Source of the DNA: Entoloma clypeatum
Lineage: Eukaryota; Basidiomycota; Agaricomycetes; Agaricales; Entolomataceae
Assembly (NCBI GenBank): GCA_963565915.1
Contig: OY751486.1
Coordinates: 5,518,001 to 5,582,000 of the forward strand
Length of the DNA: 64,000 bases
Direction: 5' to 3'
Shown here: positions 1 through 64,000 of the stretch, one piece after another
Layout: the number at the start of each line of letters is the position of its first letter
Numbering within the stretch: the first letter of the stretch is position 1
The notes under the pieces: generated by a model
The model's database searches: none
Told to the model about the DNA's origin: nothing
Seen by the model: the letters and a program-made list of their open reading frames with translations, nothing else
Made by a program: the position numbers and the translations under genes

Positions 1-54
1 NNNNNNNNNNNNNNNNNNNNNNNNNNNNNNNNNNNNNNNNNNNNNNNNNNNNNN
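1..54. other. assembly gap (N run)
   Basis: Run of 54 N at the window start. Confidence 1.
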
Positions 55-1877
55 CAGCAAAATACATCTTCTATATATATTATCTACAGTGGCAGAATAT
101 GAGAGGCAATGGTTCCACGGTTCTGATGATATGAAGTGTGCATCATTATTTTTGGGGCAATCAGAAGACATAGCTGGATCAGTTCATCTAAACATTTTCT
201 GGCATATTCCTTTCACAAAAGACACACCTCATTTATGTTTCTACAAAGATATTAGGTATAGGCCTTCTGGTTGTAGTGCAATATAAGGTGCGCTTTTTTC
301 ACTTTTTTGGCAGTTGCAGGATATATACCTACATGAGTTGAATAAACATTGCTCTTTTGTAAATGCATATAATGTATTATTTAAATTGAGATTGAGGATA
401 CAAAATATGAAGCAATCCACCTATTGGATGGCCCGAGATACATGATTTTGTGGTCAATGAGGCCAATTGATGGAGACGACACGTTGTTTGTTATTAGTCA
501 GCCGGCATGTTTGTCGGCTGATCCTTCATCAATCAATATGGACCCTGCCGCTAATCAAAAAGGGGGCAGTCCAGGTTCTGTTGCCATAGAGTTTGATTGT
601 GAGGGCGGCAAGATGGCGGCAGGTGCGAGTGATTTCTGCCGATCCTTGTAGCTCTCGGTGGTGGATTTACATACGGCGGCTATGGCAAAGACGGTGTCGA
701 GCCATCAGTGACGGTGAAGATCATCGATTGCAGCAATGCTGGCGGAGTTCAAGTGTCCCCAGTGCCGAAAATCAGCCATCAAGTTATCGTGGTCGCTCAC
801 ATCGCAACCACACCTCAAATAATCTGACAAAATAATCTGAGAATTGAGATGGACTAAAGTTCTCAACTCCCGTCAATTCAGAGTCCGACGCCCTGCTTTC
901 AACCCACCACTACAGACTTGGCAGTCTACTCAAGCCATTCTTCTTCCTAGGCCCATCCTTCCCTTTTCTGGCCATGAAACTCGCTGGGTACACGATTCAC
1001 CAATAGTCTCGACGCAACGGAGCAAGATCATTGCAGCCTCGGTGAGTTTTCTTGTCCATTCAAGCTCGCAATTCCATTTATGCTGTTCGACCCCTGGCAT
1101 AAGTGGAAGCCAGCCGACGCAGACGACAACGACCTGAAATACTCAGTTGTGATTTCATCCACATGTACAAGATCCGATTGTTCACGTCAACTCCGGCGAT
1201 ACCGCTGCGATGTGGAGGCGCGAACCGGCTACGGACGGTGCAGGGACGGTAAGCTTGAACACTCCGGAGAGCAGCGAGGCGAGTCGTAAACCACGAGGGA
1301 CACGAAACACAGAGATAGATGGTCAATTAGGTAGACTCAAGTGGGGTCCGCCCAAATGAGTGAGAGAGGAAGCGTTAGTGAAGCAAAGTTTTTAGAAACG
1401 AAGTTGAAAAGTGGGAGTCCGAAAGGCCAAGATGCATTTTCGCGATGCAAGTACAAACAATTTGTACCTACTAACATGTACAAAGAGAATTCGCTGTCAA
1501 GTTTCAAGCGAGATAATTGGTAACGAAGCGTCCGTAGATAGATGACAGGCAGGGTTGTAAGGAATGCAAGTTGTTTGTTACAGAAGCGATAAATTAAAAG
1601 GATTTTTGCCTTCAGCTTTTCGGTCCGGTCGTGTTGAGATCACCAGGCGCAGCGGGACTCATCGACCGTCGAATTACTAGGTATGACTCGGGTGCGGGGC
1701 TTTCAACTCGAGGAGAGCTATACCCTCCCCCGGACGGTGCTCGTTTGACGTCTATCCTCGAGGCGCACGACACTAACCCTACCGTCTAGTATTCTCGAGC
1801 CTCATCGTCTGTAAATGCATGTGTCCCCGTAGCGACGAAGCGCGAATTGCTTTTATCGGCGTGACGGGATGTCGATG
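55..1877. other. region without a supported gene
   Basis: Only short open frames occur (for example a 65-residue plus-strand frame at 89-286). None shows a recognisable domain or a convincing exon structure. The right end is the target site of the copia element: CGATG at 1873-1877 is repeated at 7659-7663. Confidence 0.6.
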
Positions 1878-2186
1878 TGTTGAAGTTCCACCTGGGTGCT
1901 AGCCACAGGTGTACTGAGCAACATAGCTACAGTGGAAGTACTCTACGATACCGCTATGGTCACTTACATGGTTTGGAGGGGTAAGGCTGGTGAGAACGGT
2001 TGAGGCTGGTAAGAGCGATGGAGCTGGTTAAGAGTCAAGAGACAACTTGTTGATATTGACAGTTTCCTGGTCTTATATACCGTACTACTGTTTGTACCAA
2101 CCAAACAAGTATGTAATGAAGATATGTAAAGGTCACGTGATGTAATCTAATCTAATCTAATCTACGTGATGGGAAAAGTTTCAACA
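1878..2186 (-). repeat. 3' LTR of copia element
   Basis: 309 bp, identical to the 5' LTR except for one T/C difference seen by eye. The CGATG target duplication is immediately outside and the polypurine tract immediately inside. Confidence 0.96.
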
Positions 2187-2196
2187 CCCCCCCATA
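2187..2196 (-). other. copia polypurine tract
   Basis: On the minus strand a run ending in seven G lies directly before the 3' LTR, the expected position of the plus-strand primer. It is short but correctly placed. Confidence 0.8.
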
Positions 2197-2260
2197 TTTA
2201 GTACATACTTCTAAATACATTTTTACTTTTTCCCACATATATATAGGTACTCTGTTTCGC

Positions 2261-5200
2261 CTAGTTCTTTATTAATCCGAAGTACGGGATAAACTTGGAA
2301 AAGAGGATTTTCCCCAGATTCTTAGTCAAAAGGTCTGCAGGGTTATTCACTCCTTCGATGAATTCGACCGTAATAATTCCTTCGGAGACTTTTTCTCTGA
2401 CGAAGTGGAATTGCACGTCAATGTGCTTGGATCGCTTCTCAGTTACAGGATTGGATGCGATAAAGACGGAGCCGTTGTTATCTCCATAGATCGGTACTGA
2501 TCCGATCTGCATTCCAAGTTCGGCAAGCATGCTTCTCAGCCATGTTGCTGCGCGACTGCAATCTGATAGCGCCATATACTCTGCTTCTGTAGAAGAGAGG
2601 GCGATGGTCTTTTGCGCCGATGATACCCATGTTATCGCTCCAGACGCCAGTGATATGAAGAAGCCGGTGGTAGACCTCCTCATGTTTTCATCTGACGCCC
2701 AGTCGGAGTCTGTGAATGCATAGATCCCTTTCCCTGAGTCCCCATCGTACATGATCGCGTAATTTTTTGTTGCCTTTAAATATCTGCAAATATCCCTAGC
2801 CACCTCTAAATGGCGTTTGGTGGGATTTGCGGAAAATTGGGACATTTTGATTACAGCAAAGCAGATGTCAGGCCTCGTTCCGATCATTAGATATAGGAGT
2901 GATCCGATGACGGATTGGTACTTAGATCGGAGTTCTGCATTGGGTTCATCTTCGGACGCCATGGGTTTGTAGCCCGTAGGGAGTGGGGTATGGGTGGCAT
3001 TAGATTCGCTCATCCCCATGCGTGCCAGAATTTTCTCAAGGTAAGGTACTTGATCAATGAAGATCCTCTTCCCACGTTGCCTTATTTGGATTGAGAGAAA
3101 TTCCTTTGGTTCCCCATCAGGCACTAGGTGACCTAGGTCCCTACATTCCCATGTTGTCATGAAGGCCTTCTTCTTTTCTAGCGTATATTCCCGGTTTGTG
3201 CCGAGAAAAGCAGAGTTGTCGACATAGATGACGGCAATTACAATTTCCCCGTTGGTACTTTTGTGAATGAATACTCCCGCATCGGAGTGAAGCCGGACAA
3301 AGCCGAGCTTTTTCATGGAGGAATCAAGTTCCCTCCACCAGGCTAATGCGGCCTGCTTAAGTCCATATAGAGCTTTGAATAGTTGGTACACGAGGTGTTC
3401 TTTCCCTTTTACTATGTAGCCCTCAGGCTGTCGCATGTAGATGACTTCACGAAGCGTTCCATAGAGGAAGGCTGATGAGACGTCCAAAAGAGTCATGAAC
3501 CACCCTTCAAGGGCTGTCAATGCCAGTATTAGTCGGACGGTTTCATATCTTACGACTGGTGAGAAGATCTGATCAAAGTCGATCCCTTCTACTTGTGAAA
3601 ATCCTTTTGCGACGAGGCGTGCTTTCAGGCGCCCGTCGGACTTTTCGTTGTAAACCCATTTGTTCCTTAGAGCTTTCCTTCCTGCAGGCAGGGGTACTAG
3701 CTCCGTGATCACCCCGCGGCGTTTGAGCATGTCTAGCTCTTTACGTTCAGCCGCATACCAGTCTTCTTTATTTGGAAGAGGGTATATGTCTTTATGGGAC
3801 ATTTCAACGATACCAACGTGGACTGATATTGCCTCCATCAGGAGGTCATTCATCCATGCCGTTTGACCGCCCAATCTCCGTCTTCGATCTAATTTTTCAA
3901 GATCAGATGCTGGAGTGTCTTCCCCATAGATGCTTCCTGGCATCTTCCGAACTCGTCGTTCCCTGATCGGTCGATCTGGTACTTGCTCGGGTTCCGGAGT
4001 GGGTACTCGTGGTTCGTCATCAGGCTCACTGGCAGGCAGTTCGTTGTCTGATTCAGGTTGATCCTGTTCAATGGGAACTGGGATATGAGGTGTTTCGTTG
4101 TGACTATCGTCATTGTTGCTGCCGGGAATGAGATCCTCAAACTCATCAGCCGGCTCTGGGTTTTCCATTTCTGGGTGGTTTTCTGGCAACGGGTCAATGT
4201 GGCATCTAGGGTACTTGCTTTCATCAAAGATAGCTTTCCCGCCCATGAAAATCGTGTTGGTCTCAGGATCCATGAAGCGGTATCCTTTGACCCCTGGTTT
4301 CGATCCGAGATAAATCATCAATCGGGATCTTGATTCCAGGGAGTTCCTACGTTTCTCCTTTGGGATATATACATATGCCTGACATCCGAATACTCTGATA
4401 CTAGACATGTCGGGGATCTCATTGGTCACCCTGGAGTAAGGGGTTTTCCATTCAAGACGCTGCATGGGGGTTCTGTTGTAGAGAAATGCTGCGTGTTCCA
4501 AACAGAATTCCCACCACATGGGCGGTAAGCATGCATCGAAGCGCAATGCCTGAGATTTTTCCCATAGTGTTCGATTGATCCTTTCTGCTCTACCATTCTG
4601 CTGGTGCTGATATGGGAGCGTGACATCGATCAGAATTCCATGATCGGCAAGTACATCCTTGTATTCGTCAAATTCTCCACCTCCATCAACCCGCCACTTT
4701 TTAGGGGTAGCGGCAAATTGATTCTGGATCATCGCAAGGAATTGTTTCAGCGCCGTGATGGCGCCTGACTTCTTCCTAAGCAAGACGACCCAGACATGGG
4801 ATGAAAAATCGTCCAAAAAGGTAAGGAAATATTTGTACTTATGGTACGATGCCGTGGATATCTGCTTCAAATCCGAATGGATCAAATCAAAGGGTTTGAC
4901 AGCCCTTGTCATCGAGTTAGGATAAGATTGATTCAGCATTTTCCCTTTGAGGCACCCCGTGCAGCTTTCCTGTGATTTCTCACGTACTAACGTCCTGGGT
5001 ACTCCTTTGGTACTAGTGGGAATTTTATTAAGCGCCTGGTCATTTGGGTGGCCAAGACGTTTATGCCAGGTTTCAATAGTGATTTCGCTAGAGATCGCGT
5101 GGATTTGGTCATAGCGTATTTCAGTGTCTAACCAGTAAATGGTTTGTCCGATGAAATGAGGCGAAAACTGTATTTTGTTCAGCCCTTTAGAGATATTAAT

Positions 5201-5635
5201 TTCTCCGCGCATTCCATCAACTTTGTAACCATGGTTAAGGAAGACGCCTAGGGACAATAGACGTGTGTCCATATCCGGAATATAAAATACCGGTCGTAGG
5301 AGATGGGTTTTAGTTTCCCCATTCAGGGTATGCCGTACTGGAACGGCCCCAACTCCGAGAATTTCCAGTTTCTTTCCCTTTGCAGCTGTTTGGACAAATC
5401 ACTTAGCCTTGAGAGGCCTGTAATACGCGAAGTCTTTGAACTCATGGGTAAAGTGTAATGATGCGCCGGAATCTAAGATCCACTGAGCGCGTTCTCTCTC
5501 TTTGCAGTGTGTGCAGGACGCGGAATGTTTGATATATTTTTTGTACAGATCATCACTAAAGAGATCTATACTATCTGCATCGGTACTGGCTAATATATAT
5601 TCAAACGTCTGTGCGTGATTATTAGCATTTCCCAT
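2261..5635 (-). pseudogene. pol: copia Pol (protease-integrase-RT-RNase H), one in-frame TGA
   Basis: A single frame from the ATG at 5635 to 2261, interrupted by one TGA at 5399-5401. The 78-residue part before the stop carries the aspartic protease signature (DSGA). After the stop come about 42 non-ATG-started codons, then a 1003-residue open stretch. That stretch holds the integrase HHCC finger (HKRLGH then CTGC) and core (DLIHSD, then DGGGEFDE, then an E in NGRAERIN). Reverse transcriptase follows (DVSSAFLYG, LYGLKQA), then RNase H (TDSDWA, STEAEYMAL). The usual YVDD polymerase motif reads YVDN (codons GAC AAC). Length and domain order are complete. The TGA may be a recent nonsense change or a read-through site, and one genome copy cannot decide this. 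Confidence 0.9.
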
Positions 5636-6988
5636 TTAATCAAGTTTGAGAGAAGAATGTGACGAACCGTCAAGTTCGATCAGCCCATCTTCGAATTGTT
5701 CCGGCCCCATCCGCTCGCTTTGATGGTCTATGTCCATCATTTTCAGTGATTCTTCTATCAACAGGGCTACGCGACGCTGTTTAGCCGGCCTTTCGTCGAT
5801 GTCAGGAATGATGGTATCTAGGATACGAAGATTCGATCCTGAGGGGCGAGCACCAATGCCGCGCGCGAGTTTGCGGACATGGTCGTTCTTTTTCCACACG
5901 GATGGTTTTTCAGAAGGAAGTCCGGTGTACTGTGACGGAGGGGGGTTCATTCGCTGAAGGAGCGACTGCATCTTTTGAGAGTCTGGCTGGGCGGTACTCA
6001 TTGTTTTTCCGCGCCCAGTGACGGTTGTGAAGGACGGTGTCGGAAGAGGAGGGAAGTGGATGGCGGGAGCAACGAACTCAACCGTTTCTTCCACATGGTC
6101 GGACGCGTTGTCCGCGGTGTTGGCGTTTTTCTTCTGATTGCGCCAGCGTCCTTTTCCCTTCTTCTTTTCAGAAGCGGTACTATGGTCAGTCGAGTTAGGC
6201 TGCTCGTCAGCGTCGTTCTGCGAGGTACTCGGCTTTTGCTGCTTTTCCCATTTGGGGTCCTGCCCCTTGCGCTTTGTCCCGGAGATTTTCCGGGCCTGCT
6301 CGTTGGACGTACGAGTGGACCCAATCGAATACTTGCGCCGGTATTCTGATATGATGCTTTCCGCGACGGCTTTGTATGTGAAGTCGTCGGCGTCATAGAC
6401 CTGAAAGAGGGCGGTGGAGAGTGACGACCAGGCGTCGGGAATTGCATTTGCCAGGATCATTGCCTGCATCAGATCGGGGACATCAAAGTTCGAATCGGCA
6501 AGCCGAGCGAAAAGAGACCCCAAGCGTTCAATTTCAGGGACGGGGTCGCGTCCAGAGAGCTTGTAGGTGGCGGCGGCCTTGAAGTCGCCGAAGATGACAG
6601 CCGGGGATACCTTGGAGTAGGCATCCTTTAATGACTTCCAGGCGTCTTTTGAGGATGTGGCGTCCTTGATGTGGCGTCTGATCGCCTCGGAGACCTTCAG
6701 GCGTATCGCCCCAAGAGCTATGTCGTCGTCCCTGATCCAGGCTTTTTCTTCCTTGCGGAAGCCGGGTTGGTCAACCGTGGTAGCCAGCACAGGGGGAGCA
6801 GTAGCAGTGGCGCCAGGGGTGGAGACTGTGGTGGTGAAGTCGGCGATGACAGGGCGGGGGATGTCGCCAGAAACAAGGCGCCAGACTCCTTGATGGAGGA
6901 GGTAGGACTTCATTTTCTCGGCCCAGCTCCGGTAGTCGATGCCGTCAAAGGCAGTGATTGTGTCGAGGGCAGAACGAGAGGTAGACAT
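5636..6988 (-). CDS. gag: copia Gag polyprotein
   Basis: A 450-residue open frame, starting about 360 nt inside the 5' LTR. The N-terminus (LDTITAFDGIDYR then W) matches the UBN2/copia-type gag family that forms the cytoplasmic virus-like particle. The middle holds helical gag-like sequence (about 90-220) and the rest is basic and low-complexity. No CCHC zinc knuckle is present. The only paired cysteines nearby (CTHC) lie after the gag stop, so nucleic-acid binding may rely on the basic region. The frame ends in TAA and the next codon, in the same frame, is ATG of the protease segment. Gag and Pol therefore share one reading frame, separated by a stop codon rather than a frameshift. Confidence 0.92.
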   Translation of the reverse strand: MSTSRSALDTITAFDGIDYRSWAEKMKSYLLHQGVWRLVSGDIPRPVIADFTTTVSTPGATATAPPVLATTVDQPGFRKEEKAWIRDDDIALGAIRLKVSEAIRRHIKDATSSKDAWKSLKDAYSKVSPAVIFGDFKAAATYKLSGRDPVPEIERLGSLFARLADSNFDVPDLMQAMILANAIPDAWSSLSTALFQVYDADDFTYKAVAESIISEYRRKYSIGSTRTSNEQARKISGTKRKGQDPKWEKQQKPSTSQNDADEQPNSTDHSTASEKKKGKGRWRNQKKNANTADNASDHVEETVEFVAPAIHFPPLPTPSFTTVTGRGKTMSTAQPDSQKMQSLLQRMNPPPSQYTGLPSEKPSVWKKNDHVRKLARGIGARPSGSNLRILDTIIPDIDERPAKQRRVALLIEESLKMMDIDHQSERMGPEQFEDGLIELDGSSHSSLKLD

Positions 6989-7334
6989 TGTGAATGAATC
7001 TAAAAAGGGTTCTCAATCAGTGATGTGTTATGAATATGATTCGAGAAAACAATTGAATGATTCCTTATGACATATTCCCTTCAGGAATAGCGGTCATGGG
7101 AAAACCCTTTATATGTCAGAAACGTATAAGGTGCGATCAACGTTTCCACATGGAGTGTACTAGGTCAATCCCCTTAGGGACGTCTCATGACAGGTACTTG
7201 TCGTAATGACGTTCCCAGGTTCATATGTGAAGAAGTATGACTCAGAACCTAGATCTTTCGATCGGTTCTTTGCCAACCAGGGTAGAGTGGGCAGGTACTT
7301 GCTGTTGCCAGCGTTTCCCAAGTCCCTCTGCTAT

Positions 7335-7349
7335 CCGGGGCCCATAACC
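7335..7349 (-). other. copia primer-binding site (half-tRNA type)
   Basis: The minus strand directly after the 5' LTR reads GGTTATGGGCCCCGG. Its complement, GGGCCCATAACC, matches the anticodon arm of initiator methionine tRNA (anticodon CAU), not the CCA-terminated acceptor end. Drosophila copia is known to prime from a cleaved 5' half of initiator tRNA. The same mechanism is inferred here. Confidence 0.75.
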
Positions 7350-7658
7350 TGTTGAAGTTCCACCTGGGCGCTAGCCACAGGTGTACTGAGCAACATAGCT
7401 ACAGTGGAAGTACTCTACGATACCGCTATGGTCACTTACATGGTTTGGAGGGGTAAGGCTGGTGAGAACGGTTGAGGCTGGTAAGAGCGATGGAGCTGGT
7501 TAAGAGTCAAGAGACAACTTGTTGATATTGACAGTTTCCTGGTCTTATATACCGTACTACTGTTTGTACCAACCAAACAAGTATGTAATGAAGATATGTA
7601 AAGGTCACGTGATGTAATCTAATCTAATCTAATCTACGTGATGGGAAAAGTTTCAACA
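7350..7658 (-). repeat. 5' LTR of copia element
   Basis: 309-bp LTR at the upstream end of the element, which is read on the minus strand. It starts and ends with the inverted heptamer TGTTGAA/TTCAACA. A TATATAAG box lies on the minus strand near 7544-7552 and is the likely promoter element. A short tandem TAATC run flanked by CACGTGATG-like words lies near 7607-7644. Confidence 0.96.
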
Positions 7659-9163
7659 CGATGATCGTCCAAAGATGAGATAAGAGGTTTTCTGTAAGGA
7701 TAGATTAAAAAGGAAGCAGTTTGGAGCCGTAAAAAAAGAAGCTTCATTGTAAGTAAGGGAGTCCGCGGGGACCGCAATGACGATGTTGACGAGAGTTGAA
7801 GCGGACGCGCGCGCGCGACGACGATCACCTGATGTGAATAGAGGGAAAGAGTGAACGTCCGTAGGGTGCATAGCACTCCTACAGCGATGCTTTGCACGTT
7901 TACCAGATCTCTACCGCGCTGCCACACCTACTTCCTCGCTCTCAACTCAATGCGGGGCAAAACTCCCACCTTCGAGATAGAACTAGTCGTTAAATATCGC
8001 ATATCAGGACTCAATCGGCATGCGAAGGACATCGTCGAGCTCGGTCCAGCTGCCCGTGTTTTTCGGTGCTAGGTTGACCGACGGGGGAGGCGCTGATGTG
8101 GTTGGTGATGGTGGACACTGCAAGGGCACCGTGGCCGGTTGTTCCCTTGTCAGAGTTGAATTCATGTAGGTAAGGTTCCACTATCTTCACCAGAGGTATG
8201 AACATTCATGACGTTGAAGCAAGTCAAGATACAGATTAAGCGAAAAATAATGGTGCATGCGTCCGCTACAAGCCCATAAGTGTTGCTTTTTCATCCATGG
8301 GGGTCGCTTGGTCGCTTCTCACCACGAACCCGCCACACAGACTTGAATGGCTGGGTCCTCAGAGTCTCGCGGGTGCACATTTAATCTGCAACCATACTTG
8401 ATGCGTGTTTTGAACATGTCTGTACCGGATTTCGGACTTCTATAATACTAGATTCTAATATATGCGAGTATAGTGCCAATTTTCAAACTGTGATGCTGAT
8501 GAACCATCCTCAAGCGAGTTCATTCAGTATGAAACCATCTACACCATCGGAAATCGATACGGATGGCAATAGTACGCCGGAAAAAGAGGGGGCAAGTCGC
8601 CTCGCTTCCCGGGCCGCAGTTCAAATCGTCTTCTGGGGGTCGGACCGCTTGATTATGCTCGTGACGGCGTTCCTTAAGCTTTTTAAGTACGCCGAGACGG
8701 TGACTGCATTGCACTGGGCCCTGACAGGGAAATTCTCTACTAGGTTGGAGGGTTCCTCCTTTGGTTTCTGTATGTGATCGTTTAAGCTTTTAAGATGCAA
8801 CAACTATGGCAACCCCCAGAGGTGGGGTATGGTTTACCATCGCCCATGACCACCAGATTGGCGCCAAGAACATTCCTCGAGATCGACCCTGGCCCTTCCG
8901 TACATTAACTTTGTCTCACGTAAGTACAAAAGTGGAGATGGTGGATGTTAAATATGTGAGGTTGAATCATATCGAAGTCATGACCTATCTTGGTGTGCTG
9001 TGGTATCCGGGGGATACCGTATAAGTAGGTTAGTCAAACGAAAAATAATATCGTGGGCATGGGTGTCGGGGGGAGGCTAAGAATCAGATACGAATCGGAA
9101 TGGAGAGTAAGACTTCTGCGGTCAGTAAGATGCGAAGGGGAAAAAACTTGGAAAGTTCCACTC
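7659..9163. other. intergenic region
   Basis: No frame longer than about 97 codons and no recognised domain. A 62-residue plus-strand frame from the ATG at 7887 lies inside 7851-8072 but has no identifiable relatives. A short CG-dinucleotide run occurs near 7805-7820. Confidence 0.5.
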
Positions 9164-9919
9164 TCAAAAACCTTCAGCAATGTGCAATCTCCACTGGTAA
9201 TCCCTCTCATCATCAGGAATATTCAATCCCGCAAACCGGTTTCTCCCCAACAAATAGTCGAGCCGTTTCATCCTCTGTCGTCCGTTCGGGTCCCTTCGTG
9301 CATACGCCGCTCTCACTGCTCCCACGGACGCTTCCCCTGCTAACTTCCGGGAACGCTCGATCTCATCGGCTGTGACTGTCTTTTGCATGCAGGCATACAT
9401 GCGCTCGAGAACGTCGCCTACCGTTATCGAGGATTCGCCATTGTGGCGCCGGGGATGTATGAGGATGCGCCAGGGAAAGTTCTCGCAAAAGATCTCGATG
9501 GGTTTGGAAGAGGATGTTGCGCGTTGGAGGAGGAGGTTGGGGCCAATGTCTTGTAAGGAGGGAGGCAGGGAGAGGTCAAACGTGATGAGAGGATGTGGTG
9601 CAGCGAGTGCGGGGTGGATGGGGTGTGTGGAGCGGGGAGATGATATCATGGGGGGCTGCCTTGATGCGGAAGAATAAAGAGGCGAGGAAAGAGGTAGTGA
9701 AGAAGTAGAAGAGAGTGAAGATGGGGTGCGAGTGCGTTGGCGGGCAAAGTCCGAGAACGCCATAGTGCTCGTTGCCGGGGAAGGGACAATGTAGTCCGTG
9801 GAGGGAGGAACACCGATGTGTACGAAGTTATTGTGTGGTGAGCTAAACGAATTGTCGATATTTCGGATGTCGATGTGTTCGTCCTCCTCTGCAAAGTGGA
9901 CAGCCCTTCGGAAAGCCAT
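9164..9919 (-). CDS. DUF6699-type protein
   Basis: 251 residues, single exon. The ATG at 9919 was chosen because it sits in a strong ACCATGG context; the frame stays open 27 codons upstream but that part reads like untranslated sequence. A minus-strand TATA-like stretch near 9967-9983 lies about 50-60 bp upstream. The N-terminal half is Ser/Pro-rich and low-complexity. The C-terminal half has the conserved block of the Agaricomycete DUF6699 family: a Phe/Pro/Trp segment (ENFPWRILI), the signature SSITVGDVLERMY, and a helical tail ending near RLDYLLGRNRFAG. No biochemical function is known for the family. It belongs to a set of five relatives in this window. Confidence 0.8.
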   Translation of the reverse strand: MAFRRAVHFAEEDEHIDIRNIDNSFSSPHNNFVHIGVPPSTDYIVPSPATSTMAFSDFARQRTRTPSSLSSTSSLPLSSPLYSSASRQPPMISSPRSTHPIHPALAAPHPLITFDLSLPPSLQDIGPNLLLQRATSSSKPIEIFCENFPWRILIHPRRHNGESSITVGDVLERMYACMQKTVTADEIERSRKLAGEASVGAVRAAYARRDPNGRQRMKRLDYLLGRNRFAGLNIPDDERDYQWRLHIAEGF

Positions 9920-10776
9920 GGTGAGAACCAAGTGTGGAGGCGGGAATAAGATGGCAAGAGGAAAAGGAATATATTTATACGGGAACGAAAAGAGAATCAC
10001 GCCAAAAAGAATAAAACACCTACCAGAGGGAAGATAAGATGGAGGAACGTACCAATCAAGGAAGCCACTTATAGATTTTCTGGTTGTACCATACTCGGAA
10101 AGGCTGTGTATAATAGTTCTCGCACATTCTAACCCAAGCCAAATCCACAGGACGGGAATGGCGGGACGCAGAGACAGAGGCGCACTGGTTCGCCATGCGA
10201 CTCGGTGATGCAGAGTCGATGCCGCACAGCTGTCACTGGCACTGGGTGGGTACCTTGCCGTCGGGCTGTCAACATACCGAGGACTTCCTTTCTAAGTAGA
10301 AGTTAAGGTTTTGATCCCATATCAAGTTCATATGTACGAGACCGTGCTCGCCGTAGTTGTCCTGGTCTTTTTGAGATTGTTTGCGGCAGATTATTGTCGT
10401 CATGCGCATTCGCTTTCGAATGTAGAGCGTATTGCACTGGCAAAAGGTGTCGTTCAGTTCCTTGGCGCCCAAGTACCTTATCGGTGTCCAGGATGCTTAA
10501 TGGCAGAAACAACAGCGTTCTTCCGACGCGAGCCAGCTTCCACGAACGTTCTGGTCTGACGCTGGCCAAGGGTCGCCAGCAGTTTCAGAAGGCTGCTCAC
10601 CTTTGTCTCTGAGGCCTGACTCGGCGCCGAAGTGCGCGTGCCCATCAACAGGAGGCAGGCAAGAGCTTTTGAAAAGCAAAGGGGGGCGTCACGCTGCAAC
10701 CCAAGTCACACTTCGCTTCATCGTCAGATATAAATGACACATAAATTCAAGATAGAACACTAGTCTTGCCGGATCT
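9920..10776. other. intergenic region
   Basis: Contains the upstream region of the DUF6699 gene (TATA-like box near 9967-9983). Short overlapping frames at 10269-10699 show no domain and look like chance. Confidence 0.5.
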
Positions 10777-12344
10777 CTAACTCGAGTGTTCGTACCCTTG
10801 AAGCAGTAAACCCTGAAGGCGAGCCCCCAGATCTACATGGGAATCTTCCTGTGCTGAATGGTCCTCGACGACGATGCGAAGATATAGCAGTGGACGGATG
10901 GATGGAGGAACCTGATTGGGTATCCTTGAAGTGACCAGGTCCAACAGCGCTGCCGAGGAGAGTGATTTCGTCGTCCATGTCTGAGGATGAATGGAAAAGC
11001 GCTCGAGTTTGGGAGCGAGGACTTCGCCTTCGTTCTTCACTGTCAGCGCGATCAGAAGGGGATCAAAGCTCTCGGCACTTTTAGCTTGGAGAGAGACGAG
11101 AGAAGGCATATGAGGGAACCACTTCGTGAGTTCCAGCAGATTGCCCTGGAAAGTCAGGGTATGGAGCAGCCGTATCTGTTGGCAGAAATGTTCCGGCTGC
11201 GCCCACAAGAAACCCGGGGTGGTGTTGAAGTCTAGACTCGTGAGTGCTGGAAATCGGAACCCGTTGAACAGAGCCAAAGACGATCCGTGGTATAGGGATA
11301 TTTTCAATGAGGTAAGGCGAGTAAGTGCCACGTCGACGGTGGGAAGTGGCCCATTATCAAAACAGTTGACGCTGAACGTACCCTCTTCGAGAATGACACA
11401 TGCTGCCAACACATACTACCTCTGATAAGGCCGACTTCGAGGGATGTTAGGGAGCCCCAATCGAATAACGATTCACCGCCGTCCTCCCAATCTGGGAAGG
11501 AGATCAATGCCTTCGCTTTGTGGAGATTTTTGGCAAAACAGTAGCTCGTGCAACTCATGTAATCTTCCCACGCCGGGCGACGACTTCAAGGCGGAGTCAG
11601 CCCAAATCGCTGTATCACGAAGGAAATTATAAAGCGTATCCGGGTGCTCCAGCACGACGTCCAGCTCTCGTAATCGTTCAAAATACGGGTCTATGGCCTC
11701 CGAGAAATCCCTGGTTCCGCCGGGCAGAGAAGCACAGAAGCGCAAGGACAATGGTTCATCCTCTCCACTGCGTGCAAACCAATTGGAAGCTAGCTGCGAG
11801 CATTTCAACAGGGCTTGTCTGGACCCTGGGAAGAGGAAGGCATCCAGATAATCTAAATCGAGCGAAAGAGATGTCCACAACTTGGGAGTGCTCAGAACGA
11901 CACGCCGCCATAGCGAGCAGACCTGTGCAAGTGACAACGGCGACCTCCGGGGGGATGCAACGCAATCTTCCAGTTTTTGCGGCAAACTGAATAAGAAGAT
12001 CTCCCGAAGAATCTCAACTGGGACGCGTCGAGCTGGAGACAAAATCCCTCTGCAGTGATCGGCCAGTCTTTCGTACCTGACCCGCTTTTCGTTGAATCCG
12101 CTGATGATGGAGTTTAGGCGGGCGACTTCCGCCTTGAATGGTCGGACGGTGTCTTCAATGTCTGCAAGGTGGGCTAACTGGATCGCGAGGATGGCTTTTA
12201 CTCCCGGACGCTGCACGCCCAAGGGGCAGCCACCGCCCGCGGACAAGCTGGGGAATCCCCCCCCGAAAAGAGACCCTCAGTCCCCTTCTACTCCAGCATG
12301 ACTTACACGAGACTCACCACGTTGAAAGCGTCGTTGGAATCCAT
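10777..12344 (-). pseudogene. F-box protein gene, frame-disrupted
   Basis: Predicted exon 1 is 12344-12318 (nine codons, MDSNDAFNV) with a GTGAGT donor. A 107-bp intron ends in CAG at 12211 and restores the frame of exon 2. Exon 2 carries a coiled N-terminal stretch and the Agaricomycete F-box (RRVPVEILREIFLFSLP, then CSLWRRVVLSTPKLW). F-box proteins recruit substrates to SCF ubiquitin ligases. The LRR-like C-terminal half (SLTSLEV, ALTRLTSL) aligns with the F-box gene at 33361-34786. Between about 11560 and 11412 the coding sense moves to another frame and back, with stops at 11473 and just upstream of 11412. I found no intron that repairs this and about 50 residues seem missing compared with the paralogue. 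Either decayed or wrongly sequenced. Confidence 0.75.
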
Positions 12345-13304
12345 GTTGAACTTGAGCCTAATCAAAAATACCGATGAACCAAGCCGCCGTTCAGCGCTCA
12401 ACTAGCAGAAACGTGTGACTGAAATGACGCAGAGAGTCAGCTTCAAAACACGTCGAGGAAATAAGTGACACGCACACCGACAGTATCGACTTTGACCGTG
12501 TCAACCTGTGGGTCAACTTAACGTTGGAAAGCTTACATTGCAACATTTTTGATCGCCGGTCACATGAGAAATTGAACTGCCGTTTTGGGTGTGGTTCCGC
12601 ACCGACCGCATGAGACAACCCATTAGTTCGTTTGTATGAGAAGGCGATTGTGGCAGTTGAACTTTCCTTTCATCCAGGGATGGACAGTGTTTCAAGATAT
12701 CTCGACGGATGGACACGTCAAGGATGTTGAACAACGAACACTGCAAACCCCACATAATCCTCACTCATCCACAGTCAAAATGCTGGAGGTGATGTACGTA
12801 AATGTCAGCTAGTACCTCGTGAAGCCAATTGAGGGCTGAGTAGAACAGGAGTGCCTGACCGATCAACTAGAATAAACATCTTGCCTTCAATACAGTACTA
12901 TACTTGCATCGAGGATTTGAGTAGTTTTGAATTGGAGAAGATGTATTTGCAGACTAAAAGAAGGAACAATCGTACAATAAGAACTCTCTATGTCATCGAC
13001 CAAGTGGACAATCGAACGGATGAAAAGGAAGAGATTAGAGGAAAGGAGCGGCGAAGAAAGAGTGACTTAAAGTTGGCTCGAAGGGGTGGCTGAAGTTGGC
13101 TTCATATAAGAGGGCGACGAAGGGAAGGATTTGGATGATGGGAACTCTTTACAGAAAAGAAATGGGACTTTTAACGAGAGGCGCTGACCCCAGGCTGGCG
13201 GAATGATTGACCACGGGTGGAGTAAATGAGCGGTGAGGGTTGGTCAAAAGGAATGACGGGGGCTGCCTCGTGATTGGATAAAAGCTTGATGCGCAGGGAT
13301 GATG
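12345..13304. other. intergenic region
   Basis: No supported gene. Weak similarity of 13090-13170 to the reverse complement of the region just outside the right-hand segmental copy (31100-31140), e.g. a shared GAAGTTGGCTTCA word, suggests the inverted duplication once extended further out. Confidence 0.45.
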
Positions 13305-13582
13305 CTCAGTAAAAAGGCCGGGTAGGCAAAATTTGGGCAAAATGCAGGTGAGAAGGTTTTGATGCATGTAAATTTTCGAAAAACAGCAGAATCCGCACAG
13401 ATCTGCACTCACATGACAATTTACCTGCAATTTGCCCACTGTCATGAGGACATGCATTGATGACAACAGTGGGCAAATTGCAGGTAATTGTCATGTAAAT
13501 TTTCGAAAAAGCGCTGAATCCGCACGAATCTGCACATCCTGACATTCACACGACACATTGCCTACACGGCCTTTTTACTGAG
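13305..13582. mobile_element. MITE-like element with 23-bp TIRs
   Basis: 278 bp. The left end (13305-13327) and the reverse complement of the right end (13560-13582) share 22 of 23 bases, beginning CTCAGTAAAAAGGCCG. A 7-bp duplication GATGATG lies directly outside both ends (13298-13304, 13583-13589). The interior holds a second long inverted repeat (about 13411-13442 against 13467-13496) flanked by direct repeats of a TAAATTTTCGAAAAA-containing word. It has no coding capacity. The superfamily is unassigned: 7 bp is close to the 8-bp duplication of hAT elements but does not match it. Confidence 0.85.
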
Positions 13583-14167
13583 GATGATGCGTAAACCCTT
13601 GAATTCACAAGATACCGACGATCAGTTGCGATCCCACTGTACCTGGTCAGAGGTAGGTTGAGCACCCAATGTGCGCAGGAGTATGCCCCTCCCACACACA
13701 CGAGTCTACCTCGTCATTCCAGTAGCAGAAACCACTTCACGACGGCACGAGTTCGGCCGCAGGCTACGTTCGTGGAGACGGGGAATCGCAGAGGGTTGAG
13801 GAATTCGGAGATCGGTGTAAATCCACCAGGAAATGAGCAACCAAGCTTGGTTTGTGGCGGACGTTCGGGGAAATGAGCGACAAGAGTTGGACACTTTGAA
13901 CACCAGACTGCGCTTCCATATGCATGGCCGTTGGCTTCACAAGACACCGCCGATCAGTTGCGAACCCGCTGTATCCGGTTAAAGGTAGGTTGAGCACCCA
14001 ATGTACGCAAGAGTATGCCCCTCCTGCGCACACGAGTCTACCTCATCATTCCGGTAGCAGGAACCACTTCACGGACGGCAGCATTGCTTATCCAAGGTTA
14101 AGAATAGCGTAGGGTTGAGTAGATAGAGGCGCGTGGCGGATAAAGAGCGACGATGATCGGCCGAATA

Positions 14168-14242
14168 GTACCGTGGTTGAAGAGGACGGAGAGTACCGTG
14201 GTTGAAGAGGACGGAGAGTACCGTGGTTGAAGAGGACGGAGA
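14168..14242. repeat. three tandem 25-bp units
   Basis: Three exact copies of a 25-bp unit starting GTACCGTGGTTGAAG. The equivalent place in the right arm (around 30420-30450) has one degenerate unit, so the array expanded after the arms separated. Confidence 0.95.
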
Positions 14243-15357
14243 GGCGCGTGGCAGACGTCTGAATGCGAGTCGATCAACTCTGATAAGTTGCACAAGGCTC
14301 TGACCACTATCGTGCCGCAAAAAGAATCGCCGAAAGGATGGAACTGTAGCCAGTTAGTAAAAGTCCCGAAGACGACGCATGACACGAACCTGCTTCGCAG
14401 GTCAAAAGACTTCCATTGTGCCGCTTGCGACATCGGAAAATCACAAACGGGAGCCAAAGGAGCCACCAGGACCAAAGAGAACCGCCACGACGATGTCGCT
14501 GAGCCGGCGGGACTGAATTCGACGCACATGAAACGGCCGCTTGCGGCGGGTCAAAAAAGAAAGCAAAAGAGAAAATAAGAAAGGGAGAAAACAAGACAAT
14601 GAAAGCAAATGCAGAGAACACGTCCGGGTCCCCCAGCTCCATCCACACCCCCCACCCCAGCACGCCATCCACCAACGCAGAGAAGCACGCTGTCCCTTCA
14701 TTTAGAATCCCTGCGGGAAGCAGAAGGCCTTCCCTAGCTATAAGCCTATCAGAGACTGGTGTGAATGACGTAGCAGTCGGACACTCACATATGAATCGGA
14801 CGTCCAGTGCCATACACTCCCATACCACTACGCCATACGCCACCACGGGCCATCGAACGGCGAGTCGTGGCCCTCGTATCCCTACTGAGCAGATGGTTTA
14901 GAGATGCAAGGAGAGAAATAAAATGAGCGAGCCTACCGTGTACAACGGAACCGAAAGTTACAAACCCATCTCGACGGGGGAGCGACCTGGGAGGCCTCGC
15001 GGCCACTTGACAGATATGGAAAATCAGAAAGTGCCAAGGATGGGAAGCGTAGATAACTTACGCTGATCGCCCTCACCCGTCACATCCACCTTCGCGGCGG
15101 AGCGGCCTGTCGAGACCTTTGAGTGTCTCCTGATAACAATGAGAAACAGAAGCCCAAAAAGAACGCTGGGGGACTGACGATGGCCGCCCTCAGCCCAGCC
15201 CCATCCACCCTGGACATTACCAGGAGCGGGAATGCCTGCGGCATGCCTCATCTATAGGAACATTGGGCATCAGCAAAGGCGAGGTGACGAAAGTCGCCAT
15301 GGAATTCACTGGACATGTCCTGCAGGACCGTCTCCATCTCTCTTCCTCCCTTCCGAT

Positions 15358-15424
15358 AGCCCCCCACCCCTCCTCCTCCCCTTCCCTTCCCTTCCTCCCT
15401 TCCCCCTCCCTCCCCATCCCCCCA
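15358..15424. repeat. polypyrimidine tract
   Basis: About 65 bp of almost pure C/T on the plus strand ending CCCCCCACAG, mirrored as a polypurine tract near 29240-29302 in the right arm. It could be the 3' end of an intron, since ACAG is followed by an open stretch and a GTAAGG donor at 15484. No protein family was recognised. Confidence 0.6.
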
Positions 15425-15849
15425 CAGGCTTCATGGCTACTATCGTCGCCGGAGAAGTCGACATCTTCCAGTACACCTCCATGGTAAGGGCGTTCTGTAA
15501 CAACCACCGTGAGCGTGCTCAAAGAGCGATACAATGAATGACTTAGCTTGTCTACGCCTAGTGAGGACGACACTTCTTCGAGAGCCACAGTCGAGGAATA
15601 ACATCAAAGGCGATCTGTACCAAAAAGTGGGGGAGGGAGGGCGCTCAACACTGTCAGCGGCGATGAGAAGGAGAGGGCGAGGAAGGAGATGGAGATTTGG
15701 CGTCAGCCCACTCTACTTATACATTGGCCGGCTTCGCCCGTGCTGGGAATGTCTCAGGTGGGGGGGACATCGTGAAATGGTGGTGAAGTCACGCCAAATG
15801 GGTGATTTCGAGAGGGTATCACATTTAGCACCATCGACTCCTCGGACAT

Positions 15850-16588
15850 ATGGAATTCGGTAATATTGATATCGGAAAGTTCGTCCCCAGCTATCGACGT
15901 GTCCCTGCTCACATCAGAGACGGTCTATTCGAGTAGATCAAAAGGCTCACCTCAACCTGAATTCCCCCATGGCCACCTAGAACATTGACTACTTCCCTCC
16001 ACATGTTTGACACCGTCTGTTCGGGAATGTGGTTATGAGTAGTCTTTCTCGTCGAAAATTTCCGGGACACACTCGTTGGGGTTTTGAGCCAGCTTCTGTG
16101 TTAGTGCATGTAGCTTTAAAATTGTACTCTGAAAAACGGGAGTATACTTACCTAGTAATGAGCCCAAGTGTTTGAATCCGGGTCGGAAGCGATGGGGAAC
16201 AACGTGTTTTGATAATTTGCCGCTTGAAAACTACATTGCTACGCATAGCCGTCGTCGAAGATGACGATACAAGTTTGCGGTAATGACTTGATCAAGTATT
16301 GCCGACACGCACAAACATGTCAGGATTTCCATGCTTACGTCACGATCACTTTCCTCATCCCTCGTCACTGTACTGTACTCGTTTGTTAATACGTAGATCT
16401 CTATCTCAATATCGCCGGTTCTCCGTATCCTGACACAAGACCTCAACAGCTCGACGTCTAATCCACGACCACAGGACCTGTTTCAAGAGACATCAAAGCT
16501 CTTGAAATGGTTTGTCCGACTCCACCTGGGCAAAGACTAACCAATAACCACAAAACTCAGTCTTCCCCTGTCCACTCTGACTCATAAC
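15850..16588. other. intergenic region inside the inverted arms
   Basis: No recognised gene. On the minus strand a donor (GTAAGT near 16153) and an acceptor (ACACAG near 16095) frame short open stretches, but the joined peptide is not identifiable. Confidence 0.4.
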
Positions 16589-16933
16589 ATGCCCTTGCAA
16601 TCTAACCGCAAGATTTTCAGCTCAAGCTTACCGCATGATCTAGACGATTGCCAACCCTCGAAGCACATGGCGCCTCTGCAAGTCAGCCACGTTTGTTCCT
16701 CGTTGCGGGAGATTGTCCTCAGCACCCCTGAGTTGTGGACTTCCTTTGCCTTCACGGCGAGATATACTCCAGCTCAGACACCTGGGAGCCTTGGAGAGCC
16801 CGAGAGCTATTCAGATGTGGTTGGGCATTGGTTCGCGCGAGCCGGACAGCATCGAGCCCTCTCGTTGAAATATGATGGTACCGCCTTCTTGGACAATCAT
16901 GACCCCCTCACCTTGATCGACTCCGAGAGCTGA
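16589..16933 (+). pseudogene. F-box protein fragment
   Basis: 114 codons matching the region just after the F-box core in the paralogue at 10777-12344. Shared words are IFSSSLP/IFLFSLP, QVSHVCSSLREIVLSTPELW against QVCSLWRRVVLSTPKLW, and GHWFARAG followed by ALSLKY. The F-box N-terminus is missing, the frame stops at 16933, and the downstream LRR-like part is absent because the neighbouring sequence belongs to a convergent minus-strand gene. A truncated, decaying copy. Confidence 0.75.
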
Positions 16934-17066
16934 AGGTCGCGCTGCACAAATCGGATCAATTCTATGCCCTCTTTGCCAAGACGTCCGATTCCAGCGCCAC
17001 ACAACGTGACAGATGTAACATAGCGGGGAGAAGCAAAGTACGAGAGCAAAGGAAGAACGGGACGAT

Positions 17067-17537
17067 CTAGAGGTTTGTCGCCGAACTGGAAGAATCGACC
17101 ACTTTCCCAACAACCTTATATCGTTTTCGCCCTCGTCAGCTGGTGAAATGGGTCGCTGGCAGGAATGAACTGACGTGAAAAAGGAATACCAATCGTCCAG
17201 CACCTTCCTATCCTTCTCATCGAGATCGCTGTAATCTGCAATAGCATGCTCTGGCTTCAGACTCGACATCCCAAGACCCTTCGAGGCATCCTTCCCGGAA
17301 AATACACCATACGACTTCCCGGGACCGTAAACATCGCGTTTATGGGTGACGTCGAAGATGGTTCCTGTCAGGACAAAGACAGAATCAGCAACTCGTCACA
17401 CCTCAGGCTATCGTTTGCGAACCCTTGATAGCAACGTAGATGGGCAAATCTGGGTTGGATCCATCGTACTTTCGCAGCTCCTCAGCTGTGTAACGATGCT
17501 CCTTCGGGGAGTTGAAATCCTCTGTGGGGGTCTGCAT
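17067..17537 (-). CDS. MAPR/Dap1-like cytochrome b5-family haem-binding protein
   Basis: Reading minus from the ATG at 17537: exon A 17537-17423 (MQTPTEDF to YVAIKG), a 58-bp intron, exon B 17364-17175, then a last block at 17126-17067. Exon A has the domain start (YTAEELRKYDG then PIYVAIKG). Exon B has the core GTIFDVTHKRDVYGPGKSYG with FSGKDASKGLGM, then DEKDRKVLDDWYSFF. The last block encodes KRYKVVGKVV and ends SATNL. This is the order of membrane-associated progesterone receptor/Dap1 proteins, which bind haem and regulate sterol-synthesis P450s. An upstream exon with a membrane anchor is expected but was not resolved. The last acceptor, where frame demands it, reads CG instead of AG, so the final exon may be missed or the gene damaged. 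Confidence 0.85.
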
Positions 17538-18265
17538 GATGTTTTTCTGGGGCCTTTGGCTGTTCACTTGCGGTAGTTGCTGTCGGGTTGTCGAAGGGGA
17601 GATGAAATGGCGGTAAAGGGGGGTCCAGTCAGTTCAAGCATCATCGGCAACTGCCGTGATGACGCCACTTGGGCATTACCAATCTCCCAGAAAAACATAA
17701 GAAGTATCGGATCCACCAAAACGATTTCTGCCTCGATCCGAGGATTGCGCATGATTAGGAGGCTGCTGGGAATCGTGGACACGTTCAGTTGGCAAAAACA
17801 ATGGCGATCGGATTGGATATCGGCTGCTCTTGAACCGCCTTGGGTTGTTACTCCGCGACCAGGACCTCAAGGAAACGCGTCGTTCATGCTGATCCATAAC
17901 GCAGGGCGATACGTATATGTACGAATGAAGTCTATTATGAATGTAAGATATTATGGTCGCCGGCTTTCCAGCCGTGACTGGCAATCATCACTTATACGAA
18001 GACTACGGTCTCTTCGCGCGGATCTCGCTTCGGATTGCCAATTTTTGGAGCTCAGCGGGATGCATGCATGGCACAAGCAGAATTGGAGTAAAGGTATGTG
18101 GCGGATGAGGTCGGTGGTGTCCTGACACAACATCTTCGTAGGCGAAGGATTCCCGGAAGAGCCCAATGATGTAAGAGCGGGAAGATAAATGAAGGGGTAT
18201 AGACACATCGGGATGAGGTATGCACGGTCACTTGTATGTACGATCGTTGATAGATACAGCGTCTT
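17538..18265. other. upstream region of the MAPR gene
   Basis: Contains a 182-codon plus-strand frame (17577-18125) and overlapping minus frames without recognisable domains. A minus-strand stretch near 17752-17680 with hydrophobic residues (DPILLMFFWEIG) could be an upstream membrane-anchor exon of the MAPR gene, but the frame does not join cleanly. Confidence 0.4.
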
Positions 18266-18393
18266 GCATATTGTTTTGCGCGACAAAACAGCTGTGTGGT
18301 CGTGTTAGGTCGTTAGGTCAAAGCGAATGCAAAGCGAATGACAGCGGCGCGGCAACAGCTGTTTGGAAAATTTGGTCGTGCAAAACAATATGC
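18266..18393. repeat. short inverted-repeat element
   Basis: 128 bp. The left end GCATATTGTTTTGC is the reverse complement of the right end GCAAAACAATATGC, and an inner pair ACAGCTGT adds symmetry. No clear target duplication. May be a small MITE or a simple hairpin. Confidence 0.55.
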
Positions 18394-18459
18394 GAGAGAG
18401 CGGAACCGCTTTGTTGACTTCTATTTGTTTCTGCCGTGCACATCTAACAATCCGTCCTA

Positions 18460-19654
18460 ATGCGGATGCAATTTAACAGAAATCCCCCACATTTGCCTCC
18501 ACCCACCTTTGAGTACCACCCACATCCCCCAGCCGGTTCCCCGTTCTTCACAGACACACATCCCTATCGCGATATAGTACCACTCTCTGCTCATCCGGCC
18601 CCTGCTTTTCCCCCCAGAAACCGTCCAATCCGTGTCGCCACTACGTCAGTACGCTTTGCCCCCCCCCCTAGAACATATCTGAGAACTCACCAAATAAACA
18701 GCCCCGGAGACCACAAAAACATCAATTTCCACCCGAATGATGATGTTTAGCAACCCCGGAATCCCCCCTACTCGCCAGGATCGGCCAGAACCACCCACCG
18801 CCCCCGTCTCCCTTCCCGTTTTCGACCTCTCCCAAATCGCGCCCCAGGACCCATCTGACACCCTCCATACACCCCATGTGGGTGGAAATCGCGAAAAATA
18901 TCCTCTCTTTGCGACCCAGAGTCCTCTGGGCTTGGCTATGAGCACCCACTCCCCTCCCCACCTCACACCCAACATCCAAATTCCTCCCCAGACCACTCGC
19001 GAGGCCTATGACAGTCGCAATGTCCCGCAAATGGGTGGGAATATACAAAACGGACGATCCGGCGTCGTTCCGGACCCTGAAATGGCGTTGACACCAACAC
19101 GCCCCACCTCTCCGCCACGCCATGCTCGGCGACTGTACCACTCGATCCCGTTGCCCGAATTCGATGACGAGGAACCACCGTTCTGGCCCCAGCCAACTCC
19201 TAACACCCCGTCAAGTCCCCTCTGGTCTCCCACTCCTACTATGTGGTCATGGTTGCCACCGCCACCGACAGGGAGGTCGTGGTACCCCTCAACTGGCGAC
19301 GACGACGAAAGCCCCAACAGCCCTCTCCAGACCAGTGCGCTCGGACTCTGCCCAGAGTCCGTCCGCCTTCATCCCATTGTCAGACGCGCCCTCTTCGATC
19401 CGTTCTTCACTTCCAAACACCTGGACGCCGATCCAAGTGTCGCCCGGCGCCTCTGGGACTCTGCTGCGGATTTTGGCGTGCGGCAGTTGTCTATCTGGTT
19501 TCTGGGGTGTGGGGCGCTCATTGACGTGGAGCCGTCGGTGAGGAGCGGGGGCATCGTGCGTGTCGGCGATGTCCTCCGTGCGCTCAGGACTGCGCCGGAG
19601 AATAGGGATGAGGACGGGGCGCAGGCGGGGGTGTTTTTCAAGGGAGTTTATTAG
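18460..19654 (+). CDS. DUF6699-like protein (paralogue A)
   Basis: The large exon is open as 305 codons from the ATG at 18737 to 19654. It is Pro/Ser-rich, with the family blocks LYHSIPLPEFDDEE, SVRLHPIVRRALFDP and, near the C-terminus, LIDVEPSVRSGG followed by VRVGDVLRALR. An upstream exon starting MRMQFN (18460) aligns with the upstream exon of the mirrored paralogue at 24053-25104. Both have a conserved intron beginning GTCAGTA and ending at an ACAG/CCAG acceptor (57 bp here at 18645-18701, 56 bp in B). With that intron the frame joins in B but not in A. A may use another acceptor (for example one ending at 18709), start at 18737, or carry an indel. Function unknown. Confidence 0.65.
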
Positions 19655-21842
19655 CGGAGCTGGGGGAGGACCCTTGTTTTCGAAGATGTTCCATCTGTTC
19701 TGGCTTTGATTTCGTGAGTCCTTCTTTGTCATTGACTTCGGTGGGCCTAGAGCTCTGATGGACGACTTTGAGCAGTTTTGCTTAGAATGCCCTTGTTATA
19801 AGTATTTGCGACTCTTCAGTTTACCAAATGAAATGAAAACGCACCTCTACATGAAGGGTGTCCGCATAACTTCTGGTGGGCGACGCCAGCATGAATGGAA
19901 CCGAAATAGAGACCAAATGCCGGACGTAGAGATGAGGATTTTGAGAAAAAAGTGTGAATGATCAAGCGATATCATGGTAGGGCTCTGCAGGAAAGCGTTC
20001 GGCGTGTCCATTGACAACGTCGATGATGATGTTGATGTGGTCAACTTCTCCAAGAACGTGGGCGAGTTTGTTGATGATTTTCCCACGAAAACGCCAAATT
20101 TAAAAAATTTACAATTTGAATCGAGGAGAGCATTCGTCGCAACTCGCCACCGCTGCGCCAGGATGTCAACGCTTCAGCTCTACGAGTGAGCCTCGTTGAG
20201 ACATTCCAGAAACCGAGAACCGTCTATTATATTAGCGGCTTCTGGGTGTATCTGAGATTGCCATCAACTGAGTTCAGACGGAGCTGTAAATTCGTTGATC
20301 TTGCTAACTTTGTTGAAAATTACTCCTTGTTTCCCAATGGCTGTCCCTTGAATCCCCCGGTCGGTTTCCCGCGAGCTGGGCGATCGATTGCCGTTGAAAA
20401 ACTACACTTTACAGGCTTGGAAATTTAAAACCCTCCAGATCCATCACTCTTTCTGCACAGATGAATACTGAAAATTTTCTTTCCGTTTTCTCAAGGATGC
20501 GACGCTGGAATGCATCGTTTGTCCGTATTGAATGCCCCGCCGAGTGCACAGCGCAGAGATGCGGAAAATAATGCGCCCTGTCCATTCAAAGAATCTTACC
20601 ACACAGTCGCTCATCAAAGAAAGCGAACGGAAGGACAGCGGGCGGCAGCTTGACCTCTGCGGATACTGAGATTCTAGCGCCTGTTCGACGCCTCCCGTCC
20701 GACACCGTCCGGAGGTTTTCGTGTTCAGCTTATAGCGCGTGCTGGACGACTGCGAACCCTTTCGTGGAACAATGCCTTTGAAACTTGTCATCCAGGTGTG
20801 TTATCGATGTCATAAATCGATATAAATGGTCTTCACGCGCAGGGGTTCAGGCTAGCCACTGCTCTTGCTCTCATATCGTCCTGTTTTTGTTCCGAAGACA
20901 TGGTCGCCTCAAGAACAACCCGCGTTATCCCCGATGTTTCCGTCTTGAAGTACAACTGCATCACCGCCGTTGCTAATAGTAATTCTCTGGATGACTTTGA
21001 CCTTGACCCCCATATTCGCTCTTTACAGTGCGAGGGTTTATTGGTTGTCGAAATAGTGTGTGACGTTGCCATTGGGGGACGTCAAGGCTCTAGTCACAAA
21101 ATCATAGCAAAGGTCGAGGATGAGTAGCTTATCGAATCGTTGACGTCGAGGTTTCTTGATATGGGATTACTCCATCTGTCGAAGAGCAAGCCTCGTCACC
21201 CGTCCGGAAGCTCTCGACAACATACTACGTCACCTCCAACCAGCTAGCTGTCGGCTATTGTGCGTACTTCTTTCGACTTTGCAGCCTCCGGCATCATTCC
21301 GATGACATCGCAAAAGGCCACTATTCTCATCTGGTCATGGGGTATCCGTATCACAAGCCTATTATGGATGGCATGGCAGCCTGCGGAGCTGCGGTCTGGT
21401 ACGAATGCCTCATTGTCCATGACATCCAGCTCCCAGCCTATCGGGCGGCGGAGATTCCACGACTTTATTCACACCTTCTCCGTGGAGTGCCAGAAGTGTT
21501 TCTTTTACGAACCCGGATCATCGACCATCCATTATCGAAAAGCCACCGAACGCAGAAGGCAACGATACAATCACGCCGAGCCTAAGATATGATATCCCCA
21601 TGGACTGTCGACATTGCCAGCCGTGGCGTCATAAGGTAAGAATTTATTTCTTTTCCCTCCCCCATTTACCAGCTCATCTACCATATCCACCATTAGAAAT
21701 GGCGACTTCCAACTACCTGCTCTCGAGCTCATGTCAGTACCCTATTCAATTCTTACTAGTATATCGAGGTTAACGCAGATGGCGTCGAGCAGCATCCATA
21801 CCTACCTGCTTCCAGTCCTCGGCACTATGGGCGTCGGAGTCG
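19655..21842. other. region without a supported gene
   Basis: Only frames under about 115 codons, without recognised domains. A 75-residue frame from the ATG at 20900 has a plausible start context but no known relatives. The 21700-21842 stretch may contain upstream exon(s) of the next gene. Confidence 0.45.
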
Positions 21843-22592
21843 ATGAACTCTACGTACCACTACTCACAGTTGATCTTCCCACCCTTGCACACACGTCCAT
21901 TGTACGCGACGATCCCTCTCCCCGTCGTGGACGACAGCCACATTGTCGTCGACTCGGACCAGGATTCTTTGTCATTCAATGGCATAGCTTCAACGAGCAG
22001 GAGGTCATTCACTACCTCGCTTGTACCGCCACCTTTACCACAGCACTCACCATTTTTGTCTTCACTGACTTTCCCATCGTCGCCGTTGCCGTCCCACCTT
22101 CCTTGGTCTGTATCCCCGTCGCCGGGCCCCCAGCCAACTCTACATATCCACCCCATATCTGTCCACCTCCACCCCGTCCTCGAGTCCCTTCTCTTCCCTC
22201 CACCTCGCACGCCGCCTTGTACTCTGGAATCCCTTACCGCCGAGGTGCAGAAGCGGTTTCACGAACCCGCAACCCACCCCAGTCTTCAATTCTTTTCCCT
22301 GATTTCATTACCCACGGAGCGTGAGCTCCCCGTCCGTTCATCCTCAATCGGCAACGGCAGTGTCCTGATTACACTCGGAGATGTCCTCATCGTCCTCTAT
22401 GAGCTTCAATGCAATCCGGCTGAAAACACCGAATGGGAGCGTTTCAGGCGCGGCATGTCGTCTCGACCGCTGGGTACACGCGGTCAAGGATTCTGGATAT
22501 GGTGTATTGGTGGGCGGCCCGCCGCTGGGTATCTGATGGTTCATGCAGAGGACGGGGAGACGCATCATGATAATCGTGGGCTTTGGTTCTGA
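21843..22592 (+). CDS. DUF6699-like protein (paralogue C)
   Basis: 249-residue open frame. It shares the family layout with paralogue A: RPLYATIPLP near the N-terminus, ISVHLHPVLESLLF in the middle (A: SVRLHPIVRRALF) and VLITLGDVLIVLYEL as the GDVL signature. The start is uncertain because open sequence upstream (from the ATG at 21780 in another frame) could form an earlier exon. It lies between the mirrored pair A and B, close to the centre of the inverted block. Function unknown. Confidence 0.6.
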   Translation: MNSTYHYSQLIFPPLHTRPLYATIPLPVVDDSHIVVDSDQDSLSFNGIASTSRRSFTTSLVPPPLPQHSPFLSSLTFPSSPLPSHLPWSVSPSPGPQPTLHIHPISVHLHPVLESLLFPPPRTPPCTLESLTAEVQKRFHEPATHPSLQFFSLISLPTERELPVRSSSIGNGSVLITLGDVLIVLYELQCNPAENTEWERFRRGMSSRPLGTRGQGFWIWCIGGRPAAGYLMVHAEDGETHHDNRGLWF

Positions 22593-23024
22593 AAGTACAT
22601 ATATACATCATGATCGTCGCACCATCTTTGTATACATTATTTGATACCCTAGAAAGCCCAGTCGTTTGATCAATGACAAGTTGTAACGTAGGGAAACAAC
22701 GATTTGAAAACCGGAATACTTTGAAAACCGGAACCATTTGCGGAAACCGGAAATGCTTTTCAATTTCAGATTGAGAACATGGCCGCGCATTGCGGGGGGT
22801 CGAAAGTGGTTCTCCAGCTCAGGATTTCCCTTGTCGGTGGGGTCACGATCGATTGCGGTAATGCTGAGGGACTGTAAGGTGCGAACAGAGCGGGGAACGT
22901 GATTGATCGTCCTGGAAGCGATAAATTCGAGGCGATGCGAGGCAGGCCGTGGACAAGTATAAGTCGAACGTGCTAAAGGTCCTAGAGGCGTTCGAGATTG
23001 GGTACCAAAACATCAGATACGTTG
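22593..23024. other. intergenic region
   Basis: No supported gene. A short tandem AAACCGGAA-type repeat occurs at about 22708-22760. Confidence 0.5.
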
Positions 23025-23561
23025 TCAGCCTTTAGTGCAGATAAGAGGGAATACAATCCTGGTTGTCCCATTCGACGAGCGTCTAGGTGAGTAAGGGACG
23101 GCACACAACGGAAAAATTCTCAACAGTTTCTGTGTGGATCCGAAGAAGCACAAGCGGCGCAGCGATTCAACCTGTTGGGCTTTCTCCGCCATGAAACAGC
23201 TTGACTTGTCTGAAGACGCGGGACGGAGACGGATGGTACGGGAAGTATCGGAGGACCGGAACCGGTTCCGTCCCGCTCGAGAAAACCATCGACGTGGCAT
23301 CTCCGCATACCGAGCGACAGTCCCCTCCGACCTGCGTTGGCCCGCGATCAGTATTTTGGTCGATGATAGAGAGGGCGACCCAGAGTTCTGGTGTTTTAAA
23401 GCGATACTGCGGCACGAGGATAAGACGTGGCGTAGTTGCGAAGTTGGCGGCCACCAAGATCGCACAGCAAGCTGGTCAGAAAGATTGATATCGATTGGAA
23501 GCCGTTGGATGGCCACCTCAGACGTGCAATCCTCGGCTGGGCGTTCTCCTTCTCCGGGCAT
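23025..23561 (-). pseudogene. degenerate F-box protein fragment
   Basis: Two overlapping minus-strand frames carry pieces of the same F-box pattern. Frame 1 has LRHVLSSCRSIAL and later PRRWFSRAGRNRF; frame 2 has KTPELWVALSII. Together they match the 'C..WR.IAL-TPELW..L' then 'WF.RAG' order of the F-box genes at 10777-12344 and 33361-34786. At least one frameshift separates them. No intact F-box core remains. Confidence 0.6.
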
Positions 23562-24052
23562 CTTTGATTTATCGATCGTCTGGGGTCGCAGTGGTGTTTA
23601 TCATGATAGCGGCGGAAATACTTACATAAGGAAGTGGATAACGTGACTTTGTGTAATTTCAATTCCTGTGGGAAAATCAATTCGTACTCTTGGAACGAGC
23701 CAAACTACATCATCTTCATCGACGACGACGACGACGACGAGGCTATCTGGCGAATCGTACCGATATCCCATCGTCCTGACCACACCCTCTCTGACAGACT
23801 TTTAATTCTTCTAGCATTTAATCTTTCAATTTCGGTTCTATGTATTGCTGGCATCATACAGGCCAGTGACTGATGACCATGCTAGGACATGACAAGACGA
23901 GAAGCAGGGATTCTTCCGTATAAAGGTGCGTTTTATTCCGTACATAGGTGAAAAAGAGCGGCTATACTGATGCAAAGGATGTTCCAGAAAAGTAAAAGCT
24001 ACTCAAAGTTCTCCAGCAATCTGGTCTCATTAAATCCGACAACCGGTGGACC
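23562..24052. other. intergenic region
   Basis: No gene. A (GAC)n microsatellite lies near 23720-23740. Confidence 0.5.
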
Positions 24053-25104
24053 TTACAAAAAAAATCCTTGACCTATCGTCCTCTCCCACTCGCTACTGAT
24101 ATCTCCCGATGTATATCTCGCCCTCCGGCCCTCTCCGGCCGGTGCGGCATGGAGGTCGAAGTGGACAAGGCCCCCGCTCCTCAATGAAGGCTCCACGTCG
24201 ATGGTCGTCCTGACTTCCATGAAGGGCGCATCACAGGGGGCGCGCCTAATGGCCGAATCCAGGCGAACGGACTCTGAGTAGAGGCCAAGCGTGTTTGCCT
24301 GGGAAGGGAGTTCGGGGCTCGCGCCGTCGTAGAGGGACCACGAAAAGTCGAGGGGGGTTTCTAATATCGGCTGGGGCTGGAGCAGTGACTCTTCGTCGAA
24401 TCCAGGCAACTGAATTGAGTGGTACAGTGGGCGGGCGTGCCGTGGCGGAGACAGCGGCGACATCGGCCTCGACATGCTTCCAACCTCCGGAACCACTTTG
24501 GGCCTCTCCACCTCACAATTTCCACCCATTTTAGGAACATTGGCAAGCGCCCATACGTCCTCTGTCGCTTGGGAATGAATTCGGATGTTGGGAGTGTGGC
24601 TGGAGGGGACGGTTGTGCTCATTGGACAGTCGAGGCGCCCTGGGGCCGCCTCGAGACGCCATATTTCATCACTTCCACCCAAATATGAAGCTTGGGGAGT
24701 GTTAGATGGGTACTGGGGCGCGATCTGAACGAGGTCGAAGTCAGGGTGGGGGACGGAAGGGGTGGGTATTTCCCGGCGATCTGCAGGCGAAAAAGATGGC
24801 CTGGACGTGGCGAACATTGACATTTGGGTGGAAATTGATGTTGGTAGGCTCGCAGGGGCTGGTTCACGGTGAGTCTTCAGATACACCCTCAGGGTAGGGG
24901 GCGAGGATACTGACGCAGACTGGGGATAGAATGGGTTATTCGTGGCGCGGGGAACTCTGGAGGGACGCTTGGAGATTGGGCGTCTGGTACGATGGAGGTG
25001 GGATGTGTGATGGGCGGAAGATGAGCTGGGCGACTTGAGTGGTACTGTGGTAGGTGGAAGCAGATATCTGGTTTCTGGTCACGCGGTTTAAATTGCACCC
25101 GCAT
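24053..25104 (-). CDS. DUF6699-like protein (paralogue B, core-deleted)
   Basis: Exon 1 25104-24915 (starts MRVQFKPRDQ), a 56-bp intron 24914-24859 with donor GTCAGTA, a CTCAC branch-like word and a CCAG acceptor, then exon 2 24858-24053; the frame joins. It aligns with paralogue A through HPDFDLVQIAPQYPS, LYHSIQLPGFDEE and ESVRLDSAIRRA, then jumps to TIDVEPSLRSGG. The A residues between (including SIWFLGCGA) are deleted and the GDVL signature is replaced by unrelated sequence. It is probably a decaying copy in inverted orientation relative to A. Confidence 0.65.
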
Positions 25105-25716
25105 TAGGCAAATGGTGGACACGGCAACGGAGACACAGCTGCCTCCGCCTCCATCGGGAGGTTCCCCTATCACTTTCCCTTCTTACTAGGCCTTCTTCCT
25201 ATGCAGCTCCTTGCGCGAAATGTCGGCAGTAGTCATTTACGATTTGAATGAATCGACATTGAGACATTGTTGTTGTGCAAGACGGGCGAGGGAAGACTTG
25301 CACACGCGGCTGGGATGATCAAAAGGCCCGACTTCTGGGGACTACTCAATGTTTGCATCCCAACGTCTACATACTGAGCAGGAAGAGAAGATTTCGTGTA
25401 GAGGTGCGTTTCCCTTCCGTTACATAAACAAGGAACTGCATTATTTGTTCTGTCATGCTCGAGTTCAGCCAAGTACCCGACGACAAGCGGGACTCATCTG
25501 TAGAATCCAGATATTAGGCTGTCGAAGTTTGTTGGAAGTTTGGTCGAATTACCTATCATGATCCTCTCGATATTTGGAGGTGAACTTGGATTGCGGTGCA
25601 AACAGACCACCACGTGGTCAGCACGCTTCAAGTTCGGTTGATGCTAACCCACGTTGTCCCTCAGGCTTTGTTTCCTTCTCCCATTTCTCGTAACTCGTCT
25701 GTCGCCAGGTGCAAAG
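25105..25716. other. intergenic region between divergent genes
   Basis: 612 bp between divergently transcribed paralogue B and the shugoshin-kinase gene, probably holding both promoters. No recognised coding sequence. Confidence 0.5.
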
Positions 25717-27974
25717 ATGAGTTCTGGAGTCAAGCCGCCTGTGGTGACCACCTCCAAATACATTGACGCTTTATTGGAATTTGAAACCTGTCCGTCCTTC
25801 ATATTTTATTTTTAACATGCTACTTTCTTGATCTGGATGGTGCCATGCAGTCAAGAAGAAATTTTTGCTCGCCAACAAGCATATAACCAAGTGAGTCTAC
25901 AATGGGGACGCTCATTTGCAACTACAGTGACTGGTGATCTTAAGACTAAATTCCACACTGTCCGTCCGTATTGAGGAACTCAATGCGCAGATCTCGTCAT
26001 TGTATGTCGAAAATCTTCGGCTCCGTGCATCGGAAAACGCGCTGTTGTCCCAGCTTAAACAAGAGCGTGAAAAATCGCGGAAGCTCATGGCGGACGTAGA
26101 AGCTGCAGTGCGTGGAAATGGCTATGCCATTCCATATTCGGTCAATTGACGTCCACTGCAGTGTTTCAACTTGACGGGACATCTTCGACAAACTTTCGGT
26201 ATTGGCCCAATGTCACCCCCACCTCCACCTCCACCCACAGCTTTGGCCTCTTCGCGGGCACACCCTCCTCCGAGTCTGAACCCTAGCCAAAATCGTAACA
26301 TCCCCCAAGGCAATCACTTGATATATATGCCGCCCAACGTTACCGACACCTCCAGACCTCGTCCCCTGAACCCAAGGGTTCGGGGCGGCGTCCCCCGTTA
26401 TCAAGGCAATCGCAGCGTATCCAACCCGCCGAATATCCCCGGCGCTTCCCGACCACGCTCTCTGAGCCCCCCAAGTCCCCACAGACCTCCAGGCAATCGC
26501 GTATCTAGGGCGCCAAATATTCCCGGCATTTCTGAAGAAAGTGAATCCTCTTCTTCGCCCTCAGGAGACTGTGAACACGATCCGTTGTCCTCGGAGGAAG
26601 AATCTGGACACCATCAGCTCACTGAAGAGAAACCGGAGGAAGCGATCTGTGCAGGTGGACGTCACAACTTCTCGCAGGATTATCGTCTAACATGGGCGAT
26701 GCAGCAGCATTGATCGCTCTTCCTTGTACAGTTGTGGCTGGGTGCATTGACATTCCAGTTCTTGACCTCAGTAACGAAATCAGAATCATCGACCCTCATG
26801 CGACTGCCTGCGGAGGCTTCGCGGATATCCACCGTGGTGAGTGGATTCAAGGGACAACAAATCCAGAAGAGAGAGCGAACGCACAGATGATTCGGGTTTG
26901 TTTCGTTATATTCCAATTGTTTTCAATCCACAGTTGTTCGCTGCAGGTGGCGGTGAAGCTTCTCCGTGTGTTCACGAGGCGGGATGCCGATTCTGGGCGC
27001 ACTAGAAAGGTGTGTGTTTTCAAACACTTGGGTTGTAGCCTTCGTTCGTGTGGACTGCCTGTGGCGTGTGACACAGCGCCTGAACAGAGAAGTGTATGTC
27101 TGGAAACGCCTCAATCATCCAAACATCGCGAAGTTCTATGGTGTTTCGTTCCAACTCGGCGGGCGTCCCGCACTCGTGATGCAATGGTATGAAAATGGCA
27201 CCGCGCCGTGTTATCTTTCCTCGCAAACAGATGAACGTCGATTGCAAATTGTGAGCTGACTTCAACATGTGTAGAAAACCTTGGTTTCACTGCTGAATTC
27301 GTCATCTCTCTGCATCTGAAAAGGTCAGGGATGTCTGTCGAGGCTTGAAATATCTCCATGCATTACCCGTGGTGCACGGTGACCTGAAAGGCGTAAGGAA
27401 GTTTACCTCTCTGTATATCATATTTCTCATTCGTTGGTGGTTTGCTTTGCAGAACAACGTCCTCATAGATGACGATGGACATGCAGTCTTGACCGATTTC
27501 GGCCTTTCAAGGGTCATTGAAGAATTGACCGGCCCAACCGGTAATACGACTACGGCGCAGGGAGGGACAATCCGGTGGCAGGCGCCAGAGCTCATGTTCG
27601 ACGAACCTGAGGAGGAATGTGATGGCGCTGGCACGCCATCAGCTCTGTCTCTGGCGTCGGATGTCTGGTCATTTGCTTGTACCGCATATGAGGTGAGTTC
27701 AAAGTCGACATCATGATTCTGTTCATGCCGAGCCTTCATACCGGCTGCCCAGCTCCTGACAGGTCGCATTCCTTATGAAGACTATCTTCATGATTGGAAA
27801 GTGATGCAGGACGTGATGCAGGGGGTGTCGCCTGTCCGGCCAGAAGATAAGGTGATCCACAGCTCGCACAATCTCTCCGCTTTGTTATCGAAATGTTGGG
27901 CTCCTGGCCCATCATTTCGTCCGAATATTGACGCAGTGGAGAAGGGGCTTGATGTCGTTATTTGGGGACCATAG
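25717..27974 (+). CDS. shugoshin-N coiled coil fused to TKL protein kinase
   Basis: Ten exons inferred by frame: 25717-25789, 25851-25890, 25945-26107, 26162-26654, 26705-26895, 26947-27009, 27077-27250, 27324-27392, 27453-27692, 27753-27974. All introns are GT-AG, 50-73 bp, and the joined frame encodes 575 residues. Residues about 24-92 match the shugoshin N-terminal coiled coil (FKKKFLLANKHITKLNS, VENLRLRASE); in shugoshins this part dimerises and binds PP2A to protect centromeric cohesin. A Pro/Ser-rich linker with PPNI/VxGxSRPR repeats follows (about 100-250). The kinase domain (about 275-570) has a degenerate glycine loop (GGFADIHRG), VAVK, catalytic loop HGDLKGNN, DFG and APE. The two halves meet at a 50-bp intron (26655-26704) with a CTAAC branch site. 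Alternatively these are two genes, the second starting at ATG 26692, but they would overlap by 22 bp. Confidence 0.8.
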
Positions 27975-28810
27975 GACTTGTTATGGTGAACGTTATTTGG
28001 TGATAGTCCATCTCATCACCTCAGATCGCTGACGACCGATGATGGTGCACGCACCCCATGATGATTATTGTCCAGGCTGTAAACTGAGGTTATAGCAAAA
28101 CAGCGAGCGTCGTCAATTTACGGGCTATGTGCACATATAATATCATGTACAGTAGCATACCGATCGTCTTCGAAGAGAACAGTTTCGGCGACGGTAGGGG
28201 TTCTGCGAGATACAGACATCGGTAGGACTTGAATCCTCCAGCAAGCATCTAGGATGACGCTCATGGGGGCCATTTCGAGGGACGTGAGACGGTTCCAAGA
28301 AGCGAAGCGTTTCATGAAGCCCCAGCCGACAGCTGGAATCAGAGCTGGTGGCGGGGGTGTTCAGCGATACTACGCGTAAAACATTCACCCCATTCTGTGG
28401 CCGCTGGAGAACAGACTTAGCCCAATGGAAAGAGTGGCCTTCTGCGTGACGGAGCATTATCGAGTCTCGACGAGGTGCAGACTCGGAGGTAGCAAAAATA
28501 TCTGGTGCGGCACATCACGTGCATGCGTACTCACGGTCAACACCAACGCGTCTCGTCTTCCCCCGTCACAGAGTCCCCAATGTCGGTGGAAGCATCAAAC
28601 GTTTTACAATTAATGATCAAGTTGATTGATCGTTCCACTACTGCGGCAACGAGAGAACCTCGGCCGAACATTGGAAGGGATTGATAAAGTCAAAACCCAA
28701 GACTCAAGCAAAATACAGTACGTGGCCAAGGCGAGACGATTCTACTTTGACGTTCATTTTATTTCAGGATCGTGCACGTGCCGGAACCCCAAAGAAAATG
28801 TGAAGAAACG
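27975..28810. other. intergenic region
   Basis: No recognised gene. A 104-codon minus-strand frame at 28143-28457 lacks identifiable motifs. Confidence 0.45.
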
Positions 28811-31003
28811 ATGTCCGAGGAGTCGATGTGATAAATGTGATACCCTCTCGAAATCACCCACTTGGCGTGACTTCACCACCATTTCACGATGTCCCCCCAC
28901 CTGAGACATTCCAAGCACGGGCGAAGCCGGCCAATGTATAAGTACAGAGGGCTGACACCAAATCCCCATCTCCTCGCCCTCTCCTCATCGCCGTCGACAG
29001 CGTTAAGCGTCTTTTCTTCATCCTCCCCTCACTTCCTGGTACACATCGCCTTTGATGTGATCCTCGGCTGTGGCTCCCGAAGAAGTGTCGTCTTCACTAG
29101 GCGTAGACAAGCTAAGTCATTCATTGTATCGCTCTTTGAGCACGCTCACGGTGGTTGTTACAGAACGCCCTTACCATGGAGGTGTACTGGAAGATGTCGA
29201 CTTCTCCGGCGACGATAGTAGCCATGAAGCCTGTGGGGGGATGGGGAGGGAGGGGGAAGGGAGGAAGGGAAGGGAAGGGGAGGAGGAGGGGTGGGGGGCT
29301 ATCGGAAGGGAGGAAGAGAGATGGAGACGGTCCTGCAGGACATGTCCAGTGAATTCCATGGCGACTTTCGTCACCTCGCCTTTGCTGATGCCCAATGTTC
29401 CTATAGATGAGGCATGCCGCAGACATTCCCGCTCCTGGTAATGTCCAGGGTGGATGGGGCTGGGCTGAGGGCGGCCATCGTCAGTCCCCCAGCGTTCTTT
29501 TTGGGCTTCTGTTTCTCATTGTTATCAGGAGACACTCAAAGGTCTCGACAGGCCGCTCCGCCGCGAAGGTGGATGTCACGGGTGAGGGCGATCAGCATAA
29601 GTTATCTACGCTTCCCATCCTTGGCACTTTCTGATTTTCCATATCTGTCAAGTGGCCGCGAGGCCTCCCAGGTCGCTCCCCCGTCGAGATGGGTTTGTAA
29701 CTTTCGGTTCCGTTGTACACGGTAGGCTCGCTCATTTTATTTCTCTCCTTGCATCTCTAAACCATCTGCTCAGTAGGGATACGAGGGCCACGACTCACCG
29801 TTCGATGGCCCGTGGTGGCGTATGGCGTAGTGGTGTGGGAGTGTATGGCACTGGACGTCCGATTCATATGTGAGTGTCCGACTGCTACGTCATTCACACC
29901 AGTCTCTGATAGGCTTATAGCTAGGGAAGGCCTTCTGCTTCCCGCAGGGATTCTAAATGAAGGGACAGCGTGCTTCTCTGCGTTGGTGGATGGCGTGCTG
30001 GGGTGGGGGGTGTGGATGGAGCTGGGGGACCCGGACGTGTTCTCTGCATTTGCTTTCATTGTCTTGTTTTCTCCCTTTCTTATTTTCTCTTTTGCTTGCT
30101 TTTTTGACCCGCCGCAAGCGGCCGTTTCATGTGCGTCGAATTCAGTCCCGCCGGCTCAGCGACATCGTCGTGGCGGTTCTCTTTGGTCCTGGTGGCTCCT
30201 TTGGCTCCCGTTTGTGATTTCCCGGTGTCGCAAGCGGCACAATGGAAGTCTTTTGACCTGCGAAGCAGGTTCGTGTCATGCGTCGTCTTCGGGACTTTTA
30301 CTAACTGGCTACAGTTCCATCCTTTCGGCGATTCTTTTTGCGGCACGATAGTGGTCAGAGCCTTGTGCAACTTATCAGAGTTGATCGACTCGCATTCAGA
30401 CGTCTGCCATGCGCCTCCCCGTCCTCTTCAACCACGTTACTATTCGGCCGATCATCGTCGCTCTTTATCCGCCACGCGCCCACCATTGTTAACCTTGGAT
30501 AAGCAATGCTGCCGTCCGTGAAGTGGTTCCTGCTACCGGAATGATGAGGTAGACTCGTGTGCGCAGGAGGGGCATACTCTTGCGTGCATTGGGTGCTCAA
30601 CCTACCTTTAACCGGATACAGCGGGTTCGCAACTAATCGGCGGTGTCTTGTGAAGCCAACGGCCATGCATATGGAGGCGCAGTCTGGTGTTCAAAGTGTC
30701 CAACTCTTGTCGCTCATTTCCCCGAACGTCCGCCACAAACCAAGCTTGGTTGCTCATTTCCTGGTGGATTTACACCGATCTCCGAATTCCTCAACCCTCT
30801 GCGATTCCCCGTCTCAACGAACGTAGTCTGCGGCCGAACTCGTGCCGTCGTGAAGTGGTTTCCGCTACTGGAATGACGAGGTGGACTCGTGTGTGTGGGA
30901 GGGGCATACTCCTACACACATTGGGTGCTCAACCTACCTCTGACCAGGTGCAGTGGGATCGCAACCCATCGTCGGTATCTTGTGAAGTCAAGGGTTTACG
31001 CAT
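28811..31003. repeat. inverted segmental duplication, right arm
   Basis: About 2.19 kb, reverse complement of 13586-15849. Similarity starts at ATGTCCGAGGAGTCGATG (28811) and ends at GGGTTTACGCATC (31003). It lacks the two extra 25-bp units and the neighbouring MITE of the left arm. The internal direct repeat is present at about 30510-30660 and 30840-30990. Confidence 0.93.
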
Positions 31004-31699
31004 CTCTTTTGCGCTATCACTGGCAGGACCTTGCATCAATCTTTACCCAAGAACCTTCAAATCCTTCCGCATCGTGCGGACTCGCTCCAACTGCAGCCTG
31101 TCCTTTTGAAGCCAACTTCAGTCGCTCGTTTGACTCCGAATTCTTCTTGACCGACCCCTCCTACTGGACTGGCGCCAGCAGCTTTCACCGGGATGTCTTT
31201 TCCTCGCGTGAATTGTTTCTTTCAACTCAGTCGCTCCTTGATGCCAACTTCAGTACAACCAACCACTTCAGTCGTTCCTTTGTTCCGGCCATCGCCAGTC
31301 TCTACCTCAAGCTTTTCTTCCCTTTCCAACGTTGGATCTTCCGCTAGAATGATGATACAGAGAGTTCCTATTGATTGGCGATCGATGCTCTCCTGGACAT
31401 GATTCGACATCTCTCAAATTTCTTTTTTTCTTCCAGTACGATTCTTATGTACTTTATAGATAACATATGTCTTTCAAGTTTACACGAGAAGTGGACCATT
31501 GATGAATGATCCTTTGGAACTTTCTAATGCGCGCCCTCATGAGTAGTCTGGTAAAGCTCGAATATATTCTAGATCTATTATAATAATAATTTTCATGACT
31601 AGTATACATACTGTACAAACGGATAGATAGATCAACGCCCAAAGAACCCAGATATCTGTATAAATCTTCTTCCCCCTCGCCAGCAGTCCTCCAATCACC
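31004..31699. other. region outside the right arm
   Basis: A plus-strand frame runs from the arm to 31347 but shows no domain, only loose internal repetition of an ANFS motif. From 31400 the sequence is AT-rich and is probably the 3' flank of the minus-strand gene ending at 31700. Confidence 0.45.
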
Positions 31700-32737
31700 T
31701 CACCGGCTCACATGCAACTTCATAACCTCCCATCCGTCCACCTGTTGCTGCCTCACCAACCCCACCATCTTCGTCTTCCCCCGCAAGAAATCCACCCTTT
31801 TCACGCCCTGCGCCAGCTCATGATCGGCCGTGCCCCGCGCCGCTCGACACCTCTCCGTATACGCCCTCCCCACCGCCACCATCTCCTTCTGACTCAGCTT
31901 CGCCCAGTCCGTGTGCGAGATGCGCTGGTGCATGTGCATGTGAATCGCGACCAACACGTCCCCCAGGACGATTGGCGGTGCCTGGTACGTTGTCCCCGGG
32001 CTCCAATACGGGTTCACCATGTGCGCCTTGGGTTGCAGATCGATGGGCCACTGCGGGATGGGTGCACACAGGATGCGGAGTTTAGTGATGGGGGGTTGCG
32101 TGGCTGGTTGCATGAGCTCGTCTTGCGTGAGTGGGCCGACCTGTCCGGGGCAGTAGGTCCTCATAGGAGCGAAATGGGATGTGGAGAGGTCGAAGAGGAA
32201 GTCTGCTCGCGGAGCCTCGGCGTTCAGCCAAGGGTTGATGAGGAGCTGGGGGTATCCGTAGGGTTGGAAGGGTGTGTTGTTGGTGAAGAGGACGGGGGTG
32301 GAGGGATAGTTTGCGGCTCCGAAGGAGTGTCTGCGGTTTAACGCGGGGGCGGGGGCGGGGGGGTAGATGGGCCCGTGATGTGAGGGGTAGACCCACGGGC
32401 TGGTGTTGGCGTGCCAAGAGGGGCGTCGTTCGCGGGTGTATGGGTCCCAAGCGGGGAGGTAGCCCTGTTCGAAGGTAGGGATAGTCGGGGTTGGGAATGC
32501 GCCGCCAGCTGCGGGGCTTACCGGGAGGATATGGGGAGAACCGGGGAGAGAGGGTGGGTTGGAATACGGGGAGGCGTGGTATAATGATGCATCTGGAATG
32601 AGGGGGGTCCCGGGTTGAGATGCGAAGTAGTAATATGGCGTATGCTGGTATTGGTAGGGATACTGTCCATTCGGACTTTGTGTATGAACGAACGGAGAGG
32701 CCATAGTCGGGTATTGTGGTGAAGGAAGAGTGGCCAT
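31700..32737 (-). CDS. DUF6699 domain protein
   Basis: 345 residues, single exon, ATG at 32737. The N-terminal ~170 residues are Pro/Tyr/Ser-rich and low-complexity. The C-terminal DUF6699 domain is complete: a DFLFDLS block, TKLRILCAPIPQWPIDL, the signature APPIVLGDVLVAIHMHMHQ, a helical AVGRAYTERC segment and a KRVDFLRGKTKMVGL block ending in a Trp-containing tail. With 9164-9919 this is the most typical member of the family here. No molecular function is established. Confidence 0.85.
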   Translation of the reverse strand: MATLPSPQYPTMASPFVHTQSPNGQYPYQYQHTPYYYFASQPGTPLIPDASLYHASPYSNPPSLPGSPHILPVSPAAGGAFPTPTIPTFEQGYLPAWDPYTRERRPSWHANTSPWVYPSHHGPIYPPAPAPALNRRHSFGAANYPSTPVLFTNNTPFQPYGYPQLLINPWLNAEAPRADFLFDLSTSHFAPMRTYCPGQVGPLTQDELMQPATQPPITKLRILCAPIPQWPIDLQPKAHMVNPYWSPGTTYQAPPIVLGDVLVAIHMHMHQRISHTDWAKLSQKEMVAVGRAYTERCRAARGTADHELAQGVKRVDFLRGKTKMVGLVRQQQVDGWEVMKLHVSR

Positions 32738-33023
32738 CGAAGAGTGTCGGCGGATGGAGGATTTAGATAGCTAATACAAGCCGAACCGACTCGTAATGAC
32801 TCGGCGAACCAGAAGAGGATTGTGTTGACCACTGCGGAGGCCAGTTAGGTACGAAGCTTTGTGTCCAGATCCGAAGGGTTGGGACTGAGGAAAGGATGTG
32901 AACAGTCGCAGGGAGGGCGCAGTTAATGGAAGGGAAATTTAAGTGACGATCCCATATCGCGAAATCCAGCGTGATCGTCGGAGTCATCTGTATACAGTCT
33001 GCTGCCGAGGCACTGCCACTCAT
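32738..33023. other. short intergenic region
   Basis: Upstream of the DUF6699 gene. It contains an open minus-strand stretch in frame with the feature at 33024-33374, separated by a stop codon. Confidence 0.4.
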
Positions 33024-33374
33024 TCATTTGGTGGCAAACCTTGGCAAGTACTGGGAGCCCGTGTTCAACATGATGCTCACAAATTTGGTGCCGTATTGAA
33101 CGTCATCGGCGGATTCCTGGACTTGCAGGAGCCAGCCCCGTGGCACGAAGTTTGAGTCGCCTTGAGGTATAAAGCCAAACCTTCCGATTATCCCGATGCG
33201 CTTCACTTCTTTCACACGAACTTCAAACACTTGTTGAGTGTACTCGGCAGCCCCCTCTCCAATCCTTTTAAAAGACTCCACCACATCACGGCTTGAATTT
33301 CCTGGAAAAAAGTTGGGAAAAAGTCGAAAATTTTCATCGATCAAACTCCGCGTCGAGTCAATGAACGCCCTCAT
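33024..33374 (-). CDS. hypothetical protein, uncertain
   Basis: 116 codons from the ATG at 33374, overlapping the start of the plus-strand F-box gene by 14 bp. The composition looks protein-like (KRIGEGAAEYTQQVFEVRV, FIPQGDSNFVPRGWLLQVQ), and the same frame stays open for 86 more codons after its stop. No family recognised. It could be a remnant, a divergent small gene or chance. Confidence 0.3.
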   Translation of the reverse strand: MRAFIDSTRSLIDENFRLFPNFFPGNSSRDVVESFKRIGEGAAEYTQQVFEVRVKEVKRIGIIGRFGFIPQGDSNFVPRGWLLQVQESADDVQYGTKFVSIMLNTGSQYLPRFATK

Positions 33375-34786
33375 CGCCTCCAATCATCCAACTGCACCCT
33401 CATTATATCAGCCCGGGACCAAACAAGCCATTCACCGCCTTCCAGTGGAGGTACTCGCGCAGATTTTTCTGTTATGTCTACCAGTGGTTCGCACGCCTTC
33501 ACCTTCGCACGCGCCACTTTTACTCTGCCAAATCTGTTCGTCCTGGAGGCATATTGCCCTGCAAACACCAATGCTATGGACCACTCTTTATGGAGATTTC
33601 TCTGGGAGATACGTGGGTGGTGCCTGATCGACACCGCCAAGCAGCGTTGCACTGGTTCTCCCAGGCTGGATGCTACACGATGGACTTGCAGATATGGACT
33701 AATATCCATCCATACACAAATCGAGATCATTCCGGCCACTCCGCATACTCTGCGAACTTCATGACCCAGCTCTTCCTTCCTCGAGTTGACAAGATCAAAA
33801 GCCTACACCTGACATTTCAGGACCTTTACGACATTTGCTGTCTGCTCCAGTATCCGGACGAAGACCAGGAAGACCTCCCAGAATACGTGTGGGACTTGCC
33901 AAATCTGGAGTTCCTGACGGTCATCTGCGATCTGAACTACCGCGTCGACGGATCCGATTTCACCGCGTTTCGATCTATGCCGAAGCTTCACACCGTCACC
34001 CTCAACAATGTTTTTATCAGTGACGAGAGCAACGTCCACCTCCCTTGGGCCCAATTGACCTCTTTGACAATCCAGTACATCTCCGAAGCGCTCTGGCGCA
34101 TTCTCATCTCTCAATCTCCCAACCTCCAGAGCGGGTGCTTCAGCATCAACGAAAGAGATACTGACCTAGAAGGTCTCCCTTCCATTGACACCACGCTCAC
34201 CCGCTTGACCGCTCTCAGCACTACCTTCTACAACATGTCAGATCCGTCGGTCTTTGAGGGTATCCGACTCCCAGCTCTCCGAGACTTTGCGATGTTCCAG
34301 GAATTTGACCAGGATATATTCCTCTGGACAGCGCCGGAGCACATGTTCGAGCAATTGGCACCCATAACCACGCTATCGCTCGGGGACCGCATCTCCCCTC
34401 CTCATATCATCAGCCTCCTCCGCCACACTGCGAACGTGACCACTTTCAGGATCGAGTTGGACAACGGGCACGCGGACGTTTTCGCAGCTCTCACACTTCA
34501 TGGTAGTAGATCCGAGGGAGTTCTCCTTCCAAAGCTCGACACCATGTGCATTCGCACACCTCGTCGGTGGGGGGCCGATCCGGTTGCGATCCCGGTTTTC
34601 GTCAAAATGGTCGCGTCGCGGTCGCTGAGCGATGCCGTGGCTCTGGGCGTGTCACCATTGCGGGATGTCGAGCTAGGAATTCCCTTGTATGAGAACACGC
34701 TGCGGAAGGATGTGGAGGCTGTTCTCCAGCAGTGGACTCACAAGGCCGATATGCCACGGATAAGATATGTGAAGTATGGATGGTAA
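33361..34786 (+). pseudogene. F-box/LRR-like protein gene with one frameshift
   Basis: ATG at 33361. The F-box is intact in the first frame (AIHRLPVEVLAQIFLLCLP, then CSSWRHIALQTPMLWTTLYG). At about 33586-33600 the coding sense moves to another frame, which stays open to 34786. There the substrate-binding-like half follows: WFSQAGCYTM, LPWAQLTSLTIQYI, DTTLTRLTALS, IRLPALRDFAMF. The total would be about 475 residues, normal for Agaricomycete F-box proteins that feed substrates to SCF. No intron explains the switch, so it is a one-base indel, either real or a sequencing error. The rest shows no stop, which favours a recent or technical change. An assembly gap begins 14 bp after the stop. Confidence 0.8.
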
Positions 34787-34799
34787 TAGGGTTAACTTC

Positions 34800-34999
34800 N
34801 NNNNNNNNNNNNNNNNNNNNNNNNNNNNNNNNNNNNNNNNNNNNNNNNNNNNNNNNNNNNNNNNNNNNNNNNNNNNNNNNNNNNNNNNNNNNNNNNNNNN
34901 NNNNNNNNNNNNNNNNNNNNNNNNNNNNNNNNNNNNNNNNNNNNNNNNNNNNNNNNNNNNNNNNNNNNNNNNNNNNNNNNNNNNNNNNNNNNNNNNNNN
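34800..34999. other. assembly gap (200 N)
   Basis: Exactly 200 N, a scaffolder's default gap of unknown true size. Confidence 1.
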
Positions 35000-35060
35000 A
35001 CACCTGTCCCAGACTAATTCGAGCGTCCTCTCCCAGCACCCCCCATCCTACACCTCCACC

Positions 35061-35617
35061 ATGGCCACCGTCTACTTCGCAGGCGCACACAACTTCTCCA
35101 TCCATGCTATCAATTTTGGAACCATCACGGGAGGCCTGACATATCGCACCATCACATACACCTCCAGCTCCCACAACACCGAGACACGAACAACGACAGG
35201 CTCTCATAACCAGACAACCACCACCCTTCGTCAGTTTTCTCTCCCACATAAGATGTCAACTTACCTTCATTATCATCGTTCTTCCCAGTCGAAGAGGCAC
35301 CTCTGGATGCTATCGACCACCCTTCGACTGAAGCCAGTGAGGCGCCGCAGGAGCTTACGCAAGGTTTGTCCCCCCTCCAAGCACGCCTCGGATGGTTTAG
35401 CCTTATCCACGCCCTATACAGAAAACGCAAACGTGGTCGCAACGAGGCAAGAAGCGCCCCCGGCTCATCGCGTAATTATGGCTGTATAAATCACACCTAT
35501 ACTCAATCACGATTCCATCACACAGCGCCTTTGTCTCATGAGCCCGCTCAGATCGAAGAAGCATCCCCACCTCGCCCAAAATTCAAATCAAACAATCCTT
35601 TCCGTCATATGGTTTAG
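35061..35617 (+). CDS. small protein with amyloid-like N-terminus
   Basis: Two inferred exons, 35061-35229 and 35289-35617, joined across a 59-bp intron (donor GTCAGT, acceptor CCCAG) that keeps the frame; 165 residues. The start ATG is in a CACCATGG context. The N-terminus reads GAHNFSIHAINFGTITGG, followed by a Thr/Ser/Asn-rich stretch (to about residue 55), an acidic segment and a basic block (HALYRKRKRGRNEARS). Short 'HNF-I-x-NFG-x-I-x-GG' N-termini occur on several Agaricomycete accessory proteins and resemble prion-like nucleation motifs; that reading is an inference. No enzyme domain. It sits right after an assembly gap, so an upstream exon cannot be excluded. Confidence 0.5.
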
Positions 35618-36493
35618 TTGTACGAAAAGTCCCCCCAGGAAGGACGATGGGAAGATTGTACGTTATTTCCCGTTTCTATCGGTAATTACCTTGCTTACGA
35701 TCTGGGTCAGGAGGATGAATCGTAGGGGTCTACTTAGCTACGCCTTGAAATCGCCTTATCTCCGAGAATATGCTTTATGGTCTTCCCGCATTCTTATCAA
35801 GAATACATCGCGGACAGCCCCCCAAAAGGCGTATGTGACAATTCAGGTGCAGGGTGAACGAGATCCAGTGACTAAGCGTGCGGATCGTCACTCAGTCGCG
35901 TTTCTGTTGGCCCTCCCACCTCTACACTCGGCAGGCCATGAAGTTCAGAAGATGTTGTGGTATTGGTGGTGGTTACGAATTAGAATGATGAATAGGGGTT
36001 ATCCATTCGACTTATCAAGCTCTCCCAGAAAAAGAGACCGTTTCCCACGGCCCTTCTTCCCACTATGCCGTCTCCACAGTCGCGACATGGACCTTATGCA
36101 AAGTGAGGCCCTCAGAGTGCTGCGTTCACTCGCACCCCGCGCACGATCGTCGAAACCCCGTCCGCCCTCGACTGCCAAACCACCCACAGTACTACCTCCT
36201 GCCCACGTATCGTTAAATCTCTACACTGGCACACCAGACAGAAAGCAAGTGTATTGGAGGGAAGATACTTACATGCATCACATTCCAATCCCAGGAGTTT
36301 GCACTGTAACTGTCGCGTATGAGAGTCCTTCCGAGCTACCCTAGTATCGCGGGCTCGAAATCGCGAGACATGGTCTAGCCTCGTCTAAGACTCGCGTCTT
36401 ATCATGACCCGTCCTCTACGATTCCGTTTGACCTCCTTTCTACGCCTCAGAATCCATATCCCTTTCCACCGCAGGCGACGAAAGAACCGCAAA
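35618..36493. other. intergenic region
   Basis: A plus-strand frame covers most of it (to 36344) but shows only low-complexity basic composition and no domain. Promoter of the downstream RBR gene expected here. Confidence 0.4.
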
Positions 36494-38402
36494 ATGAGCG
36501 CTCAACCACAACCTCCATCTCTAGCAGCTGGTGTATCCCCAGCAGAAGAGTCCCCGGACGATCTGGATGAAGAGTCATGCAGGACCCGCGTCCTAGCTGT
36601 CCTTCCAGATGTCGAACCCGAGCACCTCAAAACTCTCGTCGTTGCGAACATCGCTGAGCACGGAACCGCTGCCACAGAACGCGTCATCGAGACGCTTCTC
36701 GACGACGAGACCTACCCCAGGGTCGACGTCAGCACGAAGAGGAAACGCACCGATGACGACGCCGATGGGGAACTGTGGTTGACGACCAAGTACGTCAAGA
36801 TCGACTACGGGGACCACGAGAGGCCTTTCCTTGGTGGGGTGCACTATGCCGAACTTGCCTTGGTGCGATTTTTTTAGTTTATCTCGCAGGTGAAATCGAG
36901 AGTCTTAAAAATGATTGGGATACAGGCACAACTCCAGACAGAGTTTCCTTACGTCCACAAACCCTCCCTGCGCAAAGCTCTGAAGGAGCACAACGGTTTG
37001 TACGCGCCGACGTACATTTTCCTCGTCGAAGAAGAACTTCTCTACCACACCTCCGAGGGCCAGGACAATTCCCTCCTGTACCCACGCCGCAAAACAGGTT
37101 TTCGAGCCAAGGGAAAGAAGCCAGCGTTATACGACACCGCGTTCTATCGAGAAATATCCTGGATGCACGACGTCTACGGCGACAAGAAGCCGGACGACCG
37201 CGAATTGGACTCCGAGGACTTTGAATGTGGGTGCTGTTTCACATCGTTCAAACTCGTAAGGCTATCTCTCTCTCTCACACACAACACCCATCACTAACGC
37301 CCTACTGCTATCCTTCAGAAAGAGATGGTCCAGTGCCCGAACGCGCATCTCTTCTGCAGAGAATGCGTAGCCACGCACGCTTCCAGCCGGATCGGCGTGC
37401 ACGACCCGGACATCAAGTGCATGGATACCTCCGGGTGCGCGCGCATGTTCGCTGTATACGAGCTGTACCAGGTTCTCCCACCGAAGCTGCTGTCCCAGTT
37501 CGAGCGCATCAGCCAGCGCAAGGAGGTGCTCGCTGCGGGGCTGGAGGGGCTGGAGGAGTGTCCGTTCTGTGAATGGGCGTGCGTCATCGAGTCCAAGGAG
37601 GAGAAATTGTTGAGGTGTGGGAACGAGGAGGCGTGTGGGGTCGTCAGTTGTCGGAACTGTAAACATGTGGTACCGTTGATCTTTCTTAGCGTGGCTTTTT
37701 TTTTCTTCTAAAGAAGGCGGTGCAGGATCATCTTCCCAGAGCCTGTGAAGGTGCGCCTTTTAGACTTTTTTCATTGGAGTTGTTCTGAAGAGATACAGAA
37801 GTACATGGGGACGGAAGGCGTACGGTCGAAGAGGCCATGAGTATGTGATAATCTCAATCTTCGATGCTCATACTTACATATTGTTACCCCAAGGCAACGC
37901 CCTAGTGCACAAATGTCCGAGTTGCAAGAAATGTTCGTTCAATCTCCTTACTTTTACGCAGTTTAACAGTTCTCGCTTCCAGCGTTCATCAAAGAAACCG
38001 GGGTGAATAATTCTTTTTCCGCGACTCTTGTCTGTATTAACGTCTACGCGTGGAAGTGCAACCACATGGTCTGCCCCTGTGGTGCATCCTCGTGTTATGC
38101 CTGCCGCAAGCTCATGAGGTATCACGTCGATATCCTGGTGAGTATCCTTCGTCGCACTTTTCCCATAGTCTTCTGGAAGTGACTTCCTTTGGATCCAAGT
38201 GTCCCCGCAATGGCTTGGCGACAGCGTCACTGCACCGGGAGGATGTACGCCCTCTCTTTAGATCCAATTCAAAGCTGCAGAGCTCAGTTGAACGGTCCGA
38301 ACACAGGTGTCGGCAGCAAAGAGCCATGCGATCAAGGAGTACACAAAAAAGCATCCAGAAGTGGACGTCAAGCTCCTGGAGGTCGAGGTGTCTTCATGGT
38401 AA
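36494..38402 (+). CDS. RBR-type (RING-IBR-RING) E3 ubiquitin ligase
   Basis: ATG 36494 (MSAQPQPP). Inferred exons: 36494-36862, 36926-37255, 37319-37666, 37714-37750, 37799-37840, 37894-37932, 37983-38002, 38057-38137, plus 3' exon(s) to about 38402. Introns are 47-63 bp. RING1 is FECGCCFTSFKL then MVQCPNAHLFCRECV. The IBR is CPFCEWACVIES then CGVVSCRNCKHK and LPRACEE. RING2 is HKCPSCKKSFIKETG then CNHMVCPCGASSCYACRKL, where the Cys of CNHM is the expected catalytic one that carries ubiquitin. The order and spacing resemble the RNF216/TRIAD3 subgroup. After RING2 the usual Cys/His-rich continuation is not clear. A helical tail (KEYTKKHPEVDVKLLEVE) ending at 38402 fits the family, but the joining exon is unresolved. 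Confidence 0.85.
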
Positions 38403-41400
38403 GATTCGTGAATTCAAATGGCTGGTCCTACGTTGTTGGCGGACACTTGACGGTGATTGCTACCCTCAGAAGTTCTAGCATTGAAAGACTTGCATCAGAT
38501 TGGAGGTACTGACGATGTAGGGATGGAAATCGAAAGTAGTTCGCGGACTCGTCACTACTACAAAGAAAATATGTCCATGAAAAAAACTCGCAGACGGCGC
38601 CACCATCATCCGACGCGGAGTGAATATCAGGGAAGGAAGAAGCAACGTGGGGTGGGAGAGGTGTTCGGATATGTGGCGAGCAATAGAATGCTAAATATGG
38701 TTACTTTCGATCAGGGCGATAGCGGTGGCCGCGTGAGATGACGATCCTCTACATTGATATAACAGGATAGAAATATCGTAAGTGTCGCTGGGGATTGAGG
38801 AACAATAAGACAACGTCAACCCTGAGCTTGAATGACGGAATACAGTTCACGATGACAGAGAGACAATTGGCAGTGTAAGCGAGACGTGTGGCGTGAGTGC
38901 GAAGCGTTCTTGCTTGGAATACTTTGGGGAGGAGAAGACACCACAGGACGATTGAGGAAGTAATGCGGGATGCCAGCGGCAAGGAGGTTTGTTGATAACG
39001 GAACCGAATTGAATCGAGATGCGATACATAGCAACCAAGCACATGGGGCTCCACCGCGTCCCCGAATAAAACATGTACTTAGGCTTGAGCATCTGCCAGG
39101 AACCATCCTGCGATCTCGTGGGAGTCCTCCGTCATTCGATAAAGAGAAGAAACGGAGGTGGCGCAGGTGTAGTGTTCAGGCATGAAACGAGGTGTTTCTG
39201 CGGGGAGCGCGATATCTAGGACGTGGGCGTGTGGGAGGTGAGAAAGGATGGGTTGATTCATGTGAAACGCACCGGCTATGGAGCTGAAGCGGATGGGCAA
39301 GGTTCCGGCACGAATAAGTCCCCACGCCGCGTATGTGTGAAAAGGCGGGAGGTACGTGAAAATGCGTTCACGGTCCGGGGCTCGCAATACGGCAAATCTC
39401 TAAAGACCAAAAAGGGAGGACGCCACAGCTACAGAGGATGAGGGGACCACTAGAAGGATGGTGAAAACATAGAAAGGGAGAAACACCCAAGCAGGAACAA
39501 ATTTTATTCGGGGTCCCTGGACCCCTAGGGGCATTAGGTACCTGTGCCAACGACAAGAGCCCGCTCCCCGCCATCATGGCACGTTCGAGGGCCCAAGATT
39601 GAGCACCGTGCTCGGGGGCCGGGGGTGCCTGAACATTTGCGCCGTCGGTGTTTCAGGCACACATAGTCGCCATGAGAGTTCGGATGGTTCGTCACAACGG
39701 AAAATCCGAAGATAATCGAGATGATCCCGACACGGGTAAGTAGGTTAGGCGGGCAGCCCACAATCGAGATGCGGCAGGTTCTTTCTGATCGAGAGTACTC
39801 TGTCAATTTCAAAGGTTTCGAAACAGTTCACTTGAGCTATATCAGAGTCCAAACATTTTGTTACTTGGTTTCTCGGATGCTCCCCAAGTCCTCGGAGGCG
39901 GGGGGAGGTGAACCAGCGGGGCCGGCTTAGGCCGCGGCACTCAGACCTTTGAGAACGAGATGGAGGGGGACATATTCGGTGCGTGGATTTGAAGGCCTCA
40001 GTCCGGTACTGGGGCAGCGGAGTCGTGGAAGGAAAATAGGAATGGCGTCAGCAACTGACGGAAAGTAGAACCATGATATGAAACGACTCGGCGGGGTAGT
40101 CCTGCTGTGGTGGTAGACAGGTCCAGATGAGAAGACTGCGTTGGGGAAAGAGGAAGCAAGTGCCAGGTGGGCGTGTAATGGTCGATGCCGCGAGGCGGGC
40201 CTCGTGGTAGGGGCGTGGCCTTTGATGTGACTAGTACTTATTAGCGTCCGAAGACTATGTCTCGCGATACGTACAATAAGAGTCGCCTGCTCGCGGCATG
40301 AGGCAGGTAGAAACGTGTACAATCAGTGCACAATCAATCGAAATGACGGAGCCCCGGCTGAATTCATATTCGACGATTGGTGGCGGTGGTGGTGGAGCAC
40401 TGCTTGGAAGGAGGACGGGGGATCGGTGGTGGTAGTGGGGATGATCATCGGCTGATTTAAGTTTGCACCCACATGTTAGGAATCAGAGCGTGGAGCGAGA
40501 GACAGAGGGACATGGCGGAGACGTTTCTGATCGCAGAAATAGAGACACCAGGGTTCATGCTGTGCTAGACGACCGCGGTTCACAAAGTCTCAAGGAAGGC
40601 GCTATGGCCGGAGCGACATTGGTTTTTTTCTGCGAGCTGCGGTGAGAAATGTGAGATGCTGGAATTGTGCTGGAACGCACTGATCAGGGCTGATTATACT
40701 GATCTCGATAGAGTTCAATCATGGTGGATCTAGGCTCCAGAGCGCCGAGATAAAGGTATATAGATGGAGACCTGACGTGTGTGTACAGGTGTGTACCTTG
40801 GGGAGTGGTTAAAAGACCGCTTGGCGACGACCATTGAGGTCAAATTGAGCGTCAAAGGTCGGCCGAGCGTGTCAGTGTGTGGGAAGATTCTGAATGCCAG
40901 ACACACGTGACACCGTCCGCCTCATGGACCGTTGTCGTTGTTCGGCAGGACCCGCTGGTTGTGAACCCGTGGTGGCGGTTTTTTCGGAAAACCTGAATCA
41001 AGGAGGTTTTAGTCGGAAGGGAGGGAGGAGGGTGGAGCGATTTTGGACCCGCCATGCCAAGTTGTCGGGGGTGGGTGGTGAGGCGGCTGATCGGAATGGT
41101 TGATTCGTTGATGCAGCCCTTGATCGAAATAGAGTCCGTTGACGGCAACGAGTCATGGGTACCTTCGCGCCTGGAGATTACTCCGGATGAGTAGGATCGG
41201 ATAAAATGCTGAGATTTCGAATTGATTTCGAAGCCGAGGTAACCTTCGTCTTCCCTGCACGCCTGGTGGGAACCTTGCATGTCCCAGTTAGACCATAAAG
41301 GGAGACCCGACGGGGGACACCACTCTCGACTCATGACACACCGCTTTACGTCCCCTGCTAACCTTGCTAATAAAGTCTTCCACTCACCAGGTCCTGTCCC

Positions 41401-41561
41401 CCCCCTCGGTTTCCCCATCAGAGGAGCCCACATATGCCACCCGTTCGCACGCAGGACGCGAACGACTCCGAGGGCACATCTGATGGTCAGTCTTCTCTTC
41501 CTCTCATCGGCCTCCCTCAATTCCAACGTCCCCAGAGCCCTTATTATTCGTTGACCGACCC
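38403..41561. other. long region without a supported gene
   Basis: About 3.2 kb. A minus-strand stretch at 38749-39387 is nearly one open frame with a single stop, but has no recognised motif. A 262-codon minus frame at 40852-41640 overlaps the HMG gene promoter and start and has the biased composition of a shadow frame. The right end probably holds the HMG-box gene promoter. Confidence 0.4.
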
Positions 41562-44005
41562 ATGACTTACACCTTCCGCGCCGACTCTCAAAGCGCCCCC
41601 GCCGTTTCTGATGGCCCCATCCCATCCACCTCCTCTGCAACCTTCCCGGCCCTTACAGAAATAGAGCTTCCACAGCCCTCCACCCCACCACGTCCCTCTC
41701 ACAGCAGGCGCCGTGACGCATCATACATCCCCCGTCCCCCCAACGCCTTCATCCTCTTCCGCTCTTCCTTCATCCGTTCGCAACAGGTCACGGGAAAGGT
41801 CGAGGGGAACCACTCGAATCTCTCAAAAATAATCGGTGTGTCCCCTTCTTCTGCCTTCTAGGTGCCATACCCATACCCTTTCATCATCAGGCATGTATTG
41901 GAAGACTCTGCCTCAAGCCGAACGCGACGAATGGGAAGCCAAGGCCGTGATCGCCCAGGATGAACATCGGAGACGCTATCCCGACTGGCGTTTTCGTCCT
42001 GCCACCGCCACCATCGCCAAGCTCAAGCTCCAAAACGGCTCTGCGCGTCCGCGGAGACGTCGCGTTCAGAATACCAAAGATCCACCTGATGGGGCTGGAG
42101 GAGGATCCCAGTCTGAGCCGGTGGTCGATTCCTCTCGTGACGGACAGGACATGAAGGGCAAGGGTAGGGCAAAGTCTGCTGGCAGGGGACGAGGGAGGGG
42201 ACGAGGACGAACAAAGACCGAGGTGTCGCAGGGAGGAAAGGCAGTGAAGAAGGATGACGATAGGGAGGAGCAGAGGTTCGCCAAGATCGCAGATCTGCTG
42301 GTTGAGGGGAAGAAAGGTGTCGAGTTGGAGGCCGCCGTTCAAGAGTGGGAGCGAGGAAGGAAGGGTGGACGTCGTCAAGAGAGGGGAACCGGTGGATCGA
42401 TTTGGACTGGTGACTCCCCAACGTTCGCCGTTACCGTCTTCAGTTCCGACCCTTCCAGTTCCACCCCCCTCCATATCCCATCCGAGCCGCCGTCGACATC
42501 AACATCGGCAGGCGCATCTCCCATCGTCCCGTCCGGGTCCCCTTCTTCGTGGCCAGTTACGCCGATCATCGGACCCTCCGCGTCAAGCACGTCGTCTGGC
42601 AACGTCGTGGACCCAGACTACTCCACACGCGATGGCCCTCGCAGGAGCATTCGTTTACGCAGCCCACGCCGTCCTCACCAACGGACACGCTTTCAAGAAC
42701 GGTCACGTAGTCCTGAGCGAAAGGGATCTCACCCAGGCTCACCCACACACTCTCATCCTCAGGCGGATGTCCCGTCCGACAAAGACGAATCCCAGGGCCC
42801 CGGACAGTATCACTCCCCACCAGAAGTCAGCCCAGCTCTTTCCTCAGTGCCTCTCACACACCTCTTCAAGAGGTCCCTTTCCGCTCCTGCTCCCCGTCAT
42901 CCACCCCTTCTACCCCAGTCACTGCCGGCCGCCTCATCAACACCTCGTCACCACCCTTTGGACCAGATGGCAAGACCTAGTGCGGACCAACGAAGATTGG
43001 GCGAGTCGGAGACATCTTCAATAGAATATCACCCACCGCATTTCCAACCCGCCCACCTTCGCCGCTCTCTTTCGCTTATTCCCAACCACCCCAAATCCAA
43101 CCTCCCCACACGACATCAGCATAGCCTCAGCACGCATTATGAAGACCCTCAACCTCACCATCGGGACCAGCGGCATAACGAAGCTGGTCACCAGCATCGA
43201 CCCCAGACAGCACGAGCAATGACGTGGCAGGAAGTGGAAGACCGTCGACAGCTGGACGTGCAGAAGGGGACCAGTAGCTGGTGGGAAGACGACGTTGAGA
43301 CACGGAACGACACAAACGAGGGACGGGAAGGGATCTATGAATACGAAGGCGAGCCGGCGAGGGACGGTTCCTTTGAAGATGATGACTCAGAGAACCTGGG
43401 GTATCCTCCGGAACAGCATCGCGACGTACGTGAACACTCGTCTCGTTTAATCCGATCCTTGTTTGATTATGTCTTTGCAGACCTTGAGGTCGGAGGCTCC
43501 TCCGATGAACGATGGAAGCCACGTCGTGAGATGGACAGACCTGCCAGGAAGGAGAGGCCTCGTATCTGCGAACCTCAGCCTCGAGACCCCGTTTGTCGGC
43601 CACCTGGTCCCCGGTCCTTTCGCCTCGAGCTCCTCCACCACCGTCGTTGATCCTTCGTCAGGACTGGCCGTACCCGTTTCGTATCAATCAGGCCTCTCCT
43701 TCCCTGCACACGCAGGAGGATTCTTCTTTCCCTCCGCACCGGAACGTATATCGCCCGTGACGCCGCTGTCGTCGTTCTCCTCGCTTGCGGGCTGGGACGG
43801 TGAAGCGAAACACGTTGATGCGGGTTCGTTGTCTGGAGCAGAGGACGCAGAACGACGGTCAGGCTTGTCTTCTGGGGCATGGCATGCAGGTCCTGGGTCG
43901 GTATGGGGGCATGTGCAGCCTTTGGGATCGCAAGGTGGAAGCGGAGATTGGCGAAGTGGAGCTGGGGAATGCCAGTGGCAGGGTGGGAATGGCGAGCGGC
44001 CTTGA
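41562..44005 (+). CDS. HMG-box transcription factor
   Basis: Three inferred exons, 41562-41835, 41891-43425 and 43481-44005, with two 55-bp GT-AG introns and a continuous frame; 777 residues. An HMG box of the MAT_HMG type lies at about residues 55-125 (YIPRPPNAFILFRSSFI, LSKIIG, then MYWKTLP and HRRRYPDWRFRP). The first intron splits the box at KIIG, a common position in fungal MAT-type HMG genes. A basic RGRGRGRGR segment follows, then long Ser/Pro/His-rich, probably disordered sequence. Basidiomycete proteins of this kind regulate mating and fruiting genes; the target here is unknown. Without the second intron the frame would end at 43650 with an arginine-rich tail; the spliced form is preferred. 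Confidence 0.9.
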
Positions 44006-46019
44006 CTGGGGAGTGACTGTGAGGTATCGTGGTTGGCCTAGCTCTCCTATTCGCTTCAGAACTTCTTTCCTCCTGACTTTCTGTATCATACTAGTACTTT
44101 ACCTTCGTACGATGTTTGACCACACCTCTTGATCCAGATTTGTACCATAGCTTTCTTTCGTCTTCAACTGTATGTACCACCTCTGTTCTTTTGCGCCATT
44201 CATATATGTATCATATTCCTAGACGCATGTTTCCTCGTCACTTCAACTGTATAATATCCATTCGATCTCATAGTTAGGTTCATTCGTCATAACATAGACG
44301 TCCTATAAAGTTGTGAATAATCATACGGGCCAGGGGCTCCCTAGTTACCACGGCGCGTATCCGCACCCTCATCAATCTCAAACCTACCAGAGTTGACGTT
44401 CCGCTGATTATGAGGTTGAGAGTTGAACATGCTGGTCGGCTTTCGGATCTTAATCACACAAACCTCCTTCATTTCTTGTTCTTGTACCCCTGATATCGCC
44501 CTAAGAGCCCTGTTCCCTCTCAAGTCACGACACCTCCTGAACACCGTAGCTTGTACCTGTCACCTTCAAAACTCTCGATTCTGACAACCACAGCGCCAAT
44601 CCGGGATGAACAGCCTCAACTTAGACACTGGCTATGGCACTATAATCGAGGTTGTTGGAGAAGCGGCGAATACGGGAAAGATGAAGGATGAAGGCGGGAT
44701 ATCTGAGGCGGTAGACAGGACCGACAACGAGAGTACAGCACGGAGAGAGAGGGAAAATTTGGTGAAAGAGCAGCCGAGCTGCCAGGGGGGCTACAGGGGT
44801 GAAACCGAGACAGCTGCAGGACACTTATCCAGATACAGACGCAGAACTGTGGTTTCTTCGCGGACGGAGTGGGACACGGGTTGTGACGGCTTGAAGAGGT
44901 ATGTCCCCTATAAAATTTCAATCTCGTAGATTCTCCTTTACTTACGTCCTTTGTTGACAGCTTATGGACTAGATGTGCGGTCGGTGAAGTCATGGGGACC
45001 AACGTTGGTTAGTAGGACACGATGTTGGAGGGAAGGAGAAAGGAGGAAGGGGGGACGCTGGGGTAAAGGCTGAAAGATATGCGCCTTCGCTTTGTCCGGA
45101 TGCGTCACGAGCAGGAAGAGTATGATCGCCCATGATCAGGTTGACCTAGGCGAAACATCGGTGGGTACGGCCTCCTTCTCATCAGACCTCCTCATGTTAA
45201 CATCGGCGAAGCTCAGGCTCTTTACTCACTCACGATCTTCAAGGTCATTTACCGATCGAGACTTTCGAGACGAGTGTTGTTGGACTCCTGGTTTTGGTGA
45301 GTACAGATCCTCCATTTATGAAGTACTGGGTCTGAACGGCGGTTTAGTGTGAACTTTCTCCATATACACCCATCTTACTCTCCCTTATGCCTATCATCCC
45401 AGTTACTTCTGCGCTAGTGGGACATGGTTCATTGGCTCATTTTCGGGGCAGGGGCGAGTCGGAGGCCAAGCTAGGGGCAAATCGTCATGTGGGAATGTGG
45501 GGGAGGCGGTCTGTAGCTACGATCGACCTGGCACGCCGCTGCATTCATTTCGCTGGTTGGAAACCTGGACATAAGTAGGTTTTCCGTTCGTTTCGGACCC
45601 TGGCACCCAAGCGAGATACACTTCCACTCCTTGACTTCGCACGCATGCCAATGGGCGGCGCTATGCTTCGCCACCAAGATCTTTGATGGAGATGGTTCCG
45701 GGGTCCCGCCCGCCTCATGTTTGGCACGGGGCGTCCAATCATAGGCGCATGATTCTTGGAGCGGCGCTGCCGTCTTGCACGTTGCACGCATCAGATGCCA
45801 CATCGGGACGCAAAGCGCCCAGAAAGGCGAAAAGGCTCCAGAACTTGTTTGGCTGTGGGAGTATATTTTGGGCATATGAACCTCATGGCGTATCAATTGT
45901 AAATGGACTTTCCCGCCGCTCCCCAAATTGTCCCCCCCATCCCCGCCAACGCATCAGATCCAGGTACCCCGTTCTCCCCAACCATAACCACTGTCTCCTA
46001 GCCATTTTCTCCCTCCAAC
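44006..46019. other. intergenic region
   Basis: About 2 kb between two plus-strand genes: AT-rich 3' flank to about 44330, then sequence with only short frames and no recognisable domain. Promoter of the 46020 gene expected near the right end. Confidence 0.5.
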
Positions 46020-48623
46020 ATGTCGGTAGGGCCCGCTCCTGACGTTGCCACGCGCACCTCGTCGCGGACGGGCGCACAGGCCTTCCCCCAGTCTCACCTC
46101 GCTGCCCTCCTCACCGAGGCTTACAAGGAACTCGAGGTTCAACGCGTAGAAGCTTCCCTCCAACGAGGACGTGCCGTCAAGGCCGAGAAGCTCGTTCAAA
46201 CCCTGACCCTGCTCCGTGGTACCCTCGTCCCGTCCCTCAGCCCCGTTAACAATGCCGATGGTCCTGATTTCTCGCCGTCAATATCCCCCGCCACCGCCAA
46301 CACCGCTCGCCAGCCCTTTACGGTGTTCCCATCCTCCCCCAAGTTCAACCTTGATGAAGCCACGCGCCTTGTCCTCGAGTACCAGGAACGTGCCAACCAC
46401 GCCGAACAGGAGCGTGACGAAGCCATCGCCCTCCGTGTTGCTATCTGCGACGACTGGAACCAGTTGCATTCGTACCTAATTGAGGTCGACAAGGCGGCCG
46501 CCGACGCACGCCTCGGATTCGACCGCATCGTCAAGGCGAATGGCGGACAGCTCGTCATTGCTAAAATTCATGCCCCTCCCAATGTTGCGTCCCCACTTGA
46601 TCAGAGGATTCCCCATCAGCCAACGCCCACAAACGTGATCAAGCAGTGCCCGCCCTTGTCGCTTCCACCAATCCCAGTGCCATCTGCACCGACCACGAGG
46701 CGCAAACGCACCTCAAGTCTCGAAACCCACATTTCCCCGCCCGCCACGAAGCGGTTAAGAGGAGAGTTCTTGGAACCCGTGAGCACGAACCCTTTTCTTT
46801 CGTTGCCTCATGCGATTTAAACGTTTCTTCTATAGAGCCATGGCTACCCATCCCCAAGCCAACACTTCATGCATACTCACGCACATCCTCCCCCATACAT
46901 CCATGGAATATCCCCGTCGCAACATCAAACGTCACGTAGGATGACCTTTCCTTCGGGCCCATCGTCCTCAGCCCACGATCCCCCCTCTGCCTCCTCTTCA
47001 CGCGCGCACGACCACACTTCCTCACATTGCGACCAGTCCAATCACCATAACCACCTATCCCGCTCTGAAATGCATCGGAACTTGCGGAAGTCGTGCTTGA
47101 GTCGTTCCAGTGATGCCAGCATGTCCGTTGATGAGATGCTTCTCGAAATTACTGACGGATCCCCTCCCGAGCCCGCCTATTCTCCTTCTAGAGTGCGCGA
47201 CGCGGTGGCTGACGCTGCCAACCTCCCGTGCGAGCGACATAGCGAGGAAACGAAGAGAAAGAGGGGCCATGACAGTTCCCAGAAAGATACCTATGAATAT
47301 TCAACACAGTCGCCGCTTCAGGGCAGATACCCCGATCAACGTCCGGCTCTCGCTTCCTCGCCTCCTCCAATGGCTACATCCCAAGACCATAAGAGACAGA
47401 CCCGAGCAGGAACCATTCAACGCCAATCCCAAACTCACGTCTTTGCCCCGGTCATTACTGGTGCGCCAGTTAAAAAGGCCAGGTTCCCTGGATCGGCAGG
47501 TCTGTTATTTGTGCTCTCTTCATTACCCTGTAGGCTGACGAGAGACTGTCCTCACAGTCCCGCCCGTTGCGAGCAGCACGAGTAGCGCGGCTCTTAGGGA
47601 TGGTCCTGGTGATGGCGAAGGAGGGGTGGGAGGCACCTACCCGCCGACGAATGAGAAGGGGCAGAGGATCTGCCGCCGGTGTGGGATGCCGGGGAGGTAT
47701 AAAGAGAACAAATGTGTCGAGAAGTGGGGGCCGGGGCCGCTGGGGCCCGGGACGGTTTGTGATCGGTCAGTATGACATTCAGCCTTTGCCGTTGTTTAAG
47801 CTCACAAGAGTGCAGCTGTCGAAAAAAGATGAAACGTATCGAACGCAGGGGGACTCTGGATATGCACTCACAGCGGGAACTCGAGGGACAGCACGTACCG
47901 TCCATGTCGCAGGTTCGACCTCACGCCTCGCAGTCGCAAGATACTGCTACCAGTACGATGGGCTCAGGCTCCTCACCATCTCAAGCCACCATCCACCGCA
48001 CAGATACTCTCCTCGTGCACCAGTCCCCAGTCAGCGGCTCGCAGCTACGTCATACTGGCGAAGATATCCGGCCCTACCCATCGCCTCGCATGCCTCGCAT
48101 GTTCCAGACTGGGTCCCCACACCCTCGTCTCCCCTCATTGTTGAACCAGCCGGAGTCGGCCACGTCACAGCTCTCACAATCTCCCAGTGGGGGTGGGTCG
48201 AAGCGGCCGCCGTTGAGCCCCAAGCTGCCCAGGATTGTGGTCCTGAATGACGACAACATAGATACCTCGGCCATTGGGGGGGGAAGCGAGGCTGCGTTTT
48301 CTGCGAGAGGAGATGGGTCGTCTGCGGGGACCGGAAACCACAGGGACGGTGGCGTGCGCGCAGTCACGGCAATCCCGAAACGTCCTGGACAGGAACAAGG
48401 TGGTGGGAGCAAGACCGGGAGTAGGAAGGGGTCAAGGTCGCCTGTGGACATCCATGTCTGCGATGAGCCTGGTGCGGAGGTTGATTCCGAGCCTGAACTG
48501 GAGGTCGAGGCGGTCATTTCAATGAAAGTGAAAGGTCCGAGACGGATAGAAGCGGACGCGGAGGCGTATCTCTTGGAGGCGGCAGAGGCAAACAGTGTTT
48601 CTTCGAGTGCGGAAGAGACGTGA
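46020..48623 (+). CDS. GATA-like zinc-finger protein with helical N-terminus
   Basis: Four inferred exons, 46020-46778, 46836-47499, 47558-47765 and 47816-48623, with introns of 57, 58 and 50 bp and a continuous frame; 812 residues. The N-terminal ~170 residues are helical and charged (LLTEAYKELEVQRVEASLQ, LEYQERANHAEQERDEAI), probably a coiled coil. A KR-rich motif (TRRKRTS, ATKRLRGE) may be a nuclear signal. The zinc finger spans the third exon junction: RICRRCGMPGRYKENKC, then WGPGPLGPGTVC, then DRCRKKMKRIERRG. This gives CxxC-x(n)-CxxC with the WGPGP turn of GATA-like fingers. The rest is Ser/Pro/Gly-rich with an acidic C-terminus. A nuclear DNA-binding regulator is inferred. It could also be split into two genes (second ATG at 46941), but the first intron joins in frame. 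Confidence 0.82.
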
Positions 48624-50268
48624 ATGTTTCGGGTGGATCATTGGGTGCTCCGTCCCTTGGTCGTTACTCGTCATCGGAAAATTGTTAGTCGTCCATGATG
48701 GTGCCCAGATTTGTCTCGTCCTTTATCATCAGGCTCAGTATGGTAACATGTCATAGCACATACATTCAGGTCTATTGTTCTCGTCCCACAAAAAACTCGA
48801 TACTTATTGTCAGAAACAGGCAGGACGTACCCCCTCCACCACATCGACCACCAATACTCCAGAACGGACATGGACAGTCAAGTTTGATATCTATAATTAT
48901 GATTACTAGTAGATGCCGCGGATTGACGCCTCGAGTCACGACCTGCCGAATATACCATATGATACACATGACAGGCCAGCTCATACCACAGCGGGACCGG
49001 ACCAATGTACCCCGCGAAAACATTGTAAACAATAACAATCTAATATAGAATTTATTTGCTGACCACATTGTGGGAACACAAGTAAAATCCATTTTTAATA
49101 ATTATTTAATGTGCTCTGCATGTTTCCACTGAGCAAATGCAAAAGAAAATGCAAAATGTGATTGTGATGTGGCCCCGATATTTCCTTCTCTCAAATGGAG
49201 ATCCCATTCAAAAATCAAACCACTTGTTTATGAGAACTGAGTTTGATCCCAGCTTACATAGCAGGAACATGCTGAACAAATTATTTATTTGATCCCTATG
49301 TTTTTCCCTCATGCACGAAATTCCCATTGACAAAGAACATTTTTGGCCCATGAGGAGGATGAGATCAGGCCGGGACGCGGAGGCGACGTGTTACGGCACA
49401 GATGCGCTGCACAATGTTCTCTCGATGAAAATGGTCAGTAATCTACAGCGGGAGCCTGTCGCACCGCCCAAGATGGTTCAAACAAGCTACTTATCTATTA
49501 CCCGACACCAAAGGCATTCAAAACGCGTAGGCTGCCTTCCCATACCTGGTAACCACACCGTCATATCAGCCGCGGGCGTGCCTCGAGGGTTCAAGCTACC
49601 CAAACCCAGATCATGTCACCGTCCAACTTGGATGGCACTTTTATGTCAGTTGAGTCGCCGTGCTTTCTGTGACAAGGGCCTTCTTCCCGTCGGAGAGGTG
49701 CCCCCACCATTCTGTCGGCCACATTTTCTGGTAGTGAAGCTACGGAGCACCCAGTATGCGCAGACAGTAAGTGGGAGAGAAGCCACTTACGTCTACTTTT
49801 TGTTTCTTGGTAGTGACCGGTGTTGTGGGAATGTTATGACGTTCGTGCACGTGACTGAACTGCACAGCAATCTGCTCCAAATTGAAGACACCCCACAACC
49901 AGGGTTCCGCGTCCCGCGCAGGGGTTAGGTATCTATCTCGAATCAAGCAAAAAAACACTGACCTATCTCTAACCTGCCAGGTATGTCCAACGCAAGTGTC
50001 ACGCACATCCGTCAAGTTCCACGGTCAGACAGCCCCGCAATTACGCCTCCCGTCACAAAGCCAATGCTGCTGACCTTCCAAATCGGACTACGGGCCCATC
50101 TATGCGGGATCAGTCCTCTCGGCATTGCATGTACCCACTACAGACTCGCGGTACCTGGCCAGGAGCCATCCAAGACTCCCAGAATATGCGCTTCTCAATT
50201 TTCCATCACGATTCATGGGGTGCGTAAAACGATATTAATGCCATTGTCCTGCAGCGAGTGGTTTTGAT
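48624..50268. other. intergenic region with an unsupported frame
   Basis: AT-rich 3' flank to about 49300. A 205-codon plus-strand frame at 49311-49928 has no recognised domain and no bias that would mark it as coding. Confidence 0.4.
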
Positions 50269-51650
50269 ATGAGTCCTACAACTGGCTCAGGTTCCTTCCC
50301 CTTTGGCCTCGCAGCCGATGGTGCACCTTTCTTCTCGCACGCCGCCATCAGGATGGACGCCGACGATCCCGATGCAACGCCCCTGCCGATCCCGATGGAC
50401 CAACGACCCCCTCACTCCCAGCACCCCGACGACCCTTCGCGTCTTTTCACAAGAGCAAATGTTACCAAGCCCCCGCAATTACAACAGCCGCGGTCGCGGT
50501 CCAGTCGTGTGGCACGGATAGGGATACGGAGGGCGACGCGAGGGACTTTGCAAATTTTGGAGGGAGCCTGCATCTGCGCACGCCGATGGGCGGCCCTGGG
50601 ATTGGCGATGGCCCCATGGATACCGGGGGAGTGATTTACCGCTGTCCTCGCGTCAACTTCCCACCAAGACGCCGCCGGCCTGGCCTAGAATCGCTGGGTT
50701 CTATGAGTGCAGCATGGGGTACTGGACAGGATCCCTTTGCAGGCCCCTGGGATAGGGAAGGCGATGTCAGTGTCGATGGCGCTTCCTACGGGTATGGCGG
50801 TTAACTTTCCTCTGCCCGGCAATGCGGCAGGGCAACAGACACAGCAAACGCCACAAGTTCGACATTGGCATGGGTCGTGGAGGATCTGATGTCGTACGAG
50901 GCCGCGGTCCTTGCTCGTCAGGCCCCCACGAATCTCAGTTTGAAGCCGAAGAGGAGGGGCACGACGTCCGTTGCGGGGAGTTAGGCGGTGGCGGATGAGG
51001 AACTGCAAGTTTACGCGTGAGTATCTATAGCCCCTGGTGCGTTTCGGGGTGGGGATCTGGCGCCGATGATTATGAAGGCAGAAGATGCGGGGGAGCAGGG
51101 GAGCAGGGGATGGGAAGGGATGGAGGTAGAGATGACAGCAACGATGCCGCCGCCACCGTCGTCCCAGGCAGCTCTGTCAACGTCATCGTCGTCGTCTTCG
51201 CTCGCCAATGTGTTTGGAAGTTCGCATGTCGCCGGGCAAATGCAGCCTCCGTCTGCGGGGTGTAGGATGTCGTTGGGGCTCCGTCGGACTATGCGGGGCG
51301 CAGCGAGAGAAATGCGAGTCCTGCCCTGGGTTGGAGACAGGTGTCACGATAGTTTTCGCTTTCGGTGTCTGATGGAAGTCCCAGGAGCATGGCCTGCGAG
51401 GGTGGGGGACGAGGGAGTCCGGGTGAGACGATGGCGCGTCCGCCGTTTTAACGTCTGCCTTCGCAGACTCTTGAGCCTGTGAAATCAAAGCGGACACAGT
51501 TGAGGGGGGAGGAGGCCAGCGATGAGGAGAGGCAGGAGTCTAGGAGTGGGAAGGAGCGGCCTGTGGCGGAGAGGATGAGTGTTGGAAGCGTTCGGCTAGG
51601 TTTGAGCTGGATCTTGGGACCTTGGAAAAGTGGTGGGTGAATCCGTGGGC
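50269..51650 (+). other. unresolved multi-exon locus, low-complexity protein
   Basis: Several plus-strand blocks look coding but could not be joined. A 50269 start gives MSPTTGSGSFPFG. A block near 50517-50640 reads DTEGDARDFANFGGSLHL. A helical block near 50889-50980 reads MSYEAAVLARQAPTN. A C-terminal-like block at about 51480-51640 reads GEEASDEERQESRSGKERP. All are on one strand and separated by possible GT-AG introns, suggesting one Pro/Gly/Ser-rich protein or a remnant of one. Family not recognised. Confidence 0.3.
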
Positions 51651-51915
51651 GTATGTCCTTCTGGTTTGTCGCAGTCCCCAGCCTGACGTTGTTGTTTTCG
51701 CAGATGAATTGTTGTCTTACAATTGCAAGTTATCGAACAATCCACTTTCAATACCCCGGACGAAGAGACGTCGTTTCAACTGGTTACGAAAATATCGTAC
51801 AGATTCACATGTTTGCGGCTGTTTGCGGATCCTCATTATAGGGGTCTCCAATGAGTCGAGGAGTCAAGTCGAGGGTCTTGGATACCCCTATAACCCATCC
51901 TTTCTACCTGCCGTC

Positions 51916-53322
51916 ATGCCAGTCACTTTCGCCGTCGCCGCCCACCCTCCAAATCCTGTCAACCTACCTCAACCATACAAGCCCCTTTCCGCCCAAGATG
52001 TTCTCAAAGAAACCTGGGGACGGGGCTCGCGCATGGGAGACTATAAGGAACTATTGCAGTCTTCGATTGCGCCTCAGGGACCGACCGTAATCCCCCGAGC
52101 AAACGGATTAGTAGATACGGTGATTGATGCCTATAACAATCATCATCGATTGGTCTTGAGGTTTGTAGTTGCCGAATGGATGTCAGATTTTCAATCAGGC
52201 CGGACGACGTATGGATCGCGATCCTCTCACAGCTCAGCATCTAGTAAGTTGCCCATGCTCCTGGTTGCCGGGAATCTGATATCATTCGCGTTCTTTCGAA
52301 GTGTCAATGTGCATGCTGAAGACCTGCGCTCCATTTTCGTCGCTCACCAGGGCAAGAAAGAATTAAAGGTATCACTCGCAGGTACTCGATATTCAGTCGA
52401 TTTTGGTACCTTTGTAACATAAATGACGCACAAGATCCAAATGAATGTGAGTTGACAGGAGATTGCTTGCTGAAAACTTAATAACTTCTCTGGGTGCGGG
52501 CCAGGTTGTCGATGACAGCCTGGTCGACTGGATCCTCCCAAATTTCAGCACAACGTCGCACACCGACACAGTCGTCTCTGCCGTCATGATGATGGCAACT
52601 CTCAAAAGGTATCTCTTCTACTCCTGTTCGCTCCTGCCACCGGTTTGAACTCATCCAACCCTTGAAGCTACTTTTCATACACATGCGTTCTCTACAGTGA
52701 AATTCCGTCCATCACCCTCGAAGGCCAAAAGTCAGATTGGGAAGTTTTCCTCGCCCGCCTCGACAAGTTCCCTATTTTCGGTGAGGAGCCCAAAATGTTT
52801 GCTGCTCTCTTGCGGCCCATCCTCGCCCGCTTCATCGGCGCCTTCACGAATGGCGAGGCCGGTGCACCTCAAGACATCGACTTTTGGGGCCGGATCTGTC
52901 ATCACAACTACGGAGGTTCTGGTCCGCCTGACATCAGTGGATGGCTGACAGCGTTTTGCGTGTGGCGCGACAACGGTCGTTGGATGGGACCGACAGGGGA
53001 GGCAGGAGAGCGTTCGTGGATCTGCACGAAAGCTGGGCCTCTTCCTCCGCTGCAGCTGGACGGTATATTCTACTCAACTATCAAGATATCTGATATTCCA
53101 GTGGCATTCGTCGAGGTTGATGTCAAATTGAATGATAATGGGGAGGAGTTTGAGTGCATGATGGTATCGGGACATGTGGGTAGCTCTGTGGAGGGAGAAC
53201 ACAAGGATACGGTGCGGCCGTTGCCAGCGTGGTTTATGTTATCAAGGAGGTCGTTGAAAAAACTTAAGAGGGTAGTTGCGATGCGAAGTACAGTGGTTGT
53301 TTTGTTTGTTGAAATACTATAG
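51916..53322 (+). pseudogene. DUF4419 protein with in-frame stop
   Basis: ATG at 51916 (MPVTFAVAAHPP). Inferred exons: 51916-52160, 52199-52243, 52302-52446, 52505-52608, 52668-53322, 398 codons in one frame. It matches the fungal DUF4419 family: NGLVDTVIDAYNNHH, RPDDVWIAILSQLSIY, NVHAEDLRSIFV, DSLVDWILPNFSTTS, then EIPSITLEGQKSDWEVF, FWGRICHHNYGGSG and GWLTAFCVWRDNGRW. Function unknown. Exon 3 contains TAA at 52420-52422, where a sense codon is expected between VDFGTFVT and MTHKIQMN. A donor at 52414, used with the acceptor at 52504, would skip the stop in frame and lose 11 codons including the stop. So this is either a nonsense allele or an unusual splice form. The first intron, at 38 bp, is very short. 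Confidence 0.85.
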
Positions 53323-53880
53323 TTTTCTCTCAAAACTACCTGGAGTAATGGAATGGACGCCCTTCAGACGAACATACTATAGTACTAGGCTAAGTTCGAT
53401 CACATTTCAGCATTCACCACCCCTCTCCTCTCCGACAGCCGCCCTACACATTCTATCTATGGCGTCGAATATACCTATTCGTGCCGTACCTACTACTTAG
53501 TTCCAGCATACATCACTTGTGCTTGGGTGTGGTTACGAACAAAGGCTGGATGTGATACGCGGGTAAAGCTCGTTGACTCACCAATGAGCCTCCGTCGGAT
53601 GCAGTCAACCGATTCTCTGTGCCTCACTGGCAGATTTTCCAGACCGTAGGTATTTATTTCCGGCTTCCCCAAGGCTTCCCCCCACGGATGTGCGCGTGGC
53701 AGAGCTACACAGTGGGTGTCCTGAACGAAGCGAGGTCTGACGCGTTATGTAATTTTTTGACGATCTCTCCTCCTTCTCCTTCTACCTACCTGTTCCCCTC
53801 GGTTATGCATCGACGCGCTCATCTCAGTGCTATTTCAGTCCTCCAGTCTCCAGTTTTCGACTTGAGGGATCTTAGCCCCC
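53323..53880. other. intergenic region
   Basis: No recognised gene. Ends at the inferred ATG of the next locus. Confidence 0.45.
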
Positions 53881-54951
53881 ATGAAGGACCACTGCCAGCC
53901 ACAGCAAGCGCCAAAGGTGGACCACGACCCCGACACGTCGATTGATATGACAGCGCCGGAAGCAGAGCCTGTCGAGGCGGAGAACGGAGGGACACCGGTC
54001 GACGCTGGACGTGAATCGACCGAACGTGAATGTGAGTGGTAATGGATGAAATGTTCGAAAATGGGACCCTGATCTGCATCTCCAGCTTGCATTACGGTAC
54101 GACTCTGATAGGAAGGATGTCCATCTCTCGTCGTTTCACTTTAATCTGCAAGACGGCAGATCTAGCGGGCCTCTTGCGATGCCTCACAAGACAAAGTAGA
54201 GCTATACATGGTCCCCTCGTCGTAAGTCTGCCTCCGCTCTCACCAGTCCCACACCGGCACTCACCGTCGTCCCAGACACCGTCGTCACTCCCCGTATGAC
54301 CGCCGCAGGCAGTCCCCGTCCCTCACACTCTTCCAGCCCCGCCGGCCCCCCGCTAGACCGCGGCCACATCACGACTCCGCCTATTCTCCCCGCACGGCAT
54401 CCCTCCTCCTCACCTGTACCACCAGATCCTGCTCTCCTCAGCTCCTGGCACCACTTTCTTCCCCGGGAGAGCATTCCCCGGATATATCTACCACCACCCG
54501 CCCCACCTCGACCCCCGGTACAACCCTCAGCCCCATGGCCCCCCCATGGTCACGGCTACGCGTACCACACCACTCTCCCATGCCACCACACCCCAGAAGC
54601 ACCCTCATCATCCACCCTCGTCCTCACTACCATCCGAAGCCACACCACCCGTAGCATGTCCGCGATCCGTATGGTCACCCGTATCCATCGTCCCCACACC
54701 CAGCTCTCCAGCACCCAGCTCAGCCTGGGCCACAGATCATGCACACTGACCACGCGGCCACCAAGCTCAGAGATCGTGTCCGCCGTCGCTGCTTCATCTG
54801 TTGCACCACCGACACCCTTGACCTGGCGTCGTTCCAATCCTCATCCTGGAAAAGTCGTACGTGTTCCTCCCTTGCCCCAATCTGAATCTAACGCTCTGCT
54901 CCACCAGCTCTGCAAAAATTGCGGCCTCCTCGAGCGCACCCACTCCCGTTG
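53881..54951 (+). pseudogene. GATA zinc-finger protein, frame-broken finger
   Basis: Exon 1 53881-54031 (starts MKDHCQPQQAPK, acidic) with a GTGAGT donor. Following exons are Pro/Ser-rich; a 51-bp intron near 54195-54245 rejoins the frame that includes MTAAGSPRP (ATG 54296). The finger is clear but split between frames: CFICCTTDT in one, LTWRRSNPHPGKV in another. A 51-bp intron (54857-54907, TCTAACG branch) then leads to LCKNCGLLERTHSR. Together these match the fungal GATA finger (C-x2-C, T-x-T-x-x-W-R-R, then C-x2-C with CGLYERTH). One extra base at about 54826 breaks it. This is a damaged gene or a sequencing error. The end is unclear; a donor at 54952 follows the finger. Confidence 0.6.
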
Positions 54952-54991
54952 GTAAGGTGGTCCACCCTCGTACGCCGTCCACACCACCCAG

Positions 54992-56180
54992 CCTATTCCG
55001 TCAGAACACCTTATTACCCCCATTACCAGCACCGTCCCTCCCTCCGCCGTATGCCTTTCCGACCCTCTCGATGCCTACGCTCACCTCGGCATGCCCAAGC
55101 CCTTTGTCCACCTCGTTCGTCCACTCGATCTCGTCCTCGACGCACGCATTTCAGGCGACAAAGCCCGTTTCGTCCGCAGCGGATGCAGACCCAACGCCAT
55201 CCTTCGTCCCATTGTCTGCCCATCCCCCCAGCAGAACGGGAAAACAACCGAACAAGTCGACAACAACAAGACCACACTCGCGTTTGTAGTTTTTGCCGCA
55301 AGAGACCTCAAAGCCGACAAAGAAGGCATCCTGGGCTGGGAGTGGGACGATGGCAATGTCGTACACTCTTTTCCAGCCCTTATCCAACTTTATCCAAACC
55401 CCACACATGTTCCTGTGAGTTCTCTCCTACTACGAACGAACGTATCGATGACATCCCCCACCGGCCCAGCCCAGCACACTACGCCCATCAAATGAGCAAT
55501 ATCCTCCACCTCCTCACCTCCACCTCCACCACCTTGTGCCTGTGGCTCCCGTGCCCGGGACTGTGCCCCCGCCACAGATGGAACGTTCCCTCAAGGAGAT
55601 CAGGCTGTCCCTCCTCGACACCGGCGGCACTCGGACGACGAAGGGGAACTTATCTACTTGAGGCCACTCATTGGTCGCAAGCGCGGATTCAGGACGACGA
55701 AGGGCTCGGGCGGGATGGGAGGTCCAGATGTGGGCTGCCCCAGATGCTGTTTCGGCAGGCTGGACCAAGTCGGCCGCAGGAGATCGATGGCGATGTCTCG
55801 ATGGCGGTCGACGCAGACGAGACGGAGGATGAAGATGTCCCTCTTGGGCGTCGACAGCAGGAACAGTGGAGAGGACAGGAACCGGAGTGGTACCACAGTC
55901 GGACGCAGCTGCTTCTGATCCAGACCCACCACTACCAACGAGTGTTTCATCGACAAACCAGGGCAAGAAGGCTCGACGGCGCGGGGAGCAGGGGACCGGG
56001 GAGCGACGATCTGCCAATGGACTGCGAGCAAGAGGAGCTACGGGAGGAGGAGGCATGGATGCCACCGAAGATGAGGAAGAGGTAGAATCAGCGGGAGATG
56101 GAGGCATTGAAGGAGATGTATGGGTCGGCGGAACGGGAGGCGGGCCTATCTTATCACCAGCCCCCTTAGTGACTGAATAA
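54992..56180 (+). pseudogene. SET-domain protein, frame-broken
   Basis: In the frame open around 55000-55400 the SET core is seen: PFVHLVRPLDLVLDARISG, DKARFVRSGCRPNAILRP (equivalent of the RFxNHxCxPN motif), then FVVFAARDLKADKEGILGW and EWDDGNVVHSFPALI. This looks like the fungal Set3/Set4-type SET domain. A donor at 55413 and an acceptor near 55470 lead to AHQMSNILHLLTSTSTT. There one extra T moves the frame to CACGSRARDCAPATDG (post-SET-like cysteines) and LIYLRPLIGRKRGFRTTKG. An acidic tail in a further frame ends at 56180. Histone-methyltransferase or reader function is inferred only from the family. Whether the GATA finger directly upstream belongs to the same gene is open. Confidence 0.6.
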
Positions 56181-56811
56181 CATGGATAGGCCATTAACAA
56201 AGGCCGCCTTCATTGATCGTCTACACCGTGCATGCCGCGCCGCTGGCATTGGGCCTTTTCAAAGGCATGGAATTTGAATTGGTTCGGTTCTCGAATACCT
56301 GCTGCGTGGTGTGCCTTTCGATGTTGTGAAAGCTATTGGACGCTGGGCTAGCGATGCATTTCGGCTGTATCTGCGAAAACACGTGCAAATCTTGGCGCCA
56401 TACATGCAGAGTGAAGCTTCTCTGCATGAAGAATTTGTGCGGTATTCAATGCCTCCACTACGCTGATTAATATCGTGTCTAGTACTTGCACTGCCTCTCG
56501 CGCAATGCGTTGCCAGTGCTTCTAAACCTTGGGTGTCTTTCGCTCGTCGAACTGAAGTCGGAAAGCACCGTCGGCTTTCGCCCACAGTAGGAATAATGTT
56601 GGCGCTGACAGGCTTTCGCCCACATCAAACTTTCATTATCTTGTACTACTATCTTGGACTCTTCTGTGAACGCGACGAAGTGCTGATACATAGATGTGAT
56701 AATATAACTTAGGGTCGCCATTCATTATAGACGGAACTCTTGCCATTGAACAAAAATGGTCTTTGCCTAAAGTAGGTGGAATGGAATAATACAGTAATGA
56801 TTGAGCGCCTT
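56181..56811. other. intergenic region between convergent genes
   Basis: No recognised coding sequence. Two inexact copies of a GGCTTTCGCCCACA word near 56571-56630. Confidence 0.5.
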
Positions 56812-58758
56812 TCAACCCAAATTTACACAATTGGCTCGAAGGGGCTGTCGCTCCCATAAGCAGTTTCGCAATGTTCGCAGTTCGGGACACGTCTGATATC
56901 GGGCTGGGGCGGTTTGAATGCCCAGGTGGCCGAACTTATTTACATGTAAGTAACCAAGAGAGTGAAGTGGTCATGTATCGTACCTTACTCTCCTTGCAGG
57001 TGTGCATCTTACTCTCGGAAAAATCGATGAGACAGAACCCACCTCCACGAGCACGGGCTATATTCCGGGGTTCGAGGTCTCCATGTACTATTCCGATACG
57101 GTGCAGGTCCTGTACCAATTGATATACTTGTGATCTGGTGTTTCGTCAATCAGAGCAATTACTTCGGCATGGTTGCTACCACTTACCGCTCAAGAACGCT
57201 GAGCTCTCCCCACTGATTGAGAATGCCTTCACATAAATCAAGGATGAGAACATCCATGTGATTGCCCTTAAACGCCCCATAGCAGCGTGGAGCGATGCGA
57301 TCGCGTAATTGGCCAGAGTTATACGCACTTTCCAGGGTTAGGTAGACGTTAAACTCATTACGAAGTCGTTCTCGGCTGCCTGCATCGGATGGGCGTAACA
57401 CCTCAACGACCTTGATGGCGAACAAGTCGTCAAAGTTATCAAAACGACATTCCCAGACATTGCCAGTCGAACCCGAGGCTACAAAGCGGGTAAGCCATAG
57501 GCGCTGTTTGCTGTTCTTGGCGTAATGGGGGAGAGGGAGCGTGTTGTTCCAAATGCTATAGAGATGCAACCATACTTGGAAATATTCGGCAGAATTCGGG
57601 GAAGACGAAGTAACCTAAGAGTAAATGAGCAAGTCAAGTGAAAAATATCGGCCAATGAACAAACGAACAATTAGCTCAGATTCAGTATTCTCATGCTCAT
57701 CATGTGCACGGCTACGGGTGGCTCGGTGGCGGGTGGCGGTTTCACTTGAACTATCCTGATACGATCCCGAACCGTCGTCGATGTCATCTTCAGGTAGGGG
57801 ACCATCGTCTTCTTCTTCCTCGGTAATAACATCAAGTTTCATATCTGACTTGTACGCGCTACGCTCGACAGGGACATCCTTGACAACGGATAAAATGGCA
57901 CCGAGGAATGCTCGAAAAGGCTCCGATGAGTCTTTGATAGAGATTTCTGGCGAGTACGCAAGATAAGGATGGTCGTCATCTTTCACAAGCCGGCACACGA
58001 TCCAATAGTTGTGGCAGGAAAGGAACAGCCATTCCAACTGTCTCAAGCCCAGGTACAATGCGACCTGCATGTATCCCTTTAGAACAGATGTTGTAACGGG
58101 CAGGAAATAGCACACTCACCTTCGAAAGAATTTTCGGTACCAAAGATTGGCGACTAACCCATGTCAACTCGATGCCATGCGGCGGGAGCTGAGCACCAAC
58201 TTTCTTCATGACAGATGGTGACTTTGCCTCTAAGAGTGCCTTCGATTCGTTGTTCACCATGGAAACGTAATCAACCTTGGAACTGCCTCCTGCGACCGAT
58301 TGTTCTTTAGCAGTTTTGAAGCGATACGGACCACATCGCCCCAAACACTTGCGCGTGGCTTCTAAGAACCCCTTGTCTAACAATGTCCGACTCTGGGCCC
58401 ACGTCAGTCCGAATGATGATCTAGAGTACGTTTAAATACTCACCTGAGCTTCACTAGGATTCGTGTCCCACTCTTCATCTTCTGTTCCAAGCTCATCGAC
58501 TTGCAATTTAGGCGAAAAGCTGGCTAGGAGATAATCTTCAGCACCAGCTGATAAATCGGTGTCCCCAAGGATGTCCTTGAGGGCCTGGCAGAGCTTCTGA
58601 ACGAGAGTATCGTCTCGCACGGCATGTCCAGCCTTCCAATTTTTCTTGAGCAATCCAACTTCAAGTTGGGATAGATCAGTGGTCCCCGCGGTTCGATCTT
58701 CGTTAGGGTGAGGAAATGGAAACTTTGCGTGTTCCACGAGAAAATCGTGCAGTTTCAT
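56812..58758 (-). CDS. protein-kinase-like family protein
   Basis: Six inferred exons on the minus strand: 58758-58444, 58392-58120, 58064-57669, 57614-57187, 57134-56984, 56934-56812. Introns are 49-55 bp and the frame is continuous; 561 residues from MKLHDFLVEHAKF. The N-terminal ~330 residues form a domain of unknown fold with an acidic Ser/Glu/Asp-rich insert (EEEEDDGPLPEDDIDD). The C-terminal kinase-like domain has VASGSTGNVWECRF (nucleotide loop), FAIKVVEV (Lys), a VHGDLEPRNIAR catalytic loop and IDFSES in place of DFG, ending with the conserved CPELRTL. This is the lineage-expanded Agaricomycete kinase-like family with a HGDLEPRN loop; substrates are unknown. All motifs are present, so it may be active. 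Confidence 0.82.
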
Positions 58759-59177
58759 GATAGCGAGAACCAGTGGAAGAGCGATTGTAGCTAATGGGGG
58801 TGGGCAACACCTCAGAGTCACGGAAAGACGTGACGTAACACCCTGTGACAGATTCCGTCACATATACTGACCCAGCTGAAAACCAGGCTCCCTCACTCCC
58901 TCCTGATAATTCTAACTGCATGTAGCATATCTGGGGGCTTCTATAGCTATCACCTGTAATATATCGGGTGAATTTGAGGTTAAGATATTTTGGAAAAGAG
59001 TGTAGTAAAATGATCACAGGCTGTTATACTGCTTTAGCCAGATTGTTACTTTTCAAGCAGTATCACAATGAGAGAGAATATATTAAGTAGATTCTATATA
59101 TATTATATGTAATATATGGGGTGCAATTGAGGTGAATTAAGCAAAAGAAAAAGTATAATGATTCTAATCATGTCCTC
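58759..59177. other. AT-rich intergenic region
   Basis: Upstream of the kinase-like gene; AT-rich with no open frame of note. It marks the passage into the subtelomere. Confidence 0.5.
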
Positions 59178-59366
59178 TCAAGTGTCAGCATCAGAATTAG
59201 CATCTTCCCAATCCTCTCCTTCAGCATCTTCCATTATATCAAAATCAAAAATTTCTCCCACATCATCTTCTCTGTTTAATGGATCCCACTCTCCTCTATC
59301 ATACATTGCAACTGCCATTTCCAAAGCTGCCCGTTTCTCATCAGCTTTTTTATAAGTAGGGTTAGG
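59178..59366 (-). pseudogene. 3' end of a gene truncated by the subtelomeric repeat
   Basis: The minus-strand frame ends with an acidic tail (KADEKRAALEMAVAMYDRG, then EWDPLNREDDVG, then EDWEDANSDADT and stop). The composition is clearly protein-like. Upstream the frame runs straight into telomeric sequence (59357-59369) and the Penelope-like repeat, so the 5' part is missing. Family not recognised. Confidence 0.45.
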
Positions 59367-59367
59367 G

Positions 59368-59958
59368 GAGTGCGACTGAGGGCCTGTGTGCCGATGTGGA
59401 CAATAGGACTTGGGATAAGTCCGGGATCCTATTTCGGCCTTTATAGGCCTCATCAGGTCCGAAAACGGCAATCGGTTGAGTCATTCAGAGAACAATAGAA
59501 CTATTGTTCTCTGGGCAGCTGACTCCGCCTATTGTCCACTTCGTCACACGCCTGACAGGTCGTGAGAGGGAAACGCCACAATAGCGCTTGCCAAGACAGG
59601 ACCCGAGTAGGACCCTGCAAAGGTAAGGCTATGGGGAATCCCCATCACGGACCAACGGTCCGGGTGAGATCCGAGTGAACCGAGATAACAGATCGCTCCC
59701 ACATCAAAGTCCGAAGATCTTTGAAGGCGAAGACCGTTATCCCGAAGGACACACAACAAGAAAACTAACCAATACCCAGTAACATGTAAGAACAGTTACG
59801 GGAAACCACCTAAGTACATTATTTACGAAATGTACGTAAAAACGCCAGATACAATGGTCGACATCAGAGCTGGAGTAAGCAAGGGCGAACAAGCAAGCCA
59901 TCTCATCGCTAGACATGTCGATTGTTCGAACCGACACCAGCTGAGCGAGATGACCCAC
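59368..59958 (-). mobile_element. telomere-associated Penelope-like repeat, full-length copy 1
   Basis: 591-bp unit, minus orientation, nearly identical to 61228-61819. The 5' end starts GTGGGTCATCTCG and the 3' end finishes CAGTCGCACTC. Both ends abut telomeric repeats (59960-59981 and 59357-59369). A hammerhead ribozyme lies about 20 bp inside the 3' end. No reverse transcriptase is encoded. Endonuclease-deficient Penelope-like elements at telomeres (Coprina in basidiomycetes, Athena in rotifers) and hammerheads in Penelope-like elements are known; assignment to that group is inferred. Confidence 0.75.
59391..59475 (-). ncRNA. hammerhead ribozyme (copy 1)
   Basis: The minus strand has the full hammerhead core: CTGATGA, stem II GGCC/GGCC closed by TATAAA, GAAA, stem III ATAGGA/TCCTAT, H17 = U, and stem I GGAC/GTCC with an outer CCGAT/ATCGG helix across an internal loop (type I layout). 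Cleavage is predicted after U17, directly before GTCC. Confidence 0.9.
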
Positions 59959-59959
59959 A

Positions 59960-59981
59960 GGGGTTAGGGTTAGGGTTAGGG
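59960..59981 (+). repeat. telomeric repeat, G-strand
   Basis: GGGGTTAGGG then two more TTAGGG, reading G-strand left to right, directly beside the 5' end of repeat copy 1. Confidence 0.97.
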
Positions 59982-60025
59982 AAGAAGTAGTTCCTTCACA
60001 AAGAAGGACTATGGAAGGGGGCGAC

Positions 60026-60139
60026 TGTGGGGCCTGTGCCGAGTGGACAATAGGACTTGGGGAAAGTCCAGGATCCTATTTCGGCGTTTTAAAGGCCTCA
60101 TCAGGTCCGTACTCCTCCGCTTCCACAGATGCGGTACCG
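60026..60139 (-). mobile_element. Penelope-like repeat, partial copy cut by the gap
   Basis: Minus-strand 3' portion of the variant seen at 63131-63534 (shares the GGCCTGTGCCGAGTGGAC-type sequence on the plus strand). It runs into the N gap, so its extent is unknown. Confidence 0.7.
60039..60108 (-). ncRNA. hammerhead ribozyme, partial outer stem (copy 2)
   Basis: Core CTGATGA and GAAA present, stem III ATAGGA/TCCTAT and inner stem I GGAC/GTCC intact. Stem II is changed to GGC/GCC with a larger loop, and the outer CCGA strand of stem I is lost. Possibly weakened. Confidence 0.75.
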
Positions 60140-60339
60140 NNNNNNNNNNNNNNNNNNNNNNNNNNNNNNNNNNNNNNNNNNNNNNNNNNNNNNNNNNNNN
60201 NNNNNNNNNNNNNNNNNNNNNNNNNNNNNNNNNNNNNNNNNNNNNNNNNNNNNNNNNNNNNNNNNNNNNNNNNNNNNNNNNNNNNNNNNNNNNNNNNNNN
60301 NNNNNNNNNNNNNNNNNNNNNNNNNNNNNNNNNNNNNNN
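60140..60339. other. assembly gap (200 N) between opposing telomeric sequences
   Basis: Exactly 200 N. Telomeric repeats just left are G-strand and those just right are C-strand, so the join is head to head. Confidence 1.
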
Positions 60340-60507
60340 CCCCCTAACCCCTAACCCCTAACCCCCTAACCCCTAACCCCTAACCCCTAACCCCTAACCC
60401 CTAACCCTAACCCCTAACCCCTAACCCCTAACCCCTAACCCCTAACCCCCTAACCCTAACCCCTAACCCCTAACCCCTAACCCCTAACCCCCTAACCCCT
60501 AACCCCT
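60340..60507 (-). repeat. telomeric array (CCCCTAA)n
   Basis: About 168 bp of CCCCTAA heptamers with occasional CCCTAA hexamers and CCCCCTAA octamers. On a left chromosome end this is the expected strand. Length and purity suggest a true or recently internalised telomere. Confidence 0.97.
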
Positions 60508-61069
60508 TCGCGCCAGTCCCCGGTTGTTCGGCTGTCTGCAGACGAACTCGAGGACTCCTCAGATTCAGAACTATCTGAAACCGAAGGAACCGCACTGGCG
60601 CACCTTGTTAATACTCGTCAGAGTCTTGGAGACGCTTGGTTGTCTCGTCACGACTGAGTGTCTTGGCGCTTTACAGCGTCGAGGGGGATATGGGAGAACA
60701 GTTGGATGTACCGGCTAGACCTACCTGCGTTATGGCGTGTGTATCCCTTTTGTAGTCAGTAGTTTAAGTACGAACGCTGCGGAAGGAGCATATGGGAGAA
60801 CAACGCTAGAGTACCATAATAGTGAGAATAAACTCCTTGCTACCACAGACTTACCTACGAAAGTGAGTCCCCCTTCATTCTCTGACCATTCCGGTTCTTT
60901 AACGGTGGTGGAAACCCACCCTGTCGGTGTAGCTGACCAACGACTTACGGTATAGCGCCTTCGTGCGCAATGGAAAACCATAGGAATTAGCCTTGGAGCC
61001 TAACCCTAACCGTAAGCTCAGCTTATATTGAAAAGATATATGCCTGCCTATTGACACACAATAGCCAAC
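60508..61069. other. subtelomeric unique sequence with a short open stretch
   Basis: A plus-strand frame at 60511-60657 reads VVRLSADELEDSSDSEL then SLGDAWLSRHD and stop. It starts directly at the telomeric array and looks like the C-terminus of a truncated protein. No family recognised. The word ATATGGGAGAACA appears twice (60689 and 60789). Confidence 0.4.
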
Positions 61070-61158
61070 AGCTTAACCTAACCTTACCCCCTAACAGTAA
61101 CCCCTTACTCCTAACCCCTAACCCCTAACCTAACCCTAACCGGTTAACGTTAGGGGCT
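61070..61158. repeat. degenerate telomeric repeats
   Basis: CCTAACC-type words with point changes, ending with one G-strand GTTAGGGG near 61149-61156. An old interstitial array. Confidence 0.8.
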
Positions 61159-61227
61159 GGGGGTGAGTCCGGCCTTTGCTAGACTCAACGACGGACGTGC
61201 GCCCAACCCTAGGGTTGGGTTGGGAAT

Positions 61228-61819
61228 GTGGGTCATCTCGCTCAGCTGGTGTCGGTTCGAACAATCGACATGTCTAGCGATGAGATGGCTTGCTTGTTCG
61301 CCCTTGCTTACTCCAGCTCTGATGTCGACCATTGTGTCTGGCGTTTTTACGTACATTTCGTAAATAATGTACTTAGGTGGTTTCCCGTAACTGTTCTTAC
61401 ATGTTACTGGGTATTGGTTAGTTTTCTTGTTGTGTGTCCTTCGGGATAACGGTCTTCGCCTTCAAAGATCTTCGGACTTTGATGTGGGAGCGATCCGTTA
61501 TCTCGGTTCACTCGGATCTCACCCGGACCGCTGGTCCGTGATGGGGATTCCCCATAGCCTTACCTTTGCAGGGTCCTACTCGGGTCCTGTCTTGGCAAGC
61601 GCTATTGTGGCGTTTTCCTCTCACGACCTGTCAGGCGTGTGACGAAGTGGACAATAGGCGGAGTCAGCTGCCCAGAGAACAATAGTTCTATTGTTCTCTG
61701 AATGACTCAACCGATTGCCGTTTTCGGACCTGATGAGGCCTATAAAGGCCGAAATAGGATCCCGGACTTATCCCAAGTCCTATTGTCCACATCGGCACAC
61801 AGGCCCCTCAGTCGCACTC
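61228..61819 (+). mobile_element. telomere-associated Penelope-like repeat, full-length copy 2
   Basis: 592 bp, plus orientation, almost identical to the inverted copy at 59368-59958. It contains a 71-codon frame (61427-61642) conserved among copies but without known domains, a perfect 13-bp-stem palindrome at 61673-61700, and a 12-bp inverted pair GTGGACAATAGG (61647) / CCTATTGTCCAC (61779) framing the ribozyme. Confidence 0.75.
61711..61795 (+). ncRNA. hammerhead ribozyme (copy 3)
   Basis: Same elements as copy 1 on the plus strand: outer stem I CCGAT/ATCGG, inner stem I GGAC/GTCC, core CTGATGA at about 61730, stem II GGCC/GGCC, GAAA, stem III ATAGGA/TCCTAT, predicted cleavage before GTCC at about 61785. 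Confidence 0.92.
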
Positions 61820-61848
61820 CTCCTCGCTGCGCTCGTCGTAGTGCTCCT

Positions 61849-61880
61849 CCCCTAACCCCTAACCCCCTAACCCCTAACCC
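61849..61880 (-). repeat. telomeric repeats (CCCCTAA), 3' of copy 2
   Basis: Four to five CCCCTAA/CCCCCTAA units following a ~30-bp spacer after the repeat unit. Confidence 0.95.
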
Positions 61881-62138
61881 ACCATTCCATTGATGACGAG
61901 ACGATGCAGCTGCAGCAGGCGACCCTCCACACCACTCCGTCGATGAAGGAGCGACACACCTGCACCAGGAGACTCACCACACCCTCCGTCGACGAAGATA
62001 GCCATCCCACACCATCTTCGTGCAGTTCCACCACCATTCTGTCCACAATGAGTATTCAGTAGATACGAATTTTCTCTGCTCCTGTTAACAAGCACCCCAG
62101 TCTGTAACTCAGGTGCATTCTTTAGCCCATCTGTAGCC
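61881..62138. other. subtelomeric unique sequence
   Basis: GATGAAG/GACGAAG-rich sequence with loosely repeated CACC/GACGA words and no supported coding. Confidence 0.4.
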
Positions 62139-62264
62139 ACACCCTAGTCATACCCTGCCACCCACCCTAGCTGTACCCTAGTCATATTCTGTCATCCACC
62201 CTAGCCATGCCCTAGTCCACACCCTAGTCATACCCTGCCACCCACCCTAGCTGTACCCTAGTCA
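62139..62264. repeat. minisatellite of CCCTAGTCA-type units
   Basis: A 46-bp unit beginning ACACCCTAGTCATACCC occurs exactly twice (62139-62184 and 62219-62264) with a degenerate partial unit between. The CCCTA core may descend from telomeric repeats. Confidence 0.9.
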
Positions 62265-62288
62265 AAAAAGTTTTGTACCCTACCCTAA

Positions 62289-62316
62289 TTCCAAATCAAT
62301 TCTTCTAGATAACCCC
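62289..62316 (+). repeat. direct repeat flanking repeat copy 3 (left)
   Basis: 28 bp, TTCCAAATCAATTCTTCTAG and following bases, identical to 62878-62905. Together they bracket the truncated copy and its telomeric tail. Confidence 0.92.
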
Positions 62317-62317
62317 T

Positions 62318-62852
62318 ATGGCTTGCTTGTTCGCCCTTGCTTACTCCAGCTCTGATGTCAACCATTGTGTCTGGCGTTTTTACGTACATTTCGTAAATAA
62401 TGTACTTAGGTGGTTTCCCGTAACTGTTCTTACATGTTACTGGGTATTGGTTAGTTTTCTTGCTGTGTGTCCCTCGGGATAACGGTCTTCGCCTTCAAAG
62501 ATCTTCGGACTTTGATGTGGGAGCGATCCGTTATCTCGGTTCACTCGGATCTCACCCGGACCGTTGGTCCGTGATGGGGATTCCCCATAGCCTTACCTTT
62601 GCAGGGTCCTACTCGGGTCCTGTCTTGGCGAGCGCTATTGTGGCGTTTTCCTCTCACGACCTGTCAGGCGTGTGACGAAGTGGACAATAGGCGGAGTCAG
62701 CTGCCCAGAGAACAATAGTTCTATTGTTCTCTGAATGACTCAACCGATTGCCGTTTTCGGACCTGATGAGGCCTATAAAGGCCGAAATAGGATCCTGGAC
62801 TTATCCCAAGTCCTATTGTCCACATCGGCACACAGGCCCCTCAGTCGCACTC
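62318..62852 (+). mobile_element. Penelope-like repeat, 5'-truncated copy 3
   Basis: 535 bp matching copy 2 from its ATGGCTTGC word to the CAGTCGCACTC 3' end, missing the first ~55 bp. 5' truncation is typical of target-primed retroelements. Confidence 0.75.
62744..62828 (+). ncRNA. hammerhead ribozyme (copy 4)
   Basis: All stems and the CTGATGA/GAAA core as in copy 3; one change is in the stem III loop. Confidence 0.92.
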
Positions 62853-62878
62853 CCCTAACCCCTAACCCCTAACCCCCT
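62853..62878 (-). repeat. telomeric repeats (CCCCTAA), 3' of copy 3
   Basis: Three CCCCTAA units joined directly to the 3' end CAGTCGCACT of copy 3 without spacer. Confidence 0.95.
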
Positions 62879-62905
62879 TCCAAATCAATTCTTCTAGATA
62901 ACCCC
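62878..62905 (+). repeat. direct repeat flanking repeat copy 3 (right)
   Basis: Second copy of the 28-bp repeat at 62289-62316. It looks like a long target-site duplication or a shared subtelomeric junction. Confidence 0.92.
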
Positions 62906-63130
62906 CTGCGAGTCCGCCCTTTGATAAGGCGCTGCTGTAGTACTGTAAATACTGCGCTTTGGGGAGTAGTACACGACTCGTACTCTGTTTGGTAATTGTA
63001 GAGCGTTACGCGACGAAGGTGACCCCCTGGTCATCCAAGTCACGTGACCCTTAGGTATCTTTTCACATTCGCTGATCGCCGTGATCGTTGATCACTGGGT
63101 CTTAAGACCGGTGTTCTGGGAACATCACAT
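62906..63130. other. subtelomeric sequence upstream of the divergent repeat
   Basis: No coding. May be the diverged 5' part of the copy starting at about 63131, as it lies in the equivalent position. Confidence 0.35.
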
Positions 63131-63534
63131 GCGATTCGGTCCACCCGGACCTCACCGGACCTTCGGTCCGTGATGGGGATTCCCCATAGCCTTACCTCTG
63201 ATTCTTATCGGGTCATCGGTTGCACCCTGCTTGATCTGGAGAAGGATCAGGCGCTCCTTCTTGTCTAGAAAGGGGTGCTCCCTAGATCCTGAAGTCCGAT
63301 TTGGACACTGGTGAGCGCTGTGTGGCGTTTTTCTCCCACGGACGACAGTTCGTGTGAACGTGGTGGACAATAGGCGGAGTCAGTTGACCTGTGGAACAAT
63401 AGTTCTATTGTTCTTCAGATGACTCAACCGATTGCCGTATTCGGACCTGATGAGGCCTTTAAAGGCCGAAATAGGATCCTGGACTTTCCCCAAGTCCTAT
63501 TGTCCACTCGGCACAGGCCCCCCAGTCGCTTCCT
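63131..63534 (+). mobile_element. Penelope-like repeat, divergent copy 4
   Basis: Diverged subfamily member. It shares TCCGTGATGGGGATTCCCCA, the GTGGACAATAGGCGGAGTCAG region, the palindrome (shortened) and the ribozyme. It ends CAGTCGCTTCC, about 30 bp before telomeric repeats. Confidence 0.7.
63428..63511 (+). ncRNA. hammerhead ribozyme (copy 5, divergent subfamily)
   Basis: Core CTGATGA/GAAA and all helices kept (CCGA/TCGG, GGAC/GTCC, GGCC/GGCC, ATAGGA/TCCTAT), while loops differ from the other copies: TTTAAA in loop II, TATTC for TTTTC in the stem I internal loop. Conserved helices with drifting loops suggest selection on the fold. Confidence 0.92.
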
Positions 63535-63564
63535 TCCCTCCATCGTCTTTGGCGTTGGAAATAC

Positions 63565-63586
63565 TAACCCCTAACCCCTAACCCCC
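63565..63586 (-). repeat. telomeric repeats (CCCCTAA)
   Basis: Three units, C-strand left to right, following divergent copy 4. Confidence 0.95.
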
Positions 63587-64000
63587 AGAAACACTATACA
63601 ACACCTTCGAACTTGCTAACTTTTTCATATTTGTACATGCTTGGTCATAATATTTCATTGTTTGGCCATCATAGACAATGTACACAAGTGCAAACAACCT
63701 TTCGCAGAATTACTGAGCACGGCATTCTACCTAAGAATGAGGCATCTGACAGAGATGTGCACACAATACAGGTGTGTAAGCATATAATAATTCGTCGGCG
63801 ACGAAACCATACAGACACCTGTGCGTGGGCAATAACATATTTGTCGCGAAATTGCACCCAGAACCCACCCACACGCGCGAAAATCATTCCCTCCAGACAA
63901 AACGGGAACCAGGGCAATAACCCCCTGCGTCCATCAATATAGGCACCCAAAACACGGTCGGATTGGTGATGGATGCAGCCATCTTGCTCATCGTCCATGT
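63587..64000. other. subtelomeric sequence, window end
   Basis: Overlapping 109-codon frames on both strands, no recognised domain. Confidence 0.35.

What the first reader, a model, noticed from the sequence alone, without database searches (positions are those of the whole stretch)
59391..63511. Five hammerhead ribozymes embedded in subtelomeric repeats
Each repeat copy carries CTGATGA and GAAA with complementary stems I, II and III in the right order (59391-59475 minus, 60039-60108 minus, 61711-61795, 62744-62828 and 63428-63511 plus). The divergent copy keeps every helix while its loops change. Hammerheads are known in Penelope-like retroelements and retrozymes. Here they sit at the 3' end of a telomere-bounded unit, so transcripts would self-cleave close to the telomeric junction. 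H17 is U, less common than C.
Basis: partly seen in the sequence, partly recalled or inferred. Interest (0 to 1): 0.88.

Follow-up and report, generated by a model that had tools for sequence, protein, structure and literature searches.

The report
Ribozymes in a telomere-attached fungal retroelement
The ends of this fungus's chromosomes are tiled with copies of a reverse-transcriptase element that carries a self-cutting RNA motif next to the telomere joint, a kind already described elsewhere, but several tiny copies here begin almost exactly where that RNA should cut, as if the cut happens in living cells.

Summary
Four complete type I hammerhead motifs and one 5'-truncated copy lie at the stated places. 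They score below Rfam's curated thresholds (best 25.2 bits against 52), but the isolated RNA folds as an active hammerhead, and a strict descriptor finds 4 in the window and 0 in 300 Markov windows. They are the 3' ends of 5'-truncated copies of a ~4.8 kb retroelement with one RT-like ORF and no GIY-YIG domain, most likely a telomere-attached, endonuclease-deficient Penelope-like element. Of 100 listed copies (of 130), 75 lie within 40 kb of a contig end, all pointing the same way; one small contig, C17, not in that list, is an exception. The window joins two chromosome ends across a 200-N gap. Hammerheads beside telomere-complementary 3' ends are known in rotifer Terminons (PMC6431247), so this is a new member of a known kind. 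Possibly new: six separately flanked 35-74 bp insertions begin within -4 to +5 nt of the predicted cleavage site, a genomic footprint of cleavage; and an upstream arm predicted to mask the site. Cleavage is untested.

The parts
61711..61795 (+). hammerhead, D-type copy; predicted cleavage between 61784 (U17) and 61785 (G1.1)
   Evidence: sequence; descriptor; active fold is the minimum-energy fold; HH9 25.2 bits, E 0.0048
62744..62828 (+). hammerhead, D-type copy; predicted cleavage between 62817 and 62818
   Evidence: HH9 22.0 bits, E 0.054
63428..63511 (+). hammerhead, C-type copy; predicted cleavage between 63501 and 63502; loops differ, helices kept
   Evidence: Hammerhead_3 20.1 bits, E 1.1
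59391..59475 (-). hammerhead, D-type copy, minus strand; H17 at 59402
   Evidence: HH9 25.2 bits
60039..60108 (-). 5'-truncated A-type copy; core kept, stem II 3 bp, outer stem I partner lost; H17 at 60049
   Evidence: not matched by the strict descriptor nor by Rfam
61647..61658 (+). upstream arm GTGGACAATAGG, exactly complementary to 61779-61790 across the cleavage site (possible latch)
61779..61790 (+). CCTATTGTCCAC: stem III 3' strand, cleavage site and stem I 3' strand; partner of the upstream arm
60506..61857 (+). 5'-truncated copy of the element: end of the RT ORF, 3' untranslated part, hammerhead, tail
60340..60502 (+). (CCCCTAA)n cap on the truncated 5' end
61849..61877 (+). telomeric repeats at the 3' (centromere-side) junction
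62318..62853 (+). second truncated copy, followed by telomeric repeats 62852-62872
62908..63560 (+). C-type truncated copy, followed by telomeric repeats 63568-63581
59367..59959 (-). D-type truncated copy on the other chromosome end, 5' side next to telomeric repeats 59964-59981
60140..60339 (.). 200-N scaffold gap joining two chromosome-end-like halves head to head

Best explanation
The five motifs are type I hammerheads in the 3' untranslated part of a ~4.8 kb telomere-attached retroelement, most likely an endonuclease-deficient Penelope-like element of a basidiomycete-like fungus. Inferred cycle: the element is transcribed; its RNA carries CCCUAACCCC just downstream of the hammerhead and a ~70 nt tail; the exposed G-rich telomeric 3' overhang pairs there and primes reverse transcription; cDNA grows toward the RNA's 5' end, often stops early, and telomerase caps the truncated end. 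When the hammerhead has cut, the template ends at the site, and a copy of only the tail is laid down. Shown here: anatomy, orientation, telomeric caps, RT-like ORF without endonuclease, tail-only copies starting near the site. Inferred: transcription, cleavage, priming, capping.
For: Active fold is the minimum-energy fold of the isolated 93 nt, -30.1 kcal/mol, z -3.7. 121 cores genome-wide and 130 copies of the strand across the cleavage site. All 75 terminal copies among the 100 listed (of 130) have their 3' end toward the centromere; so do 68 of 68 held terminal copies outside C17. Copies are tiled head to tail; 81 of 86 held copies have telomeric repeats at the 3' junction and 51 of 86 mapped 5' ends are telomere-capped. 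RT-like ORF of 1151 aa between hammerhead copies in L042 and similar ORFs at other contig ends, with 249 homologues. GIY-YIG absent from the ORF and from the genome at E <= 0.01. 5' ends: 5 of 14 telomere-capped ends between -150 and +40 lie at -1 to +5 (binomial 1e-4); genome-wide 6 ends at -4 to +5 against 2, 2, 1, 3 and 0 further ends in five neighbouring windows of about 17-20 nt. The six have different neighbours on both sides.
Against: No Rfam match at gathering score. No compensatory base changes: helices nearly invariant. Pair-versus-loop variability test gives p 0.012 in motif-selected copies but 0.12 in 70 unselected copies with MAFFT's gap placement. PLE assignment of the RT was not proved: no RT match in Pfam for 3 of 3 ORFs, RVT_1 at only 26.7-27.2 bits on 3 of 4 homologues (cut-off 29.6), no solved RT at E < 0.01, and the structure job never ran. 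C17, a 55 kb contig, carries 6 minus copies near 14 kb and 5 plus copies near 42 kb, against the rule for its own ends. Only two of the six mini-copies are at -1 (exact if the T is telomeric). The cleavage-site cluster was noticed before it was tested. No A- or C-type tail copy starts there.
Confidence: 0.8

Rival explanations
1. The hammerheads are real and active, but held in check by an upstream arm: GUGGACAAUAGG pairs with CCUAUUGUCCAC and hides the cleavage site until the element's protein or transcription order frees it. This adds a regulatory step to the best explanation rather than replacing it.
For: With 68 nt of upstream sequence the minimum-energy fold changes to this pairing (-67.9 kcal/mol, z -8.1). 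Over 32 distinct copies the active fold lies above the ensemble by about 6-7 kcal/mol in A, 9-11 in B and C, 9-13 in D, against about 3-7 for the minimal RNA; copies cut off inside or after the arm but with stem I intact give 4-7. The arm is kept in all four subfamilies. The Anolis PLE hammerhead cleaves only with protein (PMC11167929, section 3 read).
Against: Of the 6 folds printed, 5 use the arm and one copy takes another inactive fold. A and B types carry one A-C mismatch in the arm; no compensatory change seen; even the minimal RNA with its 30-nt 3' flank favours other folds by 3-7 kcal/mol in this model, which ignores hammerhead tertiary contacts; local stem III may form first during transcription.
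Confidence: 0.35
2. The motif is a conserved relic or a structural 3' element for RT recognition; it does not cut in vivo, and the 5' ends near the site are RT stops at a stable fold.
For: PMC11167929 found no RNA-seq reads at the presumed cleavage site in Anolis and reports insertion in vitro without ribozyme activity. Long copies show that uncleaved RNA serves as template.
Against: An RT coming from the 3' end meets paired RNA first at about +12 (CGGCA of outer stem I), not at -4 to +5. Core and inner helices are invariant over 70 copies but for one position in one copy.
Confidence: 0.25
3. Retrozyme-like non-autonomous satellite that spreads by circular RNA.
For: Many solo units of 500-750 bp with a hammerhead.
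Against: Solo units are 5' truncations of a coding element, at variable positions, many capped by telomeric repeats.
Confidence: 0.05

Closest known systems
Terminons and Athena, telomeric endonuclease-deficient PLEs of bdelloid rotifers
   Same: 5' ends truncated by telomeric repeats, head-to-tail arrays, hammerhead immediately upstream of a short telomere-complementary 3' stretch (PMC6431247, passages read)
   Different: Here a single long ORF in a ~4.8 kb unit, not a giant multi-ORF element; telomere is TTAGGGG; fungal host; the hammerhead has a closed stem III
Coprina and other fungal endonuclease-deficient PLEs (Gladyshev and Arkhipova 2007, not held; recalled)
   Same: Basidiomycete-type host, telomere-oriented 5' truncation, no endonuclease; PMC3846280 (passages read) says that fungi hold only endonuclease-deficient PLEs and that such PLEs are largely confined to chromosome ends
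   Different: Clade membership not tested; no Coprina sequence was available for comparison
[quoted passage not shown] abstract recalled as saying that fungal PLE hammerheads fold as stable monomers)
   Same: Type I hammerhead in the repeat part of a PLE
   Different: PLE hammerheads are usually minimal and lack stem III (PMC6155905, PMC7761336, passages read); these have a 6-bp stem III and fold alone
Poseidon PLE of Anolis (PMC11167929, section 3 read)
   Same: RT initiates inside the RNA, beyond the hammerhead; hammerhead at the pLTR-ORF junction
   Different: Anolis element has an endonuclease, starts at a site not homologous to the target, and shows no RNA-seq reads at the cleavage site; here genomic 5' ends cluster there

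Membership tests
Type I hammerhead ribozyme | CUGANGA ... GAA core, three helices, A15.1-U16.1, H17 before stem I 3' strand | tested here: met
   4 of 5 window copies by strict descriptor; fold
Type I hammerhead ribozyme | Rfam covariance model at gathering score | tested here: not met
   0 matches; best 25.2 bits against 52
Type I hammerhead ribozyme | compensatory changes in helices | tested here: inconclusive
   helices hardly vary
Type I hammerhead ribozyme | self-cleavage between N17 and N1.1 | not testable with these tools
   only indirect: 5' ends at -4 to +5
Endonuclease-deficient telomeric PLE | RT of the PLE/telomerase clade | tested here: inconclusive
Endonuclease-deficient telomeric PLE | no GIY-YIG endonuclease | tested here: met
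Endonuclease-deficient telomeric PLE | at chromosome ends, truncated 5' end toward the telomere and capped by its repeats | tested here: met
   75 of 75 terminal copies among 100 listed of 130; 51 of 86 ends capped; exception C17, 11 copies; 25 of the 100 listed are internal
Endonuclease-deficient telomeric PLE | telomere-complementary stretch at the 3' end | tested here: met
   81 of 86 held copies
Coprina clade | RT phylogeny with fungal Coprina | not tested
   no reference sequence held
Terminon | giant multi-ORF element | tested here: not met
   one long ORF per ~4.8 kb unit
Retrozyme | non-coding unit spread by circular RNA | tested here: not met
   solo units are truncated parts of a coding element; circular RNA not testable

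The most novel reading that the evidence does not exclude
The hammerhead cuts in living cells and the cut RNA is used as a template at telomeres: six separately flanked tail-only insertions starting at -4 to +5 of the cleavage site are genomic footprints of ribozyme cleavage in a telomeric PLE. An upstream arm that masks the site would act as a switch between making full copies (uncut RNA) and cut RNA.
Probability: 0.45. Interest if true: 0.62.

Novelty: new member of a known kind. Interest (0 to 1): 0.45.

Why it matters
The role of hammerheads in Penelope-like elements is described as a mystery (PMC7761336, passage read), and in the one element studied in vitro no RNA ends at the site were found (PMC11167929, section 3 read). 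A fungus with over 100 copies, most of those listed at its chromosome ends, and insertions that seem to record the cut, would make the question testable from genome sequence, RNA ends and a simple cleavage assay.

Tried and rejected
Recombination at the site: C1:8329 looked like a B body with an A tail and C17:43529 like a D body with an A tail, which suggested template jumping at the cut. Three further copies (L051-L053): two of them, L051 and L052, are A-like copies that already combine the B/D-like loop with the A tail, so the breakpoint interval widens to about 35 nt and ordinary recombination in the most conserved stretch explains it as well. Kept as an observation only.

A paired pLTR-ORF-pLTR organisation was considered: in C12 and C8 the copies on either side of the ORF are 99.9-100% identical, but a truncated copy joined to a full-length one gives the same picture, so it is not claimed.

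Relatives in other collections: plasmids, distant mode, no match; viral contigs, 3 pattern matches, no relative. A second protein search to name the organism gave unnamed hits only; the species is not identified. The pattern for A/C-type tail-only copies gave one unrelated match. One match (C13:1885891) is unrelated sequence and was left out of the count; repeated matches to one junction were counted once, and the one match is the C10 copy already counted at +5.

Conservation test: selecting copies by their core biases it (75 copies, 5 with a damaged 5' side dropped); the unselected version is weaker (16 of 86 copies not spanning the hammerhead dropped). In one search, 74 copies (32 distinct) with a core and enough flank were used. 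In 'telomere-capped' is a pattern test on the 16 nt before the end; 5 of 86 ends touch the edge of held DNA.
Full report
What is there. Reading the first plus copy: GGAC, CUGAUGA, GGCC-UAUAAA-GGCC, GAAA, UAGGA...UCCUA, U16.1, U17, then GUCC. The outer part of stem I is UGCCG with CGGCA, separated by an internal loop (UUUUC / ACAU), and the predicted cut is between 61784 and 61785. The isolated 93 nt take this fold as their minimum-energy fold. A strict descriptor finds four sites in the window and none in 300 Markov windows. Rfam at gathering score finds nothing; four of the five places appear below threshold as HH9 or Hammerhead_3, the top four of six matches. Five short further loci gave five sub-threshold hammerhead matches (22.4, 22.0, 22.0, 20.9 and 20.1 bits) in four loci, none in L056, and one match to another family. 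I do not take it so, because the sub-threshold matches sit on the right cores and the descriptor is specific.

What carries it. The window is G000:C2:5518001-5582000 in a 60 Mb assembly of 20 contigs with TTAGGGG repeats at many contig ends. The core pattern occurs 121 times and the strand across the cleavage site 130 times in the genome. Of the 100 listed, 75 lie within 40 kb of a contig end: 46 at left ends, all plus, and 29 at right ends, all minus, so the hammerhead end faces the centromere. The 25 others are internal, including the window's own five. Among 86 copies in held DNA, the 68 terminal ones outside C17 all obey the rule, 7 are internal, and the 11 on C17, a 55 kb contig, do not: 6 minus near 14 kb, 5 plus near 42 kb. 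That is the same minus-then-plus layout as in the window, so C17 may be another head-to-head join, but this was not tested. Contig ends are tiled with copies joined head to tail by short CCCCTAA stretches; 81 of 86 held copies have telomeric repeats at the 3' junction. I worked with four subfamilies, A to D. Full units of about 4.8 kb (A, B) hold one ORF of about 1150 aa with RT-like motifs recognised by eye (recalled), e.g. YIDD. Three such ORFs have no Pfam match over its cut-off; 249 homologues were found with residues 350-1151 (120 listed, three named: one Lentinula, two Armillaria), and 3 of 4 scanned carry a weak RVT_1 match. GIY-YIG is absent from the ORFs and from the genome at E <= 0.01. 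The first plus element of the window keeps the end of this ORF (60506 to about 60655), with a telomeric cap at 60340-60502.

Two chromosome ends. The minus copies (59367-60109) and plus copies (60506-63560) face each other across exactly 200 N (60140-60339). Each side has the layout of a chromosome end, so this is a scaffold join or a fusion point, not one unit. C11 shows the same layout at 4.727-4.748 Mb.

How it probably works. Known for this kind: endonuclease-deficient PLEs apparently prime from exposed chromosome 3' ends and receive telomeric repeats on their truncated 5' ends (PMC3846280, passages read), and in telomeric PLEs of rotifers the hammerhead sits just upstream of the telomere-complementary 3' stretch (PMC6431247, passages read). 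The anatomy here matches: HHR, a tail of about 70 nt, then CCCCTAACCCC.

Footprint. I mapped 5' ends of 86 copies in held DNA; 5 touch an edge and 51 are telomere-capped. Most are spread over the element, as expected of abortive reverse transcription. Of 14 capped ends between -150 and +40, five are at -1, -1, +2, +4 and +5 relative to G1.1. A genome-wide pattern search finds these five, adds C8 at -4 to -2 (its T and A may be telomeric), and one more end farther off, C17 at about -18. Five neighbouring windows searched the same way hold 2 ends (about -80 to -60), 2 (-58 to -38), 1 (-48 to -28), 3 (-31 to -11, the C17 end included) and none beyond +5 up to about +22. The six copies, 35-74 bp long, have different sequence on both sides, so they look like separate insertions. 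In the two at -1 the T can belong to the telomeric CCCCT, so the element part begins at G1.1. Chance estimates: binomial 1e-4 for 5 of 14, 1e-3 if the two at -1 count once, Poisson 3e-4 for 6 in 10 nt (background 7 per 80 nt, before one search added one end). The cluster was seen before it was tested, so these are guides. A stop at the folded RNA would be expected near +12, where the outer stem begins. All six carry B/D-type tails; no A/C-type tail copy starts there.

Latch. With 68 nt upstream the predicted fold changes: GUGGACAAUAGG pairs with CCUAUUGUCCAC and buries the site. Of six distinct longer copies whose folds I printed, five do the same and one takes another inactive fold. The arm is kept in all four subfamilies with one A-C mismatch in A and B. 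This fits a ribozyme that stays off while full copies are made; the Anolis hammerhead needs protein (PMC11167929, section 3). It is a prediction only.

Conservation. Among 70 unselected copies the core and inner helices are invariant but for one position in one copy; loops differ between A/C and B/D types. MAFFT's gap placement in the outer stem makes the formal test p = 0.12; in 75 copies chosen by their core it is 0.012, with the bias that this choice brings.

Novelty. Hammerheads in PLEs (PMC6155905, PMC7761336, passages), their place at telomeric 3' ends (PMC6431247, passages), and PLEs at basidiomycete chromosome ends (PMC7473861, passages) are in print; five type 3 hammerheads were listed in Pleurotus by Rfam (PMC5040776, passages). 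The listings showed me no report of genomic 5' ends at the hammerhead site of a PLE, in a library that lacks most subscription papers; the key papers of 2007, 2014 and 2017 are not held, so they may hold one.

Noticed in passing
window 1878-7649: copia-like LTR element with 300-bp LTRs identical to each other (1878-2177 and 7350-7649), ORFs 2261-5398 and 5636-7012 on the minus strand; 'copia-like' judged by eye
   Followed up: no
window 13586-15597 and 29061-31004: inverted repeat pair, 97-99% identical, about 13.5 kb apart
   Followed up: no
window 60110-60139; C12:7849; C9 left end: The 5' flank of the fifth copy (GTACCGCATC.GTGGAAGCGGAGGAG on the minus strand) recurs beside another truncated copy at C12:7849, and GAAGCGGAGGAGTA starts contig C9
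   Followed up: no
window 62288 and 62880; C2:9150; C1:5887815: A sequence containing AATTCTTCTAGATAACCCC or part of it recurs directly before telomeric stretches or truncated copies, perhaps another subtelomeric repeat
   Followed up: no
C1:8329 and C17:43529 (L031, L026): Copies with a B or D body and an A-type tail, switch within about 35 nt around the cleavage site
   Followed up: partly
C11:4727379-4747906: Head-to-head hammerhead copies (minus then plus) 262-283 kb from the contig end, same layout as in the window
   Followed up: no
C17:14102-15491 and 41884-43597: On this 55 kb contig the copies run minus then plus, opposite to the rule at its own ends
   Followed up: partly
C8:14072-14139, C2:299-372, C2:9190-9258, C10:6476-6510, C12:7121-7188, C13:12426-12499: Tail-only insertions next to telomeric repeats
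   Followed up: yes
window 61640-61710: Inner palindrome AGAGAACAATAG / CTATTGTTCTCT nested inside the outer arm pair; both share ACAATAG
   Followed up: partly
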